Assembly (NCBI GenBank): GCA_014239555.1
Contig: JAAZYR010000008.1
Coordinates: forward strand, 81,318 to 145,317
DNA from: Acidimicrobiales bacterium
Lineage (GTDB): Bacteria > Actinomycetota > Acidimicrobiia > Acidimicrobiales > Poriferisodalaceae
Length of the DNA: 64,000 nucleotides
Reading direction: 5' to 3'
The translations under genes and the position numbers were made by a program. Positions 1-64,000 of the stretch are shown here, piece by piece (the stretch's first letter is position 1; each line of letters opens with the position of its first letter). The notes under the pieces were generated by a model. That model had not been told where the DNA came from, searched no databases, and saw only the letters and a list, made by a program, of their open reading frames with translations.

Positions 1-1769
1 AGGATGAAATGGAGGTCCGAGCGTCTCGCATTAACAAAGGGGTCCGAACAACTTTCAAGACTGTTGACACTTGCGCTGCCGAGTTCGACGCTCTTACTCC
101 CTACCACTACTCGACATATGAAGACGAAGATGAAATACGTCCCGGTAGTCGGCCACGGATGATGATCCTTGGATCGGGCCCAAATCGAATTGGTCAAGGA
201 ATCGAGTTTGATTATTGCTGCGTGCATGCAAGCTTCGCTCTCGCTGAAGCTGGTTACGAGACGGTCATGGTTAACTGCAACCCGGAGACCGTTTCGACGG
301 ACTACGACACCTCTGATCGGCTTTATTTCGAACCGGTGACCCTCGAAGATGTTCTGAACATTGTTGAAGCCGAACAACCGGTCGGCATCATCGTTAGTCT
401 CGGCGGTCAAACTCCGCTGAAGTTGGCATCGGCCCTGCCCTCAGAACTAGTCCGTGGAACTTCACCGGATTCCATTGATCTAGCTGAAGATCGCGAACGC
501 TGGAATTCACTATGTGCGCAATTGGAGATTCCGCAACCGCCGGGCGGAACAGCCGTAACGTTCGACCAAGCGTCCGCGATTTGTGATCGAATCGGATTCC
601 CGGCCTTGGTGCGACCCAGCTATGTCCTAGGTGGTCGCGCGATGACGATTGTCTACGGATTAGAGGAATTACAAACCGCTATGACGGAGCTGGCTGCCTT
701 CGGTGGTCTCGGTCGTGAGGGGGGGCTTTCAGCTGACCGCCCTGTGCTTATCGACCGATTCTTAGAGGATGCAACCGAAGTAGATGTTGATTCGATTCGA
801 GACATGACTGGCGCATTTGTTCTTGGAGGAATACTTGAACATGTGGAAGAAGCTGGGGTCCATTCGGGGGACAGTGCCTGCGCTATCCCGCCTCCGAACC
901 TCTCCGAGGAAACACAAAAAGTAATCATTGAGTACACGAAACGCCTTGCTGACCGGCTCGATGTGGTTGGTCTGTTGAATGTTCAGTTCGCAGTCAAGCA
1001 AGGACAAGTGTTCGTGATCGAAGCGAACCCGCGAGCCTCACGGACTGTGCCTTTTGTCGCCAAAGCAACCGGGGTGCAACTCGCGAAAGTCGCTGCAAGA
1101 GTCATGGCGGGTGAAACCCTCGCAGAATTGCGCGCCTCAGGAGCGTTACCAAACGCCATCCGTGAAGGCCATGTCGCGGTCAAAGAGGCCGTGCTTCCTT
1201 TCCAACGCTTCCCCGATGTAGACACCGTCCTCGGACCAGAAATGCGATCCACCGGAGAGGTCATGGGAATCGACCGCACCTTCGGCTTGGCCTTTGCCAA
1301 AAGCCAGATTGCAGCAGGCGAGGGTCTACCTCTTGCTGGGACAATTTTTTTCTCGCTTGCAGATAGAGATAAAGATCAGGGATTAGAAGCTGCCGAAGGA
1401 TTTTTGGAACTCGGTTTCGAATTAGCTGCGACCTCAGGAACGGCAGAATTTTTGGAAAACCACGGCATCAAGGTGGAGACCGTGGTCGCGAAGCTAAGCG
1501 AGGAGGGACAAGAGATCAGTGCCGGGGTTGACGCGGTTGAACTCATCGGAGCCGGGCAAGTCAAGTTAGTCGTCAACACTCCACGAGGACGGGGACCGCG
1601 CAGCGATGGTCATCGGATCCGCTTTGCATCCACGGCCCACAAGGTGCCGTGCCTCACGACGGTAGCCGCGGCTCGAGCAGCTGCGGTCGGGTTGAGAGAA
1701 TGGATGTCGAATCCGTTAACCGTGCGACCACTTCAGGAGTTTCTAGACCCTGGGGTGTCAGCCATATGA
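1..1769 (+). CDS. carB: Carbamoyl-phosphate synthase large subunit, 3' part (5' end outside window)
   Basis: CarB makes carbamoyl phosphate from bicarbonate, ATP and glutamine-derived ammonia, feeding both pyrimidine and arginine synthesis in the cytosol. The reading frame is open at base 3 and runs off the left edge, so about 588 C-terminal residues are visible of the roughly 1,070-1,100 usual for the family. The segment starts at the end of the first half (KTVDTCAAEF, TPYHYSTYE), then GQGIEFDYC and NCNPETVSTDYDTSDRLYFE begin the second synthetase half. An ATP-grasp domain follows with ANPRASRTVPFVAK near visible residue 340, and a C-terminal MGS-like allosteric domain covers about the last 140 residues. 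The stop overlaps the pyrD start as ATGA, so the genes are translationally coupled. Confidence 0.98.
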   Translation, partial: DEMEVRASRINKGVRTTFKTVDTCAAEFDALTPYHYSTYEDEDEIRPGSRPRMMILGSGPNRIGQGIEFDYCCVHASFALAEAGYETVMVNCNPETVSTDYDTSDRLYFEPVTLEDVLNIVEAEQPVGIIVSLGGQTPLKLASALPSELVRGTSPDSIDLAEDRERWNSLCAQLEIPQPPGGTAVTFDQASAICDRIGFPALVRPSYVLGGRAMTIVYGLEELQTAMTELAAFGGLGREGGLSADRPVLIDRFLEDATEVDVDSIRDMTGAFVLGGILEHVEEAGVHSGDSACAIPPPNLSEETQKVIIEYTKRLADRLDVVGLLNVQFAVKQGQVFVIEANPRASRTVPFVAKATGVQLAKVAARVMAGETLAELRASGALPNAIREGHVAVKEAVLPFQRFPDVDTVLGPEMRSTGEVMGIDRTFGLAFAKSQIAAGEGLPLAGTIFFSLADRDKDQGLEAAEGFLELGFELAATSGTAEFLENHGIKVETVVAKLSEEGQEISAGVDAVELIGAGQVKLVVNTPRGRGPRSDGHRIRFASTAHKVPCLTTVAAARAAAVGLREWMSNPLTVRPLQEFLDPGVSAI

Positions 1770-2689
1770 GGCAGTTGAACTGTTCTGTTCAGATCGGTTC
1801 GGTAGTACTTCCGAACCCTGTCATGACTGCATCTGGGACAGTGGGCCACGGAACTGAACTCGCGGCATATATAGATTTGTCCGAACTCGGTGCGGTAGTG
1901 GTGAAGTCACTTTCGGCGCAACCCTGGTCTGGGAACCCAGCGCCGCGAGTTCACGGCACCGCAGCCGGAATGATTAATGCAGTTGGCCTCCAAAACCCGG
2001 GCGTAGATAGTTGGATAGAGAATGACCTACCTGCATTAATCGACCGTGGAGCACGGGTTGTTGTGAGCATATGGGGGAGGAGCATCGAAGAATATGCGGA
2101 GGCTGCAACTCGGCTAACAGGGCTCGACGGCATTGTCGCGGTTGAAGTGAATGTCAGTTGTCCAAATCTTGAAGAGAGAGGCGAGATGTTCTCTCACGCC
2201 CCAGACACCTGTAGATCCGCGATAGAGGCATCGTTAATTGCCGGATTGCCGCTGTGGGCCAAACTAAGTCCGAATGTCACCGACATTGTTCCAATAGCGC
2301 AAGCCGCTCTCGATGGAGGAGCCGAAGCCCTCACTCTCACCAACACCGTTTTTGGGATGGTTATCGACCCTGAAACACGCCGTCCAGTTCTTGGCAATGG
2401 TGGAGGTGGACTGTCAGGACCCGCGATGCGTCCGGTTGCTCTGAGATCTGTCTTTGACGTCTACGCGGCTCTCGGACCAGTTCCCATCGTAGGAGTTGGA
2501 GGCGTGACAGCCGCCGAACACGTCGTGGAGTTCATGGCTGCAGGCGCGTCAGCCGTTCAGGTAGGAACCGCCCATTTCGCAGACCCGAAAGCGTCAAAAA
2601 AAATTCTTCGCAGCTTTGAGCGTTGGTGTCAAAGACGAGACGTAACTTCCGTCCAATCTCTGACTGGAGCAGCCCATGAATCCACCTGA
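1766..2689 (+). CDS. pyrD: Dihydroorotate dehydrogenase, class 1 (probably 1B)
   Basis: An FMN enzyme of pyrimidine synthesis that oxidises dihydroorotate to orotate. The 307-residue length and a Cys (C132) in NVSCPN place it in class 1, which uses a catalytic Cys, rather than class 2, which has Ser. KSLSAQPWSGNP near residue 50, GVGGV and GASAVQVGTA near residues 240-275 are FMN and phosphate-binding segments. I chose ATG 1766 because it overlaps the carB stop as ATGA and the protein then begins like the family (RQLNCSVQIGSVVLPNPV); an upstream in-frame start would add 39 residues lying inside carB. Class 1B enzymes normally need PyrK; none is visible here, but the operon extends to the left. 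Confidence 0.95.
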   Translation: MRQLNCSVQIGSVVLPNPVMTASGTVGHGTELAAYIDLSELGAVVVKSLSAQPWSGNPAPRVHGTAAGMINAVGLQNPGVDSWIENDLPALIDRGARVVVSIWGRSIEEYAEAATRLTGLDGIVAVEVNVSCPNLEERGEMFSHAPDTCRSAIEASLIAGLPLWAKLSPNVTDIVPIAQAALDGGAEALTLTNTVFGMVIDPETRRPVLGNGGGGLSGPAMRPVALRSVFDVYAALGPVPIVGVGGVTAAEHVVEFMAAGASAVQVGTAHFADPKASKKILRSFERWCQRRDVTSVQSLTGAAHEST

Positions 2690-3383
2690 GGTGACCGAGG
2701 GCGTACGTTCGCGCCTCGCCCTTGCCCTGGACATCGACGACCTAGTAGAAGCCGGGAGGCTTAGTAGACGAATGCTTCCTTGGTTTTCGGTGGCAAAAGT
2801 TGGGTTGGAGCTGTTCTCAGCTTCGGGCCCGGAAGCTGTAGGTACCTTTGTGGACCAAGGCTATGACGTCTTCCTTGACCTCAAGTTGCACGACATTCCA
2901 ACAACTGTGGGGAAAGCTGCGCGGGTTCTAGGGAGCCTCGGTGTCTCCTACGTAACTGCTCACGCGTCGGGCGGAACACAGATGCTCTCCGCAGCTGTAG
3001 ATGGCCTGAATGAAGGCGCGTCCGCCGCGGGATTAACCCCGCCGATGGTTCTGGCGGTAACAATATTGACCTCCGACACAGACGCGCCTAGCGGCCTTTT
3101 CGAGGAAAGGATTGGCTACGCGGTTAACGCTGACTGTGGAGGCGTTGTGTGTGCAGCGACCGAATTATCGCAACTATCGAGGCTCGCTCCCGAATTACTA
3201 TCTGTCGTTCCAGGCATTAGACCCGAAGGAATTTCGTCGCATGATCAAGGGCGACCTGCCACACCATCCCAAGCCATTAGACAAGGAGCAGGACTCCTTG
3301 TCATCGGGAGAGCCGTGACAGGGTCAATTGATCCTGAAGACGCAGCCGCGGGCATTGCCGATGAAGTGGCTCGAACCATTTAA
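2676..3383 (+). CDS. pyrF: Orotidine 5'-phosphate decarboxylase
   Basis: The last step of UMP synthesis, converting OMP to UMP plus CO2. It is 235 residues. The active-site segment LDLKLHDIPTTVG near residues 67-79 carries the conserved Lys-x-x-Asp pattern, and VPGIRPEG and GAGLLVIGRAVTGS near the C-terminus bind phosphate. The start overlaps the end of pyrD by 14 bp, which completes a carB-pyrD-pyrF run likely transcribed as one unit. No unusual residues seen. Confidence 0.96.
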   Translation: MNPPEVTEGVRSRLALALDIDDLVEAGRLSRRMLPWFSVAKVGLELFSASGPEAVGTFVDQGYDVFLDLKLHDIPTTVGKAARVLGSLGVSYVTAHASGGTQMLSAAVDGLNEGASAAGLTPPMVLAVTILTSDTDAPSGLFEERIGYAVNADCGGVVCAATELSQLSRLAPELLSVVPGIRPEGISSHDQGRPATPSQAIRQGAGLLVIGRAVTGSIDPEDAAAGIADEVARTI

Positions 3384-3421
3384 GGAAAGGTTTGGGCGCC
3401 TCGCCGTTAGACTCGCCCTCT

Positions 3422-3739
3422 ATGCCCAACCCGCCGAGCCTTTCACCGCAACAACGTGAAGCAGCCCTCGCGAAAGCGGCAGCGGCTCGTCGTATAAGAG
3501 CAGAGACAAAAGACCGACTGAAGTTGGGATTGGTGTCGTTCGACGAGTTACTTGAGTTAGCTGACGGAGATGAGCTTGTGGGCAAGATGAAGGCGCTGGC
3601 AGCGCTGGAGTCCATGCCGCGACTCGGAAAAGTGAAAGCTCGTCGGCTTATGAACGAAGTAGGTATCGCCGATAGTCGCAGACTACGAGGCCTAGGTGAG
3701 AATCAAAGGAGTCAACTCCGCGCTTTCTTTGCGGGTTGA
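3422..3739 (+). CDS. mihF: Actinobacterial integration host factor (mIHF)
   Basis: A small nucleoid-associated DNA-binding protein with a helix-two-turn-helix fold, unrelated to proteobacterial IHF. At about 105 residues it matches the family along its length: SPQQREAALAKAAAARR at the N-terminus, a basic helix (ETKDRLKLG), the helical core VGKMKALAALESMPRLGKVK and the C-terminal RRLRGLGENQRSQL. I chose ATG 3422 because mycobacterial mIHF aligns from here; a TTG at 3392 with AAGGAAAGG just before it would add ten residues, but the Shine-Dalgarno spacing is too short. Its place between pyrF and gmk is the usual actinobacterial order. Confidence 0.93.
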   Translation: MPNPPSLSPQQREAALAKAAAARRIRAETKDRLKLGLVSFDELLELADGDELVGKMKALAALESMPRLGKVKARRLMNEVGIADSRRLRGLGENQRSQLRAFFAG

Positions 3740-3772
3740 CTACCGTCAGCGAGTTGTGAGGGTGCGGCCGCA

Positions 3773-4342
3773 GTGACCCAAAACAGTGACCCAATCGTAT
3801 TTGTCGTATGTGGCGCCGGCGGAGTCGGCAAAGGGACAATTGTCGCTGAGTTGGTGTCTCGCGACGACAGTCTGCACTTGAGTCGATCGTGGACAACTCG
3901 GGCCCAAAGATCCGGCGAAGCTGATGGCGCATACGTGTATGTGAGCGAAGAGCAGTTCGAGGCCCGCATAGCGGAAAACGGATTTTACGAGTGGGCCGAT
4001 TTCTTTGAACATCGATACGGAACACCGACACTTTCGGTTCCCACAGGTAGCGACTTACTCCTCGAGATCGATATTCAGGGAGCCGTCGCTGTGCGAGAAC
4101 GCGAACCAGACGCGGTCGTGGTACTCATTTTGCCGCCGAATCGTTCAGAACAAGAGAGCAGAATGAGAATGCGAGGGGACGATGAGAAAGACGTAGCTCA
4201 GCGTTTGGCTACTTCTGATGCTGAGGAAGCTGCCGGACGACAACTCGCGGATTTGGTGGTACTTAACGACGATTTTGTAACAGCCGTCGATTCTGTCGAA
4301 TCGTTCATCGCTGAAGCTCGACAACACCGTTCTCACAGCTAA
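3773..4342 (+). CDS. gmk: Guanylate kinase
   Basis: Phosphorylates GMP to GDP using ATP. The 189-residue protein has the P-loop GAGGVGKGT near residues 14-22, the GMP-binding region SRSWTTRAQRSGE and EWADFFEHRYGTP, and the lid segment MRMRGDDEKDVAQRL. The start is GTG. It lies between mihF and rpoZ, the standard actinobacterial arrangement; the 95-bp gap to rpoZ holds no further gene. Family membership is clear. Confidence 0.97.
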   Translation: MTQNSDPIVFVVCGAGGVGKGTIVAELVSRDDSLHLSRSWTTRAQRSGEADGAYVYVSEEQFEARIAENGFYEWADFFEHRYGTPTLSVPTGSDLLLEIDIQGAVAVREREPDAVVVLILPPNRSEQESRMRMRGDDEKDVAQRLATSDAEEAAGRQLADLVVLNDDFVTAVDSVESFIAEARQHRSHS

Positions 4343-4438
4343 AAGGTCGCGATAGCGCCATCGCTGTTCGAGTGCCGGAGGCCGCTGGTAGCATTGGAGG
4401 TCCGTTCGGATTGCTTGGAACTTGCAGAGGTAGAGCAG

Positions 4439-4774
4439 ATGTCTGATGAACAAGACACAATGATTAGCCCCGGCCTAGAGGCTCTGCTGGAGAAAGTGGA
4501 TTCGAAGTTCACTCTCGTGAGCTTGGCAGCAAAAAGATCTCGTCAACTCATCTCCTACGACCTCGGACTAGGCGAAGGCGGAGGCAGCGAAGTACCTCCG
4601 CAGGTAACGAGCACTGCACGTAAACCATTGTCGATGGCGTTCGAAGAAATTCATGCCGACAAGATTGGGTACGAACGCTTCGATCCCGAAGAACGGGCAC
4701 GCGTCGAAGCTGAAGCATTAGCTCAGGCTGAGGCTGACGCAGCCGCGCTTGCAGCCGTGCGCGACGAAGAGTAG
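4439..4774 (+). CDS. rpoZ: RNA polymerase omega subunit
   Basis: Omega helps RNA polymerase assemble around beta-prime. The conserved core ISPGLEALLEKVDSKFTLVSLAAKRSRQLI covers residues about 8-37, followed by a glycine-rich stretch, TSTARKPLSMAFEEI and an acidic, alanine-rich tail typical of actinobacterial omega. ATG 4439 sits after a CAGAGG Shine-Dalgarno-like sequence; an in-frame GTG/TTG-type extension upstream has no family similarity, and ATG 4460 is a weaker alternative. The next gene, coaBC, begins 15 bp after the stop. Confidence 0.93.
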   Translation: MSDEQDTMISPGLEALLEKVDSKFTLVSLAAKRSRQLISYDLGLGEGGGSEVPPQVTSTARKPLSMAFEEIHADKIGYERFDPEERARVEAEALAQAEADAAALAAVRDEE

Positions 4775-4789
4775 GTCAAGGTTAAACCG

Positions 4790-5974
4790 ATGCTGGCCAA
4801 TCGCCGCATCGTCCTGGGGGTAACCGGGGGAATTGCCGCCTACAAGGCGGTTCTTCTGTGTCGCATGCTTATGGATGCCGGGGCATACGTGATCCCGGTC
4901 ATGACGGAGAGCGCCCAACGATTTGTGGGCCGGGCTACCTTCGACGCGTTGGCATCGGAACCGACCCGGACCTCGATCTTTGACGACCCGGACCCCATTC
5001 CACACACGACACTTGGACAGACCGCTGATCTCATAGTTGTCGCCCCCGCCACCGCACGTTGTATCGGGAGCTACGCGAACGGAATATCCGACGATCTGCT
5101 TACCGCCACTCTTATCGCCACCAAAGCGCCAGTTGTGGTTTGTCCCGCTATGCATACCGAGATGTGGGAACACCCTGCTGTGCAAGACAACTTGACAACG
5201 CTAGAAGCGCGAGGTGTGCACCTAGTAGCTCCAGACGAAGGACGTCTCGCGGGGGGTGACTCAGGAACTGGTCGCCTTGCGGCACCCGAAGTAATTTATG
5301 AGGCCATCGAAGCTGTCCTGTCTGGTGGAGACTTCCAGGGGCGAACTGTCGTAGTCACGGCCGGAGGTACGCGAGAAGCGATCGACCCTGTTCGCTACGT
5401 CGGTAACCGTTCGACAGGAAAACAGGGCTACGCAATAGCAGAGGCAGCTAGTGCTCGCGGAGCGCACGTCACCTTAATATCAACAGTTTCAGCGGCATCT
5501 CCCAGCGGGGTTGAAGTTGTTCGTGTGGAGTCTGCTGCCCAAATGCACGCTGCTGTTCTTGAGCGGTCCGATGCCGACGTCATCGTCATGACAGCTGCCG
5601 TCGCAGACTTTCGGCCGGTAGGAGTAGCGGAGTCGAAGATAAAGAAGGACACCGGACCGCCAAAGTTGGAGTTGGAATCGACTCCTGACATTCTCGCGGA
5701 GTTAGGCGCTGAGAAAAAGGCAGGCCAGGTGATTGTTGGGTTCGCCGCCGAGACTGAAGATTTGGTATCTCACGCCCAGAGCAAGCTTGAGCGTAAAAAT
5801 GTTGACGTCATAGTTGCCAACGATGTTTCGGCACCTCAAGTCGGTTTCGCCCATGACACAAACGAAGTGACGATATTTGTTTCCGACGGATGTCAGCGTC
5901 ATGTGTCGCTTAGATCTAAACGGCAAATTGCGGAAGAAGTGCTGAACACCGTGGCTCAAATACTTGTTGGGTGA
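4790..5974 (+). CDS. coaBC: Bifunctional phosphopantothenoylcysteine decarboxylase / phosphopantothenate-cysteine ligase
   Basis: Carries out two steps of coenzyme A synthesis. The N-terminal flavoprotein (CoaC) half has GVTGGIAAYKA near residue 10, VVAPATA, and PAMHTEMW near residue 120, corresponding to the PxMNxxMW motif. In the substrate flap, where E. coli Dfp has ACGD, this protein has AGGD, so the flap Cys is Gly; I recall actinobacterial CoaC also lacking that Cys, but could not check. The CoaB half begins near residue 185 and shows GGTREAIDPVRYVGNRSTGK, MTAAVADFRP and the KIKKD loop. Length 394 is normal for the fused form. Confidence 0.96.
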   Translation: MLANRRIVLGVTGGIAAYKAVLLCRMLMDAGAYVIPVMTESAQRFVGRATFDALASEPTRTSIFDDPDPIPHTTLGQTADLIVVAPATARCIGSYANGISDDLLTATLIATKAPVVVCPAMHTEMWEHPAVQDNLTTLEARGVHLVAPDEGRLAGGDSGTGRLAAPEVIYEAIEAVLSGGDFQGRTVVVTAGGTREAIDPVRYVGNRSTGKQGYAIAEAASARGAHVTLISTVSAASPSGVEVVRVESAAQMHAAVLERSDADVIVMTAAVADFRPVGVAESKIKKDTGPPKLELESTPDILAELGAEKKAGQVIVGFAAETEDLVSHAQSKLERKNVDVIVANDVSAPQVGFAHDTNEVTIFVSDGCQRHVSLRSKRQIAEEVLNTVAQILVG

Positions 5975-6045
5975 AGTGAGATACCTATTGGGGGTCTTTG
6001 TCGCCTAGCCTTAGGCCGTTCTGTCGAGTAATCAGGAGAGACGGC

Positions 6046-7248
6046 GTGAGTCGATGGACTTTCACCTCGGAGTCGGTGACCGAAGGTCACCCTGACAAGA
6101 TGGCTGATCAGATTTCTGATGCCATCCTCGATGCGATGCTCGAGCAAGATTCGGAGAGCCGAGTCGCATGCGAGACCATGGTTACCACTGGGTTGGTGGT
6201 TGTCGCAGGAGAAATCACCACCAGCGGTTTCGTTGACATTCCTTCAGTTGTTCGGGAAACCATTAACAGCATCGGCTACGACCGAGACTCATTGGACTTC
6301 AACGGAAGTACATGCGGAGTTATGGTGACGCTCGACGATCAATCCCCAGATATTGCTCAAGGAGTAAACAACTCCGAAGAAGTGCGTAGTGGACGGGCAG
6401 GTGAGGAAGACGAACTTGATCGTCAAGGAGCCGGAGACCAAGGAATGATGTTCGGTTACGCATGCCGCGAGACCGAGGCATTGATGCCCCTCCCCATTCA
6501 TGTTGCACATCGAATGGCAGAACAGCTAACTGAAGCTCGCAAATCAGGGCAAGTTCCCTATCTGCGTCCTGATGGCAAAACACAAGTCTCGTTTGATTAT
6601 GAGGACGGCCGACCGGTCAGATTAAAAACCGTTCTAGTTTCGACGCAGCACAACCCTGGTATTGATCGCGACGGCATGATTCGTCCGGACTTAATTGAAC
6701 ACGTCATTCGACCGGCCGTACCAGCCGAGTTCGCTGATGATGACTTTGAAGTATTTGTTAACCCGACAGGAAATTTTGTAGTCGGAGGACCAGTTGGCGA
6801 TTGTGGCCTCACTGGTCGAAAAATTATCGTGGATACTTACGGAGGCTATGCCCGACATGGAGGTGGCGCCTTCTCAGGAAAGGACCCATCCAAAGTGGAC
6901 CGGTCCGCCGCTTACGCGACCCGCTGGGTCGCGAAAAATTTAGTTGCGGCAGGCGTCGCTGATCGATGTGAGGTCCAGGTTGCCTATGCGATTGGCGTCG
7001 CCCGACCGATCTCCGTTCTAGTGGAAACATTCGGCACTGAGAAGGTGGATCAGGATCGGATAAGCGGGGCAATAAACGAAGTATTCGACCTCAGACCAGC
7101 TGCCATTGTGAGAGACCTTGACCTTCGACGACCCATCTTTCAACCCACAGCCGCATATGGCCACTTTGGCCGTGATGCATCGGATGACTTCTTTACATGG
7201 GAACGAACTGACCGAGTAGAAGATTTACGTTCGGCTCTCGGCATATAG
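6046..7248 (+). CDS. metK: S-adenosylmethionine synthetase
   Basis: Makes SAM from methionine and ATP. Signature segments are [17 protein letters not shown] near residue 14, [12 protein letters not shown] near residue 125 and the P-loop-like [19 protein letters not shown] near residue 275. The 400-residue length is typical. I chose GTG 6046 because AGGAGAG lies at 6034-6040 with five bases of spacing and the protein then begins [17 protein letters not shown] as in the family; an upstream in-frame start would add 16 residues without similarity. The 71-bp leader is too short for, and shows no sign of, a SAM riboswitch. Confidence 0.97.
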
Positions 7249-7296
7249 AGCTGCTTCCAGGTAGCTGGTGTCCCACCCTTCGAGCAGAGTTTCGTT

Positions 7297-9030
7297 GTGT
7301 CCCTGGTAGTTCGTGTTCTTCCTGATGAGCCCGCTGTAGACAGGGATTTTGACTACCTCTTACCCGACAGCCTTCTAGGCGTACCTAATTGCCCCCCGAT
7401 CAAGGTCGGAACAGTTGTCCGCGTGGATTTACGCGGTCGCAGGATACGTGGCTGGATAACTGCCGTCGATGTAAACCCACCGAAGGGGGTCGACCTAAGC
7501 ACAGTCAAGAAGGTAAGTAGCTGTGGTCCACCTGCCACGGTCGTTGATTTGGCTAGTTGGGCTAGCGATCAATGGATGGGTAGCCGTGTGCATTTCCTTC
7601 GCACCGCCACTCACGATCGGGTGGTGCCATCAATTCCAGACTCAACGATTAGCCCACCAACGGTGGTACCAAATGAGAATCTCTCCCAAGAAGCTTTTCG
7701 CCGTCGAGGTGCTGTGGTCCGAACCCCCCCTAACAGTGATGATTTCTCTTTAGCGGTTGCCGCTGCCTCCCACGGACGTGCTTTGATCCTCACACCAACT
7801 CTCGCCCGAGCACAGAGGCTTGCAGTTGCGATGAGAAGGGCCGGGATTGACGTAGCAGTTGTTCCCCGAGATTGGGAGGCGTCGGCTGCGGGAACCATCA
7901 CCATTGGAACAAGATCCGCCGCATGGGCTCCAATAGAGGACCTTGAGGCGGTCCTAGTTCTTGACGAACACGATGAGTCATATCAACAAGAATCTGCACC
8001 CACCTGGCACGCTCGAGACGTGGCTCTCGAACGTGCCAAACGCGATGGAGCCAGATGGGTTATAGCGTCGCCGACCCCATCGCTTGAAGCGCTTACTTGT
8101 GGGGCTCCGTTACTGACGCCTGACCGCGCCATCGAAAGATCTGGATGGTCCATTCTGGAGGTTGTTGATCTTCGTAACGAGCCACCGATGGCGGGATCAT
8201 GGTGCTCGGAAACGCTCTCTCGAGCACTAAGAGATAATCGGAAGGTCGTGTGCGTTCTCAACCGAAAAGGTCGCGCCCGGTTTGCATATTGTGATCAATG
8301 CGGCGAACTAGCGCGATCGGAAATCACCGGCAAGCCGTTGGGTTTGGACGGAAAACGTCTTGTCCATCCCGTTGATGGCGATGACAGACCTGCGGTATGC
8401 CAATCTTGTACTTCAACAAAGTTTCGTCGAGTGAAACTTGGGGTCACCGGGGTCGCAGAAGAATTGGCGCGCATTGCGCGCCGACCGGTCGAAGAAGTCA
8501 CTTCGGACACCGACTTAGTAGCTTCAGAAGCCGATTTATATGTGGGCACCGAAGCTGTGCTTCACAGAGTTGATAAAGCAGATGTTGTGGTCTTCCTTGA
8601 TTTTGATCAAGAACTACTTGCTCCCCGATACCGAGCTGCAGAACAAGCGATGTCGTTGCTCGTTCAGGCGTCTCGGATGGTCGGCCGGCGTGAAGATGGT
8701 GGGAGAGTCCTCATTCAAACTCGAATACCTCAACACCCGGTATTAGAAGCTGCTCGAACTGCAGATCCTGGCTCATTGGCACGTACAGAGCTTGGTATGC
8801 GTCGTGAGCTACAGCAGCCACCTGAAACGAATTGGGCAATAGTGTCAGGCGCAGCGGCACCCGAATTTATTCGACGTATGGGAACCCCGAATGAACTCGA
8901 AATCTTAGGTCCGAGCAACGACCAGTGGCGTATTCGAAGCAATGACCGAGAACAGATGGTTGCAATCTTGAAGGCGGTGGATCGTCCACCCGGCAGATTA
9001 CGCATCGAGATTAATCCGCTGAGAGCCTGA
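7297..9030 (+). CDS. priA: PriA-like primosomal protein without helicase motifs
   Basis: Related to the replication-restart factor PriA. The N-terminal DNA-binding part (RVLPDEPAVDRDFDYLLPD, GTVVRVDLRGRRIRGWI) is well kept. At 577 residues it is shorter than E. coli PriA. Where PriA has a GxTGSGKTE P-loop, this protein has DDFSLAVAAASHGRALILTP with no Lys/Thr, and LDEHDESYQQE stands where DEEH is expected. CDQCGE and CQSCTS are remnants of the zinc-binding region. This pattern is known for actinobacterial PriA, which is thought not to be an active helicase. The neighbours metK and def fit the actinobacterial order. Confidence 0.9.
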   Translation: MSLVVRVLPDEPAVDRDFDYLLPDSLLGVPNCPPIKVGTVVRVDLRGRRIRGWITAVDVNPPKGVDLSTVKKVSSCGPPATVVDLASWASDQWMGSRVHFLRTATHDRVVPSIPDSTISPPTVVPNENLSQEAFRRRGAVVRTPPNSDDFSLAVAAASHGRALILTPTLARAQRLAVAMRRAGIDVAVVPRDWEASAAGTITIGTRSAAWAPIEDLEAVLVLDEHDESYQQESAPTWHARDVALERAKRDGARWVIASPTPSLEALTCGAPLLTPDRAIERSGWSILEVVDLRNEPPMAGSWCSETLSRALRDNRKVVCVLNRKGRARFAYCDQCGELARSEITGKPLGLDGKRLVHPVDGDDRPAVCQSCTSTKFRRVKLGVTGVAEELARIARRPVEEVTSDTDLVASEADLYVGTEAVLHRVDKADVVVFLDFDQELLAPRYRAAEQAMSLLVQASRMVGRREDGGRVLIQTRIPQHPVLEAARTADPGSLARTELGMRRELQQPPETNWAIVSGAAAPEFIRRMGTPNELEILGPSNDQWRIRSNDREQMVAILKAVDRPPGRLRIEINPLRA

Positions 9031-9059
9031 TCGGCAGACCCCGATACCCTGTGATCATC

Positions 9060-9587
9060 ATGAGCTACCAGATCCGAGTTTTGGGTGACCCGGTCCTTCG
9101 TCAAGAAGCCGTCTCAATCGAAAATATTGACGGGCGCATTGTCCAAATGGCCACAGACATGGTGCCAGCCATGTACCAGGCAGAAGGTATCGGGCTGGCT
9201 GCTCCCCAGGTGGGAATCCAAAAACGGCTTTTCGTATACGACATCGGTGAGGGACCGCAGACCCTCATCAATCCTGAGATTATCGACTCTGACGGCGAAT
9301 GGGCATTCGAAGAAGGCTGCTTGTCCGTACCCGGAATGTCTTTTGAAATTGTTCGACCGAAGCAAGTTCATTTAGTCGGCCGAGACCTAGAAGGCAACGA
9401 AATTTCGATAGAAGCCGACGAATTGTTGGCGCGTTTGTTTCAACATGAACTCGACCATCTTGAAGGGGTCTTGCTCGTAGACCATTTAGATCGCGATCAG
9501 CGCAAAGCCGCTCTCAGTCGTTGGCGTGAGATTCAGTCTCTCAGAGACGATGGTGAGGCAGGTGCTGGCGGGCTTTCGTTACCGTGA
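9060..9587 (+). CDS. def: Peptide deformylase
   Basis: Removes the N-formyl group from new proteins. All three metal-site motifs are present: GIGLAAPQVG near residue 43, EEGCLSVPG near residue 87 (Cys ligand) and QHELDHLEG near residue 132 (two His ligands and the catalytic Glu). ATG 9060 gives the typical beginning SYQIRVLGDPVLR; a GTG three codons upstream is possible. It is coupled to fmt, whose GTG overlaps the stop as GTGA, pairing deformylation with formylation of Met-tRNA. Confidence 0.97.
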   Translation: MSYQIRVLGDPVLRQEAVSIENIDGRIVQMATDMVPAMYQAEGIGLAAPQVGIQKRLFVYDIGEGPQTLINPEIIDSDGEWAFEEGCLSVPGMSFEIVRPKQVHLVGRDLEGNEISIEADELLARLFQHELDHLEGVLLVDHLDRDQRKAALSRWREIQSLRDDGEAGAGGLSLP

Positions 9588-10477
9588 CTGAACGGCTACC
9601 ACCTCCGCCTGAACACCCTCGTTCGGTGGTCTATTTTGGTAGCCCCGCAGATGCAGTCCCTGCCCTGGTTGCTTTGGTGGAAGCCGGGTTCGAAGTCCCC
9701 TTAGTAATAACGATGCCTGACCGCCGCCGAGGTCGAAGGGCGGCACCGTCCCCGACACCTGTCAAAGAAGCAGCGTTAGAACTGGGAATAGCAGTATCCG
9801 ATCAAATCTCTGACGCGCTCACGGTAGACGCGGACTGTGGTGTGGTCGTTGCATACGGCGAATTGATTGATACCAAAGTGCTGTCGCTGCTTCCGATGAT
9901 TAACGTTCATTTTTCTTTGCTCCCTCGATGGCGCGGGGCAGCACCGGTAGAGCGAGCTTTACTTGCGGGAGACAAAAAAACAGGTGTCTGCGTCATGGGT
10001 CTCGAGCCTGAGCTTGATACCGGTCCTTTGTACCGCCAATGTGAAATGAATATAAACCCAACGGTCACCGCGACGGAACTTCGAGCTGAGCTGGCGTCTC
10101 TCGGAGCACGCGAACTAGTCGCGGCCCTACGAGATGGGCTTCGTGACCCGGTTACTCAAGAGGGCGAGGTGAGCGTCGCTAAGAAGATCCATCGAGCGGA
10201 TTTGAAACTCGACTGGACCCGTGCCGCTACAGAGTTGGACCGGGTGGTTCGAGTGGGTGGTGCTTGGACCTTCGCTGGCTCCACTGTGCTCAAGGTGCAC
10301 GAAACGTGTCCCGTTGAGGGAACTGCAATTCCCGGGAAACTAAACGGCGACCTCGTGGGAACGGGAGACGGCTTGTTGCGCTTGCTCATTGTCCAACCTG
10401 AAGGAAAGTCCCGGTTGAAAGCGACAGCGTGGATCAATGGCGCTCGACTCGGACCTGACACGCAGCTAGGAACGTGA
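9584..10477 (+). CDS. fmt: Methionyl-tRNA formyltransferase
   Basis: Formylates initiator Met-tRNA using 10-formyl-tetrahydrofolate. At 297 residues, slightly under the usual 310, it has VVYFGSPADAVPAL near the N-terminus, the catalytic segment INVHFSLLPRWRGAAPVERA near residues 106-125 (Asn, His), and GLEPELDTGPLY with the catalytic Asp. The C-terminal OB-like domain starts near residue 205. GTG overlaps the def stop, and its own stop overlaps the rsmB start in the same GTGA manner. Confidence 0.96.
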   Translation: MTERLPPPPEHPRSVVYFGSPADAVPALVALVEAGFEVPLVITMPDRRRGRRAAPSPTPVKEAALELGIAVSDQISDALTVDADCGVVVAYGELIDTKVLSLLPMINVHFSLLPRWRGAAPVERALLAGDKKTGVCVMGLEPELDTGPLYRQCEMNINPTVTATELRAELASLGARELVAALRDGLRDPVTQEGEVSVAKKIHRADLKLDWTRAATELDRVVRVGGAWTFAGSTVLKVHETCPVEGTAIPGKLNGDLVGTGDGLLRLLIVQPEGKSRLKATAWINGARLGPDTQLGT

Positions 10478-11601
10478 AGAAATTGAATAGCCGGCAGGTG
10501 GCCGTTCAAGTCTTGATCGAGATAGAAAACGGTGCTCGTGCGAACGACAGCCTCGCTTCAAACTTAGCGTCCTCGGGAAGAGACCTCAGTAGACGTGATC
10601 GCGCGTTTGTCACCGAGTTAGTCCAGGGAACGACTCGTATGCGTCGAGCCATTGACTATGTGGTGCAACCCTTTCTTCAAAGAAAGCTGGACCCTGATGT
10701 TCGCGCAGCGCTGCGCATGGGAACTCATCAGCTGTTACATCTGGGAACTCCTCCCCATGCTGCGGTAAATGACACGGTCGATGTCGCGCCGCGAAGAGCG
10801 AGCGGTTTAGTCAACGCTGTACTTCGCAAGGTCTCCACCGCCAACCCGCAATGGCCCAACGAAGCGGTTCAACATAGCTACCCAGATTGGATATGGGACC
10901 TCTTCATCAACACATGGGGTCAAGATGGAAGAGCATCACTTATTGCTATGAACTCACCTGAGCGGCCTGTCGCTCGGCCCGATGGGTATATACAGGGACA
11001 GGCATCACGGTGGGTTAGCGACGAGGTCGACGCTGCATCGACCAAAGGGGGCTCCATGGTCGACCTCTGTGCCGCTCCCGGAGGCAAAACGACCGCTCTT
11101 GGGTCGCAGTGGTCATCGCTGTACGCCAACGAAATAGATCCCACGCGGGCGAAGAATTTACAAGAAACGATCAGCCGTCTCCGGCCGGGAGCTGCCGTCG
11201 TAGTAGGCGATGGGACTCGGGCACCGTTCGTTGATAGTTGTGTAGACGCTGTACTTGTGGACGCGCCGTGCAGCGGGCTAGGCGCTTTAGGGCGACGCAG
11301 CGACGCGCGATGGCAAATTTCAGAAAAGGCAATTAGCCGACTGGCTTTGATCCAAGGAGCATTGCTAGGCGAAGCATTTCGACTACTTCGCCCCGGAGGC
11401 ATCTTGAGTTACAGCGTGTGTACCGTAACCCAAGAAGAAACCATCAATGTGCCTAAGGATTTCGAGGCATCGCATCCCGAATTGGCGAATCTTGCTTTGA
11501 CAGCACCCCATTGGCGACCGCATCACCAAGGAGGGATTGTTCTCCCTCACGACTACGGGACCGATGGGATGGCCATATTTCAGTGGAAACGTCAACCATG
11601 A
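10474..11601 (+). CDS. rsmB: 16S rRNA (cytosine-967-C5)-methyltransferase, RsmB/Fmu type
   Basis: An SAM-dependent RNA m5C methyltransferase. The N-terminal NusB-like helical domain covers residues 1-140 (RQVAVQVLIEIENGA, RRDRAFVTELVQGTTR). The methyltransferase domain has the SAM motif DLCAAPGGKT near residue 197, DAPCSGLGALGRRSDARW near residue 265 (catalytic Cys) and YSVCTVTQEE near residue 312 (second Cys). At 375 residues it is shorter than E. coli RsmB (about 430), with a reduced middle section. GTG start overlapping fmt. Confidence 0.93.
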   Translation: MKKLNSRQVAVQVLIEIENGARANDSLASNLASSGRDLSRRDRAFVTELVQGTTRMRRAIDYVVQPFLQRKLDPDVRAALRMGTHQLLHLGTPPHAAVNDTVDVAPRRASGLVNAVLRKVSTANPQWPNEAVQHSYPDWIWDLFINTWGQDGRASLIAMNSPERPVARPDGYIQGQASRWVSDEVDAASTKGGSMVDLCAAPGGKTTALGSQWSSLYANEIDPTRAKNLQETISRLRPGAAVVVGDGTRAPFVDSCVDAVLVDAPCSGLGALGRRSDARWQISEKAISRLALIQGALLGEAFRLLRPGGILSYSVCTVTQEETINVPKDFEASHPELANLALTAPHWRPHHQGGIVLPHDYGTDGMAIFQWKRQP

Positions 11602-11611
11602 GGAATAAATA

Positions 11612-12190
11612 ATGCGGATTGGTCTAATTTCAGACACACATATACCCGAGGCGGGCCCAGAACTTTGGCCTCAGGCTTACGCCGCGTTCGACAAATGCGA
11701 CGCCATCCTCCATGCCGGTGACATTTATGACATTTCAGTAATCGAAAATCTTCATCGGATAGCGCCGACATGGGCGGCAAGGGGGAACGGTGATGACGGG
11801 TCTTCAGGCCGACTCGTTCAGCCTGATCATCCCCAGTTGTCCTCCGCGTGGATTCGCGAATTTGGGGGAGTCAGCGTTGGATTGACTCACCACATGCCAA
11901 TACCTGAGTTGCCGACCTACGGAGTTCGAGATGCCATTATTCGCCACTTCGATGGGGCCGACCTCGACGTTGTTGTCTATGGCGACACCCACGTTGAGCA
12001 CATCACAACTATCGACAATGTCCTATGCGTGAATCCTGGGTCACCAACGTTTCCGCACAACCTTTCGGTTCAATTAGGCACCGTTGGCTTTCTCGATATC
12101 ACCGATGGGAACGTAGAGGCCTCGGTTTGGCGACTCACCGAGGATGACATCGAACCCTTTGACTGGGACACCTGGGGGCGCCCATGGTGA
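11612..12190 (+). CDS. Calcineurin-like metallophosphoesterase, YfcE family
   Basis: A small binuclear-metal phosphodiesterase of the YfcE/MJ0936 family. The metal ligands are all visible: SDTHIPE at the N-terminus, HAGDI near residue 37, ARGNGDD near residue 60, GLTHHMP, and GDTHVEH near residue 125. NPGSP follows, as usual in this family. The 192-residue length is normal. The substrate is unknown; family members hydrolyse phosphodiesters such as bis-pNPP in vitro. It begins 10 bp after rsmB and may be read with it. Confidence 0.88.
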   Translation: MRIGLISDTHIPEAGPELWPQAYAAFDKCDAILHAGDIYDISVIENLHRIAPTWAARGNGDDGSSGRLVQPDHPQLSSAWIREFGGVSVGLTHHMPIPELPTYGVRDAIIRHFDGADLDVVVYGDTHVEHITTIDNVLCVNPGSPTFPHNLSVQLGTVGFLDITDGNVEASVWRLTEDDIEPFDWDTWGRPW

Positions 12191-12243
12191 AGGTTGACTA
12201 GCGTCGTAGATGTTTCTGTTGTCCTACAAAGGGAAGTAAAGCG

Positions 12244-13245
12244 ATGGACAAGACGGCATGGTTAGCTAGCACCATTGAGGAACCGGTGGACGCACTAGAA
12301 GAGATTGTCGATCCCCATCATCATTTGTGGGATTTCCCCACTGGGACTTATCTTTTACCCGAGTTACATGAAGACACTGGTTCTGGTCACAACGTCACCC
12401 AGACAGTGTTTGTCGAGTGCGGGGCTGGGTACAAAGATCAAGGACCTGATTATCTTCGGCCGGTAGGCGAAGTGGAGTTTGTGAACGAACAAGCGAATCT
12501 TTCGGCGGAGCAAGACGGAGCGGAAATTGCTGCGATCGTGGGATTCGCTGATCTAACGCGAGGAGAGGCCGTAGCAGAGGTGTTGGCTGCTCAAGACGCC
12601 GCAGGTGGAGGGAGATTTCGGGGCATTCGTCACGCCAACGCATGGGATCTAAGCGACGAGATTCGTGCATCGCACACCAAACCCCCTCCCGGGTTGTTGG
12701 GCCACGACGACTTTCGCGCCGGATTCGCGACACTGGGTCAGATGGGGTTTAGTTTCGACGCATGGATGTTTCATCCTCAGGTAAAAGAGTTAGTGGAGTT
12801 GGTAGCCGCGGTTCCAGACACTCCTGTTGTGCTCGACCACATAGGAGGTCCGTTAGGTATCGGACCATATGAGGGAGCTCGCGATGCGGTCCGATCGACG
12901 CTGCGCCCCGCTCTTGAAGCACTTGCACAACATGAACATGTCGTAGTCAAAGTCGGGGGAATAGGCATGAGCATTTATGGGGCTGGTCTCAATCGCCTGC
13001 CCGAGGCCCCGACTTCGGAACATGTCGCAAATGTGTGGAGCGAGGACATAAGGCATTGCGTCGACACTTTTGGGCCAGAACGGTGCATGTTCGAAAGTAA
13101 CTTCCCTGTAGATAAACAGGGCTGTTCGTACACGGTGCTCTTCAACGCTTTCCAACGGATCGCCGACGAGGCCGGATGGAGCGCTTCGGAGCGAGGTCAG
13201 CTTTTTTCAGGAACGGCTCGCCGTTTTTACCGTATAAACCCTTAG
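12244..13245 (+). CDS. TIM-barrel metal-dependent amidohydrolase (COG3618-like)
   Basis: An amidohydrolase-2 family protein of 333 residues. VDPHHHLWDFPTG near residue 22 is the metal-binding start of the barrel, HPQV near residue 178, VVLDHIGGP near residue 198 and MFESNFPVDK near residue 280 (with the active-site Asp) complete the family pattern. Relatives hydrolyse lactones or decarboxylate aromatic acids, so the substrate cannot be inferred. AAGGGAAG at 12228-12235 is a good Shine-Dalgarno. It starts an accessory block that separates rsmB from the riboflavin genes. Confidence 0.85.
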   Translation: MDKTAWLASTIEEPVDALEEIVDPHHHLWDFPTGTYLLPELHEDTGSGHNVTQTVFVECGAGYKDQGPDYLRPVGEVEFVNEQANLSAEQDGAEIAAIVGFADLTRGEAVAEVLAAQDAAGGGRFRGIRHANAWDLSDEIRASHTKPPPGLLGHDDFRAGFATLGQMGFSFDAWMFHPQVKELVELVAAVPDTPVVLDHIGGPLGIGPYEGARDAVRSTLRPALEALAQHEHVVVKVGGIGMSIYGAGLNRLPEAPTSEHVANVWSEDIRHCVDTFGPERCMFESNFPVDKQGCSYTVLFNAFQRIADEAGWSASERGQLFSGTARRFYRINP

Positions 13246-13249
13246 GGAA

Positions 13250-13825
13250 ATGCCTGCTCCGCGGATAGAGACACCACGGCTCCTACTTCGCCATTGGTGT
13301 CAAGAAGATCGGGAACCTTTCGCTCAAATGAACAGCGACAGCGAGGTGATGAGGTATTTTCCGCAGACCTTAGATCGCGTCCAGAGCGATCTATTCGCAG
13401 AGGTCATACAAATTGGACTCGAAGAACGAGATCACGGTTTATGGGCAGTGGAACTGAGAAATGACAGATCTTTAGAGCCGGCACCTTTCATCGGATTTGT
13501 GGGCTTATCGGTGCCAACCTGGAATGCTTCGTTCACGCCATGTATCGAGATCGGGTGGAGACTCAATCGCCCATTTTGGGGACATGGATTTGCAACCGAG
13601 GCTGCGAAACACGTTCTTCGTTATGGATTTCAGGTATTAAAGCTAGGTGAGGTGCTGTCGTTTACGTCTCTGCCCAACGTTCGGTCCATGGCGGTAATGG
13701 AGCGCCTCGGAATGACACGCGACATAACGGAAGATTTCGATCACCCTAAAGTCGAAACCAATAATGAATTGTGTCGACATGCCCTTTATCGAATCAGCGA
13801 TAAGAAATGGGCAAACTCGAATTGA
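13250..13825 (+). CDS. GNAT N-acetyltransferase, RimJ/RimL-like
   Basis: Begins RIETPRLLLRHWCQEDREPFAQMNSD, the usual start of RimJ/RimL-type acetyltransferases. IEIGWRLNRPFWGHGFATEA near residues 100-120 is the acetyl-CoA pyrophosphate loop (Q/RxxGxG/A in the form FWGHGFA), and SFTSLPNVRSMAVMERLGM is motif B. The 191-residue length fits. It starts four bases after the amidohydrolase stop and is probably co-transcribed. The acceptor is unknown; this subfamily often modifies small molecules or protein N-termini. Confidence 0.88.
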   Translation: MPAPRIETPRLLLRHWCQEDREPFAQMNSDSEVMRYFPQTLDRVQSDLFAEVIQIGLEERDHGLWAVELRNDRSLEPAPFIGFVGLSVPTWNASFTPCIEIGWRLNRPFWGHGFATEAAKHVLRYGFQVLKLGEVLSFTSLPNVRSMAVMERLGMTRDITEDFDHPKVETNNELCRHALYRISDKKWANSN

Positions 13826-13836
13826 GTCGCGTCGAC

Positions 13837-14607
13837 CTACGTCAAACCCTTTGAGGAACGATCAAGATCGGCCCACTGTGCCTCGTCGTGCCCGAATAAA
13901 AGCCTGCAACCCTGCTCATCGCGCAAAGCCTTGAGATAACCCATTGAACTCAATTGCATCTCATGATCAAAGCCGAACGGGGGCAATAACATCTTTTCGA
14001 GAACATCTTCCCAGTAGACACAATCGCCGGTCAAGATGACGGGCCCGCTGGCTAAATTTACTCTCAGAGATTGATGACCAGCAGTGTGGCCTGGAGTTGG
14101 CAGACATAAAACTGATCCATCGCCGAAGACGTCATGCTGACCTTCGATTTGCAACACATCGTGCCCTAAATCAAAATCATCTGGTTTATAGACCTCGTAT
14201 TCGATCAGCTTCGGATGATGGCCTGATTGCCACTCAGAGCGCTGCACGATGATCTGAGCGTTTGGTACCAGCGCGGTTCCACCACAGTGATCAAAATGAA
14301 GGTGGCTGAACACGATCTTGTCAACCGAAGAAGGATCTACATCAACAGTTTCGAGTCGGGCTGAGACAACGTCGTTGTTGTCGAAACGCGATTCGAACTG
14401 ACGCGCCATCAACGGATATCGTGCGGCGACACCATCAACTAAATCAGTGTGAAGTCCCGTATCGAAAAGAAGCGTTTGTCCACTGGGATGCACCACCAAC
14501 CAGCTAGGAATTGGCAGATCAACGTTGCCGTTGAGACCAGCAACCACGGATGAGGCTGCGGTGGAAAGCCATCCGCATTCGAGTGGAACTAGTCGCAGTT
14601 GAGTCAT
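13837..14607 (-). CDS. Metallo-beta-lactamase-fold hydrolase, N-acyl homoserine lactonase-like
   Basis: A 256-residue MBL-fold enzyme with the metal motif SHLHFDHCGG near residue 100, TPGHTAGHQS near residue 170, LTGDCVYW near residue 192 and a final LFGHDEAQW near residue 240. This set, with the N-terminal LLFDTGLHTDL, matches the quorum-quenching lactonase (AiiA-like) family. Lactonase activity on acyl homoserine lactones is not proven; general lactone or ester hydrolysis is equally possible. It is the last of a run of minus-strand genes with amidase and crotonase and ends head-to-head with the GNAT gene. Confidence 0.85.
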   Translation of the reverse strand: MTQLRLVPLECGWLSTAASSVVAGLNGNVDLPIPSWLVVHPSGQTLLFDTGLHTDLVDGVAARYPLMARQFESRFDNNDVVSARLETVDVDPSSVDKIVFSHLHFDHCGGTALVPNAQIIVQRSEWQSGHHPKLIEYEVYKPDDFDLGHDVLQIEGQHDVFGDGSVLCLPTPGHTAGHQSLRVNLASGPVILTGDCVYWEDVLEKMLLPPFGFDHEMQLSSMGYLKALRDEQGCRLLFGHDEAQWADLDRSSKGLT

Positions 14608-14653
14608 CTCAAAACGTTAGCTTCGCTGGAGCCCCAGGTGTCGGCGTTCTTTG

Positions 14654-16069
14654 CTACCTATCTTCTCGCGCCCAGAGTTGGTCAGTTAATCGGCCGCAAC
14701 GCCCCTGGATTACTTCCAGTGCGTCGCAGATCGTGTCTTCTCGATAACGCTGACCGACGATTTGGACTGCCGCTGGCCGATCTTCGACGAGATCCATTGC
14801 TATGACTCCGGCGGGCAAGCCTAGATAATTGATCCCCATGGAGTAAGCAGAAGCTTCTAGGAAGTCTTTACAGGCATCGAAGCTTTGAAGGTCGTAGTCC
14901 CAATCGTAAAGACGGTTCATGTAGAACGGTGTAATTACCAGTGGGTGCTCAACCAAAAAGAGATTCCACTCGCGCATCATGCGAGTGCGGTCCCCGGAGC
15001 CCTGGATATATCCATCTAAATCAAGCAGTTCGCCCATTTGAAAGAAATATTCAAAGGTCGTCTGGATATCCGTGCTCCCGTACTCGTCAACCTGCGGTTT
15101 AAGTGCTGTATTCATTTCGGTAGTTAATGTTCGGAACCAATCTCTGAAAGGTTCCTGAATCGATGGGGTTTTCACTTCGACGACACGGTATCCAGCGTCG
15201 GTTAACGCCTCGGCGGCTCGATCGATCAGTTCAAGGATTCCATCGTGTATCGGGTACCCACAGGGATCTTTAGTTACGGCCACTGAGATCGGTTCGCGGA
15301 CCTCAGGTCCTCGCCACGGAATAGGTGGACATAGAGGATCTCGCGGGTCCGGTGTAATCATGACTTCGGTGGCAATCGATAAGTCGCTTGCGTCGCGAGC
15401 CATGATGCCTTGCACCGATATCACCTGAGACAAAGGGCTGCGTTCTGCGGGAGCGGTTGAGTTAAATACAGGGACTCGATTGCTCGTGGGTTTCACTGTT
15501 GTGATGCCGTTGGCCAGTGCGGGGTATCTAAGTGACCCACCGATGTCGTTTCCGTGATGTAACGGTCCGAAGCCTGCAGCTGCGGCAGATCCGCCCCCAC
15601 CTGAAGATCCGCCTGGAGAGGCGTCTTCGTCCCAAGGGTTAAAGGTGCGTCCCCTCAGCGGGTTCACCGTCGTTCCGCGCATGGAAAACTCGGGGACGTT
15701 TGTGCGCCCAACAATGATTGCACCCGCATGGCGGAGATTGCGGACCAGCGGAGCGTCCTCTGATGCAATCAAATCCGCGAACGCGGGAACACCATTCGGA
15801 GTTGCCTGACCAGCGACGTCAATGTTTTCCTTGATCGTTACAGGTACGCCGTGCAAAGGACCTATTGGAGCTCCATCAGCCAAAGCAGCGTCGGCTTCGG
15901 CGGCAGCCGTCAGCGCCTGCTCAGGAAATTCAACGGTAATCGCATTTAGCTCTGGGTTTTTTTCTGCAATTCGGCCGAGAACTGCTTCGACAATCTCCGT
16001 TGCTGAGAATTCTTTCTTTTGAATTCCATGGACGATTTCTCGCGCACTTAAGCGCCATAACTCGCTCAT
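14654..16069 (-). CDS. Amidase (amidase-signature family)
   Basis: A 471-residue amidase-signature enzyme. The Ser-cisSer-Lys triad is visible as TIKENID near residue 77 (Lys), GGSSGGGGSAAAA near residue 153 (cis-Ser) and NDIGGSLRYPA near residue 175 (nucleophile Ser). HGVPVTIKEN and VGRTNVPEFSMRG are the usual flanking motifs. No GatB or GatC gene lies near, so this is more likely a catabolic amidase than the tRNA amidotransferase subunit. Eight bases separate it from the upstream crotonase gene, suggesting one transcript. Confidence 0.9.
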   Translation of the reverse strand: MSELWRLSAREIVHGIQKKEFSATEIVEAVLGRIAEKNPELNAITVEFPEQALTAAAEADAALADGAPIGPLHGVPVTIKENIDVAGQATPNGVPAFADLIASEDAPLVRNLRHAGAIIVGRTNVPEFSMRGTTVNPLRGRTFNPWDEDASPGGSSGGGGSAAAAGFGPLHHGNDIGGSLRYPALANGITTVKPTSNRVPVFNSTAPAERSPLSQVISVQGIMARDASDLSIATEVMITPDPRDPLCPPIPWRGPEVREPISVAVTKDPCGYPIHDGILELIDRAAEALTDAGYRVVEVKTPSIQEPFRDWFRTLTTEMNTALKPQVDEYGSTDIQTTFEYFFQMGELLDLDGYIQGSGDRTRMMREWNLFLVEHPLVITPFYMNRLYDWDYDLQSFDACKDFLEASAYSMGINYLGLPAGVIAMDLVEDRPAAVQIVGQRYREDTICDALEVIQGRCGRLTDQLWAREDR

Positions 16070-16077
16070 TTTGCCTC

Positions 16078-16923
16078 CTAAAATCCATCTCGAAACGGAC
16101 GATGATTCGGAAATTCGGCATCTCGATTCTCGGTGCTAGCAGTGAAGGCTTCGGCCATGTCGTCAGTATCGAACATGGCTGCATTCCAAGTCGCAATATA
16201 TTCAAGTCCGTCGGCGACGGAATGATCTCGACCGTAGTTAAGTGTTTGTTTGGTTCCCCAGATAGCCATGGGGCTCTTCGATGCGATTAGGCCAGCTGTT
16301 TCAAATACTGCAGTGAGCATCTCGTCGTGATCAGCGTATATTTCGTTTACGAAACCACGTTCTTTGGCCTCAGCTGCGGCCATGTTGCGTCCCGTGTAAG
16401 CGAGTTCTCGAACGACACCCTCTGGCACCAGCTTTGGCATTCTTTGAAGAGTTCCGACGTCTGCCGTCATGCCGATGTTGATCTCGTGGATACAGAAGAA
16501 GGCGTCCTCGGTTGCGTATCGCAGGTCCGTAGCGGAAACCATATCGATTCCTCCGCCGATGCATGCACCCTGAATAGCAGTCAAGACAGGAAGGCGACTT
16601 TCTTCCAAACAGCTGAATGTACGCTGCAGCTTTAATGCAGTCGAACGAAAAGCTGCTCTTTGACGGCTGCCGTGTTGTGAGTGTTCTTGTCCGCTCACAA
16701 TATTGTTTCCGGCGAAAACGCTTAAGTCCATTCCAGAGCAGAAGTGTCTACCTTCCGCAGAAAGGACGATGGCTCTCGCGTCGCCACCAGCTGATAGCTC
16801 ATCAATAATCTCTGGCAGTTCTTGCCAAAATTCAGGAATCATCGAGTTTGCGCGCTCGGGCCGAGTCATCCGCACATGCGCTACGTGATTACTGGTTTCA
16901 ACGTTGAAGCAGGTATAAGTCAC
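16078..16923 (-). CDS. Crotonase-family enzyme, dienoyl-CoA isomerase-like
   Basis: A 281-residue enoyl-CoA hydratase/isomerase family protein. RHFCSGMDLSVF near residue 60 and IQGACIGGGIDM near residue 110 form the CoA oxyanion hole. FFCIHEINIGMTADVGTLQR near residue 140 closely resembles the active site of delta3,5-delta2,4-dienoyl-CoA isomerase (ECH1), with Glu and Asp eight residues apart as in the rat enzyme. Isomerisation of dienoyl-CoA from unsaturated fatty acids is therefore the best guess. The start is GTG, directly at the foot of a long hairpin (16923-16974) and without a clear Shine-Dalgarno. Confidence 0.88.
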   Translation of the reverse strand: MTYTCFNVETSNHVAHVRMTRPERANSMIPEFWQELPEIIDELSAGGDARAIVLSAEGRHFCSGMDLSVFAGNNIVSGQEHSQHGSRQRAAFRSTALKLQRTFSCLEESRLPVLTAIQGACIGGGIDMVSATDLRYATEDAFFCIHEINIGMTADVGTLQRMPKLVPEGVVRELAYTGRNMAAAEAKERGFVNEIYADHDEMLTAVFETAGLIASKSPMAIWGTKQTLNYGRDHSVADGLEYIATWNAAMFDTDDMAEAFTASTENRDAEFPNHRPFRDGF

Positions 16924-16974
16924 ACAGCGACCCTAGATCGCAGACGGGCATCATGCGACCTCTAGGAAGCTGTG
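16923..16974 (-). promoter_or_regulatory. Long interrupted hairpin abutting the GTG start of the crotonase gene
   Basis: Three stacked helices separated by small internal loops: CACAGC (16923-16928) with GCTGTG (16969-16974), CCTAG (16932-16936) with CTAGG (16962-16966), and TCGCA (16938-16942) with TGCGA (16954-16958). The outer arm includes the first base of the GTG start codon, so the structure fills the place of a ribosome binding site. No U-run follows it in either direction. It could be a translational control element, an attenuated terminator of the upstream small gene, or an unrelated palindromic insertion. Confidence 0.6.
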
Positions 16975-16981
16975 ACTTGGG

Positions 16982-17386
16982 TCAGCCCGACAACACAACG
17001 CCCAGCACCAAGGCTGCCAGAGCGGCGAGAAGGGCTAGCCCAGCACTGGCACCTCGTATCGATGCCTTATCGGTGGACTGATGTAGCCATGCGCCAAACC
17101 CGGAAAGTGCTACCAGAAGCATCTTGATTCCCAGCAGCGCATTCCAGCTTGCGGTAGTGCTCGGTAGGGACACCATGTTCCAAATTCCGGTGAAGACGGC
17201 GAGACCAAAAAATGGCCACGCAATACGCCCGAACGCTCTGGCGATACTCGGTAGTGCTTCAGGGTGCGAACGACGAAGAGCAGGGACTAAAGCACCAACG
17301 ACAATTTGTCCTCCAACCCAAACGCAGATAGATAGGACGTGAAGAAATACGCGAACAGTTTCGACGTCGAATGAAACATCGCGCAT
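16982..17386 (-). CDS. Small integral membrane protein, CopD-like
   Basis: A 134-residue protein with about four hydrophobic segments (residues about 10-32, 52-70, 83-100 and 112-132). VRVFLHVLSICVWVGGQ near the N-terminus resembles the first helix of CopD/DUF2269-type membrane proteins, with a His and Trp in the usual places. There is no copA or copC next to it, so a copper role is only suggestive. It lies between the crotonase and amidohydrolase genes on the same strand. Confidence 0.7.
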   Translation of the reverse strand: MRDVSFDVETVRVFLHVLSICVWVGGQIVVGALVPALRRSHPEALPSIARAFGRIAWPFFGLAVFTGIWNMVSLPSTTASWNALLGIKMLLVALSGFGAWLHQSTDKASIRGASAGLALLAALAALVLGVVLSG

Positions 17387-17453
17387 GATGACCCCTCGTG
17401 TTTCACGGGTTCGTGTAGCCCGCGTCTCAGATCCTAGAAGACAGCCCCTCGGA

Positions 17454-18611
17454 TTAGGAGTTCAGAAGACTTGCCATGTTGTCGGCATAAAATTTCCCAA
17501 GCACTTCTTCTGGCATCCCATCTAAAGAAGCTTCAAATCTTCCTAGCGGGTTCCTGCCGCCCTCGATATGGGGGTAGTCGGAAGAAAACATATAAAGGTC
17601 AGGGTTTGACTCTCGAATCATCGCCCCGACGTCCTCAAACGGGTACGGGGTGAAAGCCATCTGGCGCGTGATTAGTTCTGAAGGGGCTGAACTTAAGGCA
17701 GCAAGATCTGGCTCTGACCGCTTCCAAATTTGCGCCACGAGATCTAAGCGGCGAAGAAGCGAGGGCACCCATCCGGCACCTAGCTCGATAACTCCTCCAC
17801 GAAGTTCAGGGTGCCGTTCGAGTACACCATCCAAAACCAATGCGCCTACAAAGGTTTCGGCTGCGTGGTGGAGCGCAATCATGTCCTTTCCGCGCACGTT
17901 CTCGCCACCCCCTAACCAGTCAGTCGGCACTGGTCGACCGGTGTCCATCCACTCGGGTTTGATCTGGAGAGGGTTACCTCCGACGTGGAGCAGAAACGGA
18001 ATTTTTGCTTCAGCTATTCGGGCCCACACGGGATCGAGGTCATTGTGTCCTGGTGACCTTCCACCTGCCGGGCGGTGGGGGACCCAGATAGCACCAAGGC
18101 CAAGTGAAATAGCAAATTCCAGTTCCTTCAAGCTGGCCGCTGGGTCGTCTAGCGGAAGTAGCGCCACTCCAATGAGGCGGGAATCGTCTGCGCAGAACTC
18201 GGCCATTGCTCTGTTATGTGCGCGAGCAGTGCCGTAACGAACCTCTAGATCGGATGTGGGATCAAAAGCAACAGGAGCGCTGAAAGTAGAGAAAACAAAT
18301 TGTTGCTGGAATCCGAGCAGATCGAGAGCGGTGCCGCGTTCGTGTCTATTGAATGCTCCGAGAGCGAGGTACCCCTTCGGTCCAGCAATGAGGTCGTCCC
18401 CGAGAGCAACCAGTTCCGCCACTTTTTCTGGGGAATGTGCACCTGTACGTGCTGCCTCTTGCCAGGAATCGCTACTCCTTGCTCCAGCGTCGAAGTCAAT
18501 TTGTGGGATGCGATCGCGTAGTCCGGGGTCCGCGTGAGCGGTGAGGAAATCAGGTAACTCCATGAGGTGACTGTCGGCGTCAAAGTATGTGCGTTCTCGT
18601 GCGTAGGCCAT
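17454..18611 (-). CDS. Amidohydrolase-2 family protein
   Basis: A 385-residue TIM-barrel hydrolase/decarboxylase. It starts ERTYFDADSHLMELPDF (the Asp-x-His metal motif, here DADSH), followed by IWVPHRP, LLHVGGNP near residue 225, IALHHAAETFVGALV near residue 258 and MFSSDYPHIEGGRNP near residue 350. This resembles the many amidohydrolase-2 proteins found in actinobacterial and SAR202 catabolic regions. I chose ATG 18611 over an in-frame start at 18725 because the latter would overlap the divergent mog gene and add 38 residues without similarity. Substrate unknown. Confidence 0.87.
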   Translation of the reverse strand: MAYARERTYFDADSHLMELPDFLTAHADPGLRDRIPQIDFDAGARSSDSWQEAARTGAHSPEKVAELVALGDDLIAGPKGYLALGAFNRHERGTALDLLGFQQQFVFSTFSAPVAFDPTSDLEVRYGTARAHNRAMAEFCADDSRLIGVALLPLDDPAASLKELEFAISLGLGAIWVPHRPAGGRSPGHNDLDPVWARIAEAKIPFLLHVGGNPLQIKPEWMDTGRPVPTDWLGGGENVRGKDMIALHHAAETFVGALVLDGVLERHPELRGGVIELGAGWVPSLLRRLDLVAQIWKRSEPDLAALSSAPSELITRQMAFTPYPFEDVGAMIRESNPDLYMFSSDYPHIEGGRNPLGRFEASLDGMPEEVLGKFYADNMASLLNS

Positions 18612-18674
18612 GTCACGAAGGTAGTTGCCCGACGCACCCGGATGCTTAAGAAGCCTTGGCGGTAGTCTCCGGAT

Positions 18675-19205
18675 ATGACTCACCGCGCAAATACTGACGA
18701 GTCTTCGAGTGACTCTGATGACCATCCCGTTTCTGAGAGCAACTTGTTAGCCAAGGTGCTGACGGTTTCCGATGGTGTGATGAGCGGCTCGCGTGAGGAC
18801 AAAAGCGGCGAAGCGTTGGTCTTGAGTCTCTCGGCTGGTGGTTTCAATGTGGTGGAGCATCGCGCCGTGGCTGATGGGGTTGAGAATGTTGCGACAAGTC
18901 TTTCTGAAATGACCAAAGACTTCGCAGGGCTGATCATCACTACTGGCGGTACCGGATTTACTGAACGTGACCTCACTCCCGAAGGGACTCTGCAAGTGCT
19001 TGAAAGACAGGCACCAGGTATCGCCGAAGCCATGAGGTTGGTTAATCCGTTAGGGCGCCTATCGCGCGGAGTGGCGGGAATCGTCGGCAGGTCAATCATC
19101 CTTAACACCCCTGGCTCCACCGTTGGTTGTGTCGAGTGCTTCAACGCTGTCGCCGATGTCATACCCCACGCTTTACGGCTTCTTCATGGGGAACGGTTGC
19201 ATTAA
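18675..19205 (+). CDS. mog: MoaB/Mog-family molybdopterin biosynthesis protein
   Basis: A 176-residue protein with the MoCF_biosynth fold. KVLTVSDGVMSGSREDKSGE near residues 27-46, ITTGGTGFTERDLTPE near residues 97-112 (GGTG and the catalytic-type Asp) and LNTPGST near residue 150 are diagnostic. The family binds molybdopterin, and Mog adenylates it before molybdenum insertion. The short polar N-terminus is not conserved. It is divergent from the amidohydrolase gene (64-bp gap) and begins a run leading into ribD three bases downstream. Mog versus MoaB cannot be settled by eye. Confidence 0.9.
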   Translation: MTHRANTDESSSDSDDHPVSESNLLAKVLTVSDGVMSGSREDKSGEALVLSLSAGGFNVVEHRAVADGVENVATSLSEMTKDFAGLIITTGGTGFTERDLTPEGTLQVLERQAPGIAEAMRLVNPLGRLSRGVAGIVGRSIILNTPGSTVGCVECFNAVADVIPHALRLLHGERLH

Positions 19206-19207
19206 CA

Positions 19208-20212
19208 GTGACGACTTCTTCCCATCCCGCCGATGAGGCCCTGATGGACAGGGCTATGGCGAACGCGAATTCTGTGCGAGGAACTACAGCACCAAACCCT
19301 TGGGTAGGTGCGGTCCTTCTGAGCAAAGATGGAGAAGTATTCGATGGCGCAACTCGCCCCGTAGGGGGCGCGCACGCAGAACGGAGCGCTCTTGAAGCGG
19401 CGGGCCAAGCGGCGCATGGAGCAACACTGGCTACGACACTCGAGCCGTGTTGCCATATTGGTCGAACAGAGCCCTGTGTTGATCACATAATCGAAGCTGG
19501 AGTTGCTCGCGTCCTGATAGGCGTTAGTGATCCAGATCCTCGCGTTGCAGGCGGTGGCATACGTGCTTTACGCGACTCAGGGATCGAAGTAGTAGAGGGG
19601 GTGCAAGAGGCCCCGGTCACGGCTCAACTTGAGCCCTATCTGCATCATCGGCGTACAGGTAGACCTTGGGTGGTGCTAAAGATGGCACTTACCCTTGATG
19701 GCCGAACAGCTGCGCCCGATGGTTCGTCCCAATGGATAACCAGTGAAGAAGCTCGACTTGACGGCCACGCTCTAAGAGCCCGATGCGACGCGATTCTAGT
19801 GGGAGCCGGAACTGTGAGATCCGACGATCCCTCGCTCACCGTACGAGACGTCCCCGGCACTGACCCTCAACGGATTGTCTTAGGTCAAATTCCCGCTGAT
19901 GCAGCAGTTCACCCCTGCTGGGAGATGCATGGCGAGTTGAAAGTACTGCTCGAACAGATGGGGGAGGCGGGCGTTGTGGATCTCTTGGTTGAAGGCGGAG
20001 CCAACGTCGCTGCGGAGTTCCATCGCCAGGGAATAGTTAACGAATACGTCTTGTACCTAGCTCCGGCGCTTATGGGTGGCGATGACGGTCGACCTGTGTT
20101 CGTTGACTCAGGCTCTGCGACAATGTCTGAGCTATGGCGCGGCGAACTTCGCGACATTCGCAAAGTGGGAGTTGATCTTCGGATAGAACTTCGACCGATA
20201 AGAGGAGACTGA
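19208..20212 (+). CDS. ribD: Bifunctional riboflavin deaminase/reductase RibD
   Basis: Deaminates and then reduces the early pyrimidine intermediate of riboflavin synthesis. The N-terminal deaminase has GGAHAERSAL near residue 53 and LEPCCHIGRTEPC near residue 79, giving the zinc His-Cys-Cys set and the catalytic Glu. The reductase half starts near residue 145 (RPWVVLKMALTLDGRTA) and ends with LVEGGANVAAEF. About 334 residues is slightly short for the family. I chose GTG 19208, three bases after the mog stop, because the protein then begins like other RibDs (ADEALMDRAMANA); the longer frame overlaps mog. Confidence 0.94.
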   Translation: MTTSSHPADEALMDRAMANANSVRGTTAPNPWVGAVLLSKDGEVFDGATRPVGGAHAERSALEAAGQAAHGATLATTLEPCCHIGRTEPCVDHIIEAGVARVLIGVSDPDPRVAGGGIRALRDSGIEVVEGVQEAPVTAQLEPYLHHRRTGRPWVVLKMALTLDGRTAAPDGSSQWITSEEARLDGHALRARCDAILVGAGTVRSDDPSLTVRDVPGTDPQRIVLGQIPADAAVHPCWEMHGELKVLLEQMGEAGVVDLLVEGGANVAAEFHRQGIVNEYVLYLAPALMGGDDGRPVFVDSGSATMSELWRGELRDIRKVGVDLRIELRPIRGD

Positions 20213-20787
20213 TGTTTACGGGACTGATAGAGGAGATGGGCTCTTTCGTAAGCAGCGACGGCGAAAGATTTCGATTTGCCGCAAATCAAGTTCTCGCAGA
20301 CACCACCGTCGATGATTCGATAGCAGTCAATGGTTGCTGTCTAACAGTTGTGGCCTTGGGAGACCACTGGTGGGAAGCTGACGTCGTAACAGAAACCGCC
20401 CAACGAACTTCGCTTGGTCAACTAACTCCTGGAGACCCCGTCAATTTCGAACGAGCAGTTAGATATTCCGACCGTTTAGGTGGTCACATGGTCCAAGGCC
20501 ACGTAGATGGCCTTGGAACTGTGGTCACTCCGGGCCCAGATTTGCGGATTCGAACTTCAGAAGGGTTGGACAAGTACTTAGTGGAAAAAGGCTCTATTAC
20601 GGTCGATGGAGTTAGTTTGACGTGCTTCGATGTGAACGAAAACTGCTTTTCGGTGGCGCTCATTCCACACACTCTCGCTGTCACGACTCTCGGATCGTAC
20701 CGAGTGGGCGATAGCGTAAACCTAGAAGTTGACGTAATCGCCAAGTATGTGGAGCGGCTCCTGGCGCCCCACAATGGAGATAACTAG
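20212..20787 (+). CDS. ribE: Riboflavin synthase, alpha chain
   Basis: Dismutates two 6,7-dimethyl-8-ribityllumazine molecules to riboflavin. MFTGLIEEMG is the invariant N-terminus. The protein has two similar barrels: the first has NGCCLTVV near residue 41 and HMVQGHVDG near residue 93 closes it, and the second has DGVSLTCFDV near residue 137 and IPHTLAVTTL. The 191-residue length is typical. Its ATG overlaps the ribD stop by one base. Its substrate comes from lumazine synthase (ribH), which is not in this cluster. Confidence 0.96.
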   Translation: MFTGLIEEMGSFVSSDGERFRFAANQVLADTTVDDSIAVNGCCLTVVALGDHWWEADVVTETAQRTSLGQLTPGDPVNFERAVRYSDRLGGHMVQGHVDGLGTVVTPGPDLRIRTSEGLDKYLVEKGSITVDGVSLTCFDVNENCFSVALIPHTLAVTTLGSYRVGDSVNLEVDVIAKYVERLLAPHNGDN

Positions 20788-20814
20788 TCACAATGCCTGG
20801 AAAAATTCACAACG

Positions 20815-22080
20815 ATGAATAAGCCAAATTCGAAGAACCAGATGTCGGGTGACCCCGAATCACCGCTCGCAGCGGTTGAAGATGCGATCGCCGCAATCGG
20901 ACGTGGCGAAATCGTGGTCGTTGTCGACGACGAGGATCGGGAGAACGAAGGTGACCTCATCATGGCGGCGGAACACGCGACGCCAGAAGACATAGCGTTC
21001 TTCGTTCGCTACACGTCGGGAGTTCTGTGCGCGCCGATGACGGGGGAGCGCTTGACCGAACTAGCGCTACCGCTGATGGTCGCTGTTAACACTGAACCGA
21101 TGCGGACCGCGTACACCATCACTGTGGATGCCGCTGAGGGAACCACTACTGGTATTTCGGCAGCCGACCGGTCACGCACTCTGAACTTACTTTCCTCTCC
21201 CGACAGCGAGCCACATGATTTTGTTCGACCGGGCCATGTTCTCCCCCTCCGGTACCGACCTGGTGGAGTACTCAAGAGAGCCGGACATACCGAAGCGGCA
21301 GTCGATCTCTCTCGCCTTGCTGGGTGTGAGCCAGCAGGAGTTCTAGCAGAAGTTGTCAACGACGACGGCTCCATGGCTCGACTACCTCAGCTAATAAAAT
21401 TTTGTGAAGAACATGACCTGTTGCTTATATCGATTGCCGACTTGATCCGTTACAGGCGAGCAAATGAAAGGCTCGTAGACCCAATTGCGCAGGCGCGCAT
21501 TCCAACTATCTATGGAGAATTCACAGGGCATGTATTCCGCGACTTCGACGGTACGGAACACCTTGCGCTGGTCTACGGGCAGATTATGGGATCAGAGCCC
21601 ATACTGGTGCGGGTACATAGCGAATGTTTAACAGGAGACATCCTGGCTTCCATGCGCTGTGATTGCGGTGGTCAGTTACATACGGCTCTCGAAGCCATCG
21701 CCAAGGAGCGGGCTGGTGTTCTCGTTTATCTTCGTGGGCATGAAGGTCGAGGCATCGGAATTGGACACAAGATAGCGGCGTATTCGCTCCAGGATGAAGG
21801 ACACGACACCGTTGACGCGAACCTGGAACTCGGGTTGCCGGTCGACAGTCGAGAATATGGCATCGGCGCTCAAATTCTTGTTGAACTTGGGGTCACCAAA
21901 ATGCGCCTCATGACTAATAACCCCGACAAGATTGGTGGACTTGCCGGGTATGGCCTCGAAATTGTTGAGCGCGTTCCTACGACGACACGCGCCAACCCAG
22001 AGAACTTGGCCTATCTCCGAACAAAACAAATGCGGTTGGGGCATCTCATTGACGGTCTTGACGATGCCGCCGCCGATTGA
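20815..22080 (+). CDS. ribBA: Fused DHBP synthase / GTP cyclohydrolase II
   Basis: Supplies both precursors of riboflavin. The N-terminal RibB part has [18 protein letters not shown] near residues 36-53 and [16 protein letters not shown] near residue 155. The C-terminal RibA part begins near residue 215 and has [19 protein letters not shown] near residue 268 (three zinc Cys) and [12 protein letters not shown] near residue 303, followed by [14 protein letters not shown]. The 421-residue length is normal for the fusion. The next gene in many operons would be ribH, but here the cluster stops and hisG follows after about 100 bp with no visible element. Confidence 0.96.
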
Positions 22081-22181
22081 CCGAAAACGGCTTCAATCTT
22101 GAACTCAATTTGCTGATGTAGAAATCTTCGAATTGTAAATTGACCAAGGGTTCGCCCGCCCTGAACGGTACGGTCAACAAC

Positions 22182-23057
22182 ATGCTGAAACTCGTGCTCC
22201 CGAAGGGCTCTCTCGAAACAGCGACGATGCAGCTTTTCGACGACGCTGACCTGACCGTGCGTAGAAGCAGCGAAGTTGACTACCGAGCGACCATTGATGA
22301 CCCGCGCGTTGATGAAGTGAGGATCCTTCGCCCCCAAGAAATCCCTACCTATGTGGCCGATGGGTTGTTTGACGTAGGGATAGCTGGCAGGGACTGGATT
22401 GAAGAAACTAGTAGCGACGTAGTTTCACTTGGGCAGATGAGGTACTCAAAAGCGACAGCTAGGCCAGTCAGGATTGTGTTAGCAGTGCCAGCCGACAGCG
22501 CCTATGAATCGATCTCTGATCTACCCCAGGGTGTTCGTATTTCAAGCGAATACCCCGAGTTAACGAACCGGTACTTCGCAGCGGCGGGAATCGAAGCTGA
22601 TATCCGACTTAGCTACGGCGCGACTGAAGCCAAAGCACCCGACATAGTTGATGCAGTGGTCGATCTAACTGAAACCGGCAGCGCGCTCAAAGCAGCAGGG
22701 CTCAAAATAATTGACGAAATTTTGATCAGCTACACCGAAATCTTCGCGAACAATCAATCCTATGCCGATCCCGAAAAACGCAAAGCAATGGAGCAAATCA
22801 AGACTCTTTTAGATGGAGTTTTAGACGCCCGCGGTCGAGTTTTGATGAAGTTAAACGTTGGGGCCACGGAACTAGATCGGGTGATAAGCGTCCTACCGTC
22901 GATGAAGGCTCCCACTGTCAACGAGTTGTGGGGAGGAGGGGGTTTCGCCGTCGAGACCGTGGTAAATAAAAGCGATATCAACATCCTTATTCCAGAGCTT
23001 CTTGATCTTGGAGCAACGGACGTAATTGAGATCCCGATATCTAAAATTGTGCCGTAG
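22182..23057 (+). CDS. hisG: ATP phosphoribosyltransferase, long form
   Basis: Catalyses the first, feedback-controlled step of histidine synthesis, joining PRPP and ATP. LKLVLPKGSLETATMQLF is the family N-terminus, GLFDVGIAGRDWIEE near residue 62 and VDLTETGSALKAAGL near residue 162 (PRPP loop) are diagnostic. Residues from about 210 form the regulatory ACT-like domain (APTVNELWGGGGFAVETVVN) that marks the long form, which works without HisZ. I chose ATG 22182 because LKLVLPKGS follows at once; a start at 22140 would add 14 unconserved residues. hisE, usually next to it in Actinobacteria, is absent here. Confidence 0.94.
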   Translation: MLKLVLPKGSLETATMQLFDDADLTVRRSSEVDYRATIDDPRVDEVRILRPQEIPTYVADGLFDVGIAGRDWIEETSSDVVSLGQMRYSKATARPVRIVLAVPADSAYESISDLPQGVRISSEYPELTNRYFAAAGIEADIRLSYGATEAKAPDIVDAVVDLTETGSALKAAGLKIIDEILISYTEIFANNQSYADPEKRKAMEQIKTLLDGVLDARGRVLMKLNVGATELDRVISVLPSMKAPTVNELWGGGGFAVETVVNKSDINILIPELLDLGATDVIEIPISKIVP

Positions 23058-23071
23058 CGCCCACAGCGTAT

Positions 23072-23482
23072 TTACTCGTCGGAGTCGCCGAGCACTTCAT
23101 TTTGAACCTCAACGAAAGCAAGCCTGATTTGGTGCAGCGCCGCCGCCAAAGTCTGATGTTCAGGAAGTTGATCACCGAGTTGCTCCACCAAAACACCCAT
23201 AGCGTCAATTGGTAGACGAGCCTCTTCCAGGTTGGGTGGATCTACGCGAAGATGCAAAGCTGCTAATTCGAAGAGACCGATGACATGGTTAGCGACGATT
23301 TGGCCGGCTGGTACAGACAGCAACTGTTCTTGTGCTTCTCGAAGCTGTTGTTCCATGGCAGCTGATGTCTCGGGATCAATGTCTGCTTCTCCGTTGAAAT
23401 CAGGAGCTGGATTGGCGGGTGGTGCGTCACCTGCATCTCTCGAGATTTCGTGCTCGCCTGAAGGAGTCCAGAAACTGCTCAT
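23072..23482 (-). CDS. Small DUF1844-like protein upstream of infC
   Basis: A 136-residue protein with an acidic, Pro/Ala-rich N-terminal half and a helical C-terminal half (QQLREAQEQLLSVPAGQIVANHVIGLFELAALHL, given here in parts: VPAGQIVANHVIGLFELA). This core resembles DUF1844, which in mycobacteria is also encoded next to infC, although not strictly in this orientation. Function unknown. I chose ATG 23482 after a GAGAGAG purine run; the longer in-frame start adds 20 residues. It is divergent from the infC leader. Confidence 0.75.
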   Translation of the reverse strand: MSSFWTPSGEHEISRDAGDAPPANPAPDFNGEADIDPETSAAMEQQLREAQEQLLSVPAGQIVANHVIGLFELAALHLRVDPPNLEEARLPIDAMGVLVEQLGDQLPEHQTLAAALHQIRLAFVEVQNEVLGDSDE

Positions 23483-23671
23483 ATTCTCTCTCTCATAGGT
23501 TCTCGGCTCTAGGTTGCGGGGGTCCGCCTGTGCGAATAGCACCCTTATCCTGCTACCCTACGCCCTCAACAATAGATATAAGCGGGGTCCGCCCCCACCG
23601 TTCCACTGCGAGGTGCGTTTCGGTCACTGTCGGTCTGTCCAGCACCACAATTGCTGGGTAGCCGTTATGTG

Positions 23672-23724
23672 AGGCGGGCACCAAACTGTGTCCGCCTTTC
23701 GTCATTTGATGGGAGGTGCCATCA
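23672..23724 (+). promoter_or_regulatory. Two leader hairpins upstream of infC
   Basis: Hairpin 1 pairs 23672-23681 with 23688-23697: ten pairs including one G-U, loop CAAACT. Hairpin 2 pairs TGATGG (23707-23712) with CCATCA (23719-23724), loop GAGGTG. Both lie in the 5' region of infC, which is the place where ribosomal protein L20 or IF3 control acts in other bacteria. No clear U-run follows hairpin 1 (CTTTCGTCATTT), so a simple terminator is less likely. I do not recognise a described leader family. Confidence 0.5.
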
Positions 23725-23764
23725 GATGGACTAGGAGAACGTCCTTGGTTAAGCGAGTAAGGCC

Positions 23765-24331
23765 ATAGCACGCCCAGACGAAGGCGACGCCAGAATCAAT
23801 GAACAGATTCGGGCGCGGGAAGTTCGGTTGGTCGCCCCTGACGGCGAACAGATCGGCATTAAACCCTTGCCAGAAGCACTGGACATTGCACGTGAACTTG
23901 ATCTTGATTTAGTGGAAGTAGCGGCCGAGGCCAATCCTCCAGTTTGTCGAATCATGGACTACGGCAAGTTCAAGTATGAGACATCTCAAAGGGCGAAGGA
24001 GTCACGGAAAAAGGCCAGTTCAGTCTCCCTCAAGGAGATGAAATATCGGCCGAAAATCGGACAGGGCGATTTCAACACTAAAACCGCCAAAGTAGAGAAG
24101 TTTCTCTCTGACGGACACAAGGTAAAGATCACCATTATGTTCCGAGGCCGAGAGGTCTTCCATCCTGAACTTGGTCGAGAAATTCTCGAAAGAGTCGCAG
24201 AAAATGTGGAAACAGTGGGAAAAGTTGATCAATTCCCAAAGCTTGACGGTCGCAACATGACCATGGTTTTGAGCCCTGATAGGGCCGCAAAGCAGCGCCG
24301 TAAAGATGCAGAGGTCAGTCCTAGCGAGTAA
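23765..24331 (+). CDS. infC: Translation initiation factor IF-3, probable AUA start
   Basis: IF-3 keeps the 30S subunit free and checks initiator tRNA and start codon. EGDARINEQIRAREVRLVAP at the N-terminus, LDLVEVAAEANPPVCRIMDY and the C-terminal KVKITIMFRGRE with DGRNMTMVLSP are clear. The frame is closed by TAA at 23750-23752, and before 23828 (TTG) there is no ATG, GTG or TTG. Starting at the TTG would remove the conserved RINEQIRAREVR segment. The only non-standard candidates are ATA 23765, used here, and ATC 23795. E. coli infC is known for its AUU start, through which IF-3 represses itself, so the same control is likely. A Shine-Dalgarno is weak. Confidence 0.85.
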   Translation: MARPDEGDARINEQIRAREVRLVAPDGEQIGIKPLPEALDIARELDLDLVEVAAEANPPVCRIMDYGKFKYETSQRAKESRKKASSVSLKEMKYRPKIGQGDFNTKTAKVEKFLSDGHKVKITIMFRGREVFHPELGREILERVAENVETVGKVDQFPKLDGRNMTMVLSPDRAAKQRRKDAEVSPSE

Positions 24332-24333
24332 CC

Positions 24334-24349
24334 GATCTGAGAACAGATC
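24334..24349 (+). promoter_or_regulatory. Short perfect hairpin between infC and rpmI
   Basis: GATCTG (24334-24339) pairs with CAGATC (24344-24349) around the tetraloop AGAA, three bases after the infC stop. It is followed by CAGAAAAATTT rather than a run of T, so it is not a standard terminator. It may stabilise the mRNA or be part of L20 feedback control of rpmI-rplT; this is inference from position. Confidence 0.45.
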
Positions 24350-24410
24350 CAGAAAAATTTAGAAGAAATACGTCCCTCCCACCTCGAACCCCCTTCGATA
24401 AGGAGTTGTT

Positions 24411-24605
24411 ATGCCCAAGATGAAGACACACAGTGGAGCGAAGAAGAGATTCAAAACGACTGGCTCCGGTAAATTGGTTCGCCGCAAGCAAGGTCGTAAC
24501 CACATCCTTGAGAAGAAATCGGCAAAGCGAAAACGTCGACTCGCCTTGGAAGGCGACATAAGCAAGGCCGACCGTCCACGCATCAACAAGATGCTGGGTA
24601 AGTGA
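24411..24605 (+). CDS. rpmI: 50S ribosomal protein L35
   Basis: A 64-residue, very basic protein beginning [20 protein letters not shown], the invariant L35 start, and ending in a [17 protein letters not shown] tail. The ATG follows AAGGAGTTGTT, a strong Shine-Dalgarno (24401-24407). It stands in the conserved infC-rpmI-rplT order. Confidence 0.98.
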
Positions 24606-24632
24606 ACTAGGACCTGTAGAGGAGATAGAAAA

Positions 24633-24995
24633 GTGGCACGAGTAAAACGTTCTGTCGCAGGTCGCAAAAGCCGCAAAGCGACCTTGGAAAAAGCTAAGGG
24701 TTATTACGGCAACAAGAGCCGTTCCTTTAGAGCAGCTAATGAGCAAGTTATGCATAGCGGCAACTATGCGTTTAGGGACCGCCGAGCCCGCAAAGGTGAA
24801 TTCCGTCGTCTTTGGATTCAACGGATCAATGCTGGCGCTCGACAAAACGGTACGAGCTACAGCAAATTGGTTAATGGACTCAATGCTGCGGGCATTCAAG
24901 TAGATCGAAAAATTTTGGCCGACATGGCTGTCAACGACCCCGAGGCATTCAGCGCTGTTGTGGAAAGAGCTGAGTCGGCCCGTCAAGCAAGCTGA
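24633..24995 (+). CDS. rplT: 50S ribosomal protein L20
   Basis: A 120-residue 23S rRNA-binding protein needed early in 50S assembly and, in several bacteria, a repressor of its own operon. [37 protein letters not shown] and the C-terminal [17 protein letters not shown] are typical. GTG start after a GGAGATAG purine run. The TGA stop overlaps a CTG that may start the next gene. Confidence 0.98.
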
Positions 24996-25039
24996 CTCTT
25001 TCCTCTCGATCTCAAAGGCTTAAGCGCCTTCGACGGTTA

Positions 25040-25768
25040 GTGCGCGATAGGCGCTATCGCGACGTCGAAGGTTTGGTCGTTATCGAAGGTCCGCGTCCAC
25101 TCAGAACAGCATTCGAAATTGGTGTCGACCTCCAAGAAGTGTTCTATCGACCTGATCAAGAGCAAATTTCGGTCTCGGTTGAGGCTGCTGATGCAAACTT
25201 CTACGAAGTTGACGCCGAAACACTCGATGAGATTGCTGACAGCAGTTCTCCGCAAGGGGTGCTCGCCATCGCCAAAGTCGAGGAGACTGCCGTCGACGAT
25301 ATAGCTGCAATGCAACGCGTTGTGGTGATTGATTCCGTTCAAGACCCAGGCAACGTCGGCGCGATTGTTCGTACTGCAGCAGCAGCCCAATTTGATGCCG
25401 TCATAACGGCGCCTGGAACCGCTGACTTGTGGAGTCCTAGGGCTATTAGAGCGAGCGCAGGCACTCTTTTCGCACTTAATGTGGCCAGGCGAGTCGACCT
25501 AGGGTCAACCCTTGACTTGTTGCGTGAAGCAGGACATGTGATCTTCGCCACCGACTCTGACGGTTCGGTCAGCATCAATGACATCGACGTGGCGGAACGG
25601 ATGACTCTCATGTTGGGCAGCGAAGCTCACGGAGTTTCTAAGGCAGTGGGGGCTCGTACGGATGCCATGATCAGGGTGCCGATGGGCCCATTTGTTGAAT
25701 CCCTAAATGTTGCAGTGGCCGCTGGAATAGTGATGTACAGGATGCAACAGGAAGCGCCAGATGAATAA
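25040..25768 (+). CDS. TrmH/SpoU-family RNA 2'-O-methyltransferase
   Basis: An SAM-dependent ribose methyltransferase with the deep-knot SPOUT fold, probably acting on 23S rRNA. The substrate-binding domain begins DVEGLVVIEGPRPL, and the knot motifs are VIDSVQDPGNVGAIVRTAAA near residue 95, LMLGSEAHGVSKAVG near residue 190 and VPMGPFVESLNVAVAAGIV. GTG 25040 is the first standard start, but the frame upstream (from CTG 24992) encodes a basic helix, SRSQRLKRLRRLVRDRRYRD when read through, that family members usually have. The true start is therefore perhaps CTG 24992, overlapping the rplT stop as CTGA. The exact target nucleotide is unknown. Confidence 0.88.
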   Translation: MRDRRYRDVEGLVVIEGPRPLRTAFEIGVDLQEVFYRPDQEQISVSVEAADANFYEVDAETLDEIADSSSPQGVLAIAKVEETAVDDIAAMQRVVVIDSVQDPGNVGAIVRTAAAAQFDAVITAPGTADLWSPRAIRASAGTLFALNVARRVDLGSTLDLLREAGHVIFATDSDGSVSINDIDVAERMTLMLGSEAHGVSKAVGARTDAMIRVPMGPFVESLNVAVAAGIVMYRMQQEAPDE

Positions 25769-25822
25769 TCTGTTCGCTTATGGGTTTCTAGTACGCGCCC
25801 AGCTAGCCGTATCCTTCTGATT

Positions 25823-26893
25823 GTGAGTGTCCACGACCAGATTGCCGAAGCTCAAGCCGCCGCCGTCGCAAGTATTGACCAGGCGGATGATCTTGAAATT
25901 TTGAAGGACCTTGAGGGAAGCCTTTTTGGTAAGAAATCGCAGTTGGGCGGTCTCAAACGTTTGATGGGTGAAGTTGCACCGGAAGAACGAGCTGGTATTG
26001 GACAGGCCTTGAACGAGGCGCAGCGGATCGTCCGAGAAGCGCACGCTGTTGCAAAGGAACGATTCTTATTAGTTACTCGACGAGCGGAACTTGAGACCGA
26101 ACGGCTTGATTTAAGCGAATCAGTTGATGCCACTGCCCGAGGTCATCTCCACCTCGTGACACAGACAATGGAGCGTTTGGAGGATGTGTTTGTGGGTATG
26201 GGTTTCACCGTCTCGGAAGGTCCACAAGCGGAAACAGATTGGTACAACTTTGAGGCCTTAAATCTCCCAGCCGCGCACCCAGCAAGGTCCATGTTTGACA
26301 CCTTGTATTTAGATCTCGGCGACCGAACAGAAATAGGTGACGGTGAAGGTGGCGAAGCGACAAACATCTTGCTTCGAACGCACACTTCCCCAGTTCAAAT
26401 TCGCGTTATGGAAACACTTCCTCCACCCATCTACACCGTGTGTCCCGGTCGAGTGTTCCGAAGAGATACTGCCGACGCCAGTCATATGCCTGTGTTCCAT
26501 CAAATCGAAGGTTTAGTGGTCGACCACGGCATCAGTTTGGCCGATTTGGCTGGGACTCTGAATGAGTTCACCGCCGCATACTTTGGCGGCGCGATTCGTA
26601 GCCGGTTACGCCCTTCGTACTTCCCCTTTACCGAGCCGAGCGCAGAATTCGACATCACGTGCGTGATCTGCGAGGGAGATGGATGTCAAACCTGTCAACG
26701 AACCGGTTGGATTGAACTCGGCGGATGTGGAATGGTTCACCCAAATGTCTTGAGAAACTGCGGCATCGACAGCGAAGAATGGACCGGATTCGCGTTTGGT
26801 TTTGGTATCGATCGTTTGGCCCTAATGAGGTACGGCATTAACGATCTACGAGACATGTACACAAACGATGTTCGCTTTCTTAGGCAATTTTAG
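25823..26893 (+). CDS. pheS: Phenylalanyl-tRNA synthetase alpha subunit
   Basis: The catalytic subunit of the (alpha-beta)2 enzyme charging tRNA-Phe. An N-terminal coiled-coil (residues 1-95) binds tRNA. The class II core has HTSPVQIRVM near residue 193, PGRVFRRDTADASHMPVFHQ near residue 210 (motif 2) and GFGIDRLALMRYGI near residue 325 (motif 3). CVICEGDGCQTCQRTGW near residue 280 has four Cys of the kind seen in many bacterial PheS proteins. GTG start. pheT follows after 11 bp. Confidence 0.97.
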   Translation: MSVHDQIAEAQAAAVASIDQADDLEILKDLEGSLFGKKSQLGGLKRLMGEVAPEERAGIGQALNEAQRIVREAHAVAKERFLLVTRRAELETERLDLSESVDATARGHLHLVTQTMERLEDVFVGMGFTVSEGPQAETDWYNFEALNLPAAHPARSMFDTLYLDLGDRTEIGDGEGGEATNILLRTHTSPVQIRVMETLPPPIYTVCPGRVFRRDTADASHMPVFHQIEGLVVDHGISLADLAGTLNEFTAAYFGGAIRSRLRPSYFPFTEPSAEFDITCVICEGDGCQTCQRTGWIELGGCGMVHPNVLRNCGIDSEEWTGFAFGFGIDRLALMRYGINDLRDMYTNDVRFLRQF

Positions 26894-26904
26894 GGGGGCT
26901 TGAG

Positions 26905-29277
26905 ATGAAAGTTCTTCTGTCCTGGTTACGCGAATTCGCACCCATCGAGGGTGACCCGCTCGACTTAGCCGAACATCTGAGCGACCTTGGCATGGCAGTA
27001 GAGGAGACGCGAATCCTCGAACCGCTCAATGGCGTGGTGGTGGCGAGAGTCGCGAACCTTAGGCAACATCCCGAGGCAGATCGGATCCAGTTGGTCGATG
27101 TCGAAACTCAGGGTGGGGAGCAACTGCAAGTCTGTTGTGGTGCCTTCAATATGGCGGTTGGCGACTTAATTCCTTTCGCGACTATCGGAACCGTAATGCC
27201 CGATGGCATGGAGATTTCGCAGAGGAAAATGCGAGGTGAATTGTCGAATGGCATGTGCTGTTCCGCTTCAGAACTTGGTTTGGGTTCTGATCACGATGGC
27301 ATCATGATTCTTCCCAACGAACTCGAACTAGGCGCCTCCCTAATGGAGCAATTGGGCCTAGCGGGAGATGTGCTCTGGGATCTTGAAATCAACCCCAATC
27401 GCCCAGACGCGATGTCGATTGCGGGCGTGGCTCGTGATCTGGCCGCGAGACTTGAGGTTCCATTTTCAATTCCTGAATGGGTAACTCCCGGTACTGACGA
27501 CTTGGAGAATGGGGCGGCGACAATACAAATCCACGACGGGTCACTGTGCCCAAGGTTCTGTGCGCGAGTGATTCGCAATGTCACGGTGGGTGAATCGCCG
27601 TTATGGATGCAGATGAGGCTCAGTTTGTTAGGTATGCGACCGATAAATTCGGTTGTCGACGTGTCGAACTACGTCATGCTCGAACTGGGAACCCCGAACC
27701 ACACATACGATCTTTCTTTGGTTCCCGAAGGGCATATAGGTGTTCGTAGAGCCCTACATGGAGAAACGATCACGACCCTTGACAGCCATGAAAGGGAATT
27801 AGCGGAGGGTGATGGGTTGATTGTCGACAGCGACGACCAACCAATAGGCATCGCTGGCGTTATGGGAGGTGCAAGTACGGAAATTTCTTCCAGTACTAAG
27901 GCCGTGCTTTTGGAACTTGCAAGTTGGCAAGCAGAATCGATAGCGCGAACCTCTCAGCGATTGGGTCTTCGGTCAGAAGCGTCGGCTCGATTCGAGCGTG
28001 GGACCGACTGGGATATCAACGCCCTTGCAGTAGAGCGATTTTGTTATCTGCTAAATGAGGTCACCCCTGACGGTGTCGAAGTAGTCGGAGAAGTGATCGA
28101 CGTTGAAGGAGTTCTTCCTGAACGAATTTCCGTTCCGGTGCGCTCATCTCGCATCAGCATGCTCCTAGGAAGACCTTTCGAAGCTCAACAGATCAGCGCT
28201 CTTTTAGAACCCATCGGATTCGCTGTCGAAGAGACCGACGACGTTGACATTCAATCCGTCACTATTCCCTCGTTTCGTCCTGATACCGAAACTGAGACAG
28301 ATATAGCCGAGGAAATAGCGCGTCATTATGGTTATGGGAATCTTGGGACCAGTGTTCCGCGTTCACCCGACGCGGGACATCTAACTCCCCAGCAGAAAAT
28401 CCGTCGAGTTGTGCGACAAGTGATGGTCGGAGCAGGTCTGGCTGAGGCAATGCCTAATCCCTTTATAGCTCCCGATGAGATTCTTAAAGCGAGCCTACAA
28501 ATTAACGAACCAGTGCAATTACTGAACCCTCTCGCAGTCGAAGAGTCGGTCCTGAGACCTTCTCTTCTGCCGGGTTTACTGACGGCCGTCTCATACAACT
28601 ATTCTCATCGCAATAGGGGAGTGGGACTGTTCGAAACTGGGGCCGTGTTCGGAGTATCTCCCGATACAGCGCCCTTGCCGGCAGAACATGAGCATCTAGC
28701 GGCTCTACTTGGTGGACGTGATGCGTTTGCCGCAATCAGCTTGATGGAAGATCTTGCATCGGCATTACATCTCCATTTTGAGTTGTCCAATACGGATGAC
28801 CTTCCGGGTGTGCATCCAACCCGAGGTGCACGCGTATCGGTCGCTCAACTGGAGGTTGGAGTGGTTGGAGAAGTTGACCCTGAGGTTTTACGACGCTACG
28901 AGATTGATGAACGATGCGCGTGGCTCGATCTCCGACTTGATCTAATTACTGAAGCAGCGATTGCGGTCGGTGACATGTCATACCAGCAGGTATCCACATA
29001 TCCATCTAGTGATGTAGACCTAGCTTTTCTTGTCGGTGACTCGGTGCAGGCTTCTGCTATTGAAAAGACATTGAGCGAAGCCGCTGGCAAAGAACTTCAA
29101 GGGTTGGCGCTTTTCGACGTATTCCGCAGTAGTCAGCTAGAGAGCGGCTCGCGCTCCCTAGCGTTTTCGTTACGCCTTCAAGCGGCCGACCGAACCCTCA
29201 CAGACGAAGAAGTTGGTGTTGTTCGCCAGCGCTGTATAGACGCAGTGGAATCATCACATTCGGCGTCTCTGCGCTGA
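26905..29277 (+). CDS. pheT: Phenylalanyl-tRNA synthetase beta subunit
   Basis: The structural and editing subunit, 790 residues. In order: an EMAP/OB tRNA-binding domain (residues about 40-150, ILEPLNGVVVARVANL, HPEADRIQLVDV), the B3/4 editing domain (about 210-370, INSVVDVSNYVMLELGTP and GVMGGASTEIS), the B5 domain (about 400-475), the class II-like core (about 480-690, RRVVRQVMVGAGLAEAM) and the C-terminal ferredoxin-fold anticodon-binding domain (about 695-790, STYPSSDVDLAFLV). ATG after a GGGGGG purine-rich run. Complete. It marks the left border of the 25-kb accessory region. Confidence 0.97.
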   Translation: MKVLLSWLREFAPIEGDPLDLAEHLSDLGMAVEETRILEPLNGVVVARVANLRQHPEADRIQLVDVETQGGEQLQVCCGAFNMAVGDLIPFATIGTVMPDGMEISQRKMRGELSNGMCCSASELGLGSDHDGIMILPNELELGASLMEQLGLAGDVLWDLEINPNRPDAMSIAGVARDLAARLEVPFSIPEWVTPGTDDLENGAATIQIHDGSLCPRFCARVIRNVTVGESPLWMQMRLSLLGMRPINSVVDVSNYVMLELGTPNHTYDLSLVPEGHIGVRRALHGETITTLDSHERELAEGDGLIVDSDDQPIGIAGVMGGASTEISSSTKAVLLELASWQAESIARTSQRLGLRSEASARFERGTDWDINALAVERFCYLLNEVTPDGVEVVGEVIDVEGVLPERISVPVRSSRISMLLGRPFEAQQISALLEPIGFAVEETDDVDIQSVTIPSFRPDTETETDIAEEIARHYGYGNLGTSVPRSPDAGHLTPQQKIRRVVRQVMVGAGLAEAMPNPFIAPDEILKASLQINEPVQLLNPLAVEESVLRPSLLPGLLTAVSYNYSHRNRGVGLFETGAVFGVSPDTAPLPAEHEHLAALLGGRDAFAAISLMEDLASALHLHFELSNTDDLPGVHPTRGARVSVAQLEVGVVGEVDPEVLRRYEIDERCAWLDLRLDLITEAAIAVGDMSYQQVSTYPSSDVDLAFLVGDSVQASAIEKTLSEAAGKELQGLALFDVFRSSQLESGSRSLAFSLRLQAADRTLTDEEVGVVRQRCIDAVESSHSASLR

Positions 29278-29290
29278 GATCAATTTTTGA

Positions 29291-30208
29291 TCAATACCCG
29301 AGGGTCACATCCACTGGACCCAACAACGGTAACCCAGCGATGTAACGCCGAACGTTCGCCGTGACTCTCTCAGCGAGCAAGGGGAGACCCATCTCGGGTG
29401 TGTTTCCGATGTGGGGCGTGATGATGCAATTATCGAGCGACCACAAGGCATGCCCGTCTGGAAGAGGTTCAGGATCGGTCACGTCAAGTGCCGCTCCGCC
29501 GATGGAACCGCTTTGCAACGCGTCCACTAGGTCTGAAGTCACGATGTGCCTGCCCCGCGCGACATTGATCACCCAAGCATTTGAGGGAAGCAACGCAAGT
29601 TCGTTCTCGGCGATGATGCCCGAGGTTTCAGGGGTCAGGGCGAGGGCTAGAACTAGCAAATCAGTATTTGGAAGAACGTCGTGCAGGTGATGTGACCCGA
29701 CGACCTGGTTTGCGCCTTCCATGGGAAGTATTTGGTTGCGAACAACGGTCACATCGCAATGGAATGGAGAGAGAAGAGGTAGCAGTTCTTCGGTTATTCC
29801 TCCCCCTCCTAGAATCGTGACCTTCGCGTCAAGCAAGTTTTGACCCTCCGGTGTTAACCACCTCTCAGCTCGAGCAAAGGTGCCGAGTCCTCTGAAGCCC
29901 GCTAAAGCCAGCATCAGTGCGTGTTCGGCTACTGGTGCCGCATAAACACCTTTGCCGCAGGTCCAGTCGAGGTTTGGTCGAGCCCGGAGCATGTCGAGGA
30001 ACGGTTCGATACCCGCGTATGGAAGTTGCACCCAATGAATATTGGGGTTCGCGTCGAGCATAGGTGGAAGGAGATCGGCGCGAGCTGGTTCGGCCCAAAT
30101 CAATCCCTCGGCGACGTCCGGATCAACGAGTTGACCGCCGCCGGCCCGCACAGCAGCAACTAACGCTTCGCGTCGCGAACATTCAGGTTCCACAGCAATT
30201 TTGGCCAT
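29291..30208 (-). CDS. D-isomer-specific 2-hydroxyacid dehydrogenase
   Basis: A 305-residue NAD(P)-dependent dehydrogenase. YAAPVAEHALMLALAGFRGL near residue 90 and a nucleotide-binding turn ILGGGGITEELL near residue 130 are visible; then VINVARGRHIVTSDLVDAL near residue 213 (catalytic Arg), ALDVTDPEPLPDGHALW near residue 240 (Glu) and TPHIGNTPE near residue 267 (His). All three catalytic positions are intact. The substrate may be glyoxylate, phosphoglycerate or another 2-keto acid. It ends 13 bp from pheT, convergent with it, with no terminator recognised between them. Confidence 0.92.
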   Translation of the reverse strand: MAKIAVEPECSRREALVAAVRAGGGQLVDPDVAEGLIWAEPARADLLPPMLDANPNIHWVQLPYAGIEPFLDMLRARPNLDWTCGKGVYAAPVAEHALMLALAGFRGLGTFARAERWLTPEGQNLLDAKVTILGGGGITEELLPLLSPFHCDVTVVRNQILPMEGANQVVGSHHLHDVLPNTDLLVLALALTPETSGIIAENELALLPSNAWVINVARGRHIVTSDLVDALQSGSIGGAALDVTDPEPLPDGHALWSLDNCIITPHIGNTPEMGLPLLAERVTANVRRYIAGLPLLGPVDVTLGY

Positions 30209-30256
30209 ATTGATGAAACTAGACGGTCGTGCTGTCTTCGCATGACTCTAGATACA

Positions 30257-30649
30257 TCATTCTCCGGCGTAAGTTCCAAAACTCCACACGTTTCCTTCGG
30301 GGTCAACTGCTGAGAAACCCCGGGATCCATAACCCTCATCAGTCAACCCTCTTATGATGTCGGCACCAGCTTCAACGGCGCGGTCGTAGAGGGCGTCGGG
30401 CTCGTCGGTGACAACGTAGACACTGGATGGCCCGCCGGGTAGTTCAAGATGAGATGGATCGCCCGGTATCTGATCACCAAGCATCACGCCACCACCCCTT
30501 GGCCATCGAAGTTCAGCATGAAGCACACCCTCACCGCCTTCATTGGCTACAAAAAAATGTTCGCGAAAGCCGAAAGCGGTTACGAGAAAGTCGATAACGA
30601 GTCGAGAGTTCTTGCATCGAATCGTTGGCCAGACGACTGGATTGTCCAT
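30257..30649 (-). CDS. VOC/glyoxalase-like protein
   Basis: A 130-residue protein of the vicinal-oxygen-chelate fold, subfamily often called YaeR/bleomycin-resistance-like. It has paired beta-alpha-beta-beta-beta units: VVWPTIRCKNSRLVIDFLV with AFGFRE near residues 5-30, GVMLGDQ, then VYVVTDEPDALYDRAVEAGA and the final VDPEGNVWSFGTY that carries a metal-ligand region. Metal ligands are not all clear, so it may be a binding protein rather than an enzyme. It starts 11 bp after the SDR stop on the same strand. Confidence 0.85.
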   Translation of the reverse strand: MDNPVVWPTIRCKNSRLVIDFLVTAFGFREHFFVANEGGEGVLHAELRWPRGGGVMLGDQIPGDPSHLELPGGPSSVYVVTDEPDALYDRAVEAGADIIRGLTDEGYGSRGFSAVDPEGNVWSFGTYAGE

Positions 30650-30660
30650 AGTGGAGCCCC

Positions 30661-31485
30661 CTAGGCGCGACTGTCGGCGATCAGCCCGCCATCGGGGAAA
30701 ATAATTTCTCCTGTCACGAAACTTGCTTCGTCGCTGCAGAGATACAGGCAGGCGTTCGCTATGTCCGATGGCTCACCAAGTCGACGCAGAGGCGTTTCTT
30801 TCTCGCGTGCTTCTACCCACTTTTCGTTGCTAGTTGCAGCGCCGCTCATAGAAGTCTTTATATAACCGGGACCAACGGCGTTCACTCGTATGCCGTGCCG
30901 CGCAAGTTCGATCGCTCCGCACTTGGTGAGCATCCACACCCCGGCTTTAGAGACGCAATAATCGGAGGCACCCATCAGGGCTGTCTTTGCCGCGACTGAT
31001 GCAATATTCACAATCGCACCGCCCCCCGATTCAGCCATTCGTTTGGCTACAAACTGATTGGTAAGCATGACGCCTGTGAGATTCACATCTATCACTCGTT
31101 GCCATGAAGCCAGTTGTTTATCAATAAGCATCATGTCGTGCCGGTCAAAACGATCAGCGGTTTTTTGTTCATCTGCTTCGCGACTCACATAGTCGGCATG
31201 AGATATGCCAGCCGCAGCTACACATGCGTCGATGGTCCCGAAAGCATCAACTGCAGCCGAAGCCATCGCTTCCACCTCTTGGGGAACTGAAGTGTCGACT
31301 TCCACAGGGATCGAATCAACACCGAGAGCTGCAACTTGACTTGATACGGAACGGGCACGTTCCATATTTAGATCTGCTACGACAACGCGCGCGCCCTCTT
31401 GGGCGAAGCGCAGACAGCAGCCCATCCCGATTCCTGAGGCTCCCCCCGTAACAAGAACTACCTTCCCATCCATACGTGCAGCCAT
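30661..31485 (-). CDS. Short-chain dehydrogenase/reductase
   Basis: A classical SDR of 274 residues. TGGASGIGMG near residue 14 binds the cofactor, with VVVADLN (acidic Asp after beta-2, suggesting NAD), AAAGIS near residue 92, NIASVAAKTALMGASDYCVSK near residue 162 when read in parts (catalytic Ser, Tyr-x3-Lys as YCVSK) and VNAVGPGYIKTSM. There is an unusual polar insertion of about 25 residues after AAAGIS (DYVSREADEQKTADRFDRHD). Substrate unknown. The gene is divergent from the MerB-like selenoprotein gene, sharing a 94-bp region with a large inverted repeat. Confidence 0.92.
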   Translation of the reverse strand: MAARMDGKVVLVTGGASGIGMGCCLRFAQEGARVVVADLNMERARSVSSQVAALGVDSIPVEVDTSVPQEVEAMASAAVDAFGTIDACVAAAGISHADYVSREADEQKTADRFDRHDMMLIDKQLASWQRVIDVNLTGVMLTNQFVAKRMAESGGGAIVNIASVAAKTALMGASDYCVSKAGVWMLTKCGAIELARHGIRVNAVGPGYIKTSMSGAATSNEKWVEAREKETPLRRLGEPSDIANACLYLCSDEASFVTGEIIFPDGGLIADSRA

Positions 31486-31515
31486 TGATTCCCTCCCCGG
31501 TTTCTGAGGACAGCG

Positions 31516-31564
31516 TAGAGATCTAAACCGAGACGTGCCTATGGCAGTCTGGAGTAGATCTCTA
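31516..31564. promoter_or_regulatory. Operator-like inverted repeat between SDR and MerB-like genes
   Basis: TAGAGATCTA at 31516-31525 and its exact reverse complement TAGATCTCTA at 31555-31564, separated by 29 bp, sit in the divergent intergenic region. Each arm contains the palindrome AGATCT. The right arm ends just before the Shine-Dalgarno GGAAGA (31567-31572) of the MerB-like gene. A dimeric regulator binding both arms could control one or both genes. No regulator gene is adjacent. Confidence 0.55.
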
Positions 31565-31579
31565 TTGGAAGAATGAAGT

Positions 31580-32263
31580 GTGGCTGCAGTGGGACCTGAG
31601 CTTGATCTGACCTACTGGACGATCATGCGAGAGATGGTTGCAACCGGAGTCGCTCCGCATTACGCGGAATTAGCTCCCCAACTTGGGATCTCTCCATCTG
31701 AATCGTTACGGCGGATAGAGCGGATCATGGAGTTAACACCTGGTTGGATGCATCCAGGTACCGACTACATCGCTTCATTCCCGCCTTTCAATAACCAGCC
31801 GACTCCATACCGAGTAGCAGTTGACGGGCGACAACGTTGGTTTGCCCAATGTGGTTTCGAGGCATTGGCGTGCTCCTGGTTTTTCCCGGGAAAGGTCGTG
31901 CATATTGACGCTCCGTGTCTGCTAGGTGATTCGCCGCTGCATCTCGAAATGCGGGACGGAGAGTTGCTTTTGGCGGAACCTGAAACTGTAGTCGGATACA
32001 CCCGAAGTCGGCTGGGGATGGAGGAACCCAATCAACCGTTTCGGTGAGGCGGCATGAATTTGTTCAGGTCTGAACAACACGCACGAAATTGGAATGAATG
32101 GAATGAGGAACTTTGCTGGACTCTTCACCCAGTCGTCTGGTGGGTTGAGACTTTCGGAATGTCCATATTCCGCAATCGTGCTCGACCGGACTTTATGACA
32201 TGGCTCGCAGGGGAGGAAGGCGCCGAAGCTATGACGCAACTTCGCGCACGGGTATCGGGATAG
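31580..32263 (+). CDS. MerB (alkylmercury lyase)-like selenoprotein, in-frame TGA read as selenocysteine 156
   Basis: Residues 1-155 (GTG start, GGAAGA seven bases upstream) and a 69-codon frame at 32054 lie in the same frame, separated only by TGA 32045-32047 and two Gly codons. Read through, the 227-residue protein aligns with MerB (about 212): an N-terminal winged-helix-like part, YRVAVDGRQRWFAQCGFEAL with C91 and E94 at the places of MerB C96 and D99, IDAPCLLGDSP with C113, then U-GGMNLFRS against MerB C159-CHVHFFAS without a gap, followed by EQHARNW against TAEDW. The TGA thus falls on a catalytic residue. A SECIS-like hairpin follows. In MerB the Cys pair and Asp cleave carbon-mercury bonds; whether this homologue acts on organomercury, another organometal or something else is unknown. 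Convergent with the CoA transferase gene, whose stop it touches. Confidence 0.85.
32045..32082 (+). promoter_or_regulatory. Bacterial SECIS-like element directing selenocysteine at UGA
   Basis: After UGA (32045-32047) comes TTGTTCA (32060-32066), loop GGTC (32067-32070) and TGAACAA (32071-32077), a perfect 7-bp stem. The apical AGGUCU equals that of the E. coli fdhF SECIS, and it starts 18 bases after the UGA compared with 17 in fdhF. A weaker lower helix pairs 32052-32053 with 32081-32082 and 32055-32056 with 32078-32079. The known requirement is binding of SelB to the loop G and U; both are present. Confidence 0.85.
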
Positions 32264-34666
32264 TTATTCGAGTACTCCTGCTATTACTAGTTCGGCGATT
32301 TGGTCTGCGTCGTACCCCAACATCTCGCTGAGAATTTCAAAGTTGTGTTCACCCCAAAGAGGTCCTGCACGTTCCGGTGTTCCGTCGCTGCGCGAGAGAC
32401 GGAAACCGTACTGTTCAACCCAACTGGAGCCGTACACTTCGTGAGGCACCTCGACAAAGTGATTGCGGTGAAGCAATTGAGGGTCCACAGCAACTTCGGG
32501 GCTGTTCTGAACCCGGTGTGATGGAACCCCATTTGCCTGCAGGAGGTGGGTAGCTATGTCTGGGTCCTGTGCGACGCACCAGTCAGCAAGTAGTTGATTT
32601 AGCTCTTCTTCCCGATCAAGACGCTCGGTCAAAGTCAGATCAGCGAGATCTTCTCGTCCCAAGGTATGAGCAAGTGCCGCCCACTGGTCGTCGCTCTCGC
32701 AGGCAATTGCCACCCATTGATCTTCGGTGATTTCTCCGCAGCGATAAACCGAATGCGGTGCTCGCCAACGATCAGCATTACCCATACGAGTTTGAGCGAA
32801 TCCATTGACTTGTTGATCAAGGATTGCTTCCGTCAAGAAATGTATTCCTCCTTCTGCTTGTGAGAAATCAAGGACCGTTCCTTCGCCGGTCCGCTCCCTA
32901 TGGTCTAGTGCTGCTATGAGGAGAGCTGCGGTAAGTCGAGGAGACGTCGCATCCGTGTAAGCAAGAAACGGACCAGCCGGAAGCCGATCAGCCCACCCAG
33001 TTAATTCGTAATAACCGCCAGTGGCTGCACCCATATTTCCGAATCCAGGTATTGGTGATAACGGACCGGTTTGCCCAAATAGGGTGGTGGAGCAGATGAT
33101 CAAACGTGGGTTGACCTCTAAGAGATCTGCTGGGCTTAAACCCATTCTGTCGAGCACTCCCGCTGAAAAGGCGTTGATCGCGATGTCCGATTGAGCGGCT
33201 AAATCCAAAACGACTTGCCGCGCCTCAGGAGCCTTGAGGTTAATTTGTAGGCTCTCCTTGTTCGCGTTGATGGAATGCCATTGCTGACTGTTCTCCAAGC
33301 CATCAGGATCTTCGGGATCTCTGGTCAAACCTGAAGTTCTAACTTGGTCCGGTCGGGTTTGGGATTCGATCCGAACGACGCGTGCCCCGTAGTAGCCCAG
33401 CATTCGGGTCGCGAATGGACCTGCATATACCCAGGTGAAGTCAAGAACGGTCAGGCCCTCGAACGGTTTTCGAGGAGCAGAGGTCTGAGCTGGGGAGGCC
33501 GTAACTTTACGGTTTTCGGCAAGTACCTCGGCGGTGTGTTCCCCCAGCTTGGGAGGCTTGTCAAGACGTCGCAACTGGGTGGGAGACCCATGCGCCCAGG
33601 GGCCGGGGAATTTCACCGTCCCCTCAACGTCATCCATATCGATTTCATCCCAAAAGGCTCGCTCAGCATAGTGAGGTGTGTTCAGAACATCTGCTGGCGT
33701 GATAACTGGGACCAATAACAATTTGTCTCGCTGGGCCATCTCGAACAGGTCCGTTTTTGAATGGGGAGCCAGAGCATTGGCTAGACATGCGGCGGTTCGT
33801 TCGGTAATCGACGCAACATCTTCCAACTCGCGTCCGCCGAGTAAGTCCGTCCAGTCGATTCCATACAGGTCGTCGTCTAGATGGCCCTCGCTCCTTACCC
33901 ACTCAAGTAGCCGATTTGTAAACGAACCAACCAGTACACCCGGTAGAAATGTGATCGTCACGTGCCCATCGGCGCACTCGTAGACGAAACGAAATTCGAG
34001 TATTCCCTGTAATTGGAATCCGCCTCCAGTTCGCTGCGCGGGAGGGTTGTCGCATAGGGCAGGCGCTAACCAGCCTTGCGCAGTGAGAATCATTGCTTCT
34101 TGAGCAGATACGTCTACATGTTGGCCGACTCCGCTTTGTCTGCGATCGGCCAGGGCGATCAATGCGGCGCACGCGGCTTCTGAGGCGGCATTCACCCAAA
34201 CTTGGGGAGCTGAAATTCTTACGGGCGCGCGATCTTTGTAGCCGTTTAACGACATTGGACCCGCCGCAGCGTTCAAGGTGAGATCGGTACCGACCCATTC
34301 TGACTTCGGGCCATCTTCTCCGAAATTACTCATCGAGACCGTGACTAAAGATGGGTTCAGGGCTCGAAGTTCTGAGAGGTCAACGTCTATTGCCCCACAC
34401 TCAATCAACACATCAGCCGTTAGAGCTAAATTTCTTAACGTGGTGAGATCGTCCACGATCACCGAGCGTTTGCCCCGGTTATAGGCCCAATGTTGAAGTG
34501 AACGTTCCGGGTCCGCTTTGTTGCCTGCAAATGGAGGAAGGTGGCGTGAGCGTTGCCCTCTAGGAGGTTCAACTGCAATCACATCTGCACCTAACTGCGC
34601 AAGCAGTAGACCAGCGAAATGCCCTCGATCATCAGTTAGATCGAGTACACGATAAGCCGACAGCAT
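32264..34666 (-). CDS. Double-domain CaiB/BaiF-type CoA transferase (paralogue 1)
   Basis: Two family III CoA-transferase domains in one 800-residue chain; single-domain members are about 400. The N-domain begins YRVLDLTDDRGHFAGLLLAQ and LGADVIAVEPPRG; the C-domain begins FEGLTVLDFTWVYAGPFATR near residue 395. The catalytic Asp of the family is present in the C-domain as D572 (YTDATSPR), but the aligned N-domain stretch (QVWVNAASEAACAAL) has none. So one half seems catalytic and the other structural. These enzymes move CoA between carboxylic acids. I chose ATG 34666 because it starts at the conserved N-terminus; an upstream frame would overlap the divergent carboxylase gene. Confidence 0.92.
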   Translation of the reverse strand: MLSAYRVLDLTDDRGHFAGLLLAQLGADVIAVEPPRGQRSRHLPPFAGNKADPERSLQHWAYNRGKRSVIVDDLTTLRNLALTADVLIECGAIDVDLSELRALNPSLVTVSMSNFGEDGPKSEWVGTDLTLNAAAGPMSLNGYKDRAPVRISAPQVWVNAASEAACAALIALADRRQSGVGQHVDVSAQEAMILTAQGWLAPALCDNPPAQRTGGGFQLQGILEFRFVYECADGHVTITFLPGVLVGSFTNRLLEWVRSEGHLDDDLYGIDWTDLLGGRELEDVASITERTAACLANALAPHSKTDLFEMAQRDKLLLVPVITPADVLNTPHYAERAFWDEIDMDDVEGTVKFPGPWAHGSPTQLRRLDKPPKLGEHTAEVLAENRKVTASPAQTSAPRKPFEGLTVLDFTWVYAGPFATRMLGYYGARVVRIESQTRPDQVRTSGLTRDPEDPDGLENSQQWHSINANKESLQINLKAPEARQVVLDLAAQSDIAINAFSAGVLDRMGLSPADLLEVNPRLIICSTTLFGQTGPLSPIPGFGNMGAATGGYYELTGWADRLPAGPFLAYTDATSPRLTAALLIAALDHRERTGEGTVLDFSQAEGGIHFLTEAILDQQVNGFAQTRMGNADRWRAPHSVYRCGEITEDQWVAIACESDDQWAALAHTLGREDLADLTLTERLDREEELNQLLADWCVAQDPDIATHLLQANGVPSHRVQNSPEVAVDPQLLHRNHFVEVPHEVYGSSWVEQYGFRLSRSDGTPERAGPLWGEHNFEILSEMLGYDADQIAELVIAGVLE

Positions 34667-34684
34667 TGTTCCCCCTGCCCGTCG

Positions 34685-34702
34685 GTTCTCATCATAGAGA
34701 AC
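34685..34702. promoter_or_regulatory. Inverted repeat GTTCTC-N6-GAGAAC in a divergent promoter region
   Basis: A perfect 6-bp inverted repeat with six-base spacing (arms at 34685-34690 and 34697-34702) lies between the divergent CoA transferase and carboxylase genes. The word AGAACATG at its right side recurs at 34731-34738. Spacing and location suit an operator for a dimeric regulator such as a TetR or GntR type, but no regulator gene is nearby. Confidence 0.45.
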
Positions 34703-34767
34703 ATGGGAGCGGGCTTTAGCGGAGATCGTCAGAACATGATGAACTATCGGCTTAACCCGAGGATCCC

Positions 34768-36336
34768 ATGAGCGAAGATAACGAAGAAGCCTTACCAGAC
34801 CCTGTAGCCGATCTTTATGAGCGGCAGCGGCGTATTCGCGAAGAGATGGGCGGAGCTGAGCGAGTTGCGCAGATGCGAGCTGACGGAACTCCAACGATTC
34901 GCGACCATATCGACGGGTTGCTCGATGAAGGGACTTTTCGCGAGTTGGGCACCCACAGCCGCTCAATGCGCCTGGAAGACCGCCACAACACCCCAGGCGA
35001 TGGGAAGGTCGGCGGTGAAGGAGAAATTGAGGGGAGATCAGTAGCTATCGGTGGAGATGACATCACGGTAAAGAAGGGCTCGAGCGCGATTGTCGGAAGT
35101 CGCCGCCTTCATCGTCTTTACGAACGGGCGATTGAACGAGGTATGCCTTACGTCTATGTCGGAGAAACCGGGGGTGGGCGAATTCCCGACCTTATCGGCG
35201 CAGAGGGAATCGCTGAGGTAGCGCCGGATCCAGAGCTAGCGCGAAGAAGGCGTCAAATACCGATGGCGACGGTCATCGTGGGGCAAAGTTTTGGAGGGTC
35301 CTCATTCCAGTCGGCATTCTCGGACTTTGTTGTCCAAGTTCGAGGGTCGGTCCTGGCGGTTACATCGCCCCGAGTTTTCGAGATTGCTACCGGCGAAATC
35401 ATCGGATTTGAAGAGCTAGGTGGTGTGGATGTTCATTCACGGATCACCGGCCAAATCGATCTCGGCGTCGAAACATTCGAAGAAAGCTATCTGGCCGTTC
35501 GCCGCTGGCTTTCCTACCTACCTCCCAACGCTTGGACACCAGCGCCTAGAAGCGAAACTAGGGCCGATCTAGAACCAGACGCATCTCTTGCGGCGATGGT
35601 GCCAGCGAAACGAACTCGCGGATATGACATGCGTAGATTTAGCGCAGCCCTTTGCGACCCCGGCTCCTTTATGGAGTTGCAGCCCGGATACGCCCGGAAT
35701 CTCACCACAGGTCTCGGCAAACTCGATGGTTTCTCAGTCGGGATCATTGGGAACAATCCGATGTTCAACGCTGGTGTTTTGGACCCGGAGTCTTGCCGCA
35801 AGGCGATCCGATTGATGTGTCTGTGTGACGCATTCAATCTCCCTGTCATCTTCTTGATGGACGTACCAGGATTCATGGTCGGTAAGGCAGTTGAGCATGA
35901 TCGGATTTTGGCTCTTGCGATTCGCTTCGTGGAAGCCTTGGGTAACATGTCGACCCCCACATTGACTGTTGTTCTTCGAAAAGGCTTCGGGCTGGCGTAC
36001 CCAGCTATGAACGGATCCGGTCTGGGATCATCAGGTCTTTATTCTTGGCCAGGCGCCGAAATTGGTTTCATGGACCCCCAAGTTGGGGTCAATGTTGCGT
36101 ACTCGGCTCGTCTCGACCAAATGGACCCAACGGAAGCAGAAATTGAGCGCGACCAGATGATTGCTGATATTTCGTTAGCGACTTCACCGTATGAGGCTGC
36201 TGGGACGCTCCGTATCGATGAAGTGATCGATCCTGCGGACACAAGACGGGTGTTAGTGAACGATCTCCGACAACTTGAAGGTCGTCGCGTTCCCGCACCA
36301 GAAGAACGACCGTTGAGCTACTGGCCCACAGTCTGA
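34768..36336 (+). CDS. Acyl-CoA carboxylase beta subunit (PccB-like carboxyltransferase)
   Basis: The carboxyltransferase half of a biotin-dependent acyl-CoA carboxylase, 522 residues. Two crotonase-like domains are seen: N-domain (about 30-265) with GKVGGEGEIEGR and GETGGGRIPDL, and C-domain (about 285-510) with GIIGNNPMFNAGVLDPESCR, FLMDVPGFMVG and RKGFGLAYPAMNG. The usual partner with biotin carboxylase and biotin carrier domains is not in the window. Propionyl-CoA is the common substrate, but branched or methylcrotonyl-type substrates are possible. It heads a plus-strand pair with the PhyH-like gene 24 bp downstream. Confidence 0.93.
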   Translation: MSEDNEEALPDPVADLYERQRRIREEMGGAERVAQMRADGTPTIRDHIDGLLDEGTFRELGTHSRSMRLEDRHNTPGDGKVGGEGEIEGRSVAIGGDDITVKKGSSAIVGSRRLHRLYERAIERGMPYVYVGETGGGRIPDLIGAEGIAEVAPDPELARRRRQIPMATVIVGQSFGGSSFQSAFSDFVVQVRGSVLAVTSPRVFEIATGEIIGFEELGGVDVHSRITGQIDLGVETFEESYLAVRRWLSYLPPNAWTPAPRSETRADLEPDASLAAMVPAKRTRGYDMRRFSAALCDPGSFMELQPGYARNLTTGLGKLDGFSVGIIGNNPMFNAGVLDPESCRKAIRLMCLCDAFNLPVIFLMDVPGFMVGKAVEHDRILALAIRFVEALGNMSTPTLTVVLRKGFGLAYPAMNGSGLGSSGLYSWPGAEIGFMDPQVGVNVAYSARLDQMDPTEAEIERDQMIADISLATSPYEAAGTLRIDEVIDPADTRRVLVNDLRQLEGRRVPAPEERPLSYWPTV

Positions 36337-36360
36337 CGAGGCGAGGTTAGAGTCGCGCAA

Positions 36361-37179
36361 ATGGACTATTACGTCACTGAAGAACAACGTGAAGCTTGTG
36401 CCAGAGATGGCGCGGTCCCGCTCCGCGGTGTCGTTGACGGCGATTGGTTAAAGGTCCTGGAGGCAGGAATCGAGCGAGATATCAACGAACCGGGCCCATT
36501 TGTGCACGGCTACGTCCCGGACAACGGAATTGGACGATTCCACGGGAACATTCGAATGTGGGAAAACGATTCCGAGATGGGAAGGTTCTGCACTAACGGG
36601 CCTCTCATCTCCCTAGCGGCCCAGTTTTTTCAGTCGTCAAAGGTCAACCTGTTTTATGACCAGCTTTTTGTTAAAGAACCGGGGACAGAGAATCGGACTC
36701 GTTGGCACAACGACTTGCCCTATTGGCCGCTAAGAGGTGCTCAAGTTATGTCGTTCTGGGTTGCCTTAGATGCAGTCACCATCGAAAGTGGCGGGCTCGA
36801 ATTCGTGAGGGGCTCACACCTTTGGGACATCTGGTATCAGCCGGAGACCTTTGGAAAAACCTCTGGCCATGGTGAGTATGAGCGGAACCCCGACTACATC
36901 GACATACCTGACATCGAAGCGACTCGCGATGACTACGAAATCATTACCTGGGATCTCGAACCTGGTGATGTCTACGCATTCCATGCGATGACGGTTCACG
37001 GAGCCGGAGGCAATTTACGTTCTGATGTGCGCCGTCGCGGCTACACCGTTCGATACTGCGGAGATGATGCGGTATATGACTCTCGTAAGGGGACCCAAGG
37101 TCATCTTCGATCGGATCAACATAGCGATGGCGACTCACTTGATAGCGATCAATTCCCCTTGGTGTGGGAATCGAACTGA
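36361..37179 (+). CDS. Phytanoyl-CoA dioxygenase (PhyH)-like protein 1
   Basis: A non-haem Fe(II)/2-oxoglutarate dioxygenase of 272 residues. The iron site is visible as RWHNDLPYW (H116, D118) and the distal H213 in MTVHGAGGN; an Arg in the following RRRGYTVRY is in the place that binds 2-oxoglutarate. LFYDQLFVKEPGT before the motif is typical of PhyH. The family hydroxylates alpha to carboxyl or CoA thioester groups and other small molecules. It ends ten bases from the convergent second CoA transferase gene. Substrate not known. Confidence 0.9.
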   Translation: MDYYVTEEQREACARDGAVPLRGVVDGDWLKVLEAGIERDINEPGPFVHGYVPDNGIGRFHGNIRMWENDSEMGRFCTNGPLISLAAQFFQSSKVNLFYDQLFVKEPGTENRTRWHNDLPYWPLRGAQVMSFWVALDAVTIESGGLEFVRGSHLWDIWYQPETFGKTSGHGEYERNPDYIDIPDIEATRDDYEIITWDLEPGDVYAFHAMTVHGAGGNLRSDVRRRGYTVRYCGDDAVYDSRKGTQGHLRSDQHSDGDSLDSDQFPLVWESN

Positions 37180-37189
37180 TTCTTCATCG

Positions 37190-39601
37190 CTACTCAAGTA
37201 CCTCAGAAGCAGCGAGATCGGCAATTTTGTCAACTGAATAGCCCAATAATTCGCTGAGTACTTCGAAGTTGTCTTCCCCCAAACAGGGCCCTCCCCGTGT
37301 CAGTACTGCCGGGGTTCGGGACATTTTTGTTCTGCACGAATGAGTCCACATCGACCCAGCGTGACTCTGTGGGACCTGGATTTGGTGCTGTCGGTGTCTC
37401 AGTTGAGGGTCGGAGTTAGTCCCAGCCGCGTCGTGGACCGGGTACGCGGCAACTCCTGCGTTTTGGAGTTCCTCAGCAGCGGAATCGTTATCTCGCGCCG
37501 AACTCCATGCAGTCACTGCCTCATCAATCAGAGCGCGCTGCTCGCGACGCTCCAACTGGTTGATACCTGTAAGGCTATCGAGGCCAATTATTGCGGCTAA
37601 CGCGGGCCAACTCTCGTCCGAACACGCGATCGCCACCCAAGAATCTTCATCTCGGGAGGAGAACGCACCATGGGGGAACATATGGGGGTCATCGTTGCCC
37701 TGCCGCTGAATGGTTCGCCCATTGACGCTTTGATCCAATATGGCTGGGGCTAGGTAATGGAGTGCGCACTCAGTTTGCGACAAGTCGATATGTTCCCCTT
37801 TTCTGGTTGTTTTTCGGTTCTCTAACGCCGCCATCAAGCTCGCGACAACGATCCGTGGCGCTAAGAAATCCGTGTAAGGGCCATACGGTCCCGCAGGCGG
37901 TCGATCAGACCAGCCCGTTAACTCGTAATAGCCAGCAATCGCGGCAGCCATGAACCCATACCCAGCGAGACGGGAGTGAGGACCTGTCTGCCCAAGTAGT
38001 GAACTGGAGAGCATTATCAGCCCTGGGTTGATTTCCGATAGGACGTCGTAGCCGTACCCCAAACGACTCATCGCGCCTGGAGCAAATGACTCCGTAACAA
38101 TGTCAGCCCATCGGACGAGGTCGAACACGATTTCCTGGGACTCAGGTTTGCTCAAATCGAGGCTGAGACTGCGTTTTCCGGCGTTGTAGACGCCGTACCC
38201 AACACTGTTGTCGGGGTGAGGGTCTTCGTTAACGAAGGGGTTGACCGTTCGCATGGTGTCGGGTCGACTTGCTGTTTCAACCTTGACTACATCAGCGCCG
38301 TAATCGCTGAGTATCCGCACCGCAGAGGGCGTTGCAATCACCCACGAGAACTCGACGACCTTCAACCCTTCGAGCGGTAACGAGTCTTTAGCTGATGGCT
38401 TCGCATCGAACTTAGGTTTTCGGTCGACAGCGACCGTTTCGTTGTGTTCACCCAGCTTGGGTGGTGAGCCTCTGAAATCGGTGGAGGTGTTTCGAAACTT
38501 CACCAATGCGCTCGGGTGCTGAGCGGTGTTTCCATTTTCTAACGGTTGGAGATCCCAAAAGTTTCGAGCATTGAGATGTTGGTAGTCCACCAGGTCGGCG
38601 ATCGTCATCGAAGGGGTGATAAGTAGATTTCGGCTTAGGGCTGCCTCCCAGAGTTGAGCTTTCGATTTCGTTGCGAGAAACTTGCCATAGGTCTCAAACG
38701 CTGCAACGAGAACACTGAAACTCACTTCCCCCGCAAATAGCTGCACGCCAATGTTGTCCCAGTCGATAGCGAGAAGGTTTTCATTAGCGGCCCCTTCGTC
38801 GTTGAGCCACTCGGTCAGGCGACGCGAAAATGGCGCAAACGCGACACCAGGCAAAATGACACAAATTGTGTATCCATCGCTACATGGAAACAACAAAGGA
38901 ATATCCATGCCGCCCAGGCTTATTCCTCCGGCGATCCGGTCCGCTGCCAATGCATTTTCCATTGGAGCAACATTCTGAGGAAAGCCAATCGTGACCGACT
39001 CTTGGGCCGAAACGTCAATGTGCTGGCCAACGCCGCTTCGGTCCCGCTCTTGCAGCGCAATCAGGCTTGCTGCCGCCGCATCGGCGGAAGCGTGCAAAAA
39101 GCTGTGCGGTAAGCCGATGCGAAGGGGAGCTCTATCTGCGTCGCCACTGGCGTACATGAATGCACTACCAGCTACCGCTGTGAGGTCAGTCCCAAGCCAA
39201 CGTGATCTCGGCCCCTCTGATCCGTAGGGTGTAATAGAAGCATGAATGAGGCCCGAATTAATTTCAGCTAGGTCCGCGTACGACAGGCCAAGCGACGAGA
39301 GATAACCCGGGTGGCAGTCTTCGAAGAGGATGTCAGCACTGGCGACTAGGGCGCGGAACTTGTCGCGATCTTTAGACGACTCAACATTTAGAGTCAGAGA
39401 ATGCTTTCCTCTGTTATATGCCCAATGAGTAAGACTGGCGTCTAAGTCGGGTTCATCGTCAACAAATGGACCCATATGTCGTGTAGCTACGCCAACTGTG
39501 GGTTCAACGGCTATTACCTCTGCTCCCAGATGCACCAGAATGTGACCAGCGAACTGACTTATGCCTCCGCAGAGATCAACTACTCGAATGTGCTCTAACA
39601 C
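37190..39601 (-). CDS. Double-domain CaiB/BaiF-type CoA transferase (paralogue 2)
   Basis: An 803-residue paralogue of the protein at 32264-34666, with the same two-domain build. The N-domain starts LEHIRVVDLCGGISQFAGHI; the C-domain starts LEGLKVVEFSWVIATPSAVR near residue 405. The catalytic Asp occurs as D578 (YTDFLAPR) in the C-domain, while the aligned N-domain segment (HSFLHASADAAAASL) has Phe there. Both paralogues end in a similar tail with LLGY and a run of Ala/Glu residues. GTG start; a small hairpin, CTCGT-TGAAT-ACGAG, lies just upstream. Acyl substrate unknown. Confidence 0.92.
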   Translation of the reverse strand: MLEHIRVVDLCGGISQFAGHILVHLGAEVIAVEPTVGVATRHMGPFVDDEPDLDASLTHWAYNRGKHSLTLNVESSKDRDKFRALVASADILFEDCHPGYLSSLGLSYADLAEINSGLIHASITPYGSEGPRSRWLGTDLTAVAGSAFMYASGDADRAPLRIGLPHSFLHASADAAAASLIALQERDRSGVGQHIDVSAQESVTIGFPQNVAPMENALAADRIAGGISLGGMDIPLLFPCSDGYTICVILPGVAFAPFSRRLTEWLNDEGAANENLLAIDWDNIGVQLFAGEVSFSVLVAAFETYGKFLATKSKAQLWEAALSRNLLITPSMTIADLVDYQHLNARNFWDLQPLENGNTAQHPSALVKFRNTSTDFRGSPPKLGEHNETVAVDRKPKFDAKPSAKDSLPLEGLKVVEFSWVIATPSAVRILSDYGADVVKVETASRPDTMRTVNPFVNEDPHPDNSVGYGVYNAGKRSLSLDLSKPESQEIVFDLVRWADIVTESFAPGAMSRLGYGYDVLSEINPGLIMLSSSLLGQTGPHSRLAGYGFMAAAIAGYYELTGWSDRPPAGPYGPYTDFLAPRIVVASLMAALENRKTTRKGEHIDLSQTECALHYLAPAILDQSVNGRTIQRQGNDDPHMFPHGAFSSRDEDSWVAIACSDESWPALAAIIGLDSLTGINQLERREQRALIDEAVTAWSSARDNDSAAEELQNAGVAAYPVHDAAGTNSDPQLRHRQHQIQVPQSHAGSMWTHSCRTKMSRTPAVLTRGGPCLGEDNFEVLSELLGYSVDKIADLAASEVLE

Positions 39602-39678
39602 TTAGCCCCCTCGTTGAATACGAGAGCTTAGAGCGGGGAAATTATTGCCGGGACATTCCGACCTTGTTCCCAGTGGTC

Positions 39679-40896
39679 TCAGGAGAGCTTCATTCGTAAA
39701 GGCTGTTGGATCGACGAAATAACTGTCCCTTCGATTGGCGGCACGAACCCGACTGGTTCGAAAGTCCGGTATCTCCCGAGTAAAGCCTTGAGAGCCAAGC
39801 GGGTCTCAAGGCGCGCTAGGTGAGCTCCCAGGCAGTGATGCAGGCCCCATCCAAAGGTCAAATGCGGATTCGGATCGCGGTCCAACTTCAGGCGGCCTGG
39901 TTCATCGAAAACATCGGGGTCGTGGTTGGCGGCTGCCACACAAAGCAAGACGTTGTCGTCCACAGCGAGCGCTTGCCCACCTCGCTCATGGGCAACCGCT
40001 ACCTTTCGGTACATGCTTCGCGTGGGTCCGAGGACCCGAAGAAGTTCCTCAAGAGCGGTATCTAATTCTCGAACTCGTAGTTCTTCGATCAGGTCAGGGC
40101 GAGTAGCCAACAAGCCCATTGTGTTCATGAGCAAAGAAGTCGTGGTTTCGTGACCTGCGAACAGAATGAGAGTGCATGCCCCGACCAACTCAAGGTCAGA
40201 TAGTTGATCGCCGGCACCACTTACTAATGCAGTCATCAGAGTTTCTGAGGGTTCAATACGTTCGCGGTCAATTAGGCGCTGAAAAAAATCACTGAACTCT
40301 CCAGCCGCCGCAGTGGCTTGTTCTGGCGCCGTGGTGTGAGGGTCGGTTGCAAACACAATGGTCGCCAAATCATCCGACCAACCTTGAAAACGATCTCTGT
40401 CGCTGGCCTCCACGCCGAGGACTGCCGCAATTGCCCACGCTGGCAATGGACCAGCGAAGTCCTCCCGGACGTCAATTACATCACCTAACCCGTCAACGAT
40501 TTCGTCGACCACTTGAGAAACCATCTCCTCAAGCGTCGCGACTCGCCTAGGCGTAAACACGTTGCGCATAGGGTCTCGAAGATGAGTGTGTAAAGGCGGA
40601 TCGCGAAAAACCATCCACCCACCCAATAGTTCTACAACCTTGGCGAAGCTCAAAGGACGGTGCGCAGCGACCCGCTCCAAAGGTGTGACCCGATCGGCCG
40701 AAAGCAGATGCCCTTCGCGGAAGGCCTCGCTGAGCTCCGTGTGACCAAGCACGACCCATGCGCGGTGAGCATCGCTCCATTGCACTGGTCCCCCGTCGCG
40801 ATAACGAGACCAATAGCTATGCGGGTCATCAATACTCGCCGGGTCGTTCAGATCTATGTCCGTCACCGCTCTTGACGGTAGCTGGAAGCGCGTCAC
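39679..40896 (-). CDS. Cytochrome P450
   Basis: A soluble bacterial P450 of about 405 residues. The I-helix has ILFAGHETTTSLL near residue 245 (Thr for O2 activation), the K-helix has LEELLRVLGPTRSMYRKV (ExxR form ELLR), and the haem loop is LTFGWGLHHCLGAHLARLE near residue 350 with the Cys ligand. MVFRDPPLHTHLRDPMRNVF is the C-helix region. GTG 40896 leaves only 29 bp to the divergent PhyH-like gene; GTG 40866 (start TDIDLNDP) is an alternative. It needs ferredoxin partners, which are not nearby. A hydroxylation role in the same catabolic route is inferred. Confidence 0.94.
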   Translation of the reverse strand: MTRFQLPSRAVTDIDLNDPASIDDPHSYWSRYRDGGPVQWSDAHRAWVVLGHTELSEAFREGHLLSADRVTPLERVAAHRPLSFAKVVELLGGWMVFRDPPLHTHLRDPMRNVFTPRRVATLEEMVSQVVDEIVDGLGDVIDVREDFAGPLPAWAIAAVLGVEASDRDRFQGWSDDLATIVFATDPHTTAPEQATAAAGEFSDFFQRLIDRERIEPSETLMTALVSGAGDQLSDLELVGACTLILFAGHETTTSLLMNTMGLLATRPDLIEELRVRELDTALEELLRVLGPTRSMYRKVAVAHERGGQALAVDDNVLLCVAAANHDPDVFDEPGRLKLDRDPNPHLTFGWGLHHCLGAHLARLETRLALKALLGRYRTFEPVGFVPPIEGTVISSIQQPLRMKLS

Positions 40897-40925
40897 CTAT
40901 GCCGATCAGCGAATAACCTCATGAC

Positions 40926-41759
40926 ATGGGAAAGGTTTTTACCGAAGAGCAAATCAGGCAATACGAGGCCGACGGGTGGGTGTCTCCAGTCGACCTTCTC
41001 ACCTCAGAGCAAGCTGATAAGTGTCGAAACCAACTAGAGGCCTGGGAGTTGCTTCGTGGCGGTTCCATACCCACGCACGAACGGTCGGGGTCACACATCT
41101 TGTTCCCGTGGATTGATCAACTGATGCGCGCTGAGAGAATCTTGGATGCAGTTGAGGATCTGATCGGCCCAAACATTCTCTGTTGGAACTCAGTGTTCTG
41201 GATAAAAGAAGCGCAAAGCTCTAGCTACGTGGGCTGGCATCAAGATCTCCAATATTGGGGCTTGTCTAATTCTGATGTGGTGTCGATCTGGATAGCACTC
41301 TCGAACGCGAGCGAGGATGCAGGCTGTATGAACGTAATTCCTGGCAGTCACAAGGAGACCATTGAGCACGCCGAAACCTACGCGAAGAACAATCTCCTGA
41401 GTCGAGGCCAAGAACTTGAGATCGACATTTCGCAACGTGAAACGGTTCCAATGGCGCTGAAAGCCGGACAGGTTTCGTTCCACAACGTTCGAACGGCTCA
41501 TGGGTCGGGACCAAACAAAACGAATGACCGACGAATTGGGCTGTCCTTTCACTACATGCCACCACACACCGAACAAACACTTAGCGAGTGGGATTGTGCC
41601 TCGTTAGTGCGTGGCACAGATCAATACGGACATTTTGAGCATTGCCCCCAGCCCTCGGCTGACTTAGAGGCAAATGCCGTGGACTTTCATAAACGTGCCT
41701 CTGATGCCATGAGAGAAATCATTTACAAAGGCTCGAGCACTGACAGGCGAACCCTGTAG
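40926..41759 (+). CDS. Phytanoyl-CoA dioxygenase (PhyH)-like protein 2
   Basis: A second Fe(II)/2-oxoglutarate dioxygenase, 277 residues, with GWHQDLQYWG (H105, D107) and distal H192 in RTAHGSGPN, followed by RRIGLSFHYMPP containing the likely 2-oxoglutarate Arg. It is only distantly similar to the copy at 36361, so the two probably act on different substrates. Divergent from the P450 with a 29-bp gap. The next gene (VOC protein) is in the same frame after a TAG stop and ten bases, but there is no sign of readthrough. Confidence 0.9.
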   Translation: MGKVFTEEQIRQYEADGWVSPVDLLTSEQADKCRNQLEAWELLRGGSIPTHERSGSHILFPWIDQLMRAERILDAVEDLIGPNILCWNSVFWIKEAQSSSYVGWHQDLQYWGLSNSDVVSIWIALSNASEDAGCMNVIPGSHKETIEHAETYAKNNLLSRGQELEIDISQRETVPMALKAGQVSFHNVRTAHGSGPNKTNDRRIGLSFHYMPPHTEQTLSEWDCASLVRGTDQYGHFEHCPQPSADLEANAVDFHKRASDAMREIIYKGSSTDRRTL

Positions 41760-41768
41760 GTATTGGTG

Positions 41769-42170
41769 ATGCTTGACCTTCATCACATTCATATCTTCGC
41801 TTCAGATGCATCCGTCACCGTTGAGTGGTGGGAAAGAAATCTCGGGGCAGTAGTGAGCCACGACGGTGATTTCGGTGGCTCCCGAAACATCTTCATGAAA
41901 GTCGGGCAGGGGCGCCTCAACATTTATGACCAACGACCGCGCGGTGATTCCACCGGTGCCTACCACCACATAGGAATACGGGTAGAAAATCTCAAAGATT
42001 TGCGAGACCGGATGGCGTCCAACGGAGTTGAGTTCAGATCCGACATTAGAGAGTTCGGTAATTGGCGCTACTTAATGTGCGCCGCCCCTGACCAGGTTCT
42101 GTTGGAGCTCTTTGAAATCGACATTGACGATATGCCGGCAAATCTCGCTGAATTCTTCAATCTCGGCTAA
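41769..42170 (+). CDS. VOC/glyoxalase-family protein
   Basis: A 133-residue VOC protein. LDLHHIHIFASD at the N-terminus supplies a His, YHHIGIRVENL near residue 62 a second His, and LLELFEID near residue 117 a Glu, so three metal ligands are in their usual places and it is probably an active metalloenzyme. Relatives include glyoxalase, epimerase and extradiol dioxygenase-like members. ATG 41769 is preceded by in-frame TTG and GTG codons, but the ATG gives the best family start. It is part of a run with the PhyH-like and DUF3237 genes. Confidence 0.87.
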   Translation: MLDLHHIHIFASDASVTVEWWERNLGAVVSHDGDFGGSRNIFMKVGQGRLNIYDQRPRGDSTGAYHHIGIRVENLKDLRDRMASNGVEFRSDIREFGNWRYLMCAAPDQVLLELFEIDIDDMPANLAEFFNLG

Positions 42171-42181
42171 TGGGACCATGA

Positions 42182-42631
42182 ATGTGTCAGGCTTGCGCTA
42201 TGGCAACTGAACATCTTGAGGTAGAACACCTCTTTACGTTGGATCTACAGGTCGCAGAAGGGGTACAAGTTGTAAAGGGTGGGCCCCACGGCACTCGCAT
42301 AATTGCCGAGGTTCTGGGTGGTTCCTTTACCGGCGAACGAATGAGCGGGCGCGTGGTATCTCCCGGTGGTGACTGGGTGACTGCCCGAAGCGATCGAAGC
42401 CTCCAACTTGACGTTCGGCTGACTTTAATAACTGACGACGATGCAGTCATCTTGATGCAGTACAAAGGCATAGGAGACCCCAATCTCGGAGTTGCTCGAT
42501 CGGCCCCTCAATTTGAAACCGGTGATGATCGCTACGGTTGGATCAACAACGTTCAGGGAGTCGGGGTAGGAAGATTGCATCCCGGAGGCGGCGTTACTTA
42601 CGAAGTTTACGCGCTTACCCAAATGCCTTAA
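42182..42631 (+). CDS. DUF3237-family protein
   Basis: A 149-residue beta-rich protein of the DUF3237 family. EHLFTLDLQVAEG, IIAEVLGGSFTGERMSGRV near residue 40 and GDWVTARSDRSLQLDVRLTL near residue 62 are typical. Its function is unknown; members occur with aromatic and steroid catabolism genes. ATG 42182 or ATG 42200 (starting ATEHLEVEH) are both possible. The 3' end overlaps the convergent MFS gene by four bases. Confidence 0.82.
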   Translation: MCQACAMATEHLEVEHLFTLDLQVAEGVQVVKGGPHGTRIIAEVLGGSFTGERMSGRVVSPGGDWVTARSDRSLQLDVRLTLITDDDAVILMQYKGIGDPNLGVARSAPQFETGDDRYGWINNVQGVGVGRLHPGGGVTYEVYALTQMP

Positions 42632-43899
42632 CGGCGAGAGACCATCCAAACAGTTGGCTGAGATAAGAAGGAACGAGCGACTATTTCAGATGGTGTGCCA
42701 TCGCCAAGTCGCCAAAGCGGAAGAACGGCGAGAGTTGCGGCCGACGACACAAGGATCGCTGCAACTATGGCGACGGTGTAAGAGCCAGTGGCATCGATTA
42801 CTGCCCCAGCGCTGATTGGCCCGATGAGAGCACCGACACCAGCCGAGGTGTATTGAACTCCGAGAATGCCACCTAAACCCTCCAGACCGAAGATGCCTGC
42901 TGATGCAACTGGACTTAGCGCGACGAACCCCCCGTAGCCCACGCCCAACAAAGCGGCGAAGAGAAGCAGCAGAAAGTAGTTGGACCCGGCGACAAGCCAA
43001 ACTGCGTATGAAATGGGTTGGATACCGAAGGACATGATGACCAACGGCAGCACGCCAAAGCGCATCCCAAGGACGCCGAGCCCAAGTCGACCAATAACGC
43101 TGCCCAACCCGAGCGAAGTGATGAGGAACGCGGCAGTGCTGGACGCAATACCTTGCTCCTTGGCGTATTGCACCAAGAAGACAAAGGGAACAAACAAGGC
43201 AACTGACATCAAGAACCCAGCGAAGTAGAGGCGCCAAAATTCGGATCTTCGCACTGCTTGTCTTGCCGCCAAGATGCTTGCTGCGACTGAAGCGGGAGGG
43301 GTAGGAGGCCTAAAGCAAGCTAACGCCACGACCCCGTACACGATTACGCTGCCAATCCCCATCAACTCAAAAGCATTGCGCCATCCTGCAGTTCGGATGA
43401 GCCACTCTGCTACGGGAACCAAGATCAGAGTCCCAAGCCCAATGCCTACAGTGTTAATACCCAGAGCGACGGTCCGATGTTTCTCGAACCACGCACCGGT
43501 CGCAACGCTGAGCGGAACTAGGTAGCAACCAATTCCCAAACCGACGCCGAGCCCATAGACCACAATGCCAGTAACCAGCGACTCGACCTGAGCGGTGAAC
43601 CACAATCCTCCACCCATTAGGAACGCGCCGAGAGCGACGAGCCGGCGAGCGCCGAAACGATCGGCTAAAGGACCAGCGACGATTCCAACCGCGAAAAACA
43701 GAAATGTTGTAACCGAAAAGAACGCAGCGATACCAGATAGGCCAGCGTCGAATTCATTAGCCATTTGTTCCAAAGCAGTTGCGAAGGCGTAGAAGACCCC
43801 AAATGTCCACGTGTTAATCGCGCAACCTGCGAATGCGACGACCCAGCCCCGGCCACTATCTAGCTGGTGCGTGCCGGACATCGAATCACCATAGGGCAC
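42628..43899 (-). CDS. MFS transporter, oxalate/formate- or monocarboxylate-type
   Basis: A 12-helix major facilitator protein of about 423 residues. The loop between helices 2 and 3 has GPLADRFGARRLVALG, a version of the MFS motif, and GRLGLGVLGMRFG lies in the second half. WVVAFAGCAINTWTFGVFYAF at the start (read as two parts) resembles OFA/MCT-type carboxylate carriers. ATG 43884 (SGTHQLDSGRGW) is an alternative start. Likely imports or exports an organic acid used by the neighbouring catabolic enzymes. Divergent from the F420-type oxidoreductase. Confidence 0.9.
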   Translation of the reverse strand: MPYGDSMSGTHQLDSGRGWVVAFAGCAINTWTFGVFYAFATALEQMANEFDAGLSGIAAFFSVTTFLFFAVGIVAGPLADRFGARRLVALGAFLMGGGLWFTAQVESLVTGIVVYGLGVGLGIGCYLVPLSVATGAWFEKHRTVALGINTVGIGLGTLILVPVAEWLIRTAGWRNAFELMGIGSVIVYGVVALACFRPPTPPASVAASILAARQAVRRSEFWRLYFAGFLMSVALFVPFVFLVQYAKEQGIASSTAAFLITSLGLGSVIGRLGLGVLGMRFGVLPLVIMSFGIQPISYAVWLVAGSNYFLLLLFAALLGVGYGGFVALSPVASAGIFGLEGLGGILGVQYTSAGVGALIGPISAGAVIDATGSYTVAIVAAILVSSAATLAVLPLWRLGDGTPSEIVARSFLSQPTVWMVSRR

Positions 43900-43939
43900 T
43901 ATTTAATATTTGAGATGGTGTTCGTGACAGGATGACGAG

Positions 43940-44347
43940 ATGGAAATAGAAAAGGGACTCGACTACGTGCGTGATAACTCGCGAGCCGTTCTGGCTACGC
44001 GAAGTAGAGACGGAGCCCCGCAAATGTCGCCGGTGACCCTGGCGGTGGTTCACGACACGATCGTTATGAGTACTCGCGAGACGGCCATCAAGACATTAAA
44101 CATACGACGTGACCCGATTGCGTGGCTCTGTGTGTTCCCTGACAAGTGGTTGGGTCGATGGGTCCAATTGCAATGCAGGGCTGAGGTGGTAAGCCTGCCT
44201 GAGGCGATCGACCATCTTGTCGACTACTACCGGACCTTAAGTGGAGAACACCCCGATTGGAACGACTACAAGCGTGCAATGAACGAAGATAAGAGATGTG
44301 TCGTGCAGTTCGAGATCGAAACGGCTGGACCGGACTTCCACGGTTAA
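43940..44347 (+). CDS. PPOX-class F420-dependent oxidoreductase
   Basis: A 135-residue split-barrel flavin/F420 protein. YVRDNSRAVLATRSRDGAPQ near residue 9 and MSPVTLAVV are the start of the pyridoxamine-oxidase-like fold, IVMSTRETAIKTLNIRRDP near residue 50 is the conserved lysine/phosphate-binding stretch, and WVQLQCRAEVVSL follows. Actinobacterial members of this type often use F420. The next gene lies in the same frame after TAA, with a 6-base gap, so the two are likely co-transcribed. Substrate unknown. Confidence 0.87.
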   Translation: MEIEKGLDYVRDNSRAVLATRSRDGAPQMSPVTLAVVHDTIVMSTRETAIKTLNIRRDPIAWLCVFPDKWLGRWVQLQCRAEVVSLPEAIDHLVDYYRTLSGEHPDWNDYKRAMNEDKRCVVQFEIETAGPDFHG

Positions 44348-44353
44348 CGGAAC

Positions 44354-45757
44354 ATGAATAAAAAGGCCAGTAGCGACTACTTAGTCGTTGGTGCAGGTGC
44401 CATGGGCATGGCATTCACCGATGTTCTGATGACGGAAACCGATGCAACCGTCACCATCGTTGATCGACGCTCTCACCCTGGTGGTCACTGGAATGATTCC
44501 TACCCATTCGTTCGACTTCACCAACCCTCGTCGTTCTACGGGGTTAATTCGCGAGATCTGGGAAACGACACTAAAGACTTCGTGGGTGGTAACGCGGGTT
44601 TATACGAACTTGCGTCGGGGACCGAGGTGGTCGCTTACTTCGATCAAGTGATGTATCAACAGTTCTTGCCGACCGGTCGAGTCCGATACATGCCAACATC
44701 CGAATACCTCGGACATGGGCGAATTCGTGACCTCATTGCGGGCACTGAGGTCGTCGTAGACGCACAAAAGACCGTCGACGCGACCTATATGAATGTGACT
44801 GTTCCGGCGGTCACCGCACCTAAGTATGAGGTCATGGAGGGAGTTCACTGCGTTCCCCCCAACGAACTTCCAAACATCACAAATACCCCGGATGGCTACG
44901 TCGTTATTGGCGGAGGGAAAACAGCCATCGATTCGTGCCTTTGGCTACTCAACAACAATGTGAACCCAAAGACGATTCGATGGGTCGTGCCCCGCGACCA
45001 GTGGATGTTAGATCGGGCGTATATCCAACCTGGACCTGAGTTCGCGGACCGTGTCATGCTCCGCCAGGTTGAAACGATGGAGATCGCTGCAGCCTCTGTG
45101 TCGTTGGATCAGATGTTTGATCGATTACTCGAAAAAGGGGTCCTACTCCAACTGGATCCTGCCGTGCGTCCAACGATGTACCGATGCTGCACAGTTACAT
45201 TGGCCGAACTGCATGAGCTACAACGAATACGCAACGTCGTTCGTCGTGGACGCGTGCAACAGATCGGGTTACACCGCATCGACCTTGACGATGCAAGTAT
45301 TCCGACGAGCCCTAATACCGTTCATGTGGATTGCACAGCCGATGGTCTGGCCCGGCGACCTATCCGGCCAATCTTTGAAGGTGGTCTTTTGACCCTGCAA
45401 ACGGTGCGCACTTGCCAACAAGTTTTCAGTGCCGCGTTCATCGCCCATGTTGAGGCGACCTATGAAGGCGAAGTCGTCAAGAATGAACTATGCAAAGTCG
45501 TGCCTCATCCTGATGACACGTTGGACTGGGTCCGAACCACAATGGAAAATGCGCTCAACTCGATTAGATGGAATGCGGACCCAGGACTCAAGACCTGGCT
45601 TTCTAATGCGCGGTTGGATGGCTTTTCGGGCAGGGGGGCGCCCCGTCAAAGCGCAGGTCCTAGCGGCGATGATTTGTTGCGTCGGCTTCGCGAATCGATG
45701 CCTGGCGCGCTCGAAAAACTCGCAACCTATTTAGACGAAGGCAGAACTGTGAACTGA
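44354..45757 (+). CDS. FAD/NAD(P)-binding oxidoreductase, monooxygenase-like
   Basis: A 467-residue flavoprotein. YLVVGAGAMGMAFTDVLM near residue 9 is the FAD-binding Rossmann fold (GxGxxG), DRRSHPGGHWNDSYPFVRLH follows, and YVVIGGGKTAIDSCLWLL near residue 182 is a second nucleotide fold, as in flavin monooxygenases of the FMO/BVMO kind. The BVMO fingerprint is not obvious. ATG 44354 is 6 bp after the F420-type gene, suggesting a functional pair. Function beyond flavin-dependent oxidation is not clear. Confidence 0.85.
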   Translation: MNKKASSDYLVVGAGAMGMAFTDVLMTETDATVTIVDRRSHPGGHWNDSYPFVRLHQPSSFYGVNSRDLGNDTKDFVGGNAGLYELASGTEVVAYFDQVMYQQFLPTGRVRYMPTSEYLGHGRIRDLIAGTEVVVDAQKTVDATYMNVTVPAVTAPKYEVMEGVHCVPPNELPNITNTPDGYVVIGGGKTAIDSCLWLLNNNVNPKTIRWVVPRDQWMLDRAYIQPGPEFADRVMLRQVETMEIAAASVSLDQMFDRLLEKGVLLQLDPAVRPTMYRCCTVTLAELHELQRIRNVVRRGRVQQIGLHRIDLDDASIPTSPNTVHVDCTADGLARRPIRPIFEGGLLTLQTVRTCQQVFSAAFIAHVEATYEGEVVKNELCKVVPHPDDTLDWVRTTMENALNSIRWNADPGLKTWLSNARLDGFSGRGAPRQSAGPSGDDLLRRLRESMPGALEKLATYLDEGRTVN

Positions 45758-45776
45758 GGAAAACACTTGCACACTG

Positions 45777-47012
45777 TCAGTGGGCAACGACCGTATTTTC
45801 GTCTGCTAGGAGGAGGACAGTTTGAAGAGTTACTTCTGCCCCAGCGGCCGAATGTGCTTGAGAGATACTCTCAGCTTCGTTGTGTGACAGACCGTCCTTA
45901 CAAGGAATAAACAGCATTCCTGTGGGAGCCACTGCACTTAAGTACACAGCATCGTGACCTGCGCCGGAAACAATATCCACCGGTTGATGACCCGCCGCAG
46001 AAGCGCTCTCACGAATTCTTGCAACGATTCGCTCGTCAAACGTGATGGGTGGTGAATACCAGATTTCCTCAACCGACGCAGCCGGGCTGAGATTCTCGGC
46101 GACAACGAGTAATTCGTTACTCATGTGGAGTAGTTCCTCGGCGTCGGGGTGGCGAAGGTCGACGGATAAATTGACGGAGCCCGCCACAGTGTTACGCGAA
46201 CCTGGAGTGGAGTTAAAAACCCCAACGGTTGAGCGCCCATCGGCGCGTCGTGTCGCAATTTTGTTTATCTCCATCACTAACTCAGCGGCGCTCAGCATGG
46301 CGTCAGTCCGTCGGTCCATTGGGGTTGTGCCGGCGTGCGCCTCGGTGCCGTTGATCGACACGTCGTACCATCTGATGCCCTGAACCCCGGTCACAACACC
46401 GATTGGGTGCTCTGAAGCTTCCAGGATGGGTCCCTGTTCTATGTGCGGCTCAATGTAATAGCCGACCGGTCTACCGCCACAAAGTTGGGGACCTGAATAG
46501 CCAATTCTGAGTAGTTCATCGCCGAGGGTGGTGCCATCGGGGTCCACAGCCCCTAGTCCGCTTTCTAGCGAAAAGGCACCGCCAAATACACCCGATCCCA
46601 GCATTGCTGGTGGGAAGCGCGCGCCCTCCTCGTTAGTCCAGGACACCACTTCAATCGGCGCAAGCGTTCGGTGGTCAGCCTCGTGTAGGACCCGTAGTAC
46701 TTCTAAACCGACCATAACCCCGTAGGAGCCGTCGAATTTTCCACCCGTAGGTTGGGTGTCAAGATGACTCCCGATAACGACGGGTTTTCGGTCGGCCTCT
46801 GCCCCTTCGCGCCGGGCGAACAGGTTGCCCATTTGATCTATGTGCACGCTGCATCCGACTTCGGTAACCCACTCCACGAACTGGTCGCGCCCTAATTTAT
46901 CTAGGTCTGTTAACGCGACCCGAGCAACCCCGCCCGCTTCTGTTGCACCGATCTCAGCGAGCTGGTGAAGGGCCCTCCAAAGGCGCTCTCCGTCAACGTG
47001 TAAGTCGTTCAT
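45777..47012 (-). CDS. M20-family Zn-dependent amidohydrolase (allantoate/N-carbamoyl amino acid type)
   Basis: A 411-residue hydrolase. IGSHLDTQPTGGKFDGSYGV near residue 80 carries the first metal ligands, WTNEEGARFPPAMLGSGVF near residue 125 the Glu pair, EPHIEQGPILE near residue 190, and SGAGHDAVYLS near residue 345 with HNEAE near residue 378 the last ones. This is the pattern of allantoate amidohydrolase, N-carbamoyl-L-amino-acid hydrolase and ureidoglycolate hydrolase. It starts 12 bp after gltD on the same strand, linking organic nitrogen release to glutamate synthase. Confidence 0.9.
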   Translation of the reverse strand: MNDLHVDGERLWRALHQLAEIGATEAGGVARVALTDLDKLGRDQFVEWVTEVGCSVHIDQMGNLFARREGAEADRKPVVIGSHLDTQPTGGKFDGSYGVMVGLEVLRVLHEADHRTLAPIEVVSWTNEEGARFPPAMLGSGVFGGAFSLESGLGAVDPDGTTLGDELLRIGYSGPQLCGGRPVGYYIEPHIEQGPILEASEHPIGVVTGVQGIRWYDVSINGTEAHAGTTPMDRRTDAMLSAAELVMEINKIATRRADGRSTVGVFNSTPGSRNTVAGSVNLSVDLRHPDAEELLHMSNELLVVAENLSPAASVEEIWYSPPITFDERIVARIRESASAAGHQPVDIVSGAGHDAVYLSAVAPTGMLFIPCKDGLSHNEAESISQAHSAAGAEVTLQTVLLLADENTVVAH

Positions 47013-47024
47013 GAGTTCTATTCA

Positions 47025-48482
47025 TCAAAGTAACGGCCGGTCAGTGGGGGTCACAGGAGACATTAATGACGTCGAACCTGTCAGCGAAGCATCAACCGCC
47101 GCTGCGCATGACCGGCCCTCGGCTATGGCCCAAACGATGAGGCTTTGTCCTCTTCCCATATCGCCGCACACCCACACGTGGTCTTTATTCGTAGCGAAAT
47201 TATCATCTCGAGCGACATTGGCGCGCTCGTCTAACTCAATGTCGAGCTGTTCGAGTAAACCTCCCTGTTCGGGTCCGGTGAAACCCATCGCTAAAAAGAC
47301 CAGGTCAGCCGCTAGTTCAAAATCTGTGCCTTCGACCTTTGTGAAACGACCATCCACCATCTGAACCTCATGGGCTGCCAACGCGCGCAAATTACCAACT
47401 GCATCACCGAGAAATTTGTCAGTATTGACCGAGTAGACCCGTTCTCCACCCTCCTCGTGAGCTGACGTAGTTTTGAATGTCATTGGGAATGTTGGCCAAG
47501 GATTGCCTGCCGAGCGCTCATCGGGAGGGCAGGGCATAATTTCGAATTGGTGAACTGAAGCAGCGCCTTGCCGATGCGCTGTGCCCAGGCAGTCAGCCCC
47601 AGTGTCGCCTCCTCCGATGATGACCACTTTCTTTCCGGCCGCCGAGATTGGCGCCTCTTCAGCCGCAAAGTCGCCTTGCTGAGCGCGATTAGCCCAGGGA
47701 AGGTATTCCATTGCTTGGTAGACCCCAGTGAGTTCTCTGCCTTCGATTGGGAGATCCCGCCACTGGGTTGCACCACCGGCGAGCACTACAGCATCAAATT
47801 GTTGTCGAAGTTCGCCGGCACTTATGTCGACACCGACGTCGATCCCCGTCCGAAATTCGGTCCCTTCCTGTTCCATCTGTTCGATTCGACGATCGATGTG
47901 ACGCTTTTCCATTTTGAATTCTGGGATGCCGTAACGAAGTAAACCGCCGATCCGATCGGCTCTTTCGAAAACGACAACGGAGTGGCCCGCGCGCGTCAAC
48001 TGTTGTGCAGCGGCGAGGCCGGCTGGTCCGCTGCCGACGACGGCGACAGACTTACCCGAGAGAATGGTCGGAAGCACTGGTTCCACCCAGCCCATTTCGA
48101 AGGCGTGGTCGATAATTGTCACTTCAATTTGTTTGATAGCTACCGGGTCTTGATTGATTCCCAGTACGCATGCGCCTTCGCAAGGAGCCGGACAAAGCCG
48201 TCCAGTGAACTCAGGGAAATTATTTGTGGCGTGCAGGCGGTCGATTGCGTCTCGCCAGCGGTCCCGGTACACCAGGTCATTCCAATCGGGGATGATATTT
48301 CCGAGAGGGCATCCGTTGTTGCAAAATGGAATTCCACAGTCCATGCATCTGCTTGCCTGGTTCTGCAAACTGCCTTTATCAAACTCTTCATACACCTCAT
48401 GCCAATCCAAGAGACGCACAGGAACAGGCCTTCGGGAAGGTGTTTCTCGGCCATGTTTTAAGAACCCACGGATATCAGTCAT
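47025..48482 (-). CDS. gltD: Glutamate synthase (NADPH), small subunit
   Basis: Passes electrons from NADPH through FAD and iron-sulfur clusters to GltB. About 485 residues. SRCMDCGIPFCNNGCPLGN near residue 44 and GRLCPAPCEGAC near residue 92 are the cluster Cys motifs, VAVVGSGPAGLAAAQQL near residue 145 binds FAD and VVIIGGGDTGADCLGTA near residue 290 NADPH. I chose ATG 48482 (TDIRGFLKHGRETPSRR), the usual GltD start; a longer frame adds 17 residues. The intergenic gap from gltB is 75 bp. Confidence 0.97.
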   Translation of the reverse strand: MTDIRGFLKHGRETPSRRPVPVRLLDWHEVYEEFDKGSLQNQASRCMDCGIPFCNNGCPLGNIIPDWNDLVYRDRWRDAIDRLHATNNFPEFTGRLCPAPCEGACVLGINQDPVAIKQIEVTIIDHAFEMGWVEPVLPTILSGKSVAVVGSGPAGLAAAQQLTRAGHSVVVFERADRIGGLLRYGIPEFKMEKRHIDRRIEQMEQEGTEFRTGIDVGVDISAGELRQQFDAVVLAGGATQWRDLPIEGRELTGVYQAMEYLPWANRAQQGDFAAEEAPISAAGKKVVIIGGGDTGADCLGTAHRQGAASVHQFEIMPCPPDERSAGNPWPTFPMTFKTTSAHEEGGERVYSVNTDKFLGDAVGNLRALAAHEVQMVDGRFTKVEGTDFELAADLVFLAMGFTGPEQGGLLEQLDIELDERANVARDDNFATNKDHVWVCGDMGRGQSLIVWAIAEGRSCAAAVDASLTGSTSLMSPVTPTDRPLL

Positions 48483-48557
48483 ATCGGATTTGGTCTCTCT
48501 GCTCACACAACGTTCTTGTCGAGAATTGGTCAACCGTCGCCCATTGGAACATCGTGT

Positions 48558-51500
48558 TCATCCCTTCGCCGCAGCCATCACGGCCTCTTCGACATCTTGT
48601 CCGTGTTCTTCAGCGGTGGCTATGGCTTCGATGACACGTTTGTAGTCCTTGGGTATGACCTTCTTGAAATACCTCACCTGTTGATGCCAGCGATCGAGAA
48701 TTGCTGAAGCGACTTCGGACCCCGTTTCGTCGCGGTGACGGCGAATGACCTCACGAAGAAAGTCGGCATCCTCATCATCTATAGAGGTCTCTAAGTCCAC
48801 CATTTCGGTATTCAAACTTCGATGAAATTCATCTTCGTGGTCATAGATGAACGCAACGCCTCCAGACATACCAGCTCCAAAGTTCCTGCCTGTCGGTCCC
48901 AGAACAACAACCTCGCCCCCAGTCATGTATTCACAAGCATGGTCCCCGACTCCCTCCACAACAGCTGTTGCTCCAGAGTTACGAACGCAGAAGCGTTCCC
49001 CAACTGTTCCTCTTATAAAAACCTCGCCGCTTGTTGCTCCGTAGAGGATCACGTTGCCCGCGATCACGTTTTCCTCTGCGACGAACTCGGTTGCTGAATC
49101 AATTGGCGGGCGAACCACGATTCGTCCACCCGAAAGGCCTTTACCCAGGTAGTCGTTAGCGTCTCCAGACAAGCGCAACGTAATTCCACTCGGAACGAAA
49201 GCACCAAAACTCTGACCTGCGGAGCCGGTCAGGTTAACTGTGATGGTGTCTTTTGGCAGGCCCTGGCCCCCATGAGCTTTAGTCACGTGATGCCCAAGGA
49301 GAGTGCCGACGGTGCGGTTTACGTTGGAGATAGGGGACGTTATCTCTACCGAAGCCCCAGTTTTGATGGCCTCCTGGGCTTGTTCTATCAAGTGTTGATC
49401 GAGGGCTTTTTGTAGGCCATGTTCTTGTTGCTTAGAACAGAAGCGATCTTGTTCCCAGGGTGAAATGGGTATATGGAGAATGGGGCTGAGATCCAGACCG
49501 TCGGCCTTCCAGTGATCGACAGCTTGATCTATATCCAAGCAATCGACACGGCCAATGGCTTCTTCAATCGATCGGAAGCCAAGCTCAGCAAGATATTCAC
49601 GGACCTCGTGGGCAATGTATTCAAAAAAGTTGATCACGAACTCTGCTTTGCCGGTGTAGCGAGAACGCAACTCCTTATTTTGGGTAGCGACTCCGACTGG
49701 GCAAGTGTCGAGATGACAGACCCGCATCATTATGCATCCCGAGACAACGAGGGGAGCCGTCGCAAACCCAAACTCTTCGGCACCTAAGAGCATGGCGACC
49801 ATGACGTCGCGGCCGGTCTTGAGTTGACCATCAGTCTGCACGACTATCCGGTCTCTCAATCCGTTGATCAGAAGAGTTTGTTGAGTCTCGGCTAATCCAA
49901 GTTCCCAAGGGCCGCCTGCATGTTTGAGCGACGTCAGTGGTGAGGCGCCCGTTCCGCCATCATGCCCCGAGATAAGGACAACATCTGCTTTTGCTTTTGA
50001 TACCCCTGCTGCAACGGTGCCTACGCCTACCTCGGCAACAAGTTTGACGTGGATACGAGCCTCAGGGTTTGAATTCTTGAGATCGTGAATCAGTTGTTTG
50101 AGATCTTCGATTGAGTAAATGTCGTGATGCGGTGGGGGAGAGATCAATCCAACTCCAGGCGTGGAATGGCGGGTCTTAGCGATCCACGGCCAGACCTTTG
50201 GGCCTGGCAGCTGGCCACCTTCGCCCGGTTTGGCACCTTGGGCCATTTTGATCTGGATGTCGTCGGAGTTCACTAGGTATTCCGAGGTGACCCCAAAGCG
50301 GCCAGACGCCACTTGCTTAATCGCTGATCGTCGGGAGTCACCGTTGCTATCTGGAACAAACCGCTCTGGGTCTTCGCCGCACTCGCCGGTATTCGATTTA
50401 CCGCCGAGACGGTTCATCGCTATCGCCAGAGTCTCATGCGCTTCAGCTGAAATGGACCCGTAGCTCATCGCCCCCGTGGAGAAACGCTTCACTATTTCGC
50501 TAACAGGTTCAACTTCGTCAAGAGCGATAGAGCCAGTTTTGGCGGGAGTGAGGTTGAAGAGTCCTCGGAGCGTGGCTAGTTGTTCGGAACGGTCGTTGAC
50601 TAGCTTCGTATATTCCTTAAAGACCTCGTATTGGCCGGTCCTTGTGGCGTGTTGCAGCTTGTACACGGTTTCTGGATTGAATAGGTGGTATTCGCCCTCG
50701 CGTCTCCATTGGTACTCACCCCCCGACCACAGATCACGATGCGCCGCTCCTTCGGGGTTTTTTAAGTAGGCAAAGCGATGTCGAAGAGCGACCTCTTCAG
50801 CAATGATGTCGAGCCCGATTCCTCCGAGTTTCGACGCCGTACCGGTGAAGTAATCATCAACTACTTGATTAGATAGCCCAACGCATTCAAAGACCTGAGC
50901 TCCGGTGTAGCTGGCCACAGTGGAGATGCCCATTTTGGACATAATTTTGAGGACGCCTTTTGAACAAGCTTTGATGTAGTTGCGGACGGCGGTCTTTGCG
51001 TCAACTTCGTTGATCACTCCCTGCTCAACGAAATCTTCAATAGATTCGATAGCGAGATAGGGATTGATTGCGCCGGCGCCGTAGCCGAGAAGCAACGCCA
51101 TGTGATGAACCTCTCGAGCATCGCCGCATTCGACGATGAGGCCGACCTTGGTGCGAGTCCGTTCTCTCACCAAATGATGATGGACTGCACCGGTCAACAG
51201 AAGCGAAGGAATGGGAGCGTTTTGTTCGTTGCTGTATCGATCCGATAAAACAATAATTTTGGCGCCGTTGGCTATCGCATCAGAGACCTTGGTTCTGATC
51301 TCTTCTATGGCCATGCGCATGCCATCGCCACCTTCGGCGATTGGGTACAGGCCATCTATAGCGAAAGATTTGAACTGGGGGTAGTCGCCGCCCTCATTGA
51401 GGTACAGAATTTTGGCGAGGTCTTCGTTGGAGAGTACGGGGTGGGGAACGACGATTTGCTTGCACGATTCGGGACCTGGTTCAAGCAAGTTGCTTTCTGG

Positions 51501-53126
51501 TCCCAAAAATGAGGAGGTCGACGTCACCAGCTCCTCGCGAATCGCGTCAAGAGGGGGGTTCGTGACTTGAGCGAACAATTGAGAGAAGTAGTCAAATATC
51601 AAACGTGATCGCTTGGAGAGCACGGCGATGGGGGTGTCGGTGCCCATGGAGCCAATTGGTTCGGCTGCGGTGCGAGCCATCGGTGCGAGGAGAATCCTGA
51701 GCTCCTCTTCAGTGAAACCAAAGGTGCGTTGCCTCTTCACGACAGATGAATGTTGTGGTGTCAGGAGGTAACGGTTCGGAAGATCATCCAAATGCACAAG
51801 TCCTTCTTGGAGCCACTCTCCGTAGGGCTCAGCGTCAGCGAGCGTTTGCTTAATTTCCTCGTCGCCGACGATTCTTCCCTCAGCAGTGTCAACAAGAAAC
51901 ATTTTGCCTGGTTGCAGTCGCCCTTTTTGAATCACTGTGCTTTGGTCAAGATCGAGGACCCCGACCTCGGATGCCATGACAACGAGACCTTCCTCCGTCA
52001 CCCAAAAACGGGATGGTCGGAGCCCGTTTCGATCTAGGACGGCACCGATAACGGTTCCGTCGGTGAAAGCAATTGACGCTGGTCCGTCCCAGGGTTCGAT
52101 TAGTGATGCATGAAATTCGTAAAAATCACGCTTCCACTGGGGTAGGCGTTCGTGGTTCTCCCACGCTTCGGGCACCATCATGAGCACCGCGTGGGGGAGA
52201 CTGCGCCCGCCCAGTTGGATCAGTTCGAGCGCTTCGTCAAAGCTGGCAGTATCGGATGCGTCAGGTGTCATTATCGGAAGAGCGCGCCCTAGAGATTCAC
52301 CAAATGCGTCAGTGGCTAGCGTTCCTTCCCGAGCGTGCATCCAGTTTCGATTCCCCATCACCGTGTTGATTTCGCCGTTGTGTGCGATCAGTCGATAAGG
52401 GTGAGCCAGAGGCCAGGAGGGAAAGGTATTTGTGCTGAATCGAGAGTGAACCAGCGCGAGCGCACTCTTCAATCTTTCGTCTGTGAGATCGGGAAAGAAA
52501 ACTGGAAGTTGATCGCATGTCAGCATCCCCTTGTAAACGAACGTGCGAGACGAAAGTGAAGGGAAATATACCGATGGCTGCATTTCATGTTCGATGCGTT
52601 TACGCAGGACAAAGGTCATGCGCTCAAGTTCTAAGCCCGTAACAGGCTTGTCCTTTGGGCCGGCGATAAAGAGGATTCGAAAATCGGGCATTGCGTCGGT
52701 GGCAAATGTTCCCAACGAGGAACTGACCGTCGGAACGTTTCTCCAGCCGATAGTTCGGAGTCCCTCCTCTTCTACTAAAGATTCGATTGAAGACGCTGCA
52801 GCTTCCGGATCCTCGCGAGGGAGAAAAGCCATGCCTGCTGCATAGAAACCCGCTTCGGGAAGATCGAGGTCGGACACTTGGCGGAAAAAAGAGTCGGGAA
52901 GCTGAATAAGAATTCCTGCCCCGTCTCCTACGTTTTCTTCTGCTCCCGTGGCACCCCTGTGGTCTAATTTGTACAAGCAGTCGAGGCCGCGTTGCACCAT
53001 TTCGTGAGAAGCGCGGCCGTGCATGTCAACCACGAATGCCACCCCACAAGCGTCATGCTCATACCTGGGGTCGTAGAGACCTTGAGCTGTGGGTAGCCCT
53101 CGTTGATTAAGGGGAATTTCGTGCAT
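48558..53126 (-). CDS. gltB: Glutamate synthase, large subunit
   Basis: Makes two glutamates from glutamine and 2-oxoglutarate. The 1,522-residue protein has an N-terminal class II glutaminase domain; [15 protein letters not shown] near residue 24 holds the nucleophile Cys at about position 27, so a propeptide is expected to be removed. A central domain spans about 450-750, the FMN/2-oxoglutarate barrel about 800-1200 ([30 protein letters not shown]), [15 protein letters not shown] near residue 1110 binds the 3Fe-4S cluster, and the GxGxG beta-helix forms the C-terminus. First gene of a gltB-gltD-hydrolase unit. Confidence 0.97.
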
Positions 53127-53264
53127 TGGTGACGTCCGGAAGTTTCAAGCGTTCGAGCGACTATTGGCGCTGAAGGGACGTCGTTGGCCCAAGCAGAACG
53201 ATCCTAAGAGTACCCAACGCGCTCGCCATCACAAACCTCGAGGTAACTAACTGCCGATTTCAGG

Positions 53265-54443
53265 TCAGTGAGTGCGAGGTTTGCTCTGTAAGAGCATCGC
53301 TGCGACGAGCAAGCTACAGACTGTCATCCAAACCGTAGGAGACTGACTATCGGAAAGGTCAGCCGCGACCCCCGCCGCGACTGGCCCCGCAGCGCCTGCT
53401 AAGGCAAAAACCGAATGTTGAAGCCCCATCAGCAATCCGAGGTCTTCAGGTTCAAAAGTCTCCTGTGCATGAATTGCTTGAAGTGGGGTAGAGGCCCCCA
53501 AACTGGCGCCCACTAAGGCGCCATACACGATCCCCAGACCGATGTTTCCGCCCAAAATAAACAACGAGCCTGAAGCCGCCATCAAGTATCCGATGCGTAA
53601 TGCCCGAGCTGCCTCTTGTTTGGCTAAGGCTGCAATAACCCCTACCCGCCCAAATAGCTGGCAAAAGCCGCGAAATCCAGCGACAGCGGCCGCTGTGCTT
53701 AGCGTAAGGCCTTGATCAATCATGATCGGGACTTGGTAAACGAGCAGGGTGCTAAACGAAAAGCCAGCGAATGCGTACGCCAACAACATTCTCCGAACCG
53801 CTGGCCGACCTATCGCAGTTTTTAGGGCTTTGAGGGCCCTAGGAGAGGGCCCACCGGTCTGTTCCGAAGCTCCGTTACGGGCAAAATATGCTGCTTGGAG
53901 TGCTCCGAATAATGCCAACACAGCAAATATTCGAATTGTGATACGCCATCCGGCGGAGTTGATCAGGAGAGCGCCTACCGGAAGATAAATTGGACTGCAG
54001 AATGCTCCGATTACTGTCAACACGGTGATTGACTTGGCGGGACTGGAGGGCCCCACGCGACCCGCTATGGCGGTCGACACGTGATAGAAGCCCGTTGCTG
54101 CCATGATGCCAAGAGAGCTTGAAATAAGGATGGCAAATAACGCTTGAGAGTTTGTCCAACTTCCTGCGAACAGAAGTATTGAGGCGAGTGCCTGGATATT
54201 GAAAAGAAGCTTGCCGCCCCAACGGTCCAGTAGTCGCCCGGCGATTGAAGCACCAAACCCAGTCAGGAGCTGAGCGACCGCGAAAACAGATCCCAAAAAT
54301 GTTAGAGACCAACCGAGTTCGGTATGAATGGGATCGACGAGTAGGCCAAAGGCGTAAAAAGCGGCGCCGTAACACGTGCATGTCATTACCCCTAGAGAAA
54401 TGACAGGACTCCAACCTCGGGTTAATCCTGTCGTCTTCACCAC
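53265..54443 (-). CDS. MFS transporter
   Basis: A 392-residue protein with about 12 hydrophobic helices, beginning GWSPVISLGVMTCTCYGAAF. ASIAGRLLDRWGGKLLFN near residue 62 is the motif-A loop, with the Asp and Arg in place, and the second half has an equivalent GFRGFCQLFGRVGV. It resembles the carboxylate-type MFS protein at 42628 in general build but is not close. Substrate unknown. It is the last gene before argC, divergent from it, and ends upstream of gltB on the same strand (138-bp gap with no gene). Confidence 0.88.
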   Translation of the reverse strand: MVKTTGLTRGWSPVISLGVMTCTCYGAAFYAFGLLVDPIHTELGWSLTFLGSVFAVAQLLTGFGASIAGRLLDRWGGKLLFNIQALASILLFAGSWTNSQALFAILISSSLGIMAATGFYHVSTAIAGRVGPSSPAKSITVLTVIGAFCSPIYLPVGALLINSAGWRITIRIFAVLALFGALQAAYFARNGASEQTGGPSPRALKALKTAIGRPAVRRMLLAYAFAGFSFSTLLVYQVPIMIDQGLTLSTAAAVAGFRGFCQLFGRVGVIAALAKQEAARALRIGYLMAASGSLFILGGNIGLGIVYGALVGASLGASTPLQAIHAQETFEPEDLGLLMGLQHSVFALAGAAGPVAAGVAADLSDSQSPTVWMTVCSLLVAAMLLQSKPRTH

Positions 54444-54495
54444 CTCGCCACCTTATGTCTGCCCTTAGAAGACCGCTTACGACACAAGCCAGTGA

Positions 54496-54529
54496 TGCAT
54501 AAATATTCAACATCATGAATAAATATGCA
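54496..54529 (+). promoter_or_regulatory. Tandem ARG boxes (ArgR operator) upstream of argC
   Basis: TGCATAAATATTCA (54496-54509) and TGAATAAATATGCA (54516-54529) each match the ARG-box core TGAAT-WWWW-ATTCA with one mismatch, and they start 20 bp apart, close to the 21-bp spacing of paired boxes bound by one ArgR hexamer in E. coli. They end 30 bp before the argC start and lie between divergent MFS and argC genes. ArgR is encoded in the same operon at 58690. Confidence 0.85.
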
Positions 54530-54559
54530 TTTTGTGCTGTGGGCTGTACCCTTGACTGG

Positions 54560-55594
54560 ATGTCCAGCAACGCAACACTTCGTGTCGGCATCGTGGGTGC
54601 CTCGGGCTTTACGGGCGCCGAACTTATGAGGCTAATAGCCAATCATCCCAACATGTCGCTCACGGTCGCCACGGGCGACACACAAGCAGGTACCAGCGTT
54701 CGTTCCTTGTACCCCAGTTTGGCTTCGGACTTTGGTGAAATGGTCTATTCCGTTTACGATCCGTCGGATTTTGTCGGATTAGACGCTGTTTTCTTGGGGT
54801 TGCCTCATATGGCGAGCCAACCGGTGGTTGGGGACTTGTTCAAAGAGGTTGGTTGTATTCTTGACCTTGGATCGGACTTCCGACTCAAGGACCCCGCGCT
54901 ATACCCCCAGTGGTACGGGGCCGAACACACGATGCCCGAGTTATTGGATGAGTTCGTCTACGGCTTACCGGAGTTGTATCGACAAGATCTCAAAGGTGCC
55001 CGTGGGATAGCGGTGCCTGGTTGCTATCCCACGTCGGCGTCGTTAGCGCTGAGTCCCTTTGTTCGCGCTCAGAAGATTGAGACGACGGGAGTAATTGTGG
55101 ATGCAGCGTCAGGAGTGAGCGGCGCTGGTAGAGGGCTAAAGCCAACGACGTCATTCACGGCCGTAGATGAAAACTTCGCAGCTTATGGCTTGCTAACTCA
55201 TCGACACACACCCGAAATCGAACAGGTAACAGGATGCGAAATTCTGTTCACCCCCCATCTTGCGCCCATGGTTCGCGGCATCCTCGCGACTTGCTACGCG
55301 CGGCCCAGTGACTCTTCTTTCTCGACTACTCAAGCCCTCGAAGTCTTAGCGCAAACTTATGAGGACGAGCCGTTCGTTGTTGTCGACGAAGCGTCTCCGT
55401 CGACTAAAGCAACTCTGGGCGCAAACACGGTGCACATGACCGCTCGAGTTGACGAAAGAACAGGATGGCTTCTTACCATTAGCGCACTTGACAATTTAGT
55501 CAAGGGCGCCGCTGGTGGTGCCATCCAATGCGCCAACATCGCTTTAGGGCTTGACGAGACTGCTGGTTTACCGACCAGTGGCTTGATGCCTTGA
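54560..55594 (+). CDS. argC: N-acetyl-gamma-glutamyl-phosphate reductase
   Basis: Reduces N-acetylglutamyl phosphate with NADPH in arginine synthesis. VGIVGASGFTGAELMRL near residue 9 binds NADPH, GIAVPGCYPTSASLAL near residue 150 has the catalytic Cys, and LTHRHTPEIEQ near residue 213 the His. The 344-residue length fits. I chose ATG 54560 because an in-frame ATG at 54515 would lie inside the ARG boxes and add 15 residues. No clear Shine-Dalgarno is seen. First gene of the arg operon. Confidence 0.95.
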   Translation: MSSNATLRVGIVGASGFTGAELMRLIANHPNMSLTVATGDTQAGTSVRSLYPSLASDFGEMVYSVYDPSDFVGLDAVFLGLPHMASQPVVGDLFKEVGCILDLGSDFRLKDPALYPQWYGAEHTMPELLDEFVYGLPELYRQDLKGARGIAVPGCYPTSASLALSPFVRAQKIETTGVIVDAASGVSGAGRGLKPTTSFTAVDENFAAYGLLTHRHTPEIEQVTGCEILFTPHLAPMVRGILATCYARPSDSSFSTTQALEVLAQTYEDEPFVVVDEASPSTKATLGANTVHMTARVDERTGWLLTISALDNLVKGAAGGAIQCANIALGLDETAGLPTSGLMP

Positions 55595-55607
55595 TCGGAG
55601 AAACCCA

Positions 55608-56546
55608 ATGGACGACGACACTCCACCGCTTCGGCTAGTAGACCCTGACGAAACTCCCGTAGAACTAGATGTCAATTCGATCGAGCCTCGCTCAGTGGGA
55701 GACCATTTACACAACGCTGAGCTTTTAGTAGAGATACTGCCTTACATCCAACGCTGGCGGGGCAAGCTCGTTGTTATCAAATACGGCGGAAGCGCTATGA
55801 CCGACGGCGCCTTGGCTAGACGTTTCGCCGAAGATGTTGTGCTTATGCACCAAGTCGGCATCTTGCCCCTAGTGGTCCACGGAGGTGGACCTCAAATAGG
55901 TGACTTAATGCAACGATTAGGAAAGGAACCGGAATTTCGTGAGGGTCTGAGAGTCACCGACGCCGAGACGCTCGATATCGCCCGAATGGTTCTCGTTGGC
56001 AAAGTCAACCGAGACATCGTTGGATCAATCAATATTCACGGGCCTTTAGCCGTGGGAGTAAGTGGTGAGGACGGCGGACTTATTACCGCAGCCGCTCGCA
56101 ACCCTGAACTCGGCTTCGTTGGTGACGTCGATTCCGTCGATCCGACACTGCTGACCAAGCTTTTTGCTGAAGGTCTTATTCCCGTAATGTCCACCATTGG
56201 AACTGACGCTTCAGGTCAGGCGTACAACATAAACGCGGACACAGTTGCGGGCGCGGTTGCTGAGGCGATAGGCGCTGAAAAGGTGGTGTACCTCACCGAC
56301 GTCGACGGTCTCTACGAAGACTTAGACAACAAAGATTCGCTCATCGGTCGAATCAACGTAAATGAGCTTCAAGCCAAGCTTGCATCTGGACAAATCACCG
56401 ATGGGATGATCCCCAAAATTGAAGCGTGCATCCACGCAGTAAGCAACGGCGTCACTAGCGCTCACCTCCTCGACGGAAGAATTCCCCATGTGGCTCTGCT
56501 CGAAATTTTCACCGACGCAGGCATCGGGACAATGATTACCGACTGA
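55608..56546 (+). CDS. argB: Acetylglutamate kinase
   Basis: Phosphorylates N-acetylglutamate. 312 residues: LVVIKYGGSAMTDGAL near residue 48, PLVVHGGGPQIGDLM near residue 85, and YNINADTVAGAVAEAIGAEK near residue 205, all typical. The long acidic N-terminus (about 30 residues) resembles the N-terminal helix of arginine-inhibited, hexameric forms, so feedback inhibition by arginine is likely. It follows argC by 13 bp; argJ, normally between argC and argB in Actinobacteria, is absent. Confidence 0.96.
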   Translation: MDDDTPPLRLVDPDETPVELDVNSIEPRSVGDHLHNAELLVEILPYIQRWRGKLVVIKYGGSAMTDGALARRFAEDVVLMHQVGILPLVVHGGGPQIGDLMQRLGKEPEFREGLRVTDAETLDIARMVLVGKVNRDIVGSINIHGPLAVGVSGEDGGLITAAARNPELGFVGDVDSVDPTLLTKLFAEGLIPVMSTIGTDASGQAYNINADTVAGAVAEAIGAEKVVYLTDVDGLYEDLDNKDSLIGRINVNELQAKLASGQITDGMIPKIEACIHAVSNGVTSAHLLDGRIPHVALLEIFTDAGIGTMITD

Positions 56547-56588
56547 ACTTCGAACTAAATATTCCCAACTAACCAGGATATTTCTCCA

Positions 56589-57794
56589 ATGAATAGATCA
56601 ACAATCGCAGCTGAAGATCCAGAGGCCTACCCACTCATGCCGACGTACGGGCAACCCCCGGTGCAGTTTGTCAGAGGTTCAGGTACGGAGCTTTATGACC
56701 GCGACGGCAAACGGTACCTCGATTTTCTTTGCGGCTTAGCAGTGACCTCTCTTGGTCATTCTCATCCAGCGGTAGCTGAAGCTCTCGCCGAACAAGCACG
56801 GACTCTTCTGCATGTTTCCAACTTGTATGAAACCGCGCCGGGTTTAGAAGTAGCGGCGACGATTGACAGACTTCAAGGTGGGGGTGGACAGGTCTTTTTC
56901 TGTAATAGCGGAGCGGAATCATTAGAAGGCGCCATCAAGCTCGCCCGAAAAAATGGCGGCAGAGGAAAGCATGTAGTCGTCAGTGCGCTGAGGTCGTTCC
57001 ATGGAAGAACCCTCGCAACCCTTCACGCAACCGGACAACCCGAAAAACACGAGACATTCCAACCTTTGCCTGAAGGTTTCAGACACGTCCCATATGACGA
57101 CTTCGATGCTTTGGAAGCGGTGATCGATCCTTCCTGCGCAGCGGTGTTGCTGGAAGTTGTCCAGGGAGAAGGAGGAGTCAATGTTGCAGATGGCGAGTAC
57201 CTGAAGCAGGTTCGTCAATTGTGTGACGAGCGAGAGATGCTGCTGATGTTTGACGAGGTCCAAACAGGGTTCGCCCGCACTGGGGAGTGGTTCGCGTGGC
57301 AACACCACTTCGATTCGACGAGTGAGACCCGACCAGACGTCGTGACAATGGCCAAGGCACTAGGAAATGGCGTTCCCATCGGTGCCATCTGGGCGAAGCG
57401 AGAAGTTGCTGCGGCCTTCGAGCCCGGTGACCACGCAACAACCTACGGAGGTCAACCGTTAGCCACGTCAGCGGCTCGCGCAGTCCTTCGAGTCATGGAG
57501 GCCATTGATGCCCCCAACCGCGCGCGTGCTATGGGCGATGAACTCATGGGCAGGCTATTGGAAGTCCCCAATGTGATCGATACGCGGGGTCTTGGACTGC
57601 TCATCGCTGCTGAAATTGATACCGAAGTAGTAGGTATGACTGGGCCTGAAATCGCGCTCGGATGCTTAGACGCGGGCCTAGTGGTCAATGGAATAAGCCC
57701 GACAGCCATCCGTCTCGCCCCACCCTTAACTGTTTCTTCTGAAGAGATCGACGAAGCAATGGAAATATTGTCGGCTGTTGTCGGAGGAAGTTGA
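56589..57794 (+). CDS. argD: Acetylornithine aminotransferase
   Basis: A PLP-dependent class III aminotransferase giving N-acetylornithine. 401 residues: FLCGLAVTSLGHSHPAV near residue 47, FFCNSGAESLEGAIKLAR near residue 104, FDEVQTGFARTGEWFA near residue 222, and TMAKALGNGVPIGA near residue 254 with the PLP Lys. GGQPLATSAA near residue 286 follows. The stop overlaps the argF ATG by one base (TGATG). Confidence 0.95.
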   Translation: MNRSTIAAEDPEAYPLMPTYGQPPVQFVRGSGTELYDRDGKRYLDFLCGLAVTSLGHSHPAVAEALAEQARTLLHVSNLYETAPGLEVAATIDRLQGGGGQVFFCNSGAESLEGAIKLARKNGGRGKHVVVSALRSFHGRTLATLHATGQPEKHETFQPLPEGFRHVPYDDFDALEAVIDPSCAAVLLEVVQGEGGVNVADGEYLKQVRQLCDEREMLLMFDEVQTGFARTGEWFAWQHHFDSTSETRPDVVTMAKALGNGVPIGAIWAKREVAAAFEPGDHATTYGGQPLATSAARAVLRVMEAIDAPNRARAMGDELMGRLLEVPNVIDTRGLGLLIAAEIDTEVVGMTGPEIALGCLDAGLVVNGISPTAIRLAPPLTVSSEEIDEAMEILSAVVGGS

Positions 57795-58693
57795 TGCGGC
57801 ATTTTCTTGAGGTTGACGACCTCAGCGTTGATGAACTTCGGCGAGTTCTCCAACTCGCGCGCGACCCGGCTCCGCCCAAGGTGCTCGAAGGTCAAGGAGT
57901 GGCGCTGATATTTGAAAAACCATCAGGTAGAACTCGCAACTCTATGGAAATGGCGACTGTGCAACTGGGTGGGCACCCTATGTACATCAAACCCGAAGAA
58001 CTGGGCATAGATAGCCGCGAAACAGCTGAAGACGTGGTTCGCGTTATGGCTGGCTATCACGCCGTATTAGCAGCGCGGGTCTTTGATCACGATCGTCTTG
58101 AACGCATGGCCACTACCGACGCGATGCCCATCATTAATTTACTTTCCGATGTCGCGCATCCGATGCAAGCCCTAGCAGATTTGCTCACAATCGAACAAGA
58201 AATTGGCCTTGCCGATGTGGGTCGAGTCGCCTATGTCGGAGATGCGAACAATGTCTGGCGGTCTCTGGCCATTGGTTGCTCGATGCTCGGGATTGACACC
58301 GCTGTTGCGTCTCCTCCCGGCCATGGTCCTACTGAATTGGATACAGACCGTGTCTTAGGGCGGGGAGGTTCCTTAATGGTGACCTCTGATCCGCTAGAGG
58401 CGGTAAATGGCGCCGACGTGATTTACACCGATGTGTGGACGTCTATGGGGCAAGAAAGCGAGAAAGAAGAACGGCTCGACGCGTTCGAAAGATTCAGAGT
58501 TGATTCGACGCTGATGGGTGGTGCTAGCGAGCGGGGGATCTTTATGCACTGTCTTCCCGCTCATCGTGGTGAAGAAGTCACGGATGAAGTATTGGAAAGC
58601 GAGCGAAGCAAGGTCTTCCCTCAGGCACAAAATCGTATGCACAGCGCGCGTGGCCTGCTTTGGTGGCTCAATGGGGAGGCGATGGAGGGATGA
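57794..58693 (+). CDS. argF: Ornithine carbamoyltransferase
   Basis: Joins ornithine and carbamoyl phosphate to citrulline; carbamoyl phosphate comes from carAB at the left edge. 299 residues. FEKPSGRTRNSMEM near residue 45 is the carbamoyl-phosphate loop (STRTR in many homologues, here SGRTR), HPMQALADLLTI near residue 130 corresponds to HPCQ with Met for Cys, and MHCLPAHRGEEV near residue 255 has the catalytic Cys. ATG 57794 overlaps the argD stop and follows GGAGGAAG. Confidence 0.94.
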   Translation: MRHFLEVDDLSVDELRRVLQLARDPAPPKVLEGQGVALIFEKPSGRTRNSMEMATVQLGGHPMYIKPEELGIDSRETAEDVVRVMAGYHAVLAARVFDHDRLERMATTDAMPIINLLSDVAHPMQALADLLTIEQEIGLADVGRVAYVGDANNVWRSLAIGCSMLGIDTAVASPPGHGPTELDTDRVLGRGGSLMVTSDPLEAVNGADVIYTDVWTSMGQESEKEERLDAFERFRVDSTLMGGASERGIFMHCLPAHRGEEVTDEVLESERSKVFPQAQNRMHSARGLLWWLNGEAMEG

Positions 58694-59151
58694 CTAGCAA
58701 ATCTCAGCGACAACATCTGATTGAGCGGCTTTTGGCGGAACGTTCCGTCGGTGACCACAGCGAACTAGTGGAGCTTCTGGCTATGGAAGGAGTAGAGGCA
58801 TCGCAGGCGAGCGTAAGTCGAGACCTCGATGAACTTGGCGCGGTGAAACTTCGAGCGGGAGGCCGCACGGTCTATGCGATACCCGAGATAGCGACCCAAA
58901 GGGCTATTCCCCTTGAAACTCTTCGGCGAGTCTGCGGCGATTGGGTTGTAGGAGCTGAACATTCTGACAATCTGGTGGTTCTGACCACTCCTCCAGGCTC
59001 CGCTCACGTTGTTGCATCAGCGATCGACCGCAGCGACAGTACCGATGTCATCGGCACCGTCGCCGGCGACGACACCATTCTTGTGATTGCTGCCCGACAC
59101 ACGAGCGGCGAGGCAGTAGCCGAACATTTCCGTGATTTAGCAGGGCTTTGA
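58690..59151 (+). CDS. argR: Arginine repressor
   Basis: An arginine-dependent hexameric repressor of 153 residues. The N-terminal winged helix has QRQHLIERLLAE and the recognition helix ASQASVSRDLDELG near residues 35-48. The C-terminal domain has the arginine-binding GTVAGDDTILVIA near residue 125. ATG 58690 overlaps the argF stop as ATGA. Its likely target is the ARG-box pair before argC, so it represses its own operon. Confidence 0.95.
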   Translation: MTSKSQRQHLIERLLAERSVGDHSELVELLAMEGVEASQASVSRDLDELGAVKLRAGGRTVYAIPEIATQRAIPLETLRRVCGDWVVGAEHSDNLVVLTTPPGSAHVVASAIDRSDSTDVIGTVAGDDTILVIAARHTSGEAVAEHFRDLAGL

Positions 59152-59201
59152 GACCCATAAATTCGAACCGACTTCACCAAACTTTCTGACAGGACTTACT
59201 T

Positions 59202-60581
59202 ATGGCGGATGGCAACACCCTTTGGCATGGTCGCTTTACTGGCGGCCCCAGCGAGGCCCTTCGGGCTCTTAACGACTCGCTGCCTTTTGATCAGCGCATG
59301 TTTAGAGAAGACATCGCGGGTTCTAGGGCACACGTTCGGATGCTGCAGGCGGTTGGGCTCCTAGATGATGCAGAACTTTCTGAAATCCTTGACGCGCTCA
59401 ACACGGTTGAGGGGGAGATGGAACAAGAAACGTTCGACTGGGCGGAATCTGATGAAGATATTCACACCGCCGTGGAACGACGTGCGACAGAACTGACTCC
59501 CGCCGCCGCAAAAATGCACACTGGCCGAAGTCGAAATGATCAGGTAGCCAACGATGTTCGTCTCGTAGCAATAGGCGAAATCGATTCCCTCAAAGAAGTA
59601 CTCGCGTCACTTATCAAAGCGCTACTCAACAGAGCGGAAGAGGCCCTCGAACGCGAGATCTATCTCCCGGGATATACCCATTTGCAACGAGCCCAACCCG
59701 TTGATCTCGCACACCACCTAGCTGCCTATTGTTGGATGTTTTTGAGAGACATAGACCGACTGAACGATACGCGCAGACGAGCCGATGTTTCGGTGTTAGG
59801 GGCCGGTGCATTAGCGGGTTCTTCTTTACCGATCGACCCACAAATGGTTGCTGACGAGCTCGGTTTCTCAAACCTATTCGCAAATTCTCTTGATGCAGTT
59901 TCAGACCGCGACTTTGTCGCAGATTTGCTCTACTCGTTAAGCGCAGTCGGCGTGCACATGTCGAGAATGGGCGAAGAACTGTGTTTGTGGGCTTCCAGCG
60001 AGTTCGATTTCATTGAACTCGACGACGCATTTTCGACTGGCTCTTCAATGATGCCGCAGAAGAAAAATCCGGACATCGCTGAGCTAGCTCGGGGTAAAGC
60101 TGGCCGGCTCATCGGAAATCTGACTGGTTTTCTAACCACTCAAAAAGGCCTCCCGCTTACCTACAATAAAGACCTGCAGGAAGACAAAGAGCCGTTGTTC
60201 GATAGTTGTGACACGGTACGACTAACGCTTCTGGCTTTAACCGGCATGATCAACACCCTTCGTTTCAACGCTGAGTCGATGCAATCAAGCGCCAATTCGC
60301 CATATGTGGCGGCAACCGATCTTGCCGACTTTCTTGTTGAGCGGGGAGTGGCTTTTCGACAGGCCCACGCGACCATAGCTAGTTTGGTCCGCCAATCTCT
60401 TGCTGATGGAACTGAATTATTTGAACTAGTTCATGCGCATGATGATTTGGGCCCAGAAGCTGCTGAGCTCCTTCAACCCGGGATTGGTCGAAACCGAAGA
60501 AATAGCCACGGGGGCAGTGGAGCTGTTGCCGTGGCGGCGCAATTGAACAACTTGCGCGAATTAGTGGACGCCTTGCCGTGA
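59202..60581 (+). CDS. argH: Argininosuccinate lyase
   Basis: Cleaves argininosuccinate to arginine and fumarate. 459 residues: LWHGRFTGGPSEAL at the start, HTGRSRNDQVANDVRL near residue 107, and the signature GSSMMPQKKNPDIAELARG near residue 280. YTHLQRAQPVDLAHHL near residue 160 contains the catalytic His. argG, which makes the substrate and normally precedes argH, is absent here. Confidence 0.96.
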   Translation: MADGNTLWHGRFTGGPSEALRALNDSLPFDQRMFREDIAGSRAHVRMLQAVGLLDDAELSEILDALNTVEGEMEQETFDWAESDEDIHTAVERRATELTPAAAKMHTGRSRNDQVANDVRLVAIGEIDSLKEVLASLIKALLNRAEEALEREIYLPGYTHLQRAQPVDLAHHLAAYCWMFLRDIDRLNDTRRRADVSVLGAGALAGSSLPIDPQMVADELGFSNLFANSLDAVSDRDFVADLLYSLSAVGVHMSRMGEELCLWASSEFDFIELDDAFSTGSSMMPQKKNPDIAELARGKAGRLIGNLTGFLTTQKGLPLTYNKDLQEDKEPLFDSCDTVRLTLLALTGMINTLRFNAESMQSSANSPYVAATDLADFLVERGVAFRQAHATIASLVRQSLADGTELFELVHAHDDLGPEAAELLQPGIGRNRRNSHGGSGAVAVAAQLNNLRELVDALP

Positions 60582-61198
60582 CCGGCGACGGTGCTCATTG
60601 GTGCAGCGCTCAAGACCCAACTATCGCTCCTGACCACCGTTTGGCAGTAGCTGTAGCAACTGTTGAAAACTTCGTACCAAACGATGACAGCCAGAGTCGG
60701 GCACAGCGGACCGTCCTCGATTTTGCCGCAAAGCACGAAGACGCTTTGCATCGCTCGTGCCTAGAAGGTCACTTCACCGGTTCAAGTTGGGTTGTTGATC
60801 ACAGTGGCAGTTTGGGGCTTGTCCTATTACATACGAAGGTTGATAGATGGCTACAGCCTGGCGGTCATGCAGATGGCAATGGTTGCCTGGGATCAGTGGC
60901 TCTTCGCGAGGCGGCAGAGGAAACTGGAATAGCTGATCTCGAAATATGGACTGACCCCATCGATATTGATGTTCATCTTTTTGTCAATCGATCGGCATCG
61001 GAACCTTCGCATTTACATTTAGATATTCGCTATCTCGTCAAAGCTCCTCCAGAAGCAGTAGTTCGTGGCAACGAAGAATCCCAAGCACTTAGATGGATCA
61101 AGAAAACGGACCTAGTAGATTCCGAACTTTCTCTCGACGAAAGTACCCAAAGACTGGCCCATTGCGGTTTCGCGCTAGCTGAACAGGTCTTACCTTGA
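60578..61198 (+). CDS. NUDIX hydrolase
   Basis: A 206-residue NUDIX protein. The box reads GGHADGNGCLGSVALREAAE followed by ETGI, near residues 96-119. In the consensus Gx5Ex7REUxEExGU, the first Glu is Gly here, but the REAAEE metal-binding set is intact. This GGHxDGN form, with a long N-terminal alpha-helical part (SRAQRTVLDFAAKHED), resembles a family of actinobacterial NUDIX proteins often labelled 8-oxo-dGTP or ADP-ribose hydrolases. GTG overlaps the argH stop as GTGA. Confidence 0.85.
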   Translation: MTGDGAHWCSAQDPTIAPDHRLAVAVATVENFVPNDDSQSRAQRTVLDFAAKHEDALHRSCLEGHFTGSSWVVDHSGSLGLVLLHTKVDRWLQPGGHADGNGCLGSVALREAAEETGIADLEIWTDPIDIDVHLFVNRSASEPSHLHLDIRYLVKAPPEAVVRGNEESQALRWIKKTDLVDSELSLDESTQRLAHCGFALAEQVLP

Positions 61199-61216
61199 CC
61201 CTCCTGTAGGTTCAAC

Positions 61217-61483
61217 ATGATGCGCTTTTTGGTGACTCAGCTAGAAAACTTGTTGTTGCTTGCAGTGGGGTTCGCTTTTGGCTGGTACCTAGTAGCGTCG
61301 CTGCCGGGTCAGATAACCGTCGCTTCTTGTCCGCGTTGGCTGCCGGCAGTCGCTCTGGCGACAGTGCTCGTGGCCCTTGGCGGACGGTTTGTTTTCGATG
61401 GCACATTTCAGGCCTTGGGAATAGGGCTTATGTTGTCCAGTTCAGCTGCCGCAACGCTCTTGTTGTATGAGGTGATTCGCTGA
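61217..61483 (+). CDS. Small membrane protein, three helices
   Basis: An 88-residue hydrophobic protein with about three transmembrane segments (residues about 8-29, 40-58 and 65-86). ATG follows about 19 bp after the NUDIX stop. I do not recognise a family. Location between NUDIX and tyrS offers no functional hint. Hydrophobicity and reading frame argue that it is real. Confidence 0.6.
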   Translation: MMRFLVTQLENLLLLAVGFAFGWYLVASLPGQITVASCPRWLPAVALATVLVALGGRFVFDGTFQALGIGLMLSSSAAATLLLYEVIR

Positions 61484-61505
61484 GTATTCCCGGTAGATTC
61501 TGATC

Positions 61506-61757
61506 GTGCGCTCCGGTCCCGTTGTATGGATTTCGCTGGTCGTTGCAGCCGTTCTTGTTCTTTATGGGATTGCCTCTGTGTTTGCTGTTCCGCGCTCTGC
61601 GTGGACCGAGCTAAGTCGACGCAGGAGCAACTGGATCTGGATGATGCTGCTCTTTGGGCCGTTGGCAGTACTGCTCTTCTTTGGCACCGTAAGACAACAC
61701 CTCATGCACCCCAAGCGTTACGAAGTTATTGACGGTGTGGCCGAAGTGGATCGATAA
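61506..61757 (+). CDS. Small membrane protein, two helices
   Basis: An 83-residue protein with hydrophobic stretches at residues about 7-28 and 42-62, the second preceded by a basic loop (ELSRRRSNWIW), and a polar C-terminus. The GTG start follows the previous gene by 22 bp. The pattern of two helices around a WxW-containing loop resembles phospholipase-D-N/cardiolipin-synthase N-terminal domain proteins, but similarity is too weak to name it. Confidence 0.55.
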   Translation: MRSGPVVWISLVVAAVLVLYGIASVFAVPRSAWTELSRRRSNWIWMMLLFGPLAVLLFFGTVRQHLMHPKRYEVIDGVAEVDR

Positions 61758-61806
61758 CACATAAAAGTTCTTCACCCTTGACCTCGTGTCTTGGCACACT
61801 GTCGGT

Positions 61807-63075
61807 GTGGACATTCTTTCTGACCTTGAGGCCCGCGGGCTTATCCATGACACGACTGACCGTGATGCCTTGGCCGCTCAGCTTGATAAAGGACCGATAG
61901 TCCTTTACTGCGGCTTTGACCCAACAGCCGACAGTCTCCATGTCGGAAACCTCATTGGACTGCTGACTCTCAGGCGGTTTCAGCTTGCTGGCCACCGCCC
62001 GATCAGCCTCGCGGGTGGCGCAACGGGCATGGTGGGAGATCCGAGTGGCCGAAGCGCCGAGAGAAACCTCCTAGATGATGAAGGTCTTGCCCATAATTTG
62101 ACGGGAATTCTGCCTCAACTGCGTCAGTTTTTGGATTTTGAAAGCGACCCTCGAGCGAAGCTGCTCGACAACCGAGCGTGGACGGTAGGTATCGGAGTTC
62201 TGGACTTTCTTCGTGATGTCGGCAAGCACGTGACTGTGAACCAGATGATGGCAAAAGAGTCTGTTCGTAACCGCATGGCCGAGGGAGATGGTATTTCCTA
62301 CACGGAGTTCAGTTACATGTTGTTGCAAGGGTATGACTACTTGTGGTTGGCAGAAAATGAACATTGTGAGTTGCAGGTTGGCGGCTCGGACCAATGGGGC
62401 AACATTGTGCTGGGGGTTGATCTGATACGCAGAAAGCTCGGCCGGTCAGCCCATGCTTTGACTTGGCCGCTGCTTACCAAACCCGATGGATCTAAATACG
62501 GCAAAACGGCGGGCGGTGAGACTATTTGGCTCAGCGCGGAAAAGATGAGCCCTTATCGTTTCTATCAAGCGTGGATAGGGGTCGACGATTCCGAGGTGCG
62601 CAAACTACTTCTCCAACTCACTTTCCTATCTCCTGAAGAAGTCGAAGAAGTGGTTACTCAACATGAGAGCGAACCGCATCTTCGATTGGGCCAACGACGG
62701 CTAGCGAGTGAGCTGACAGCTGTAGTTCACGGGGAATCCGCGGCGATGACCGCTGTTGAGGCGTCGGAGGTGTTGTTCGAACTTGGTGCTGACCTGACTT
62801 CAGTCTCGGAATCAGCGTTGGAGTTTGTGAGCGGAGAGATTCCCTCGACTCGGCGTCCAAAGCTCAACAACGGAATTGTCGATTTACTCGTAGAAACAGA
62901 TCTCTCCCAGAGCCGTAAAGAAGCGAAACGGGCTATTTCTGAGGGTGGGGTTTATCTCAATGGCGATCGAGTGACCGATGCCGAACTGTCACCGACAAAT
63001 GCAGACCTTCTCCACGGTAAATATCTGCTTCTGAGGCGGGGGAAGAAACTATGGCATTTGTTGGTTGTGGGTTGA
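61807..63075 (+). CDS. tyrS: Tyrosyl-tRNA synthetase
   Basis: A class I synthetase of about 422 residues. YCGFDPTADSLHVGNLIGL near residue 36 has the HIGH-like HVGN, GGATGMVGDPSGRSAERNLL near residue 70, and KYGKTAGGE near residue 230 corresponds to the KMSKS loop in KFGKS/T form. The C-terminal S4 RNA-binding domain (residues about 350-420) has SQSRKEAKRAISEGGVYLNG. I chose GTG 61807 (DILSDLEARGLI); a GTG at 61786 would add seven residues. Confidence 0.95.
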   Translation: MDILSDLEARGLIHDTTDRDALAAQLDKGPIVLYCGFDPTADSLHVGNLIGLLTLRRFQLAGHRPISLAGGATGMVGDPSGRSAERNLLDDEGLAHNLTGILPQLRQFLDFESDPRAKLLDNRAWTVGIGVLDFLRDVGKHVTVNQMMAKESVRNRMAEGDGISYTEFSYMLLQGYDYLWLAENEHCELQVGGSDQWGNIVLGVDLIRRKLGRSAHALTWPLLTKPDGSKYGKTAGGETIWLSAEKMSPYRFYQAWIGVDDSEVRKLLLQLTFLSPEEVEEVVTQHESEPHLRLGQRRLASELTAVVHGESAAMTAVEASEVLFELGADLTSVSESALEFVSGEIPSTRRPKLNNGIVDLLVETDLSQSRKEAKRAISEGGVYLNGDRVTDAELSPTNADLLHGKYLLLRRGKKLWHLLVVG

Positions 63076-63097
63076 GAACCGACAAGGTGTCAAATAT

Positions 63098-63112
63098 CCC
63101 TAATTTCTAGGG
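63098..63112 (+). terminator. Possible weak terminator after tyrS
   Basis: CCCTA-ATTTC-TAGGG forms a 5-bp hairpin 23 bases after the tyrS stop. It is followed by CTAAAGGTTGTTT, which has only a weak T run. Assigned on position; termination is not certain. Confidence 0.35.
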
Positions 63113-63119
63113 CTAAAGG

Positions 63120-63149
63120 TTGTTTCGACCCTATTGCCACCTGTAGGGT
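63120..63149 (+). promoter_or_regulatory. Possible rRNA promoter
   Basis: TTGTTT (63120-63125) and TAGGGT (63144-63149) are 18 bp apart. TAGGGT-type -10 elements occur in actinobacterial rRNA promoters. The match to -35 is weak and there may be others in the leader. Confidence 0.35.
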
Positions 63150-63265
63150 AGCCCTTCGCCTCTTAGCGCTGGTCAAACAACGTTGAGGGGTTTCGGCACC
63201 TCCGTTCTCATCCCTTTAAAGGGGCTGAGCGTGTGCCGGCATGCTGCCGCTATTCGTGGCCGCAG

Positions 63266-63277
63266 CGCTCCTTGACA
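63266..63277 (+). promoter_or_regulatory. boxA-like rRNA antitermination site
   Basis: GCTCCTTGACA (63267-63277) matches the E. coli boxA core GCTCTTTAACA at 9 of 11 positions, and it is followed by ACAGAACAG, like the tails after boxA in other rrn leaders. NusB-S10 binding here would prevent early termination of rRNA transcription. The TTGACA within it looks like a -35 box but has no suitable -10. Confidence 0.65.
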
Positions 63278-63386
63278 ACAGAACAGAGGACGATAAACGC
63301 CAGTGCGGGCGATCGGCTGTCACTTCGGTGGCCGCTGGTCGAACCACACAATCGTGTCAGGTCACTCATGATCATGACACATCAAT

Positions 63387-63480
63387 TCGCAGCGTCGTTG
63401 ATTGGCTCGCCAAGCAATGATGCTGCATCAATACCCGCAGCGTTGTTGTTTGGCTCGCCAAGCAATGATGCTGCATCAAT
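63387..63480 (+). repeat. Two tandem copies of a 46-48-bp unit in the rRNA leader
   Basis: The core 31-bp word is exactly repeated at 63402-63432 and 63450-63480, 48 bp apart, and the bases before it are nearly the same in both (GCAGCGTCGTTGA and GCAGCGTTGTTGT). Each copy includes TGATGC-T-GCATCA, a near-perfect palindrome, and TGGC-TC-GCCA. It lies between boxA and 16S. Possible roles are a processing or protein-binding element; the near-identity suggests a recent duplication. Confidence 0.85.
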
Positions 63481-63580
63481 TCCAGCCAGCTGCTGCGCTT
63501 GGGGGTAATTCCATCCCTATGAAGCGTGGTAGGGGCTTTCCGATCGTGTCAGGTAGGCCTTTGGTCAGCCTGGCGAGATC

Positions 63581-63913
<333 letters not shown>

Positions 63914-64000
63914 GAGGTGAGGTCGTGTTGAAATGGAACGAACGGTAGATCCGTCAACTCATGCAAGGTCGAAACCTCGTAAAAGTCAACGAATCAAAAG
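63914..64000 (+). other. Candidate group I intron (5' part) inside 16S rRNA
   Basis: From 63914 the sequence no longer resembles 16S rRNA. The last nine exon bases (63905-63913) pair with 63921-63929 around a 7-nt loop, with U63913 opposite G63921: the geometry of helix P1 with the conserved U-G at a group I 5' splice site. Then follow two small hairpins, ACGG/CCGT (63942-63945 with 63951-63954) and AGGT-CGAA-ACCT (63966-63969 with 63974-63977). The core (P3-P9) and any homing endonuclease would lie to the right. An assembly join is the main alternative. Confidence 0.6.

What the first reader, a model, noticed from the sequence alone, without database searches (positions are those of the whole stretch)
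31580..32263. MerB-like protein with an in-frame TGA exactly at catalytic Cys159: a probable new selenoprotein
Two frames, 31580-32044 and 32048-32263, are in the same phase and separated by a single TGA. Translated through, the protein aligns with alkylmercury lyase MerB without a gap around the TGA: U-GGMNLFRS against C159-CHVHFFAS of MerB, and C91/E94 against C96/D99. A stop codon would hardly land on an active-site Cys position by chance while the sequence behind it stays conserved. A selenol at this place would be a stronger nucleophile and metal ligand than a thiol, which suits cleavage of carbon-metal bonds. I know of no characterised Sec-containing MerB, but cannot exclude that metagenomic surveys list one. 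The MerB alignment is from memory.
Basis: partly seen in the sequence, partly recalled or inferred. Interest (0 to 1): 0.95.

Follow-up and report, generated by a model that had tools for sequence, protein, structure and literature searches.

The report
Selenocysteine relative of mercury-lyase MerB
A bacterial gene related to MerB, the enzyme that splits methylmercury, has a UGA codon exactly where MerB has a catalytic cysteine, and this codon is likely read as selenocysteine; the same UGA recurs in dozens of relatives, so many genes filed as short mercury lyases probably encode full-length selenium enzymes, whose substrate is still untested.

Summary
Frame 31580-32263 (+) is open apart from one TGA (32045-32047, residue 156). 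Profile alignment to solved MerB chains puts residue 156 on catalytic Cys159, Cys91 on Cys96 and Glu94 on Asp99. In 90 distinct related sequences this codon is TGA in 80, Cys in 10, TAA/TAG in none. A 7-bp hairpin with a GGUC loop follows; 6 of 7 pairs show compensated changes. It is in 73 of 78 TGA forms and 0 of 10 Cys forms. The genome has tRNA-Sec, selA, selB and a selD with its own in-frame TGA. So this is very likely a selenoprotein. 161 of 168 database relatives examined end just before the TGA. Seven relatives have TGA at both catalytic cysteines. A MerB-like selenoprotein, SaoL, is in print, but this protein misses SaoL's cut-off and 'CU' motif. Organometal lyase activity is predicted, not shown: no MerA passes its cut-off in this draft genome and the six neighbours scanned are not mer genes.

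The parts
31580..32263 (+). Whole gene: MerB-like protein of 227 residues with an in-frame TGA; GTG start, TAG stop
   Evidence: Pfam MerB 61 bits across the TGA; model with Cys at 156, mean pLDDT 93.7
31850..31852 (+). Cys91 codon (TGT), aligned with MerB Cys96; TGA in seven relatives
31859..31861 (+). Glu94 codon (GAG), aligned with MerB Asp99; Asp in a second clade
31916..31918 (+). Cys113 codon, invariant in the 30-row alignment A2 (not in all relatives: Trp in L117-L119), aligned with MerB Cys117
   Evidence: Cys117 described as buried in PMC8261052 passages
32045..32047 (+). TGA, residue 156, predicted selenocysteine codon, aligned with MerB Cys159
32060..32077 (+). SECIS-like hairpin: 5' arm 32060-32066, GGUC loop 32067-32070, 3' arm 32071-32077; loop begins 19 nt after the UGA
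   Evidence: published bSECIS model read
32048..32260 (+). Coding region after the TGA (71 codons), conserved as protein

Best explanation
The gene at 31580-32263 likely encodes a selenoprotein of the MerB fold, in which a UGA codon at the position of MerB's catalytic Cys159, followed by a SECIS-like hairpin, is predicted to be decoded as selenocysteine and would act with Cys91 to cleave carbon-metal bonds. Shown here by sequence: UGA at this site in 80 of 90 distinct sequences of the family and Cys in the other 10; a covarying hairpin in register after the UGA; protein-level conservation after the UGA; selA, selB, selD and tRNA-Sec in the genome; residues aligned with solved MerB chains. Inferred: SelB binds the hairpin and delivers Sec-tRNA; a selenolate at 156 and the thiolate of Cys91 hold the metal of an organometal, most likely methylmercury or a similar compound; Glu94 takes the role of Asp99; the hydrocarbon leaves and the metal ion is handed to cellular thiols. 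In seven relatives both catalytic positions are UGA, so a diselenolate pair would do the same work.
For: Selenoprotein: codon counts; hairpin with 6 of 7 pairs changed on both sides, 0 of 500 shuffles reaching that; hairpin in 73 of 78 TGA forms, 0 of 10 Cys forms, and 0 of 81 Cys codons at site 91; 59 of 64 observed against 2.5% of synonymous recodings; published bSECIS limits met by the window (19 nt spacing, G first in the loop, -9.3 kcal/mol); tRNA-Sec, selB, selA, selD over cut-off, and selD itself carries an in-frame TGA; two Cys forms nested among Sec forms in the tree; dN/dS of 0.03-0.23 after the TGA in 16 of the 19 pairs that gave a value, 2 of 21 being saturated. Lyase: Pfam MerB; profile hits to MerB2 (1.7e-22) and MerB (6e-12 to 1.3e-10) with Cys96/Asp99/Cys159 aligned; model mean pLDDT 93.7, with 94-98 in the ten-residue blocks from 161 to 220 and 72 and 79 in those from 141 to 160.
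Against: No direct detection of Se or activity. No MerA over the cut-off in this draft genome of 95.6% completeness; the six neighbours scanned are metabolic genes (a hydroxyacid dehydrogenase, a glyoxalase-family protein, a short-chain dehydrogenase, a CoA-transferase, a carboxyltransferase, a PhyH protein), and no mer family is among the 25 commonest of 101 Pfam families at the neighbours of relatives (82 ORFs scanned). Scores lie far below the MerB equivalog cut-offs (21.5 against 193). Glu replaces Asp99. Three of 39 genomes and 3 of 22 carriers in the phylum sample show no clear tRNA-Sec; two of the latter three are incomplete, the third is 99% complete. The model is least sure just around residue 156. 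The hairpin energy of the window sequence alone is unremarkable (z -0.64; z 0.05), and the bSECIS rule alone is passed by 41.5% of synonymous recodings and by 3 of 10 Cys forms.
Confidence: 0.8

Rival explanations
1. A selenoprotein, but not a lyase: Sec156 and Cys91 form a metal-binding or selenenylsulfide redox pair on a MerB scaffold, for example a metal buffer, sensor or oxidoreductase. (This shares the selenoprotein part with the best explanation, so the odds overlap.)
For: No MerA over the cut-off, no mer genes among the six neighbours scanned, Glu in place of Asp99, weak helix-turn-helix hits at residues 28-51, below their cut-offs, and a fusion to an AAA ATPase domain in the two double-TGA relatives scanned.
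Against: All three catalytic positions of MerB keep chemically suitable residues, and many relatives keep Asp at 99.
Confidence: 0.25
2. The TGA is a true stop: the 155-residue protein is the product and the rest is a separate small gene or a relic.
For: 161 of 168 database relatives are annotated this way, and most rows of the DNA alignment have an ATG as the third codon after the TGA.
Against: No TAA or TAG at the site among 90 distinct sequences, and Cys codons in 10. The codon at that ATG is ATC in L022, L117-L120 and one L135 copy, so it is not a needed start. Downstream dN/dS is 0.03-0.23 in 16 of 19 pairs, with L061/L069 (1.07), L065/L073 (1.35) and L070/L071 (0.57) as exceptions. The hairpin covaries. 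The first piece alone lacks the Cys159 equivalent.
Confidence: 0.03
3. It belongs to the SAO system as a SaoL protein.
For: SaoL is a MerB-like selenoprotein; all 30 members of A2 match the SaoL model at E up to 0.01.
Against: 21.6 bits against a cut-off of 140, matching only residues 60-137; seven relatives scanned one by one, two of them Cys forms, score 31-59 bits; the residue before U is Arg, not Cys; none of the six neighbours scanned is a transporter or thioredoxin-like gene.
Confidence: 0.03

Closest known systems
Organomercurial lyase MerB (PF03243; NF009710, NF033555; PDB 1s6l, 3f2g) and MerB2 (5c17)
   Same: Domain family; Cys96, Cys117 and Cys159 positions in the same order
   Different: UGA instead of Cys at 159; Glu for Asp99 in this clade; far below equivalog cut-offs; no mer genes among the neighbours scanned; the last 30-40 of 233 profile positions are not aligned with MerB
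SaoL, MerB-like organometallic lyase selenoprotein (NF040728; named in PMC13188914, which cites Haft and Gwadz 2023, a paper not held here)
   Same: MerB-like selenoprotein, Pfam PF03243
   Different: Published motif CU; here RUGG, LUTG, NUSR, TUAS and similar, never C before U in the rows printed; score below cut-off; the review places SaoL's system in an operon with six selenoprotein genes, which is not seen in the genes next to this one
Bacterial SECIS elements (published bSECIS model; E. coli fdhF as a recalled comparison)
   Same: 3-9 nt loop with early G, stem of at least 4 bp, 16-37 nt after UGA; the GGUC loop resembles that of fdhF (recalled, not tested)
   Different: Stem-loop sequence nearly constant across distant phyla

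Membership tests
Bacterial selenoprotein | In-frame UGA with conserved coding sequence on both sides | tested here: met
Bacterial selenoprotein | SECIS element in the published spacing and loop limits, with covariation | tested here: met
Bacterial selenoprotein | tRNA-Sec, SelA, SelB, SelD in the genome | tested here: met
Bacterial selenoprotein | Homologues with Cys at the UGA site | tested here: met
   10 of 90 distinct sequences; P0054 and P0122
Bacterial selenoprotein | Selenium present in the protein | not testable with these tools
   needs mass spectrometry or 75Se labelling
MerB organomercurial lyase | MerB Pfam domain over its curated cut-off | tested here: met
   61 bits, cut-off 27
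MerB organomercurial lyase | NCBIfam MerB equivalog or exception cut-offs | tested here: not met
   21.5 against 193 and 17.1 against 200 bits
MerB organomercurial lyase | Cys96, Asp99, Cys159 | tested here: not met
   Cys96 present; Glu at 99; UGA at 159
MerB organomercurial lyase | MerA in the genome or mer genes alongside | tested here: not met
   no MerA over cut-off in the draft genome, best 310.9 against 454.45 bits; six neighbours scanned, none mer
MerB organomercurial lyase | Cleaves C-Hg bonds | not testable with these tools
   needs an assay
SaoL | NF040728 over cut-off | tested here: not met
   21.6 against 140
SaoL | CU motif | tested here: not met
   R-U-G-G; motif from the PMC13188914 table
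SaoL | Other SAO genes in the genome | not tested
   only six window neighbours were scanned

The most novel reading that the evidence does not exclude
A widespread, unrecognised branch of the MerB superfamily breaks carbon-metal bonds with selenium: one catalytic cysteine is selenocysteine across Actinomycetota, Rokuibacteriota, Nitrospinota and other phyla, and in one subgroup both catalytic cysteines are, making the first two-selenolate organometal lyase; databases hide it because gene callers stop at the UGA.
Probability: 0.5. Interest if true: 0.9.

Novelty: new variant of a known kind. Interest (0 to 1): 0.74.

Why it matters
Selenium binds mercury more tightly than sulfur does (recalled), and mercury-selenium chemistry is central to mercury toxicity (recalled), yet the only MerB-like selenoprotein that my paper searches turned up is SaoL. 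If this family cleaves organomercurials, bacteria without a mer operon could degrade methylmercury, and gene surveys that require Cys159 or trust truncated gene calls would miss them. The double-UGA forms would test directly what selenium adds at each of the two metal-binding positions. Whatever the substrate, a large set of public records (161 of the 168 relatives examined, some of them named organomercurial or alkylmercury lyase) is probably cut short at a Sec codon.

Tried and rejected
Sequencing error: rejected, same codon in 80 distinct sequences. Pseudogene or true stop: rejected. Reassigned TGA code: rejected, 39 of 59 of these genes end in TGA. In one search I also computed a chance probability for all 59 sites being TGA; it is void, since that set had been filtered for TGA, and I do not use it. 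One search cut frames at TAA/TAG, so I repeated the codon count with all stops as X. Rfam at E up to 10: no hit for the hairpin. Folding energy alone: weak for the window; over 57 sequences the mean z against synonymous recodings is -1.35. A second SECIS for the UGA at the Cys96 site: bSECIS rule met in 4 of 7, against 19 of 81 Cys codons there; not decisive. Neighbour genes: clusters shared by several loci are mostly those of close relatives of the window; these ORF calls are mechanical and include spurious antisense frames, and one search shows only 25 of 101 families. Viral contigs: one scan, no confirmed relative. tRNA-Sec enrichment in the phylum sample is weak (19 of 22 carriers against 259 of 396, p 0.024; the carriers were read by eye as best E below 1e-10, the background as over cut-off; G053, with a weak match and one TGA, was not checked). 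Structure search against the PDB: never available, so the comparison rests on sequence profiles; Cys91-Sec156 geometry was not measured. Two other in-frame TGAs in the window with hairpins look like gene ends. P0008 has Trp at both catalytic positions, which may be TGA read as Trp by its source; its DNA was not seen.

Rows dropped: one search dropped four rows (two with N, two duplicates), and the list it drew on had left out L010 and L033 (copies of L009 and L016) and all rows without TGA; the tree left out nine of 59 loci as short, broken or near-identical; the neighbour scan used 82 of 185 ORFs; one search used 40 of the 44 loci (39 genomes; the site is not reached in one of them, L058); one search lists 12 matches that do not reach the site (in L016, L027, L032, L033, L058, L060, L074, L075, L115, L116), among them frame-shifted contigs.

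Full report
What is there. The + strand frame from GTG 31580 to TAG 32261-32263 is interrupted only by a TGA at 32045-32047. Read through, it gives 227 residues. Pfam MerB matches residues 71-177, across the TGA (61 bits, cut-off 27). A profile of 30 relatives hits solved MerB2 at 1.7e-22 and MerB at 6e-12 to 1.3e-10; the three printed alignments (5c17, 3f2g, 3fn8) put residue 156 on a Cys in each, and the two MerB ones put Cys91 on Cys96, Glu94 on Asp99 and residue 156 on Cys159. An AlphaFold2 model made with Cys at 156 has mean pLDDT 93.7; ten-residue blocks from 161 to 220 score 94-98, while those from 141 to 160, which hold residue 156, score 72 and 79.

The same TGA elsewhere. One scan of species genomes returned 44 loci, and whole-genome searches of samples of the phylum and the class added more. 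With all stops read as X, 90 distinct sequences reach the site: TGA in 80, TGC in 8, TGT in 2, no TAA or TAG; 12 matches do not reach it. Other in-frame stops inside these matches are scattered singles or pairs, except TGA at the Cys96 site in seven. Named carriers belong to Actinomycetota (mostly Acidimicrobiia), Rokuibacteriota, Methylomirabilota, Nitrospinota, Tectimicrobiota, Deltaproteobacteria (Myxococcota in the tree's labels) and one Burkholderiales MAG. In the sampled class 61 of 345 genomes have a match to the family profile at E up to 0.001, Cys forms included. Of 168 database relatives examined, 161 end exactly one residue before this site, 2 have Cys there, 1 has Trp and 4 end elsewhere. 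These 168 are the listed best hits of two searches that found 449 and 2472.

The hairpin. Fifteen nucleotides after the first base of the TGA begins a 7-bp stem closed by GGUC: UUGUUCA-GGUC-UGAACAA in the window, CUCUUCC-GGUC-GGAAGAG in most others. In 61 distinct sequences 97% of pair cells are standard pairs, 6 of 7 pairs have changes on both sides, and 0 of 500 shuffles match that number or the covariation score; sliding the partner by 1-3 columns drops pairing to 42-59%. Shuffles do not remove relatedness, but the changes occur in different groups (the window clade, L117-L119, L118 alone, L120, L020). The tight form (6 bp, GGU loop, exact register) is in 73 of 78 TGA forms and 0 of 10 Cys forms, and at the Cys91 site in 0 of 81 Cys codons; 2.5% of synonymous recodings make it, against 59 of 64 real sequences. 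Cys forms L124 and L125 keep the peptide FRS but use CGC, which breaks the loop. The motif was defined after seeing the family. The published bSECIS limits (section 5 of PMC13188914, read whole) are met by 61 of 64 sequences, but also by 41.5% of synonymous recodings, so that rule alone proves little. Folding energy of the window sequence is not exceptional.

Machinery. The window's genome (2.72 Mb, 68 contigs, 95.6% complete) has tRNA-Sec with a TCA anticodon (65.5 bits), selB (288.7 bits, cut-off 242), selA (399, cut-off 268) and selD (369, cut-off 125). selD has its own TGA at L087 1531-1533, reading GAG-U-ACKLGP; that this is the usual Sec/Cys site of SelD is recalled. Clear tRNA-Sec genes (64 bits or more) are in 36 of the 39 genomes behind 40 of the 44 loci, and in 19 of 22 genomes of the phylum sample with TGA at the site, against 259 of 396 over cut-off in the whole sample. 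The misses are G404, G428, G432 and G042, G138, G256; G042 is 99% complete with 5% contamination and is an exception unless that contig is misbinned.

Selection and evolution. After the TGA, dN/dS is 0.03-0.23 in 16 of the 19 pairs that gave a value; 2 of 21 pairs were saturated. L070/L071 gives 0.57. L061/L069 and L065/L073 exceed 1; these two pairs differ in length or hold a run of N, which an ungapped count does not handle. In a 53-row tree the two full-length Cys proteins P0054 and P0122 are nested in separate Sec clades, as expected if Sec changed to Cys; one origin is not formally excluded. The codon for Met159, a possible restart site, is ATC in L022, L117-L120 and one L135 copy, so a second gene starting there is unlikely.

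Double UGA. L011-L013 and L130-L133, from seven genomes, have TGA at both the Cys96 and Cys159 positions; L013 lies on a 2.2 Mb contig. L011 and L013, the two scanned, continue in frame into an AAA ATPase domain. A SECIS-like hairpin after the first TGA passes the bSECIS rule in 4 of 7 (19 of 81 for Cys codons there), which is not decisive.

How it would work (inferred). MerB holds mercury with Cys96, Cys159 and Asp99, and thiols then remove the ion (PMC4525700, abstract and passages). With Sec at 159 the ligand would be a selenolate at neutral pH (recalled chemistry), a stronger nucleophile and mercury ligand, perhaps at the price of slower product release. Glu94 could serve as Asp99 does. 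The substrate is open: no MerA passes the cut-off (best 310.9 against 454.45 bits), and the six neighbours scanned are metabolic genes, shared mostly with close relatives. A lyase for methylmercury or another organometal is my best reading; a metal-binding or redox role is the main rival.

What is known. The 2022 review PMC9312934 lists an 'alkylmercury lyase MerB-like protein' and the 2026 review PMC13188914 names it SaoL with motif CU (passages). This protein scores 21.6 bits against SaoL's cut-off of 140, the seven relatives tested one by one also fall below it, and U follows Arg here. The Haft papers are not held, so I cannot exclude that they mention this branch. My searches selenocysteine + organomercurial lyase, selenoprotein + alkylmercury lyase, SaoL, organometallic/Sao, merB + Acidimicrobi, selenocysteine + alkylmercury lyase, selenoprotein + MerB and selenoprotein + Acidimicrobi gave no other description in the listings and passages seen; the library holds open-licence papers only. 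Word searches in PMC12013277, PMC2398784 and PMC5029168 found no MerB. The mer survey PMC8261052 stresses Cys96, Asp99 and Cys159 and, in the passages seen, says nothing of selenium in MerB. PMC12008989 reports merB and merA in marine-sediment genomes of another actinobacterial order (passage).

Verdict. The selenoprotein reading is strong (about 0.95 on its own); the organometal lyase function is plausible (about 0.55-0.6). The 0.8 given for the best explanation weighs both, and the first rival shares its selenoprotein part, so the odds overlap. It is a new variant of a known kind, with a double-selenocysteine subgroup that deserves testing.

Noticed in passing
L011, L012, L013, L130-L133: Relatives with TGA at both catalytic cysteine positions; L011 and L013, the two scanned, continue in frame into an AAA ATPase domain.
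   Followed up: partly
L087 1531-1533 (G000 contig C44): selD of the same genome has an in-frame TGA in GAG-U-ACKLGP, so SelD is probably a selenoprotein too.
   Followed up: partly
L040-L042 and L044-L047, after the MerB part: In these seven loci the frame runs on for about 145 more residues after the MerB-like domain; L040, the one scanned, has no Pfam match there.
   Followed up: partly
P0008 (database protein): Trp at both catalytic positions, possibly TGA read as Trp under another code; may be a further double-Sec form.
   Followed up: no
L117-L119: Three loci from the window's own order with TGA at the Cys159 site but Trp at the Cys113 position.
   Followed up: no
L116: TGA at the site but an inserted stretch and a different hairpin sequence just after it, in a frame with a further stop.
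   Followed up: no
window 3737 and 61196, + strand: Two other TGAs with a downstream hairpin and open frame; both look like ordinary gene ends.
   Followed up: yes
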